Source: a virus
Length of the DNA stretch: 22,066 bases
Direction: 5' to 3' (one strand)
IMG/VR virus record: IMGVR_UViG_3300021091_003680
Location: 1-22,066 of that record
The position numbers and the translations under genes were made by a program. Every line of letters starts with the position of its first letter. Within the stretch, counting starts at the first letter, position 1. The notes under the pieces were generated by a model that made no database searches, was not told the DNA's origin, and saw nothing but the letters and a program-made list of their open reading frames with translations. Shown one piece after another: positions 1 through 22,066 of this stretch.

Positions 1-1
1 T

Positions 2-661
2 GTGACTGTTGATAAAGAAAAAACAACTGTTGTTGATGGAAAAGGTACTGAAGAAGCTATCACAGCTAGAGCTGAAGAAATTAAAAATCAAATTGATAAG
101 GCTCAATCAATGTTTGAAAAAGAAAAATTACAAGAACGTTTAGGTAAATTAATTGGAGGTGTAGCTATTATTAATGTTGGTGGTAATAATGATATTGAAT
201 TAAAAGAATATAAAGATAGAGTTGAAGACGCTTTATTTGCTACTCGAGCTGCTATTGAAGAAGGTGTATTACCAGGTGGAGGAGCAGCTTTATTATATGC
301 TAGAGAAGCTATAAGTGAGTCAATGGATGATAGTGTTGACTTTAATATTGGTAAAAAAATCGTTTATTCTGCCTTATCTTCACCATTCATTCAAATACTA
401 GATAATGCTGGGTTAAATAATCCAACTTGGTATATGTATGAATTAGGCAAGTTAAAAGGTACTTGGTATGGATATGATTTAAAATCAGAAACATTTGTTA
501 ACATGGAAGATGAAGGTATTTTAGATCCAACTAAGGTGACTCGATTAGCAGTTGAAAATGCAGCTGCTGTAGCTGGTACTATATTAACAACTGAAACTGT
601 TGTCCATGAAGAACCAACAGATAAGAAAGAAAATAATAATGGACCTGAATTAGGATTTTAA
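2..661 (+). CDS. groEL: GroEL-type chaperonin, C-terminal part (5' end outside window)
   Basis: This is the C-terminal ~219 residues of a Hsp60/GroEL chaperonin, the ATP-driven ring that folds cytoplasmic proteins. The reading frame is open at the left edge, so the GTG at position 2 is probably an internal Val codon and not the start. The visible part matches the end of the apical domain, the second intermediate segment and the second equatorial segment of GroEL. It contains KLQERLGKLIGGVA, the VEDALFATRAAIEEG stretch carrying the aspartate equivalent to catalytic Asp398 of E. coli GroEL, the PGGGAALL nucleotide-binding turn, and the late ILDPTKVTR motif. The C-terminus ends in an Asn/Glu-rich tail and lacks the Gly-Gly-Met repeat of many bacterial GroELs. 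No groES is visible. Phage GroELs are known from several large phages, where they are thought to fold phage proteins. Family assignment is secure; phage origin follows from the neighbours. Confidence 0.95.
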   Translation: MTVDKEKTTVVDGKGTEEAITARAEEIKNQIDKAQSMFEKEKLQERLGKLIGGVAIINVGGNNDIELKEYKDRVEDALFATRAAIEEGVLPGGGAALLYAREAISESMDDSVDFNIGKKIVYSALSSPFIQILDNAGLNNPTWYMYELGKLKGTWYGYDLKSETFVNMEDEGILDPTKVTRLAVENAAAVAGTILTTETVVHEEPTDKKENNNGPELGF

Positions 662-683
662 ATTAAAATCAGGATTTAATATA

Positions 684-755
684 GCTCGGTTCGTCTAAGG
701 GCTAGGACACCACCCTTTCACGGTGGTGATACGGGTTCGAATCCCGTACTGAGTA
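684..755 (+). tRNA. tRNA-Glu (anticodon UUC)
   Basis: A complete cloverleaf can be drawn. The acceptor stem is 684-690 with 748-754 (first pair G-U), the D arm is 693-708, the anticodon stem is 710-714 with 722-726 and has loop CTTTCAC, and the T arm is 733-747 with loop TTCGAAT. The anticodon at 717-719 is TTC. The core closely resembles bacterial tRNA-Glu, including TTCGTCTA after the acceptor stem and CCCTTTCAC in the anticodon arm. The discriminator is A755 and no CCA is encoded. It is separated from the next tRNA by one base, implying a common precursor. Confidence 0.96.
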
Positions 756-756
756 C

Positions 757-830
757 AGTGGAATAGCTCAATTGGTTAGAGCAGCCGTCTGATACGCGGC
801 AGGTTGATAGTTCGAGTCTATCTTTCACTA
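757..830 (+). tRNA. tRNA-Ile (anticodon GAU)
   Basis: A complete cloverleaf can be drawn. Acceptor stem AGTGGAA (757-763) pairs with TTTCACT (823-829), the D stem is GCTC/GAGC, and the anticodon stem is 784-788 with 796-800 around loop CTGATAC. The T stem is GATAG/CTATC with loop TTCGAGT. The anticodon at 791-793 is GAT, reading AUC and AUU. The discriminator is A830 and the following bases are CCT, so CCA is not encoded and must be added by a nucleotidyltransferase. Confidence 0.94.
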
Positions 831-864
831 CCTGAAGACGGTGCATAAACATTGATGCCATGTC

Positions 865-963
865 TGACCCTTAGCTCAGTAGGTTAGAGCAAGCTTCAGT
901 ACTCAAAGTAAATCAACTATGGGGAAAAAAGTAGTGCCACTGGTTCGATTCCAGTAGGGTCAG
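865..963 (+). tRNA. Atypical tRNA or tRNA-like gene, isotype not assignable
   Basis: The outer parts of a tRNA are perfect. The acceptor stem TGACCCT/AGGGTCA (865-871, 956-962) has seven Watson-Crick pairs, the D stem GCTC/GAGC is 874-877 with 887-890, and the T stem ACTGG/CCAGT is 939-943 with 951-955 around loop TTCGATT. Between D and T arms lie 48 bases (891-938) instead of the usual 23 or so, or up to about 40 in tRNAs with long variable arms. I found no 5-bp anticodon stem with a 7-base loop in this stretch. It contains an A-rich run after GGGG and a weak ACTA/TAGT stem (916-919 with 932-935). The U1-A72 pair with discriminator G resembles bacterial tRNA-Gln, but no UUG anticodon is present. 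It may be a decayed tRNA, a tRNA with an insertion, or a tRNA-like RNA with another role. No CCA is encoded. Confidence 0.6.
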
Positions 964-967
964 CTAA

Positions 968-1252
968 ATGAAAATTTATTTATTAGTATTCTTATTCCAA
1001 GTTATGTTTAATGTGTTTAAGACACTTGAAATAAAATATACTTATGAGCATAAAGTAAAAGAGCTAATGTTTAATTCAATTTGGATTAATTTAGTTTCAT
1101 TAGGTTCAACTTATTTTGCTATTGATAGTTTATTTAAAGGTAATTGGTCTGTTATATTAGTTTATATGGCTGGTAGTGTTGTTGGTAAATGGGTGGCTAT
1201 GACTCAAATATCTGAATTGAAAAAAAAGTTAGGTGACCGCAGAAAAAAATAG
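968..1252 (+). CDS. Small membrane protein, about three helices
   Basis: A 94-residue hydrophobic protein with likely membrane helices near residues 3-17, 36-53 and 60-78, followed by a Lys/Arg-rich cytoplasmic tail (KKKLGDRRKK). I cannot assign a function. The pattern of short helices, a conserved-looking GSVVGKW stretch and a basic tail resembles small uncharacterised membrane proteins seen in bacteria and phages. The ATG lies only four bases after the end of the tRNA-like gene at 963, so if the RNA is processed from the same transcript the mRNA would be almost leaderless. No Shine-Dalgarno sequence is present. An alternative internal Met at residue 13 cannot be excluded, but it would remove most of the first helix. 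Confidence 0.72.
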   Translation: MKIYLLVFLFQVMFNVFKTLEIKYTYEHKVKELMFNSIWINLVSLGSTYFAIDSLFKGNWSVILVYMAGSVVGKWVAMTQISELKKKLGDRRKK

Positions 1253-1281
1253 TATATTTAATTCTATTAAAATTTCAAAAT

Positions 1282-1509
1282 ATGTTCTGGACTTATTATA
1301 TATTTTGTTTTATTTATTGCTTAATTATGTCTATTAAGAGATGGAATAGAGATGTTATGAGTGGCGGGTTAGGTATTAGTCCAGGACTAGACACTATAGG
1401 TATTATTATTATGTGTTGGATTTTAGCTCCAATAGACATAACTTTAACTTGGATTCGTTTGTATAAAGACGCTGAAGAAGCAAGACGAAACAATGGTAAA
1501 ATATTTTAA
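1282..1509 (+). CDS. Small membrane protein, two helices
   Basis: A 75-residue protein with a hydrophobic aromatic-rich helix at about residues 3-18 and a second at about 38-58, joined by a loop containing SGGLGISPGLDT and followed by a charged tail. No family is recognised. The start has no Shine-Dalgarno sequence and an A/T-rich leader, as for most genes here. It ends seven bases before tRNA-Leu. Possible roles such as envelope modification or superinfection exclusion are only guesses from its size and position. Confidence 0.65.
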   Translation: MFWTYYIFCFIYCLIMSIKRWNRDVMSGGLGISPGLDTIGIIIMCWILAPIDITLTWIRLYKDAEEARRNNGKIF

Positions 1510-1515
1510 ACTTAT

Positions 1516-1601
1516 ACCTGAGTGTTGAAATAGGTAGACAAGAAAGACTTAAAATCTTTTGATCAGTAATGGTCGTGCTGGTTCGACTCCGGCCTCAGGT
1601 A
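1516..1601 (+). tRNA. tRNA-Leu (anticodon UAA)
   Basis: A class II tRNA with a long variable arm. Acceptor stem ACCTGAG (1516-1522) pairs with CTCAGGT (1594-1600), the anticodon stem AAAGA/TCTTT (1543-1547, 1555-1559) encloses loop CTTAAAA, and the T stem GCTGG/CCGGC (1577-1581, 1589-1593) encloses TTCGACT. The anticodon at 1550-1552 is TAA, which reads UUA and UUG. UUA is the dominant leucine codon in these AT-rich genes, so the tRNA fits the phage's own codon demand. The discriminator is A1601 and CCA is not encoded. Confidence 0.95.
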
Positions 1602-1635
1602 CGAATATTTATTATTAACAATTAAAAACAGGAAA

Positions 1636-1800
1636 ATGAAAAAAGTATTGTTTGCAATTGCAGCTGTAATTATGTTTGCTGCTTGTAACAACTCAAGTGA
1701 AGGAGCCGCTACAACTGTTGATTCAACTGTAGCTACTGTAGACACCACAGCTGCTGCTGTTGACACTACTGCTTCCACACCTGCTGTTGAAACTAAGTAA
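1636..1800 (+). CDS. Small predicted lipoprotein
   Basis: A 54-residue protein with a lipoprotein signal peptide: Met-Lys-Lys, a hydrophobic core (VLFAIAAVIMFAA) and a lipobox-like FAAC, so Cys17 would be the lipidated N-terminus. The mature part is about 38 residues of low complexity rich in Ala, Thr, Val and Asp, with repeated VDST/VDTT units and a final ETK. It closely resembles small lipoproteins abundant in Bacteroidota genomes, which supports such a host. The coding strand is certain from the signal sequence; an antisense frame over the same bases is a shadow. A strong intrinsic terminator follows 24 bases after the stop. It might coat the inner face of the envelope, act in superinfection immunity or be a captured host gene. 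No function can be assigned. Confidence 0.85.
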   Translation: MKKVLFAIAAVIMFAACNNSSEGAATTVDSTVATVDTTAAAVDTTASTPAVETK

Positions 1801-1824
1801 TTTATACTTAGTAGAAAACTTAAT

Positions 1825-1852
1825 TGAAGCCACTAATTGTGGCTTCATTTTT
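1825..1852 (+). terminator. Intrinsic terminator after the lipoprotein gene
   Basis: A perfect 9-bp stem, TGAAGCCAC (1825-1833) with GTGGCTTCA (1839-1847), closes a 5-base loop TAATT and is followed by five T residues (1848-1852). It should end the transcript coming from the lipoprotein. It stands only 22 bases before the tmRNA 5' end, so the tmRNA needs either read-through or a promoter overlapping this hairpin. I could not identify a convincing promoter there. Confidence 0.85.
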
Positions 1853-1874
1853 AAGTTTAAGTTCTTTAATTTAT

Positions 1875-2280
1875 GGGGGTGTTTGGTATTGATTCATAAG
1901 TGAAGGTACCACTACATGCAGGCGTTTGGATATGTCGCCTTTAAACAAATTTTCAAACAATAAATGACGAAATGTCAACAATGACCTATGATGACCTAGT
2001 GGCATTTGTAGGTGCTGAAGAGTATGCATATGCAGCTTAGTAAGCTTGGGGCAGCTGATAGCCTTGCAACAGAACAGCAGTGAGTCATACACTATAGAGA
2101 TGGCATTCAGACACATATTGTGAGCTGTAAGTTTCCTAGTTTAGAGTAAAATTAGGTGGTGGAAGGCGCGCTAACCAAAACTAGTGGCCCCAATTACTGA
2201 TCAGCTTGCAGATCTAAGCATGTGATACGTTAGTGTTATTGTTCCTTGTGAAGACACCGGTTCGAGTCCGGTCACCTCCA
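1875..2280 (+). ncRNA. ssrA: tmRNA (transfer-messenger RNA)
   Basis: A complete 406-nt tmRNA, which rescues stalled ribosomes by acting as a tRNA and then as a short mRNA encoding a degradation tag. The acceptor stem GGGGGTG (1875-1881) pairs with CACCTCC (2273-2279, one G-U pair). The T arm ACCGG/CCGGT with TTCGAGT loop is 2256-2272. Near the 5' end the pieces TTTGGTATTGATT and ACATGC align with conserved blocks of bacterial tmRNAs. Pseudoknot 1 can be drawn from GGCG (1921-1924) with CGCC (1936-1939) and GTTTG with CAAAC just before the tag frame. After the tag, CTAGTTT (2136-2142) pairs with AAACTAG (2178-2184) in the region where further pseudoknots occur. The discriminator is A2280 and CCA is not encoded. 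tmRNA genes are known from some phages; no smpB is visible here, so host SmpB is presumably used. Confidence 0.94.
1966..2040 (+). other. tmRNA tag reading frame (about 24 residues)
   Basis: Within the tmRNA, an open frame ends at TAG (2038-2040, followed by TAA) and gives a C-terminus of Glu-Glu-Tyr-Ala-Tyr-Ala-Ala. This matches the ALAA/AYAA-type ending recognised by ClpXP-like proteases. The likely resume codon is GAC at 1966, because U1961 and A1962 fall at -5 and -4, as the conserved U85-A86 do before the resume codon of E. coli tmRNA, and because it follows pseudoknot 1 at a normal distance. The tag would then start Asp-Glu-Met-Ser-Thr and be 24 residues long, against about 8-12 in most bacteria. 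The exact resume point is an inference. Confidence 0.8.
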
Positions 2281-2305
2281 CATATTTATTGGTAAATTAA
2301 AAAGT

Positions 2306-2542
2306 ATGAAACAATTTTTTAAGACTCTATTTGATGATTCAAACACTATTAATGAAAAATCAGTAGTTGGATTTACAGCCTTTATTATGATGATAGTAAC
2401 ATTAATTGCTGATATTATAACTGGTTTAATGGGTAAAACAATGCCTATTCATGAATTTGTATTTAATGGATTTATGATAATTGTATTAGGTGCTTTTGGA
2501 ATTGGATCTATTGATAAATTCATTAATAAGGAAAAAAAATAA
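2306..2542 (+). CDS. Holin-like small membrane protein
   Basis: A 78-residue protein with an amphipathic, charged N-terminus (about residues 1-19, containing FDDSNTINEKS), two membrane helices at about residues 20-42 and 50-69, and a short Lys-rich C-terminal tail (KFINKEKK). This architecture, with the pattern of phenylalanines followed by Asp/Ser/Asn before the first helix, is common among small phage membrane proteins annotated as holins, which permeabilise the inner membrane at lysis. No endolysin is visible in the window, so lysis function is not confirmed. The gene starts 26 bases after the tmRNA end in a leader with no Shine-Dalgarno sequence. Confidence 0.72.
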   Translation: MKQFFKTLFDDSNTINEKSVVGFTAFIMMIVTLIADIITGLMGKTMPIHEFVFNGFMIIVLGAFGIGSIDKFINKEKK

Positions 2543-2609
2543 TAAATAAGCACACCCTTTAGGTAACCCAAGTATTTTTATTTAAATTATTTAATAAATA
2601 CATTAAGTT

Positions 2610-2744
2610 ATGATAGGATTAATTGTTATAGCATTATTTGGATGGTTAGCTTTTGAAATATGGAGAGCACCACATCTAGATGAAAATGGTAATATCATTG
2701 AACCAGCTAAAAAATTTAAAGATATATTTAAAAGAAAAAAATAA
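2610..2744 (+). CDS. Very small single-helix membrane protein
   Basis: A 44-residue protein beginning Met-Ile-Gly-Leu, with one membrane helix at about residues 2-18 (LIVIALFGWLAFEIW) and a polar tail ending FKRKK. Its stop codon shares one base with the start of the next small gene (TAATG), a typical sign of translational coupling. Coding is supported by the compact arrangement and by the same helix-plus-charged-tail plan in the following gene. No family is recognised and no function can be proposed beyond membrane association. Confidence 0.6.
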   Translation: MIGLIVIALFGWLAFEIWRAPHLDENGNIIEPAKKFKDIFKRKK

Positions 2745-2902
2745 TGATTGGAATTATTATTTTTATTTTAGCTATATTAGCTAGTTTAACATGGTTATGG
2801 GCAGGAGGAATTGATTATATGCAAAAAAACCATCCTGATTATAAGGGTGAAGATTTTTTAGATTGGGATGATAATAAAAGTCATACTGAAGGAGATTTTT
2901 GA
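2744..2902 (+). CDS. Very small single-helix membrane protein
   Basis: A 52-residue protein with one N-terminal membrane helix (about residues 2-20, rich in Ile, Leu and Trp) and an acidic tail containing GEDFLDWDDNK. It begins with the same Met-Ile-Gly as its upstream neighbour and overlaps it by one base, so the two are probably translated together and might be diverged relatives or partners. The TGA stop at 2900-2902 is followed by a 27-base spacer. The function is unknown. Confidence 0.6.
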   Translation: MIGIIIFILAILASLTWLWAGGIDYMQKNHPDYKGEDFLDWDDNKSHTEGDF

Positions 2903-2929
2903 CCTTAATTTACCACTTACATTTAATAT

Positions 2930-3151
2930 ATGGAACCAGTTTATCCTAAAGATAATGGTAGTATAGAACAAGCACGAGAAGCATTTCGTAAGAAAGTAGC
3001 TAATTGGAATTGGGATATTGCTGATGAAAATGACTACCAGGGTAAACCAAGAGGTCGTAAACCAAAAATTAAGGAGAAATTTAAAACTAAACCTAGAACA
3101 AAAAGTGAACAACAAGTAGTAAATAAATTTTTTAATTATGAACATAAGTAA
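2930..3151 (+). CDS. Small basic protein of unknown function
   Basis: A 73-residue soluble protein. The first part is mixed (IEQAREAFRKKVANWNWD), and the second half is very rich in Lys and Arg, with a GKPRGRKPKIKEKFK stretch that includes an RGRKP motif like an AT-hook. This makes nucleic-acid binding plausible, but it is only an inference from composition. A long antisense frame covers the same bases but would start and end against the direction of all neighbours and is rejected. The last 14 bases overlap the start of the next gene. Confidence 0.65.
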   Translation: MEPVYPKDNGSIEQAREAFRKKVANWNWDIADENDYQGKPRGRKPKIKEKFKTKPRTKSEQQVVNKFFNYEHK

Positions 3152-3443
3152 ATCATTATTGGGAGTTATTATTATAATTTTGTTTATAACATTACTAGCT
3201 CAAAATAAAGTATTACATGACAAAATTAATGAGGAACAAGAGCATCAATTTATTCAAGGTGGTGATATAGCAAAAGCTGAAACAATTGATTCTTTACAAA
3301 ATTTAGTGGATTCATTAGATGCTGAAAATTACTCATGTCAAATTGAATTAAATAGATTCCAAGTAGCTTATGAAATCTTTATAAAAAGAAATCCTAAAGC
3401 AGCTCAACAATATGGCACAATTATATCTGAGGAAACTGAATAA
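3138..3443 (+). CDS. Membrane-anchored coiled-coil protein, possibly spanin-like
   Basis: A 101-residue protein with an N-terminal signal-anchor helix (about residues 5-22, LLGVIIIILFITLLA) followed by a polar, Glu/Gln-rich region predicted to be helical and coiled (about residues 27-70), then a charged C-terminus. One transmembrane helix plus a periplasmic coiled coil is the plan of phage inner-membrane spanins (Rz type), and the nearby holin-like gene agrees with that. There is no lipoprotein partner nested in or next to it, and several other phage proteins share this plan, so the assignment is tentative. The start overlaps the previous gene by 14 bases. Confidence 0.68.
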   Translation: MNISKSLLGVIIIILFITLLAQNKVLHDKINEEQEHQFIQGGDIAKAETIDSLQNLVDSLDAENYSCQIELNRFQVAYEIFIKRNPKAAQQYGTIISEETE

Positions 3444-3456
3444 ATAAAATAAGGTT

Positions 3457-4338
3457 ATGAATATTGTTTATGACATTAATCCCACTACTGGGATGATGAA
3501 ACTTAAGTTTAAAAATAATCTACTTAACTCATTAGAGAAGGACAATAAAGAGGCATTTGATAAATATTTGTTACCTCTATTAGCCATGAATGATAAGTTT
3601 GTTTTAACAGGTAGTTTATCACTTAAACTACTTGGTTTTGAACCATTAGATAAAGTAGGTGATTTTGATATTGGATTAACATCAGCATTTACAGAAGAGG
3701 ATTTTAGTACAATTAAAAATTTCTTTGGTTTCTTTACATCATATGGAGAAAAATATGGTTATGAACCAGAAATGCTTCAATTACAGGTAAACCATAAGAA
3801 AGAATTTGATCCAAATGCTCACCTATGGCAGTTTGGTAAACATTGGGATGTGAATGTAGATGAAAATTTTAATAGGTTAGCTGAAATTAAGATAGATATA
3901 TTCAATGATGAAATACTTAGAAAAAAAGATATTATTGAAATATGGTATGATGATTTTCCAATTCATTTAATACATCCAAGTATAACTTACAGTTATAGGA
4001 TGAGATATGCTTTAGATCAAAGAGGATCTACAACATTCAAATATTGGGAGTGTATGAATGAATTTATGAAAAATGCTAAGGAATATTATCTTAAAATTAG
4101 AGCTATATATAAAATGATAACCCGTGTTCATGAACATAATGCTAATATTGAGGGTAATAAAGAAAAAATAACTAAAATAAGAATATTAGCTGACAAAAGA
4201 AATAATAATATAGAAGAATTTTTTGAAAAAGTATTTAATGAAACACTTGATCCATTCACTTTAACAATGGAAAAAGAACATGAAAATTTTATAAAACAAA
4301 ATCAAAAAGTAAAATTAGTTAATAAAGTGACATTATGA
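3457..4338 (+). CDS. Nucleotidyltransferase-fold protein
   Basis: A 293-residue protein with the signature of the DNA polymerase-beta-like nucleotidyltransferase fold. A Gly-Ser pair at residues 52-53 (VLTGSLSLKLLG) is followed by the metal-binding DFD at 69-71 (VGDFDIGL), and a third candidate acid, Asp147, sits in EIKIDIF. Such enzymes transfer a nucleotide to a protein, RNA, antibiotic or other acceptor. The overall sequence is not one of the well-known subfamilies, so the acceptor is unknown. The C-terminal half (about 165-293) is helical and Lys/Glu-rich and could bind nucleic acid or a partner protein. It overlaps the following metallophosphatase by four bases (ATGA), suggesting a functional pair. 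Similar NTase domains occur in toxin-antitoxin and abortive-infection proteins, but nothing proves that role here. Confidence 0.72.
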   Translation: MNIVYDINPTTGMMKLKFKNNLLNSLEKDNKEAFDKYLLPLLAMNDKFVLTGSLSLKLLGFEPLDKVGDFDIGLTSAFTEEDFSTIKNFFGFFTSYGEKYGYEPEMLQLQVNHKKEFDPNAHLWQFGKHWDVNVDENFNRLAEIKIDIFNDEILRKKDIIEIWYDDFPIHLIHPSITYSYRMRYALDQRGSTTFKYWECMNEFMKNAKEYYLKIRAIYKMITRVHEHNANIEGNKEKITKIRILADKRNNNIEEFFEKVFNETLDPFTLTMEKEHENFIKQNQKVKLVNKVTL

Positions 4339-5072
4339 AAACAGTAATTATAGGAGATGTTCATGGACGTTCATTATGGAAATTAATAACTAATCAAGAA
4401 CAAGATGCTGATAGAATTATCTTCATAGGTGATTACTTTGATTCATTTGATATATCAGGTGTTGAGCAGATTCAAAACTTTAAGGATATAATTGAGTATA
4501 AAAAAATATCAGGTAAAGAAGTTATTATGTTGATTGGCAATCATGATCATCATTATTTTCCAGAAGTAGGTTATACTGGTACTAGTGGTTATCAAAAAGG
4601 TATTGCTCCATCAATTACTCAGGTTATAAATGAAAATAGACAGTATCTACAAATGGCTTATTCATTTGATGAATTTTTATTTACACATGCTGGTGTTAGT
4701 CCAACATTTATGGATGGGGAATTTGGAGATGAAGGTTGGGTTAAAGAAAATGTTGTATCTCAATTAAATGATCTATTTAAATATAAACCAAAATCATTTG
4801 AATTTAATGGTGTAGATGCTTCAGGAGACAATACATACCAAACTCCTATATGGATTAGACCAAGATCATTGATGAGTGTTAATAAGAAGCATAATAAAGG
4901 ATTAAAAAAAGATTACATACAAATTGTGGGCCATACTCAAATGAGAAGGTTAGATCTTGAAGGATCAGATAAGTTTACAGGAGGTAGATATTATTTTATT
5001 GATTGTCAAGAAACCTCAGGTGAATATTTGGTAATCCAAGATAAAGAACTTATTGTTGGTACAATAAAATAA
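4335..5072 (+). CDS. PPP-type metallophosphatase
   Basis: A 245-residue calcineurin-like phosphoesterase with all the metal-ligand blocks in order: GDVHGR (Asp8, His10), GDYFDSFD (Asp33), GNHDHH (Asn69, His70), FTHAGVS (His118) and VGHTQ (His200). The GDVHG/GDYFD/GNHD spacing is that of the PPP group, which includes phage lambda protein phosphatase, diadenosine tetraphosphatase and polynucleotide phosphatases. It should hydrolyse a phosphoester using two metal ions in the cytoplasm; the substrate is unknown. The gene starts inside the stop of the nucleotidyltransferase gene (ATGA), so the two are translationally coupled. A matched pair that adds and removes a nucleotide or phosphate is a reasonable guess. 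Confidence 0.9.
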   Translation: MKTVIIGDVHGRSLWKLITNQEQDADRIIFIGDYFDSFDISGVEQIQNFKDIIEYKKISGKEVIMLIGNHDHHYFPEVGYTGTSGYQKGIAPSITQVINENRQYLQMAYSFDEFLFTHAGVSPTFMDGEFGDEGWVKENVVSQLNDLFKYKPKSFEFNGVDASGDNTYQTPIWIRPRSLMSVNKKHNKGLKKDYIQIVGHTQMRRLDLEGSDKFTGGRYYFIDCQETSGEYLVIQDKELIVGTIK

Positions 5073-5074
5073 TT

Positions 5075-5275
5075 ATGATAGGTAAAAAAGAATCAAAACG
5101 TAAGTGGTTTATTGTTATGAACTCTAAATTAGAGTATTTCAGTGGGTTAATGTATGGCGGTCAATTAGTATGGTGTAATGATTATAATGAGGCTAAACCA
5201 TTAGATGATGAAGCTAAATTTAAAACATTACAACACTTGTGTTGGGGTGAAGAATTAATAATGGATTATATATGA
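5075..5275 (+). CDS. Small protein of unknown function
   Basis: A 66-residue protein starting two bases after the metallophosphatase stop and ending with a four-base overlap (ATGA) with the clamp-loader gene. It has a basic N-terminus (GKKESKRKWF), a beta-like middle (YFSGLMYGGQLVW) and an acidic end. The WFIVMNSKLEYFSG stretch looks like a small mixed fold reading or binding domain, but no family is recognised. Tight packing on both sides and sensible composition support it as a real gene. Confidence 0.7.
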   Translation: MIGKKESKRKWFIVMNSKLEYFSGLMYGGQLVWCNDYNEAKPLDDEAKFKTLQHLCWGEELIMDYI

Positions 5276-6156
5276 GTAAACACACATTATGGGTTGAGAA
5301 ATATAGACCTGATACACTAAATGGTTATTTAGGAAATGAATCATTCACTGAAGCATTAAGTGAGTGGATTGATAAAAATAATTTTCCTAACCTATTACTC
5401 TATGGATCACCAGGTACAGGTAAAACAACTGCTGCTAAATTAGTAGTTAAAAATATTAATTGTGACTTTTTATATTTAAACTGTTCTGATGAGAATGGTA
5501 TTGATGTGATTAGAGATAAAGTAAAACAGTTTGCTTCAGGTGCTACATTTAAACCACTTAAAGTAGTTATATTAGATGAAGCTGATTTCTTAACTATAAA
5601 TGCTCAAGCAGCACTTAGAAATATTATTGAGACATTTAGTTTAAATACTAGATTCATCTTTACTTGTAATTATGTAGAACGTATTATTGATGCTTTACAA
5701 TCACGATTAACTAGTTTTCATTTAACAGTTGCTGATATTAAGATAGTGGCTAAACATTTAGTTGATATATTAGATGCTGAGAGTATTAAATATGATAAGC
5801 AAGACATAGTTACTATTGTTAAAAAAACCTATCCTGATTTAAGACGAGCAATTAATATATTACAAAGTAATTCAGTTAAAGGCAAGTTAACACTTAATGA
5901 AGTAATAGATAGTAATTATATTGAACAAGTTATTAATGAACTTAAGTCTAAAAAGAAAACAGCATTTAATAATATTAGACAAATCATAGCTAATAATAAT
6001 ATAAATGACTTCACTGGTTTATATAAGTCATTATATGATCACTATTCATCTCCAGAGTCAACAATAATTATAGAAGAATACATATTTCATTCAACTACTA
6101 TACCTGATAAAGAAATTTGTTTTATGGGTTGTGTAGCTAAACTTTTAAATTTATGA
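5272..6156 (+). CDS. 44: Sliding-clamp loader ATPase subunit (T4 gp44-like)
   Basis: A 294-residue AAA+ ATPase that opens the ring-shaped sliding clamp and places it on primer-template DNA. Visible motifs are an N-terminal WVEKYRPDTL box, Walker A GSPGTGKT (residues 45-52), Walker B VVILDEAD (98-105), sensor 1 in FTCNY (Asn133), the trans-acting arginine finger in an SRLTS variant of the usual SRC motif (Arg145), and sensor 2 in DLRRAIN. The length is close to that of T4 gp44 (319 residues), somewhat shorter at the C-terminus. In T4, four gp44 copies join one gp62. The matching gp62-like gene lies 257 bases downstream, which supports the assignment over a cellular RFC or DnaX protein. The start is coupled to the previous stop. 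Confidence 0.94.
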   Translation: MSKHTLWVEKYRPDTLNGYLGNESFTEALSEWIDKNNFPNLLLYGSPGTGKTTAAKLVVKNINCDFLYLNCSDENGIDVIRDKVKQFASGATFKPLKVVILDEADFLTINAQAALRNIIETFSLNTRFIFTCNYVERIIDALQSRLTSFHLTVADIKIVAKHLVDILDAESIKYDKQDIVTIVKKTYPDLRRAINILQSNSVKGKLTLNEVIDSNYIEQVINELKSKKKTAFNNIRQIIANNNINDFTGLYKSLYDHYSSPESTIIIEEYIFHSTTIPDKEICFMGCVAKLLNL

Positions 6157-6410
6157 ATCAAGAACAACCAAAATTAAACATTCCATTAGAGAAAACAGTA
6201 ACAATTACTAATGAAGCTGGTGAACCTATTGTTTTAGGTGAAGCTGTTATTTTAAGAAAAGCTAATAAGTTTTTAGTTGGTACTACACAAGATGCTTTAG
6301 TACCTATTCCTGTATTTTATGATATTAAAACTCATAAAATAGCTTTAGACATGTTACCTCCTGAAATTAGAGATGAATTTAAAGAGGTAGGATTTTCATT
6401 TAATAGTTAA
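6153..6410 (+). CDS. Small protein between the clamp-loader genes, unknown function
   Basis: An 85-residue protein with no recognised family. It looks like a small mostly beta domain (VTITNEAGEPIVLGEAVIL) followed by a helix (PPEIRDEFKEVGF). It starts within the stop of the gp44-like gene (ATGA) and ends two bases before the gp62-like gene, so it is embedded in the clamp-loader operon. Genes 44 and 62 are adjacent in T4, so this insertion is unusual, and the protein could act with the loader or simply be an accessory gene. Confidence 0.72.
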   Translation: MNQEQPKLNIPLEKTVTITNEAGEPIVLGEAVILRKANKFLVGTTQDALVPIPVFYDIKTHKIALDMLPPEIRDEFKEVGFSFNS

Positions 6411-6412
6411 GA

Positions 6413-6820
6413 ATGAATTTATTTGATTGGTTAAATGAGATAACATATCATAAACGTCCATGGAGTATATTTATGGATGAAGATAAGGCTGAGTTTAATA
6501 CTTATATGATTCATCGTTTTATTAGTATGAACCCATCTTATATTGATGCTGTTAATTTAATTCAATATTATCCAGATTGTCCTAAAAGAAAGGTATATCA
6601 ATTTTATTGTGAGTTATTACCTAAACAAAAAGCATTCTTTAGATATATTAAAGCAAGTGCTAAGGATGATCTAGAAACAATTAAGGCTATATCAGAATAC
6701 TATCAATGTAGTACTCGTGAGGCAAAAGAATATATTAATATAGTAGATGTAAATAATATTAAAAATGTGCTTAACTTGGGACAGTCAGGTACAAACAAAA
6801 AAAGGAGAAAAAAATCATGA
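6413..6820 (+). CDS. 62: Clamp-loader small subunit (T4 gp62-like)
   Basis: A 135-residue protein resembling the short gp62 homologues of T4-like cyanophages, the non-ATPase subunit that bridges the clamp-loader ring. Recognisable features are the N-terminal LFDWLNEI start, a middle AVNLIQYYP segment, PKQKAFFRYIK, the conserved helix with ISEYYQCSTREAKEYINI, and a Lys/Arg-rich end (KKRRKKS). The family is poorly conserved, so assignment depends on this order of short motifs and on the nearby gp44-like gene. T4 gp62 is longer (187 residues). The C-terminal lysine codons create a Shine-Dalgarno sequence for the next gene, and the two overlap by four bases. Confidence 0.8.
   Translation: MNLFDWLNEITYHKRPWSIFMDEDKAEFNTYMIHRFISMNPSYIDAVNLIQYYPDCPKRKVYQFYCELLPKQKAFFRYIKASAKDDLETIKAISEYYQCSTREAKEYINIVDVNNIKNVLNLGQSGTNKKRRKKS
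6802..6807 (+). promoter_or_regulatory. Clear Shine-Dalgarno site for the gene at 6817
   Basis: AAGGAG is placed nine bases before the ATG at 6817. It is the only strong Shine-Dalgarno sequence I noticed in the window; nearly all other starts lack one. It lies within the Lys/Arg codons at the end of the gp62-like gene, so it may be incidental, but its spacing is ideal. Confidence 0.5.
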
Positions 6821-7131
6821 TTACATTTATTTTAGGTGCTTTGGCTGCAGTTGTGGTTGGGGTACTGGGTTGGCTTTCAGTTAGTGTTATTGGATCACTA
6901 GAGAGAGTTAAGTCATTAGAACAAGAAAATCAAGTTCAATGGAGAGAGATTGAAGAACGTTACAATTCAATTGAACGTAAATTAGATGAAGCCATAGACA
7001 TTGTCAATCGTAGAATTGATGATAACTATAGTTACACTGATTCACGATTTGATAAGTTCAATAACCATATTGAACGCGATTATGTTTCAAAAGTAGATAA
7101 AGCTAGTAATACAATCAGTTATAATAATTAA
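6817..7131 (+). CDS. Membrane-anchored coiled-coil protein
   Basis: A 104-residue protein with an N-terminal membrane helix at about residues 3-26 (Ala/Val/Gly-rich) followed by a long charged helix (about residues 29-75) with heptad-like hydrophobic spacing, and a polar tail. It starts inside the gp62-like stop (ATGA) and has a good Shine-Dalgarno sequence. No family is recognised. It could tether replication components to the membrane or be a structural accessory, but the sequence does not decide. Confidence 0.72.
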   Translation: MITFILGALAAVVVGVLGWLSVSVIGSLERVKSLEQENQVQWREIEERYNSIERKLDEAIDIVNRRIDDNYSYTDSRFDKFNNHIERDYVSKVDKASNTISYNN

Positions 7132-7174
7132 TTAATCACTTGGCTGTCCCAATTAAGTCATTTAAATTTATTAT

Positions 7175-7528
7175 ATGAGCTATATATCAGATTCAAAATC
7201 ATATCGTGAATACATGATCATGATGGAACGTGAACAAGAAATATTAAGAGAAAAAAACCGTATGCAACATACTAAAGATAATATCACTAATCAAGTGATT
7301 GAAGATTTAAAATCTAGAGCTGAACGTGGTTATAAAAAATATAACACAACATTAGGTGAGAATAATAAGGATAATTACATGAACCATCTATATGAAGAAT
7401 TATTAGATGCTGCCCAGTATGTTAAAAAAGAACAATCAATTATTCCTGATATACAAAATTTAATTGAAATACATTCTGACAATACTAGATTGGGTGAGGT
7501 TATAAGAGACATATATGGTAAAAAGTAA
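7175..7528 (+). CDS. MazG-like (all-alpha NTP pyrophosphohydrolase) protein
   Basis: A 117-residue helical protein. The central part has the order RAERGYKKYNTTL (residues 48-60) followed by HLYEELLDAAQYVKKE (71-86). These resemble short phage proteins of the MazG-like all-alpha NTP-pyrophosphohydrolase superfamily, where EE and a following D coordinate Mg2+ and the enzyme removes pyrophosphate from nucleoside triphosphates. The first 40 residues are a charged, coiled-coil-like extension. The C-terminal part (about 88-117) is not recognised. Its role might be to alter nucleotide pools during replication. The assignment rests on a short motif and is moderate. The next gene starts 14 bases before this stop. 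Confidence 0.62.
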   Translation: MSYISDSKSYREYMIMMEREQEILREKNRMQHTKDNITNQVIEDLKSRAERGYKKYNTTLGENNKDNYMNHLYEELLDAAQYVKKEQSIIPDIQNLIEIHSDNTRLGEVIRDIYGKK

Positions 7529-8456
7529 GTTAACAGAGATTGAACTTAAAATAAAAACACATCAACTTAAAGAAGTTGATTATAGATATCAATCAACAGT
7601 ATCATACTCTCAATACTCAATGTGGCGTAAATGTCCTCATCAATGGTATTTAGCTTATGTTAAGAATTTAGCTCCATATTCAGCCTCAATTCATACTATA
7701 TTTGGAACTGCTATTCATGAGACAATGCAACACTATCTTAAAGTGATGTATGAACAAAGTGGAGCAGCAGCTGATAGAGAAGATATAGTAGGAATGTTTA
7801 ATGAGCGTTTTAGAGCAGTTTATAAAGAACAATTTGAAGCTGCTAAACAACATTTTTCTAATCCAGATGAAATGAGAGAATTTTATGAGGATGGAATTAA
7901 TATACTTGAATGGTTTAAAAAACATAGAACTCAATTCTTTACCACTCGTAATACAGTATTATTAGGTATTGAAATGCCTTTAATGGTTGGTTTATCTAAA
8001 AATGTATTTTTAAAAGGATATATTGACTTTGTTTTATATGATAAAGATTTAGATAAAGTTTATATCTATGACATTAAAACATCCAGGTCAGGATGGAGAG
8101 ATAAGGATAAAAAAGATGATATTAAACTAGCTCAAATATTACTTTATAAAGAATATTTCGCTAAACAATATAATATTGATATTGATAAAATTGAAGTTGA
8201 GTTTTTTATATTAAAAAGAAAAATATGGGATAATGAAGCATTTACTATACCTTACATTACCTCATTTAGACCAGCTAGTGGTAAAATTAAACGTAAACAA
8301 GCAGCTGATAAATTTAATATGTTCTTAGATGAATGTTTTGATAATGATGGTAAATATATAATTAAAGAATATTCTAAAATAGTAGGTAAAGATTCTTGCA
8401 CCTATTGTCCATTTAATAATAATAAAGAACTTTGTAATAAAAATGTTGTTTCTTAA
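7515..8456 (+). CDS. PD-(D/E)XK nuclease, Cas4/RecB-like, probable iron-sulfur protein
   Basis: A 313-residue nuclease. Motif order is an N-terminal SYSQYSMWRKCPHQWYL box with Cys40, GTAIHE (His68, Glu69), then LLGIEMP (Glu153), LKGYIDFVLYD (Asp171), YIYDIKTS (Asp186, Lys188) and LAQILLYKEYF (Gln207). This is the RecB/Cas4/AddB-type catalytic core for ssDNA or end processing. Three further cysteines, 295, 298 and 307 (CTYCPF followed by C), with Cys40 form the four-cysteine set that binds a 4Fe-4S cluster in Cas4 and AddB. No CRISPR array or cas genes are present, so a role in replication or recombination is more likely. It is longer than Cas4 (about 200 residues), with an extra helical segment at about 75-145. 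Confidence 0.88.
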   Translation: MVKSKLTEIELKIKTHQLKEVDYRYQSTVSYSQYSMWRKCPHQWYLAYVKNLAPYSASIHTIFGTAIHETMQHYLKVMYEQSGAAADREDIVGMFNERFRAVYKEQFEAAKQHFSNPDEMREFYEDGINILEWFKKHRTQFFTTRNTVLLGIEMPLMVGLSKNVFLKGYIDFVLYDKDLDKVYIYDIKTSRSGWRDKDKKDDIKLAQILLYKEYFAKQYNIDIDKIEVEFFILKRKIWDNEAFTIPYITSFRPASGKIKRKQAADKFNMFLDECFDNDGKYIIKEYSKIVGKDSCTYCPFNNNKELCNKNVVS

Positions 8457-8490
8457 TCTATATATATATTTATATATATAAAATATAGAT
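8456..8490 (+). repeat. AT-rich inverted repeat directly before the ribbon-helix-helix gene
   Basis: The arms ATCTATAT (8456-8463) and ATATAGAT (8483-8490) are perfect reverse complements, centred at 8473 and separated by 19 alternating A/T bases. It begins at the last base of the nuclease stop and ends one base before the ATG of the downstream DNA-binding protein. The position suits an operator or promoter, possibly autoregulatory, but pure A/T palindromes also arise by chance in such DNA. Confidence 0.55.
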
Positions 8491-8491
8491 T

Positions 8492-8689
8492 ATGGGAGAC
8501 AATAAATTAACAAGTGTTAAAGTTAATGAAACATTATTTGACGAGTTTAAAGTGTTATGTGTTAGAACAAAGTTTTCACTTCAAAAATTAGTTGATAGAA
8601 GTATTCATTTATATTTAACAGATGAAGACTATAGAAAAAAACTTCACAACCATTTAAATTTATCTTTATCAGGTAGTAAACAATCTTAA
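8492..8689 (+). CDS. Ribbon-helix-helix DNA-binding protein
   Basis: A 65-residue protein with an Arc/MetJ/CopG-type pattern: a short N-terminal strand (LTSVKVNETLFDEF), a first helix (about 14-24), a turn, and a second helix containing SLQKLVDRSIHLYL. Such proteins bind DNA as dimers through the paired strand. The C-terminal part (about 46-65) is polar and unlikely to be part of the fold. It sits between the replication block and the sugar cassette and has an A/T inverted repeat right at its start, so regulation of itself or of the cassette is plausible. No Shine-Dalgarno sequence is present. Confidence 0.78.
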   Translation: MGDNKLTSVKVNETLFDEFKVLCVRTKFSLQKLVDRSIHLYLTDEDYRKKLHNHLNLSLSGSKQS

Positions 8690-8709
8690 AAATTTAGTTT
8701 AAACATGTT

Positions 8710-10140
8710 ATGAAAGAAGGTTACATTCCACAATCACAACGTAAAAAAATCTTGTTATTATGTGATGATATTAGAATGACATCTGGTATATCCACAATGG
8801 CTAGAGAAATTGTTATTGGTACAGCTCATCATTTTAATTGGGTAAATATAGGTGGAGCTATTAAACATCCAGATCAAGGTAAACGATTTGATATTAATGC
8901 TGACACTAATAAACATGCTGGTATAGAAGATGCTAGTGTATTTCTATATCCAATTGATGGTTATGGTAGTCCTGAGTTAATTAGACAAATGATTAATATT
9001 GAAAAACCAGATGTATTAATGATGTTCACTGATCCAAGATACTGGATTTGGTTATTTCAAATAGAGAATGAAATTAGAAAAAAAATACCAATTATATATC
9101 TTAATATTTGGGATGATTATCCAGCTCCATTATATAATGAAGCATATTATGAGTCATGTGATGGGTTAATGGCTATATCAAAACAAACACTTAATATAAA
9201 TAAATTAGTATTAGGTGATAAAGCTAAAAATAAAGTATTAAGTTATGTACCTCATGGTATAAATGATAAAGTGTTTTATCCAATTAATGATGAAACTAAA
9301 TTAAATGAAATTAGAAAAAAACTATTTGGTAATAAACAATATGATTTTGTTTTAATGTTTAATTCTAGAAATATTAGACGTAAACAAATACCTGATACAA
9401 TGGCTTCATTTAGATTGTTTCTAGATAAATTACCTAAAGATAAAGCTGATAAATGTGCTTTAATATTACACACACAACCAATTGATGATAATGGAACTGA
9501 TTTATATGCTGTTAGAGACATATTATTTACTGACAGTCAATGTAATCAAATTTATTTTTCAGACTCAAAAATAACATCTCAAGAGTTAAATTTAATATAT
9601 AATATTAGTAATGCTTGTATATTAATAAGTTCAAATGAAGGTTGGGGATTAAGTCTAACAGAGGCAATGATGTGTGGAAAAATGATTATTGCTAATGTGA
9701 CCGGTGGTATGCAAGACCAAATGAGATTTATAGATGAAAATAATAAATGGATTGATTTTGATGTTGATTTTTGTTCTAACCATTTTGGTAAGTATAAAAC
9801 ATGTGGTGAATGGGCTATACCAGTATTCCCAAGTAATATAAGTATTCAAGGTTCAGTTCCAACTCCTTATATATATGATGATAGAGCTAATTTTAGAGAA
9901 GTAGCTGATGCTATTATGAAAATATATGAAATGGGAAATGAAGAGTGTAATCGCAGAGGTAAATTAGCTCATAAGTGGGTTACATCAGATGAATCTATGA
10001 TGACAGCTGAAAATATGAGTAAAAATGTTATAAAACATATTAATGAAGTTTTGGCTAATTGGAAACCAAGACATAAATTTGAGTTAATTAAAATTAAGCC
10101 ATTTAAAAGAAAACATATTCGTCATAAATTAGTTTATTAA
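8710..10140 (+). CDS. Glycosyltransferase, GT4-like (GT-B fold)
   Basis: A 476-residue GT-B glycosyltransferase, transferring a sugar from a nucleotide donor with retention of configuration as is usual for GT4. The N-terminal domain starts with a Rossmann-like strand (KILLLCDD) and a glycine turn, TSGISTMAREI. The C-terminal domain carries the EX7E motif, SNEGWGLSLTEAM (Glu310 and Glu318), followed by a GGMQDQM loop. The donor and acceptor are unknown. It is the first gene of the sugar cassette, starting 20 bases after the DNA-binding gene, and is followed by a second GT4-like protein sharing the SG...AR(E/D)IV motif near its N-terminus. The tail is basic (KIKPFKRKHIRHK). Confidence 0.9.
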   Translation: MKEGYIPQSQRKKILLLCDDIRMTSGISTMAREIVIGTAHHFNWVNIGGAIKHPDQGKRFDINADTNKHAGIEDASVFLYPIDGYGSPELIRQMINIEKPDVLMMFTDPRYWIWLFQIENEIRKKIPIIYLNIWDDYPAPLYNEAYYESCDGLMAISKQTLNINKLVLGDKAKNKVLSYVPHGINDKVFYPINDETKLNEIRKKLFGNKQYDFVLMFNSRNIRRKQIPDTMASFRLFLDKLPKDKADKCALILHTQPIDDNGTDLYAVRDILFTDSQCNQIYFSDSKITSQELNLIYNISNACILISSNEGWGLSLTEAMMCGKMIIANVTGGMQDQMRFIDENNKWIDFDVDFCSNHFGKYKTCGEWAIPVFPSNISIQGSVPTPYIYDDRANFREVADAIMKIYEMGNEECNRRGKLAHKWVTSDESMMTAENMSKNVIKHINEVLANWKPRHKFELIKIKPFKRKHIRHKLVY

Positions 10141-10145
10141 TAATT

Positions 10146-11477
10146 ATGAAACCATTAATTGTAATTAGTTGCCCTATTGAAACAATGTCAGGATATGGAG
10201 CTAGAGCTAGAGATATAGTTAAAGCACTCCTAAAATATGATAAATATGATATTAAAATTATTTCTCAACGTTGGGGAAATACATCTTGGAATGCTTTAAA
10301 TTTAAACAATTCAGAAGATAAAAGATTATATGATTTAATTTGGAGACAACCTCAATTACCAAAACAACCTGACATTTGGATCCAAATTACAGTACCAAAT
10401 GAATTTCAAGCTGTAGGAAAATATAATATTGGTATTACAGCAGGTATTGAAACAACAGCATGTGATCCAAGTTGGGTTGAAGGCATTAATAGAATGAATT
10501 TAACTTTAGTATCATCTGAACATGCTAAACATGTATTTAAAACAAATACATTTGAAAAAAGAAATAAAAAAAATAATCAACTTGAAGGAACAGTTAAATT
10601 AGAAAAGCCAGTTGAAGTTTTATTTGAAGGAGCTGATTTAAATACTTATTTTTATATTAATGACAATGATTTAGAAGAGACAGAATTAGTATTATCATTA
10701 GATGAAATAGAAGAAGATTTTTGTTTTTTATTTGTTGGTCATTGGTTACAAGGAAATTTAGGTGAAGACAGAAAAAATGTAGGTTATATGATTAAAGCAT
10801 TCTTAGAAACATTTAAGAATAAAAAAAATAATAAACCAGCTTTAATTTTAAAAACATCTCAAGTAACTAATTCAATAATGGATAGAGATGAGATACTTAA
10901 GAAAATAGAAGCTATTAGAAACACAGTTAAAGGTGATTTACCAAACATTTATTTATTACATGGTGATTTAGAAAATAAAGATATGAATGATTTATATAAT
11001 CATGATAAAGTGAAAGCAATGGTGTCATTAACTAAAGGTGAAGGATTTGGAAGACCATTACTTGAATTTAGTTTATCTAAAAAACCTATTATAGCTAGTA
11101 ATTGGAGTGGACATTTAGATTTTTTAAATCCAGAATATAATACATTAGTAGGAGGAACATTAACTAATGTTCATTCATCAGCTCAAGCTAAAAATATGAT
11201 ATTAGCTGAATCACAATGGTTTACTCCTAATGATGGAGAAGTAGCTGATGCTTTTAAATCTGTTTATAATGATTATAATAAACATTTAGAGAAATCTAAA
11301 CGTCAAGCTTATTTTGCTAAAACTAATTTTTCATTTGATAAAATGGCTGAGATATTGGATAATATTTTAGAGTCAAAAGTACCTAAACAAGTAGAGCTTA
11401 AATTACCAACATTAAAAAAAGTAAACAATACTGATATACCTAAACTTAATTTGCCTAAACTTAAAAAAATAGAATAA
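10146..11477 (+). CDS. Glycosyltransferase, GT4-like, with repeated basic tail
   Basis: A 443-residue GT-B glycosyltransferase. The N-terminus has SCPIETMSGYGARARDIV, and the C-terminal domain has LTKGEGFGRPLLEFSL with the EX7E pair at Glu299 and Glu307 and then the WSGHLDF loop. The middle contains a likely linker (about 135-190). The last 30 residues are an unusual tail with two copies of a short LPxLKK unit (LPTLKKVN and LPKLKKIE) separated by a few residues, rich in Lys and Pro, which might bind a partner or membrane. It starts five bases after the previous gene and its stop overlaps the next start by one base. It is diverged from the upstream GT4-like protein but related in plan. Confidence 0.88.
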   Translation: MKPLIVISCPIETMSGYGARARDIVKALLKYDKYDIKIISQRWGNTSWNALNLNNSEDKRLYDLIWRQPQLPKQPDIWIQITVPNEFQAVGKYNIGITAGIETTACDPSWVEGINRMNLTLVSSEHAKHVFKTNTFEKRNKKNNQLEGTVKLEKPVEVLFEGADLNTYFYINDNDLEETELVLSLDEIEEDFCFLFVGHWLQGNLGEDRKNVGYMIKAFLETFKNKKNNKPALILKTSQVTNSIMDRDEILKKIEAIRNTVKGDLPNIYLLHGDLENKDMNDLYNHDKVKAMVSLTKGEGFGRPLLEFSLSKKPIIASNWSGHLDFLNPEYNTLVGGTLTNVHSSAQAKNMILAESQWFTPNDGEVADAFKSVYNDYNKHLEKSKRQAYFAKTNFSFDKMAEILDNILESKVPKQVELKLPTLKKVNNTDIPKLNLPKLKKIE

Positions 11478-11905
11478 TGAATGATAGATTAGTGGTATGT
11501 CCACATTGCGGATCAGATGCCTGTTATGAGCATAAACAACAAGGTATATTAATATGGAGTTGCATGAATTGTGGATTTACATCAAATGAATTAATGATTG
11601 AAGGTAGTGAGTTAGTAATTCAAACAGAGGAAGTAATGCCTGAGTTATATAAAGATATTAAATTTATAGATGATAAAAAACAAGTTTGGTATCCAACAGT
11701 TATTAATATACAAGATAAAGGTACTGTGTTTATTAATGGTACTACTAAAGATAATTGGGGATGGGCAGGTATTAAAGCTGTAGAAACAACAGATGAAGAA
11801 AAAGAAAAACTTAAAGGAGCTACACATAAATCAGATTCTAAAACATTAAAAACATTCACTAAAGATCAGTTTGATGAGGCCTGTCATTATATTGGCTTAA
11901 TTTAA
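11477..11905 (+). CDS. Zinc-ribbon protein of unknown function
   Basis: A 142-residue protein with an N-terminal zinc ribbon: CPHCGSDACYEH at residues 8-19, and CMNCGF at about 29-34, giving two CxxC knuckles. The remainder (about 45-142) is a mixed domain with several Trp and Gly residues (YPTVINIQDKGTVFING, NWGWAGIKA) and a helical end, and is not recognised. It starts at the stop of the GT4-like gene (TAATG), so it is probably cotranscribed with the sugar genes, but it does not look like a sugar enzyme. Similar two-part phage proteins exist without known function. Confidence 0.75.
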   Translation: MNDRLVVCPHCGSDACYEHKQQGILIWSCMNCGFTSNELMIEGSELVIQTEEVMPELYKDIKFIDDKKQVWYPTVINIQDKGTVFINGTTKDNWGWAGIKAVETTDEEKEKLKGATHKSDSKTLKTFTKDQFDEACHYIGLI

Positions 11906-11914
11906 ATTTAATTT

Positions 11915-12541
11915 ATGACTACTATTAGTTTTGCTATTACAGCTTGTAATGAGCATATTGAATTAGAACATCTATTAGACCAATTAGTAACTATTATTAA
12001 ACCACAGGATGAAATAATAGTTCAATTAGATAATACATCTACAGATGAGGTTAAAAAAGTAGCTAATAAATATAATATTGGAGGTAAATTTGATTATCAT
12101 AGAATATATTTTGGATTAAATGGAGATTTTGCTTCATTTAAAAATAATTTAAAAAATCATTGCACACGTGATTGGGTATTTTTTATTGATGCTGATGAAT
12201 ACTTAAGTGATGGATTATCTAGTAATATCCACAGTGTGTTAGATATGAATAAAGGTTTAGTTGATGTTATATCTTTACCTCGTATTAATACAGTTGAAGG
12301 ATTGACTCGTAATCATATTGATAAGTGGAAATGGTTTGTAGATGATAATGATTGGATCAATTATCCAGATTATCAAACTCGTATATGTGTTAATAAAAAG
12401 GATATTCAATGGAAAAATAAGGTACATGAGCGTTTACAAGGATGGAAAACAATAGCTAATTTACCTCAAGGATATGATTTAATACATCCTAAAACAATTG
12501 ATAGACAAGAAAAACAAAATAATTTTTATGCCACAATTTAA
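11915..12541 (+). CDS. Glycosyltransferase, GT2-like
   Basis: A 208-residue GT-A glycosyltransferase. The N-terminal ITACNEHIELEHLLDQL is the typical GT2 start, the acidic strand QLDNTSTDEV follows, and the DxD metal site is IDADEYL (Asp92, Asp94). VHERLQGW near residue 175 is a common acceptor-side motif in this family. It is somewhat shorter than full GT2 enzymes and probably acts alone on a small acceptor or growing glycan. The nucleotide-sugar dehydrogenase start lies 14 bases inside its end. Confidence 0.87.
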   Translation: MTTISFAITACNEHIELEHLLDQLVTIIKPQDEIIVQLDNTSTDEVKKVANKYNIGGKFDYHRIYFGLNGDFASFKNNLKNHCTRDWVFFIDADEYLSDGLSSNIHSVLDMNKGLVDVISLPRINTVEGLTRNHIDKWKWFVDDNDWINYPDYQTRICVNKKDIQWKNKVHERLQGWKTIANLPQGYDLIHPKTIDRQEKQNNFYATI

Positions 12542-13373
12542 AGTAGGGATTATTGGAAATGGTTTTGTAGGTGAATCTCAAGCATATGCTTTTTCATCTA
12601 TGGCTGATGTTAAAATATTTGATATTAATCCTATAAAATCAACCCATACATTATTAGAAGTATTAACTCAAGATTTTATATTTGTGTGTTTACCTACACC
12701 AATGAAAGAAAGTGGTGAACAAGATATTTCATATATTGAAAATTTCTTTAATAATATAGGTTTATATAACACAAATGCTATTTTTATTTTAAAATCAACT
12801 ATATTACCAGGCACAACAAAATCATTAATTAATAAACATAACTTTAATATAGTGTTTTGTCCTGAGTTTTTAACTGAAAAAACTGCTAAACTAGATATGT
12901 TAACTCAATCTAGAATAGTGATTGGAGGTGATAATCAACACACAGAAAAAGTATTAGAATTGTTTAAAGTTCGATTTGGGCAAAAACATTATATATTAAC
13001 TGATACAACAACAGCAGAGTTTATTAAATATATGGCTAACACATTTTTAGCTGTTAAAGTATCTGTTGTAAATGAATTTTATAGAATATCTGAAATATTA
13101 GGTGCTGATTGGGATAAAGCATTAGAAGGATTTGTATCTGATCCTCGTATTGGTAATTCACATACTAATGTTCCTGGCCATGATGGTAAATTAGGGTTTG
13201 GTGGAACATGTTTTCCTAAAGATATTAATGCTTTAATCATAATGAGTAAAGAATTAGGTGTTAATATGAATACACTTGAAGCTGCTTGGAAAACAAATTT
13301 AGAAGTTAGACCAGAACAAGATTGGAAAACCTTAGTTGGTAGAGCAATTACTCCAACACCAACTCCTCATTAA
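12528..13373 (+). CDS. UDP-glucose/GDP-mannose 6-dehydrogenase family, short form
   Basis: A 281-residue NAD-dependent sugar dehydrogenase that should oxidise C6 of a nucleotide sugar to a uronate. The NAD site is IIGNGFVG (Gly10, Gly12, Gly15), followed by CLPTPMKESG, CPEFLTEKTA (Glu113), the EFIKYMANTFLAVKVSVVNE helix, and the catalytic loop GFGGTCFPKD with Cys228, Lys231 and Asp232. The usual C-terminal UDP-binding domain (about 100 residues) is missing: the protein ends in TPTPTPH shortly after the catalytic domain, against about 390-440 residues in most members. I chose the ATG at 12528 because an upstream TTG at 12498 would add a poor extension. The short form may use another way of holding the nucleotide. 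Confidence 0.9.
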   Translation: MPQFKVGIIGNGFVGESQAYAFSSMADVKIFDINPIKSTHTLLEVLTQDFIFVCLPTPMKESGEQDISYIENFFNNIGLYNTNAIFILKSTILPGTTKSLINKHNFNIVFCPEFLTEKTAKLDMLTQSRIVIGGDNQHTEKVLELFKVRFGQKHYILTDTTTAEFIKYMANTFLAVKVSVVNEFYRISEILGADWDKALEGFVSDPRIGNSHTNVPGHDGKLGFGGTCFPKDINALIIMSKELGVNMNTLEAAWKTNLEVRPEQDWKTLVGRAITPTPTPH

Positions 13374-13374
13374 A

Positions 13375-13854
13375 ATGATATTAAAAAAAATAGATAATAT
13401 AGAGATTAGACCAATGGTGTTAAGTGATCTTAATGATGTTAAAATAATTAGAGATCAATGTCTAACTTTTATACATGATGATAACAGTTATAGTTTAAAT
13501 GAAACCATAAAATGGTTTTTAAATAATTTACCTCATTATCTAAGTGTAATTTATAATAATAAATTAGTAGGTTATTTTAGGTTAAGTAAAATAACATCTA
13601 AATCATGTTATGTAGGAATGGATTTACATTCTAATTATAGAGGTAAAGGTATAGCTTTAAAAACATATAACATTGTTATAAATGATTTAATTAATTATGG
13701 TATTAATACATTTTATTTAAATGTTTTAAATAATAATACTCATGCTATTAGATTGTATGAATATATTGGTTTTAAAATAATAACAGATGAAGGTATTATT
13801 ATTAGAAAAAATGGAGATACTGTTTCAAATTTATTAATGATCAAAACAATATGA
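13375..13854 (+). CDS. GNAT-family N-acetyltransferase
   Basis: A 159-residue acetyltransferase of the GNAT fold. It has IRPMVLSDLNDVKIIRD at the N-terminus, a GYFRL strand, the acetyl-CoA pyrophosphate-binding segment DLHSNYRGKGIALKTY (Arg89, Gly90, Gly92), and NNTHAIRLYEYIGF near the end. The RimJ/RimL-like motif order fits either a protein or an amino-sugar acetyltransferase. In this cassette, next to a DegT-type aminotransferase and a sugar dehydrogenase, acetylation of an amino sugar is the best guess, but not proven. The start at 13375 lies two bases after the dehydrogenase stop; an extension to 13336 would overlap it. Confidence 0.87.
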   Translation: MILKKIDNIEIRPMVLSDLNDVKIIRDQCLTFIHDDNSYSLNETIKWFLNNLPHYLSVIYNNKLVGYFRLSKITSKSCYVGMDLHSNYRGKGIALKTYNIVINDLINYGINTFYLNVLNNNTHAIRLYEYIGFKIITDEGIIIRKNGDTVSNLLMIKTI

Positions 13855-14648
13855 AAATTGCTATTATAATAGGAGGTTGGTATTTTCCAAAACATCTATA
13901 TGAAAATGCTAAACAAATAATTCCTCCTCAACATATTACTTTAGATTTCTTTGTAGTATCTCACCGTAACCCAGAGCATATTGATATTAAAGGGGAGATG
14001 TTACCTAGAATAAAAGATAATAACAAATATGATTTAGAATTATTTAATAATATAATCATTTATTCTGAGTTAGAACAATTAGGTTATAAAGTAAATGAAA
14101 CTGAAAATGAAATAGGTGATTATTTTTTCTTCAACCAGTGGACTAAACTATATGATTATAGAGAATATGATTATATAGTCTTTATGCATGATGATAATTA
14201 TATATTACCTTCATTTAAAGAAATTTTAATTGATATTTTTGAGAAAAAAATAAATTTCTATCAAAAGAAAAATCAGTGGATATCTGTTCCTGCTGTTGAT
14301 TTTGATTATATAGCTAATAGTGCTGTGGGGAATAGGAATACAGCTAGAGGATCATTTAGTATATGGTCTAAAAAACTATTAGATAAAATAGAAGGTAGTT
14401 TTCCTATGAATAATGTTACTTTAAAAAGAAATGGTTTAACTGATACTCCTAAAAATCATCTTGATTTAGATTGGAATATTGTTGGGACTAATTTTCAAGA
14501 ATTTATACAAAATAACTTTATTGGCACTTCTTTTAGATTATCACCTTATTATAGAGTAAGTAAATATATGATTGAGGCTGAAAGAGGATTAATATCTAAC
14601 ACACAAGTTACTTTAAATATGTTTGATGGACTGAAAAAGTTTACTTAA
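13851..14648 (+). CDS. Putative glycosyltransferase with HDD site
   Basis: A 265-residue protein with a GT-A-like pattern: an N-terminal strand (IAIIIGGWYFPKHLYENAK), a VVSHRNPE segment, and a metal-like site in DYIVFMHDDNYILP (His113, Asp114, Asp115). A C-terminal half holds an aromatic stretch and RGSFSIWSKKLL. The IIxGWxF N-terminus and MHDD motif are shared with the protein at 18952-19650, indicating a paralogous pair within this cassette. I do not recognise a classical family, so glycosyltransferase is inferred from motif and context. It overlaps the GNAT gene by four bases (ATGA). Confidence 0.68.
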   Translation: MKIAIIIGGWYFPKHLYENAKQIIPPQHITLDFFVVSHRNPEHIDIKGEMLPRIKDNNKYDLELFNNIIIYSELEQLGYKVNETENEIGDYFFFNQWTKLYDYREYDYIVFMHDDNYILPSFKEILIDIFEKKINFYQKKNQWISVPAVDFDYIANSAVGNRNTARGSFSIWSKKLLDKIEGSFPMNNVTLKRNGLTDTPKNHLDLDWNIVGTNFQEFIQNNFIGTSFRLSPYYRVSKYMIEAERGLISNTQVTLNMFDGLKKFT

Positions 14649-14657
14649 ATTTATAAT

Positions 14658-15410
14658 ATGAAAAATGTTTTGTTTTTTACTTCACTTAAGGCTAATGATC
14701 CTAATTTAGATTCTTATAAAAAATGGTCATTATTAACTTGGCAATATTATGCTAAAAAACATAATTTAGAAGTATTCATATTAGAAGAACCTTTAATTGA
14801 TACTGAAATAATGAGACCAACTTGGCAACGTTGGTATGTTTATGATTTATTAGAAGCAAGTGGTATTACAGATGTTGGTCGTGTAGCTATGATTGATATT
14901 GACACTATGGTTAGATGGGACACACCTAATATATTTGAAATAGCAGGTGATAACTATGTTGGTGTGATAGATGATTTAAGTATAGAATGGATTTGGAATA
15001 GTATTCAAGGTTATAAACATTTTTTTCCAGATGTTAAATTAGATTGGTATAATTATATCAATAATGGTATATTAGTTTTACCTAGTACTGGTAAAGTATT
15101 TTGTGATAAGGTAAAAGCATTCTATGATAAAAATCAAGATGAATTAAGAGACTTACAACATCGCACTTTAAAGAAAGGCACTGATCAAACACCTATTAAT
15201 TATTTAGCCAGACAACATTTTGGAGATGATATTAAAACATTACCAAAAATATTTAATATGACTCACATGTATAAAACAGATGCTTTTATAGATGGTATAT
15301 TCATTAAATGTAGTTACATTTGGCATTATAATGGAATACCTAGAGAACAAAGAAATGGGTTGATGAAACAAACTTGGGATTTAATTAAACAAAACTATGA
15401 TATCATTTAA
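14658..15410 (+). CDS. Putative glycosyltransferase, GT8-like
   Basis: A 250-residue protein with the plan of a nucleotide-diphospho-sugar transferase. It has an N-terminal LFFTSLKANDPNLDSYKKW region, then RWYVYDLLEASG, the metal site in VAMIDIDTMVRWD (Asp80, Asp82), a NNGILVL strand that usually lies beside the donor pocket, and a KGTDQTPINYL stretch containing an acidic DQ motif common in GT8-type and related enzymes. These support a metal-dependent glycosyltransferase; donor and acceptor are unknown. The methyltransferase start lies 14 bases inside its end. Confidence 0.8.
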   Translation: MKNVLFFTSLKANDPNLDSYKKWSLLTWQYYAKKHNLEVFILEEPLIDTEIMRPTWQRWYVYDLLEASGITDVGRVAMIDIDTMVRWDTPNIFEIAGDNYVGVIDDLSIEWIWNSIQGYKHFFPDVKLDWYNYINNGILVLPSTGKVFCDKVKAFYDKNQDELRDLQHRTLKKGTDQTPINYLARQHFGDDIKTLPKIFNMTHMYKTDAFIDGIFIKCSYIWHYNGIPREQRNGLMKQTWDLIKQNYDII

Positions 15411-15969
15411 TAATATACCTGATAAAACTGAGTTTAAAGATACTACTAGTCTTAAATTTAAACAAGATGTAATTGAGTTTTTTAAAGATAAAAATTTAGA
15501 TACTTGTTTAGAAATAGGTACTAACCATGGATGGACAACTGGAATATTAAGTGGTTTATTTAAAAGTGTTTACACAATTGATCATAAACTTAGTAATATT
15601 GATAAAGCTAAAACTAATAACACTAATAAAACTAATATAACATTTATAACAGCAGATGCTTACAATCCAGCTACTTATTTAAATATGCCTAAGATGGATG
15701 TTGTGTTTATTGATTGTATACACACTTATGATGGTGTGATACATGATATTAATACTGCTTTGTCTTTAATGGATGTAGAAAAAGGTATGTATTTTATTTT
15801 TGATGATTATGGTCATCCACAATCAACAGAAGTTAAAGATGCTATCTTAAAAGTGATTGAAGAAGGATTAAAAGTAGAAAAATATATAGGGCAAGAAACA
15901 GGTTACCAATACAACCCAACATCAATATTAATTGATAATGAGGGTATAATATTAAGTTATGGAAAGTAA
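15397..15969 (+). CDS. SAM-dependent methyltransferase (Methyltransf_24-like)
   Basis: A 190-residue class I methyltransferase. Motif I is CLEIGTNHGWTTG (residues 38-49), the acidic ribose-binding residue follows in TIDHKL, and MDVVFIDCIHTYDGV (100-114) with FDDYGH (135-140) matches small phage and bacterial methyltransferases found in sugar-modification clusters. It would methylate an oxygen or amine, perhaps on a sugar. It overlaps both neighbours (14 bases before, 11 after), consistent with coordinated translation within the cassette. The product is not a DNA methyltransferase: no target-recognition domain or DPPY-type motif is seen. Confidence 0.86.
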   Translation: MISFNNIPDKTEFKDTTSLKFKQDVIEFFKDKNLDTCLEIGTNHGWTTGILSGLFKSVYTIDHKLSNIDKAKTNNTNKTNITFITADAYNPATYLNMPKMDVVFIDCIHTYDGVIHDINTALSLMDVEKGMYFIFDDYGHPQSTEVKDAILKVIEEGLKVEKYIGQETGYQYNPTSILIDNEGIILSYGK

Positions 15970-16888
15970 AATAGCAATTGGATGTTTAGTCCAATGGTAT
16001 GAAGCTGATATAGTAGAAGAATATTTTAATTCATTATATTCAGCTATAAAAAATTATGAAGGTGAAGTTGTAGTTGATATTTGGGTCTCAACAAATGAGG
16101 ATTTAGAAAAGTGTATTGATGCTGAAACTAAAAATCAATGTATTGAAACAATTAAAGCAACAGCTAAAGGATTTCCATTAATTATAAGTAATAAACTAGT
16201 CACTATAGCTGATTATAGAAGAGAATTTAATAAAAAATATTGTAATGAAGTAGATATATTAGTTTGGGGTGAAACAGATATGTTAGTACCTAAACAAATG
16301 TTTCAAGCAATAAATAATCTTCATAAATCAGTACCTGATAAAAAATATTTAGCTACATTTGCTATTTGTAAAATGTGGGATGTATCTTGGGCTCCACTTG
16401 AACATCCTGAATTTACAAATAAACCATTTATAGAAAATGACTATACTAACTGGTGGTCACTTAAATACACTATGAGTGAAGATGAGATGAACTCATTTAA
16501 TGATAAAATAGAAGAATTAGATGTTAGTATAATTCAACCTAATAAATATAATGGATGTGGTTTAGTTATATCATCTGAAATAATTAAATCAGGAGTTAAT
16601 ATACCTGAATCAGTATTCTTTGTTCATGAAGATACTGCTTTTATGCTTATGGTTAATAATAAGCTAGGTAATGTACCTCAATATCATTTTAAAAATATAT
16701 TAATAGTACATAATAGAAACCATCCTAAAAAAAGAATGTATGTTGCTAATGAGACAGGTGATACAATGAACCAAAAACGTAGGAGTAATGACTGGTATAT
16801 TAAAGCAAATAAGTACTCTGAGGAAAATTGTTATAATATATTTAATCCTAATTATAAATCTAAAACTTGGGCTGACGTATGGAAATAG
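15959..16888 (+). CDS. Putative glycosyltransferase, GT-A-like, divergent
   Basis: A 309-residue protein starting IAIGCLVQWYEADIVEEYFNS, a GT-A-like opening. It has a strand VVDIWVSTNEDLE, a VTIADYRREFN helix and DILVWGETDMLVP, where ETD (105-107) takes the place of a DxD metal site. Later segments contain ESVFFVHEDTAFMLM and IVHNRNHP. It probably belongs to a divergent GT-A family; function comes mainly from context. The gene overlaps its neighbours by 11 and 10 bases. Confidence 0.68.
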   Translation: MESKIAIGCLVQWYEADIVEEYFNSLYSAIKNYEGEVVVDIWVSTNEDLEKCIDAETKNQCIETIKATAKGFPLIISNKLVTIADYRREFNKKYCNEVDILVWGETDMLVPKQMFQAINNLHKSVPDKKYLATFAICKMWDVSWAPLEHPEFTNKPFIENDYTNWWSLKYTMSEDEMNSFNDKIEELDVSIIQPNKYNGCGLVISSEIIKSGVNIPESVFFVHEDTAFMLMVNNKLGNVPQYHFKNILIVHNRNHPKKRMYVANETGDTMNQKRRSNDWYIKANKYSEENCYNIFNPNYKSKTWADVWK

Positions 16889-17793
16889 CTTTCTTTACTG
16901 AGATGGGATTTGAGGGTAAAGTACCTCGTATTCATGATAATATGAGAACTGAGTTTGCTTGGATGGTGGCTTTAAATGCTGATCATTGTAATATAAAGCA
17001 AATTCCATCTAAAAAATATGATTTAGGTATTGTAATTATACCTAAAAAAAATCCTGAGTTTGATATTAACTCATTAAAGTCATATTGTGATAAAGTAGCT
17101 GTAATGCAAGAAGGACCTAATTGGTATTGGCAAGATTATGATTTAGCTAAACAAATATGGTACTTTAATACTTTAACTTCAGCTAATATTATTTTTACTC
17201 ATAATGAAGCTGATAAAAAATATTATCAAGGATTAACAGCACATTCAGATGTTAGAGTATTATCTTCTCTAATGATTGAAGATGCTATAGGTGAGTTGGA
17301 ACAAGTTGAAAGACAAGGTGTTATTATAGGAGGTAATTTTGTCTCATGGTATGGTGGGTTTGATTCATTTATTATAGCTCAAGAGTTAGATGGAGGTAAA
17401 GTGACAGCACCATCAATGGGTAGAAAACAATCAGGTGAAGAACAATTATTAAATCACTTACCTTATTTAAATTGGAAACAATGGATATATGAATTAAATA
17501 AATTTAAATATGGAGTACATTTAATGAGAACTCATGCTGCTGGTACATTTGCTCTTAACTGTGCTTATTTAGGTATACCTTGTATTGGTTACTATGGGTT
17601 AGATACTCAAGAAGTATGTCATCCTAATTTAACAGTTGATGTAGGAGATTTGGTTAAGGCAAGAAAATTAATTAAATTATTAAGAGATGACTATAGATTT
17701 TACAATTGGCAAAGTCAATTAGCTAAAGAAAACTATAATAAATTTTATACAGAACAAATATTTAAACAAAAGTTTTATGATACCTTTATTTAA
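16879..17793 (+). CDS. Putative glycosyltransferase, GT-B-like, divergent
   Basis: A 304-residue protein. Its N-terminal part (MEIAFFTEMG, VPRIHDNMRTEFAW) and the C-terminal stretch with LMRTHAAGTFALNCAYLGIPCIGY, followed by TVDVGDLVKARKLI, resemble the donor-binding half of GT-B enzymes, where a small-residue loop and a late acidic residue hold the nucleotide sugar. A middle VMQEGPNWYW segment is characteristic but unassigned. The classical EX7E motif is absent, so this is not a standard GT4. Assignment rests on fold-like pattern and position. The aminotransferase start lies 17 bases inside its end. Confidence 0.65.
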   Translation: MEIAFFTEMGFEGKVPRIHDNMRTEFAWMVALNADHCNIKQIPSKKYDLGIVIIPKKNPEFDINSLKSYCDKVAVMQEGPNWYWQDYDLAKQIWYFNTLTSANIIFTHNEADKKYYQGLTAHSDVRVLSSLMIEDAIGELEQVERQGVIIGGNFVSWYGGFDSFIIAQELDGGKVTAPSMGRKQSGEEQLLNHLPYLNWKQWIYELNKFKYGVHLMRTHAAGTFALNCAYLGIPCIGYYGLDTQEVCHPNLTVDVGDLVKARKLIKLLRDDYRFYNWQSQLAKENYNKFYTEQIFKQKFYDTFI

Positions 17794-18952
17794 AGTACAC
17801 ATGGCTAAAACAGCCCCTGAAAAAGTTACCCAGGTACTTAAAAGTGGTTTTATTGGTCAGGGTCCAGTGGTTGATGAGTTTGAGGAACATTTAAAAAAAT
17901 ACTTCAGACATGATAAAATCTTAACAGTTAATGCTGCTACATCAGCAGAACATTTAGCATTACATATGCTTAAAAAACCATCTATTCATAATGTTGGGGT
18001 TGATGGATATGCTATGTATGAGTCTAAATGGCCAGGAATAGAAGATGGAGATGAGGTATTAACCACAGCTTTAACTTGTACAGCTACTAATTGGCCTATA
18101 TTAGCTAATAATTTTAAAATTAAATGGGTTGATATTGATCCTGAGACATTAAATATGGATCTAGATGATTTAGCTAGAAAAATTACTCCTAAAACTAAAG
18201 TTATATTTGTAGTGCATTGGGGTGGTTATCCAGTTGATTTAGATCGTTTAGTTGAAATACAAACTCATGCTCATAAACTATATGGTTTTAAACCAGCTAT
18301 TATTGAGGATTGTGCTCATGCAATGGGTAGTAAATATAAAGGTAAATTAATTGGTACACATGATAATATTTGTACTTTTAGTTTACAAGCTATTAAACAT
18401 ATTACATCAGGTGATGGTGGTTTATTATTTGTACCACATGATGAATTATATAAAAGAGGTAAGTTATTAAGATGGTATGGAATTGATAGAGAAAGTAATC
18501 GCAAAGATTTTAGATGTGAAGCTAATATTCCAGAATGGGGATTTAAATTTCATATGAATGATATTAATGCTGCTATTGGTTTAGAAAACTTTAAATGTAT
18601 TGATGATATAGTTTCTAAGCATAAAGAAAATGCAGCATATTATGATGAAGCATTAAAAGATGTTCCTGGTCTAACTTTACTTAAGCGTCACAATGATAGA
18701 GAATCAGCATTTTGGATCTATAGTATTCTAGTGGATCGTAAAAATGATTTTCAACGTTATATGGCTGATAAAGGAATTGCCACATCTCAAGTACATGAAC
18801 GTAATGACATTCATAGTTGTGTTAAAGAATATAAATCAATATTACCTAACCTAGATAAGACTGTTAGAAAATTATCTTCACTTCCAGTTGGATGGTGGGT
18901 AACTAAAGAAGATAGAGAATATATTGTTGAATGTATAAAACAAGGATGGTAA
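17777..18952 (+). CDS. DegT/DnrJ/EryC1-type sugar aminotransferase
   Basis: A 391-residue PLP-dependent enzyme that adds an amino group to a keto nucleotide sugar. The N-terminus MIPLFKVHM and FIGQGPVVDEFE are typical of this family. The cofactor region has NAATSAEHLAL, IIEDCAHAMGSKYKG (Asp178, His181), and the Schiff-base lysine in SLQAIKHITSGDGG (Lys207). The length is normal. An insertion of about 20 residues (about 70-90) sits before GDEVLTTALTCTATN. The keto substrate could come from an NDP-sugar dehydratase; the SDR at 19657 is a candidate. It partners naturally with the GNAT gene at 13375. The stop overlaps the next start by one base. Confidence 0.94.
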   Translation: MIPLFKVHMAKTAPEKVTQVLKSGFIGQGPVVDEFEEHLKKYFRHDKILTVNAATSAEHLALHMLKKPSIHNVGVDGYAMYESKWPGIEDGDEVLTTALTCTATNWPILANNFKIKWVDIDPETLNMDLDDLARKITPKTKVIFVVHWGGYPVDLDRLVEIQTHAHKLYGFKPAIIEDCAHAMGSKYKGKLIGTHDNICTFSLQAIKHITSGDGGLLFVPHDELYKRGKLLRWYGIDRESNRKDFRCEANIPEWGFKFHMNDINAAIGLENFKCIDDIVSKHKENAAYYDEALKDVPGLTLLKRHNDRESAFWIYSILVDRKNDFQRYMADKGIATSQVHERNDIHSCVKEYKSILPNLDKTVRKLSSLPVGWWVTKEDREYIVECIKQGW

Positions 18953-19650
18953 TGAATATTCAATTTATAATAGTAGGATGGCATTTTGATAATTTTCCTG
19001 AGTTTATAAATGGATTAAAACAACTTAAAACAGATAATCCTGAAATAGGAATATTTTGGTCATGTCATAAAGAACCTAGTGAGACAGTTAAACAAAATTT
19101 TGATTATAAAGTATTTCCTAATTTAGGATTGGAAGATGGAGCATATCAACAAGCATTAGATTATTTGAATTTAGATGATGATATTATATTATTTTTAATG
19201 CATGATGATATTGTGGTTAAAGATTGGGAGTTTATTAATATATGTTTACAACATTTACAAAATGGTATAATGTTTGTAGGTAATGGAATAAATTATCCAG
19301 CTAATTTTAACCCACAAGAAATAGTTAGAGGAAAAAAATGTATTGATTGGGTTAAAGATGAAGCTAAATATATATTTAATACAGTTGAAACAGTTTTAAC
19401 TATTAGAGAAAGTTTTATATGTACAATAAGAGGTTATCTTAAAGACATATTTGATTTTGAAGTAATTTGGGAAGAACCTCAACCAGATGCTAATGGTAAA
19501 TTTCATATTGGTGGTATAGGTAACTTACAACAAACAATGTTAGGTTATAAAATATATAAAATATTTGGTGCTAATAAAATAGTTTATCTATCTAACACAT
19601 ATCAGGATAGTGAATATTTATATGAATGCGCTAGAGGAAATCAAAAATAA
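18952..19650 (+). CDS. Putative glycosyltransferase with HDD site, paralogue of 13851
   Basis: A 232-residue protein with FIIVGWHFDNFPEFI at the N-terminus and ILFLMHDDIVVKDWEF, giving a His84-Asp85-Asp86 metal-like site. Both features mirror the protein at 13851-14648, so the two are probably related, although the C-terminal parts differ. Glycosyltransferase function is inferred from the HDD motif and cassette context. The start at 18952 overlaps the aminotransferase stop by one base; an in-frame upstream start at 18931 would add seven residues inside that gene and is less likely. Confidence 0.68.
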   Translation: MNIQFIIVGWHFDNFPEFINGLKQLKTDNPEIGIFWSCHKEPSETVKQNFDYKVFPNLGLEDGAYQQALDYLNLDDDIILFLMHDDIVVKDWEFINICLQHLQNGIMFVGNGINYPANFNPQEIVRGKKCIDWVKDEAKYIFNTVETVLTIRESFICTIRGYLKDIFDFEVIWEEPQPDANGKFHIGGIGNLQQTMLGYKIYKIFGANKIVYLSNTYQDSEYLYECARGNQK

Positions 19651-19656
19651 AAATCT

Positions 19657-20502
19657 ATGAGAATATTAGTAACAGGAGGTGCTGGATTTGTAGGTACTAA
19701 TTTAATTAAACAATTATTAGAAGAAGGTCATCAGATAGTATCAATTGATAATTATCACACTGGTTTAAAATCAAACCATCAGAATGGAGCTCAATATATT
19801 GAGTTTGATATTAGAAATATTAATGATTATTCAGCTTGGGGTGAGTTTGATATTGTTTATCATTTAGCAGCCATAGCTAGAATACAACCATCATTTAAAG
19901 AACCATATGATTATTTCACTACTAATGCTAATGCTACATTTAAAGTAGCTAAATATTGTTCTGAAAAGAATATACCATTAGTATTTGCAGGTAGTAGTTC
20001 ACATTGGTCAGGTAAGTTTAAAAATCCTTATACATTTAGTAAAGATGTAAGTGAGGAAATTATTCAATTATTTCAAAAACATTATGGTTTAAAAGCATCT
20101 ATTGCTCGTTTTTATAATGTGTATGGTCCTTACCATTTAAAAGAAGGTGGTTATTGTACTGTGATTGGTAAATGGGAAAAATGTCTTGAAGAATATAAGC
20201 CACTTACAATTTATGGTACTGGTAAGAAACGTAGAGACTTTACTCATATAGATGATATAGTAGGTGCTTTAATATTAATAAATGAAAAACAAGCTTGGGG
20301 ATATACATTTGAATTAGGTAGAGGTAAAAATTACTCTATTAAAGAAATAGCTGAGATGTTCCAAACAGATATAAATTATGAGGATGACAAGCCAGGTGAA
20401 GCTGAAATAACATTATGTACTGATATATTAGCTAAAGAAGTATTAGGGTGGGAAGCTAAAATTAATATTGAAGACTATATTAAAGAATACTTAAATGGGT
20501 AA
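19657..20502 (+). CDS. NAD-dependent sugar epimerase/dehydratase (extended SDR)
   Basis: A 281-residue extended short-chain dehydrogenase of the GalE/RmlB type. The NAD site is TGGAGFVG (residues 6-13) with Asp31 after the second strand. YHLAAIA (68-74), GSSSHWSG with candidate catalytic Ser (112-119), and NPYTFSK giving Tyr125 and Lys129 complete the catalytic set. ARFYNVYGP and the RRDFTHIDDIVGAL block are typical of the substrate-binding half. Epimerase, 4,6-dehydratase or other sugar-nucleotide chemistry cannot be decided from sequence. It is slightly shorter than GalE (about 338). It starts six bases after its neighbour and overlaps the next gene by eight. Confidence 0.93.
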   Translation: MRILVTGGAGFVGTNLIKQLLEEGHQIVSIDNYHTGLKSNHQNGAQYIEFDIRNINDYSAWGEFDIVYHLAAIARIQPSFKEPYDYFTTNANATFKVAKYCSEKNIPLVFAGSSSHWSGKFKNPYTFSKDVSEEIIQLFQKHYGLKASIARFYNVYGPYHLKEGGYCTVIGKWEKCLEEYKPLTIYGTGKKRRDFTHIDDIVGALILINEKQAWGYTFELGRGKNYSIKEIAEMFQTDINYEDDKPGEAEITLCTDILAKEVLGWEAKINIEDYIKEYLNG

Positions 20503-21682
20503 AATAACATTTGTTCTACCTAGTAGAAATAATTTAGAATTTCTTCAATTAGCATATAAATCAATTTGTAATTTAGAAACTAAACATGAGATATTAATTC
20601 TAGATGATGCTAGTGTAGATGGGACTCAAGATTGGATTAAGTCACTTAAGGATGATAATTTAATTATATATCACAATCCAGGACCAGAACGTGTTGGTAT
20701 TGTAGGTATGTTTGATAAAGGTATTGAGATGGCTAGAACAGAAATCATATTTGCATTCCATGCTGATATGATAGCATCTCCTAATTTAGATAAAAATATA
20801 CTTAAATATCTTAAACCAGGTGTAGTTGTTAGTGCTACTAGAATTGAACCACCACTTCACCCTCCAGGTCCAGAAAAAATAATTATGGATTGGGGTAATG
20901 AAGTAGAAGAGTTTAATTACAATGATGCTAAACCTAAATTCATAGAACTAGAGCAGTTAAATAAAGATAAGTATACTGAAGGTATATTTGCACCTTGGTG
21001 TATGTATAAATCAGATTACTTAGCTATAGGAGGACATGATGAATTATTTGCTCCTCAATCAAAAGAAGATAGTGATTTATTTAATCGTTTTGTTTTAAAA
21101 GGATATAAAGTAATTCAATCATGGGATGGTTTAGTCTATCATTTCACTAGCCGTGGTAGTAGATTTAATAAACATGCTGGTGGTAGTGCAGGTAAGAATA
21201 GTGAAGAGTGGCTTTACACTACAAATAAGAATTCTAGAAATTTTATTCGTAAGTGGGGACATTTTGTTAAACATGATGCATTTATGAAACCAGTTATACC
21301 TCATAAGTATAATGTTGGATTTGTAGTTCATAATTGTAATTTAGAAGTAATATCTATTTTAGAACCATGGTGTGATACATTATACACTGATGATGAAATG
21401 GGTGTTTTAGAAGCTACTTATTATGATTTAGAGCAAAAACATACTAAAATTGATCTTAAAAGTAAATTTAAAGTAATAAAACACTCAGTACCAGATAATG
21501 ATATTGTAATTGAATTTGATGCTAAACAATTAACTCAAGAGTCTTTTAAATTAATAACTCAATTAACTGAAATTATAGGTGGGTCAGGTGAATTAGGTGA
21601 ATTTGAATTAGATATATTTAAAATATCTATATATGCCATGACCACTTATGAGCATAGTCTTATTCATATTTATAATAAATAA
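20495..21682 (+). CDS. Glycosyltransferase, GT2-like, with C-terminal extension
   Basis: A 395-residue GT-A enzyme. It has a clear GT2 start (ITFVLPSRNNLEFLQLAYKS), ILILDDASVDGTQDW (Asp37-Asp38), and the metal site FAFHADMIA with His89-Ala-Asp91 in place of DxD. The acceptor side has FAPWCMYKSDYLAIGGHDE and KEDSDLFNRF (an ED motif). About 150 residues after the catalytic domain (about 245-395) form an extra unassigned region, with VGFVVHNCNLEVI and an acidic end. The extension could bind the acceptor. It is the last recognisable sugar gene of the cassette in the window. Confidence 0.9.
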   Translation: MGKITFVLPSRNNLEFLQLAYKSICNLETKHEILILDDASVDGTQDWIKSLKDDNLIIYHNPGPERVGIVGMFDKGIEMARTEIIFAFHADMIASPNLDKNILKYLKPGVVVSATRIEPPLHPPGPEKIIMDWGNEVEEFNYNDAKPKFIELEQLNKDKYTEGIFAPWCMYKSDYLAIGGHDELFAPQSKEDSDLFNRFVLKGYKVIQSWDGLVYHFTSRGSRFNKHAGGSAGKNSEEWLYTTNKNSRNFIRKWGHFVKHDAFMKPVIPHKYNVGFVVHNCNLEVISILEPWCDTLYTDDEMGVLEATYYDLEQKHTKIDLKSKFKVIKHSVPDNDIVIEFDAKQLTQESFKLITQLTEIIGGSGELGEFELDIFKISIYAMTTYEHSLIHIYNK

Positions 21683-22008
21683 TGAATATGGCTAAAAAAA
21701 CAACTAGACAAATACCTTCAATGGTTATCACTGTTAAAGGTGAAGGGCAAGCTGATATTGATGCTTTATGTGAGAATGAAATGTTTATTAAAGCAGTGTT
21801 TACTGAGACCATAGCTGGGATTAGAGAAGCCATTAGTAATAAAAATAAAACAGCTACATTATTCCAAATAGCTAAAAGTGATTATTATTTAGAGTTAGAT
21901 GAAAGTCAATGGAAACAAGCTTTACAAACATGTATTGACAGACTTATTGAGGAAGAAAAATATGAAGAATGTTCTAAAATAAAAGTATTAATGGATAAAA
22001 TAAAGTAA
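21682..22008 (+). CDS. Small protein of unknown function
   Basis: A 108-residue soluble protein whose start overlaps the upstream stop by one base (TAATG); a second in-frame ATG at 21688 is also possible. The N-terminal part is a Lys/Thr-rich strand region (IPSMVITVKGEG), followed by a helical section. The final segment, IEEEKYEECSKIKVLMDKI, resembles the short helical UVR motif (protein-interaction hairpin of UvrB/UvrC and ClpC-type proteins), but this likeness is weak. The function is unknown; it is not obviously a sugar enzyme. Confidence 0.72.
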   Translation: MNMAKKTTRQIPSMVITVKGEGQADIDALCENEMFIKAVFTETIAGIREAISNKNKTATLFQIAKSDYYLELDESQWKQALQTCIDRLIEEEKYEECSKIKVLMDKIK

Positions 22009-22009
22009 T

Positions 22010-22066
22010 ATGCTTCAAAACAGTTATGATGATATTAAAAAAGCTGTTGACCAGCTATTAAAAATA
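22010..22066 (+). CDS. Start of a further gene, cut by the right edge
   Basis: An ATG at 22010, one base after the previous stop, opens a frame without stop to the window edge. The 19 visible residues (beginning Met-Leu-Gln-Asn-Ser-Tyr) read as a charged helix containing DDIKKAVDQLL. Coding is inferred from the packing and direction of the preceding genes. The function cannot be judged. Confidence 0.5.
   Translation, partial: MLQNSYDDIKKAVDQLLKI

What the first reader, a model, noticed from the sequence alone, without database searches (positions are those of the whole stretch)
1875..2280. Phage-borne tmRNA with a long, AYAA-ended tag
The sequence folds as a tmRNA with acceptor and T arms and a pseudoknot before the tag. 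The tag frame gives about 24 residues ending Glu-Glu-Tyr-Ala-Tyr-Ala-Ala, while most bacterial tags are 8-12 residues and end in ALAA-type sequences. A phage-encoded tmRNA with an extended tag could rescue ribosomes stalled on degraded host mRNA, redirect tagged peptides to different proteases, or replace a host tmRNA that no longer works during infection. tmRNAs in phages have been reported, but this tag form looks distinct.
Basis: partly seen in the sequence, partly recalled or inferred. Interest (0 to 1): 0.8.

Follow-up and report, generated by a model that had tools for sequence, protein, structure and literature searches.

The report
Phage tmRNA with long, swappable tag
This virus of bacteria carries its own copy of a ribosome-rescue RNA that would add a 24-residue destruction tag instead of the 9-residue tag of its likely hosts, and about a hundred related viral sequences keep such long tags and appear to trade them like cassettes, so phages may be rewriting how the infected cell disposes of unfinished proteins.

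Summary
Window 1875-2281 (+) is a one-piece tmRNA (RF00023 59.3 bits, E 3.8e-21; ARAGORN agrees). Two tag-blind scans of viral contigs gave 100 scorable relatives (78 distinct), all with 23-27-codon tag frames. In the first family, A at -4 before the upstream resume codon is invariant (55/55; 34/49 at ARAGORN's site), PK1 stem 1 covaries, and the extra codons show coding selection (41% of codon differences synonymous, against 13% and 9% in the other frames). Resume codon: GAC 1966; tag: DEMSTMTYDDLVAFVGAEEYAYAA. Sampled Flavobacteriales tmRNAs encode 9-aa tags (G..[YF]ALAA). The AYAA end is a minor variant. New here: tags behave as cassettes: near-identical tmRNA bodies carry unrelated tags, and diverged bodies carry the same tag. 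No phage SmpB was found, so host SmpB is implied. The extension's function is untested; I think it is a second protease or adaptor recognition element in front of the usual C-terminal degron. Phage tmRNAs and extended (Mycoplasma) tags are known; I did not find this exchangeable phage tag family described. New variant of a known kind.

The parts
1875..2281 (+). one-piece tmRNA gene (ssrA); acceptor 5' strand GGGGGTG 1875-1881, 3' strand CACCTCC 2273-2279, discriminator A 2280; CCA not encoded
   Evidence: ARAGORN, RF00023 59.3 bits, acceptor pairing with G3-U70
1920..1940 (+). pseudoknot 1 stem 1: AGGCG 1920-1924 pairs with CGCCT 1936-1940
   Evidence: sequence; 9 distinct stem forms in the family, all 5 pairs complementary, 4 of 5 pairs varying on both sides
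1960..1965 (+). resume-setting context AUAAAU (U at -5, A at -4)
   Evidence: A at -4 in 55 of 55 distinct relatives; same UAANN context before the host resume codon; A86 is essential in E. coli (PMC2481249)
1966..1968 (+). resume codon GAC (Asp)
   Evidence: Rfam alignment; GAC in 56 of 77 relatives
1966..2037 (+). 24-codon tag frame DEMSTMTYDDLVAFVGAEEYAYAA
   Evidence: coding statistics
1966..2013 (+). phage-specific extension of 16 codons (DEMSTMTYDDLVAFVG), conserved at amino-acid level and exchanged between tmRNA bodies
2014..2037 (+). C-terminal degron-like part AEEYAYAA, which ARAGORN calls as the whole tag
   Evidence: alternative resume context not conserved
2038..2043 (+). double stop TAG TAA closing the tag
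   Evidence: sequence

Best explanation
The phage makes its own alanine-chargeable tmRNA, which works with the host's SmpB to rescue ribosomes stalled on broken or non-stop mRNA. The ribosome resumes at GAC 1966 and adds (Ala-)DEMSTMTYDDLVAFVGAEEYAYAA. The last residues act as an ssrA-type C-terminal degron for a host ClpXP-like protease. The 16-codon extension is a second, selected recognition element (for a host protease such as Lon, or for an adaptor) that changes how fast or by which protease tagged proteins are removed during infection. Phages exchange the tag-coding cassette between tmRNA bodies, presumably to match the proteolysis machinery of different hosts. Shown: the RNA, the resume site, the long conserved tag, the cassette exchange, no detectable phage SmpB. 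Inferred: charging, tagging, degradation, and the role of the extension.
For: tmRNA identity. Acceptor stem complete and third pair G-U in 59 of 59 relatives, the alanine identity pair. Resume context and A-4 (PMC2481249). PK1 stem covariation. Tag-blind recruitment gives only long tags. Amino-acid-level selection on the extension. Flavobacteriales tags are 9 aa. C-termini stay degron-like: ALAA, AVAA, AYAA or AIAA in 70 of 78 distinct tags. Body 93% identical (ungapped) but tag unrelated, L171 versus L172; the same tag on bodies only 54% identical, L160 versus L191. No SmpB in 49 records, about ten of them 120-183 kb. Precedent for an extended tag read by Lon: Mycoplasma/Mesoplasma (PMC9382460; PMC3985003).
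Against: No expression, tagging or degradation data. Protease partner unknown; no residue-level match to a known degron was demonstrated. The extension showed no excess amphipathic periodicity. A ClpP-like gene lies near the tmRNA in only 5 of 14 large relatives. The isolate relative immuto lacks a tmRNA at the equivalent place and the tag elsewhere, so the gene is dispensable in some related phages.
Confidence: 0.55

Rival explanations
1. Ordinary short tag: translation resumes at GCT 2014 as ARAGORN predicts, giving AEEYAYAA; the upstream open frame is incidental.
For: ARAGORN's default call; GTAGGT before GCT has U at -5 and A at -4 in the window.
Against: A at -4 is lost in 15 of 49 distinct relatives there; the site lies about 60 nt past the usual place after PK1; the upstream codons evolve as coding sequence; ARAGORN itself calls the long tag in close relatives.
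Confidence: 0.04
2. Lon switch as in Mycoplasma: the extension is mainly a Lon degron, used because the phage alters or blocks ClpXP.
For: Extended Mycoplasma tags are read by Lon; Lon favours hydrophobic-rich motifs (PMC11986505); the extension holds F/Y, L, M, F, V.
Against: Most phage tags keep ALAA/AVAA ends, so ClpXP recognition is probably not lost; no sequence homology to the Mycoplasma tag was tested; no anti-ClpXP gene was looked for or seen.
Confidence: 0.2
3. Rescue only: the phage needs extra tmRNA for ribosome release when mRNAs are cut; the tag's sequence matters little and its length is neutral.
For: In E. coli, phage plating needs ribosome release rather than proteolysis (PMC2481249).
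Against: Amino-acid-level conservation of the extension, constant length of 23-27 codons, and re-use of the same cassettes.
Confidence: 0.15
4. The extension is an address for a phage-encoded partner (for example the ClpP-like protein near the tmRNA, or an unknown adaptor).
For: ClpP-fold genes 3-4 kb upstream on the same strand in 5 of 14 large relatives, with catalytic Ser and His kept.
Against: 9 of 14 lack it although they carry the same kinds of tag; the window shows no ClpP-like gene in its 22 kb.
Confidence: 0.1
5. Decoy or inhibitor of host trans-translation, as reported for the tRNA-like-domain-only molecule of mycobacteriophage DS6A.
For: Such a phage molecule inhibits tmRNA (PMC4131195; PMC11915505).
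Against: Here the full mRNA-like domain, resume context and coding tag are conserved, which a decoy would not need.
Confidence: 0.04

Closest known systems
Bacterial one-piece tmRNA (Rfam RF00023)
   Same: acceptor stem with G3-U70, T arm, PK1, UAANN resume context, tag frame with stop
   Different: tag of 24 codons; commonest length in 97,179 tmRNAs is 10 aa (PMC11915505) and 9 in sampled Flavobacteriales
Previously reported phage tmRNAs (mycobacteriophages, Bacillus phage G, Cellulophaga phage Calle, Methylophilales phage Melnitz)
   Same: phage-borne, beside tRNA genes in some; Calle_1 also reads as a long tag with a host-like resume context
   Different: phage G tag is 13 aa; Melnitz is two-piece; Calle's tag ends VGV and has another sequence; no reported exchange of tags that I found
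Mycoplasma/Mesoplasma extended tmRNA tag read by Lon
   Same: unusually long tag with hydrophobic and aromatic residues before the C-terminus
   Different: cellular; ends in AFA and its cells lack ClpXP; the phage tags end ALAA, AVAA or AYAA

Membership tests
tmRNA (RF00023) | covariance model match over the whole length | tested here: met
   59.3 bits against gathering 47, model 1-374
tmRNA (RF00023) | tRNA-like domain with alanine identity pair G3-U70 | tested here: met
   7 of 7 acceptor pairs in the window; G-U third pair in 59 of 59 relatives
tmRNA (RF00023) | pseudoknot 1 upstream of the tag | tested here: met
   PK1 stem 1 covaries; stem 2 judged by eye only
tmRNA (RF00023) | tag frame with resume context and stop | tested here: met
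tmRNA (RF00023) | alanine charging, SmpB binding, tagging | not testable with these tools
   no phage SmpB found; would need host SmpB
Mycoplasma-type Lon-directed extended tag | extended tag | tested here: met
   24 aa
Mycoplasma-type Lon-directed extended tag | C-terminus AFA in place of ALAA | tested here: not met
   window AYAA; family mostly ALAA/AVAA
Mycoplasma-type Lon-directed extended tag | degradation by Lon; cell without ClpXP | not testable with these tools
   host of this contig is not known
host ssrA carried by a prophage or at an integration site | same tag as the host ssrA | tested here: not met
   sampled Flavobacteriales tags are 9 aa G..[YF]ALAA; pattern DEMSTMT[FY][DE]D gives 0 matches in genome contigs

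The most novel reading that the evidence does not exclude
Phage tmRNAs carry a modular, recombining set of long degradation tags (at least two unrelated sequence modules on one RNA body), by which phages reprogram the host's protein quality control, each cassette fitting a particular host protease or adaptor.
Probability: 0.35. Interest if true: 0.85.

Novelty: new variant of a known kind. Interest (0 to 1): 0.62.

Why it matters
Trans-translation tags are thought of as short, host-uniform degrons. A large phage family with long, conserved and exchangeable tags would mean that the tag is a trait under selection during infection. It supplies natural degron sequences whose protease specificity can be tested directly, and it gives a concrete handle on why phages carry tmRNA at all, which the literature read here leaves as speculation. 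It also shows that ARAGORN's automatic tag calls can cut phage tags short.

Tried and rejected
Short tag at 2014 (rejected). Free-standing small ORF starting at ATG 1972: rejected because many relatives (AEELSS..., ATRQER...) have no ATG there. Tag copied from a phage protein: no second copy in 16 records searched. Phage-encoded SmpB: none in 49 records. Phage Lon: none in 14. Amphipathic-helix idea: hydrophobic-moment z averages -0.09 over 36 tags, so not supported. Short tag queries by tblastn and tmRNA queries by blastn against the phage collection found no relative; tblastn with 23-25 aa queries is weak, so this is no strong evidence of absence. A mycobacteriophage tag recalled from memory gave no match and four older mycobacteriophage accessions were not held. 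The second tmRNA hit in genome G135 proved to be a host-type GENNYALAA copy.

Full report
What is there. The window is a complete 22,066-base record of an uncultivated virus. It starts inside a GroEL gene (Pfam Cpn60), followed by tRNA genes, the tmRNA at 1875-2281, and genes for a metallophosphatase, a clamp-loader-like AAA protein, a PD-(D/E)XK nuclease and a long run of glycosyltransferases and sugar enzymes. GroEL, the nuclease and the first glycosyltransferases follow the gene order of the isolated Flavobacterium phage immuto (GroEL 52% identical), so the host is probably a member of the Flavobacteriia; this is inference.

The RNA. RF00023 matches the whole gene at 59.3 bits. The acceptor stem pairs fully and its third pair is G-U, as in 59 of 59 relatives where it could be read; this is the alanine identity pair (established knowledge). 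CCA is not encoded (the discriminator is followed by CAT). Pseudoknot 1 stem 1 (AGGCG/CGCCT) exists in 9 different forms among relatives, all complementary.

Where the tag begins. ARAGORN reports AEEYAYAA from 2014. The Rfam alignment instead sets AAUAAAU|GAC opposite the usual resume site. Bacteroidota tmRNAs show UUUAAAC|GGC and similar contexts, and in E. coli the A at -4 (A86) is essential while U at -5 tolerates C (PMC2481249). In the phage family the context before the upstream codon is always [AGU][UC]A-A[AC][CU], with A at -4 in 55 of 55 distinct sequences; before ARAGORN's codon it is A in only 34 of 49. The upstream resume codon sits at gene position 89-98, as in the Flavobacteriales tmRNAs (mostly 93-101), whereas ARAGORN's site in the window is at 140.

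Tag-blind relatives. A pattern for the 3' domain only drew 82 stretches of viral contigs. Seventy-seven sequences, the window included, had enough sequence and an intact frame, and all read 23-27 codons; one further locus, L188, has the same frame but a tag cut short to ...ADYE. A second 3' pattern drew 25 stretches from other tmRNA bodies, all again 23-27 codons. The pooled set used for pairwise comparison holds 100 loci, 78 distinct. Many are near-duplicates from metagenomes, so these numbers are not independent events. By contrast, in a sample of Flavobacteriales genomes (30 best-scoring and 18 weaker hits of a 119-genome survey, plus 5 others), nearly all tags are 9 aa, G[EDN]..[YF]ALAA; the few exceptions in ARAGORN's list look like start miscalls. 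The isolate Cellulophaga phage Calle_1 has a tmRNA whose host-like context CUUUAAAC|GGA opens a frame of about 30 codons ending VAVGV, so long tags are not limited to metagenomic contigs. Bacillus phage G has a 13-aa tag, so not all phage tags are long.

Selection on the extension. Over the 14 codons upstream of ARAGORN's start (40 distinct sequences), mean column entropy by codon position is 0.49, 0.20 and 0.97 (phase permutation p 2.5e-4), and 41% of codon differences are synonymous against 13% and 9% in the other two frames, which also hold stops. The frame was found as an open frame, so its lack of stops is not counted as evidence. The sequence pattern is [ED][LM]S[ST][MFW]T[FY][ED]D[LAV]M[AS]F[VI]GA[DE], then a degron-like end.

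Cassettes. A second, unrelated-looking module (R..RIAEG.AILAS[IL]F or ..GA.IINMAF) occurs on the same kind of body. On a tree of bodies with the tag removed, the second-module tags of L172 and L135 nest inside the clade that holds the window (support 0.993). L171 and L172 are 93% identical (ungapped) outside the tag, while the tags are 52% at nucleotide level and unrelated as peptides, with the change confined to the stretch around the resume and stop codons. Conversely L160 and L191 share an identical tag peptide (93% nucleotides) on bodies 54% identical, and L402 carries the DEMSTM module on the second body type. Exchange of the tag-coding piece by recombination is the simplest reading; no formal breakpoint test was run.

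Partners. No SmpB in 49 records, about ten of them 120-183 kb, and no Lon in 14. Five of 14 encode a ClpP-fold protein 3-4 kb upstream of the tmRNA on the same strand, with the catalytic Ser and His kept and Glu aligned with the Asp. It does not track the tag type, so I do not build on it.

How it most likely works. With host SmpB and AlaRS the RNA rescues stalled ribosomes and adds the 24-aa tag. The end resembles the ssrA degron; the extension is under protein-level selection and must do something as a peptide. The closest tested precedent is the extended Mycoplasma tag, read by Lon. The phage tags differ in mostly keeping ALAA-like ends, so I favour a two-part degron over a full switch. This step is inference.

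Novelty. Phage tmRNAs are known (402 of 18,146 phage genomes in one survey), and extended tags are known in Mycoplasma. The open-access papers searched did not describe a conserved long-tag phage family or tag exchange; subscription papers and the tmRNA database itself could not be searched.

Noticed in passing
window 865-964: tRNA-like gene with a normal acceptor, D and T arm but an odd anticodon arm (ARAGORN 4-base anticodon ctca) and a long variable arm. Relatives L171, L172, L133, L182 and L340 keep the body almost letter for letter while the middle differs (72-100 nt); a decoy or suppressor tRNA-like molecule is possible.
   Followed up: partly
L410 3662-4201, L411 3644-4186, L412 7428-7964, L413 3965-4504, L414 3652-4191: ClpP-fold protein about 3-4 kb upstream of the tmRNA in 5 of 14 large relatives; Ser and His kept, Glu aligned with the catalytic Asp of E. 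coli ClpP.
   Followed up: partly
window 2-661: 3' part of a phage GroEL directly before the tRNA and tmRNA genes; immuto has GroES-GroEL at the same place without tRNA or tmRNA.
   Followed up: partly
L330 1501-1862 (MT732432 43002-43361): Cellulophaga phage Calle_1 tmRNA: tag frame of about 30 codons GNNTNAVNAQIEANMEAVNAILNLEVAVGV ending GV instead of AA.
   Followed up: partly
L376 around 6762-7173 (G135:C1:772761-773172): A Flavobacteriales genome with a second, diverged tmRNA-like copy that still encodes GENNYALAA.
   Followed up: no
window 8710-21682: Long cluster of glycosyltransferases, nucleotide-sugar dehydrogenase, aminotransferase and epimerase genes in a phage.
   Followed up: no
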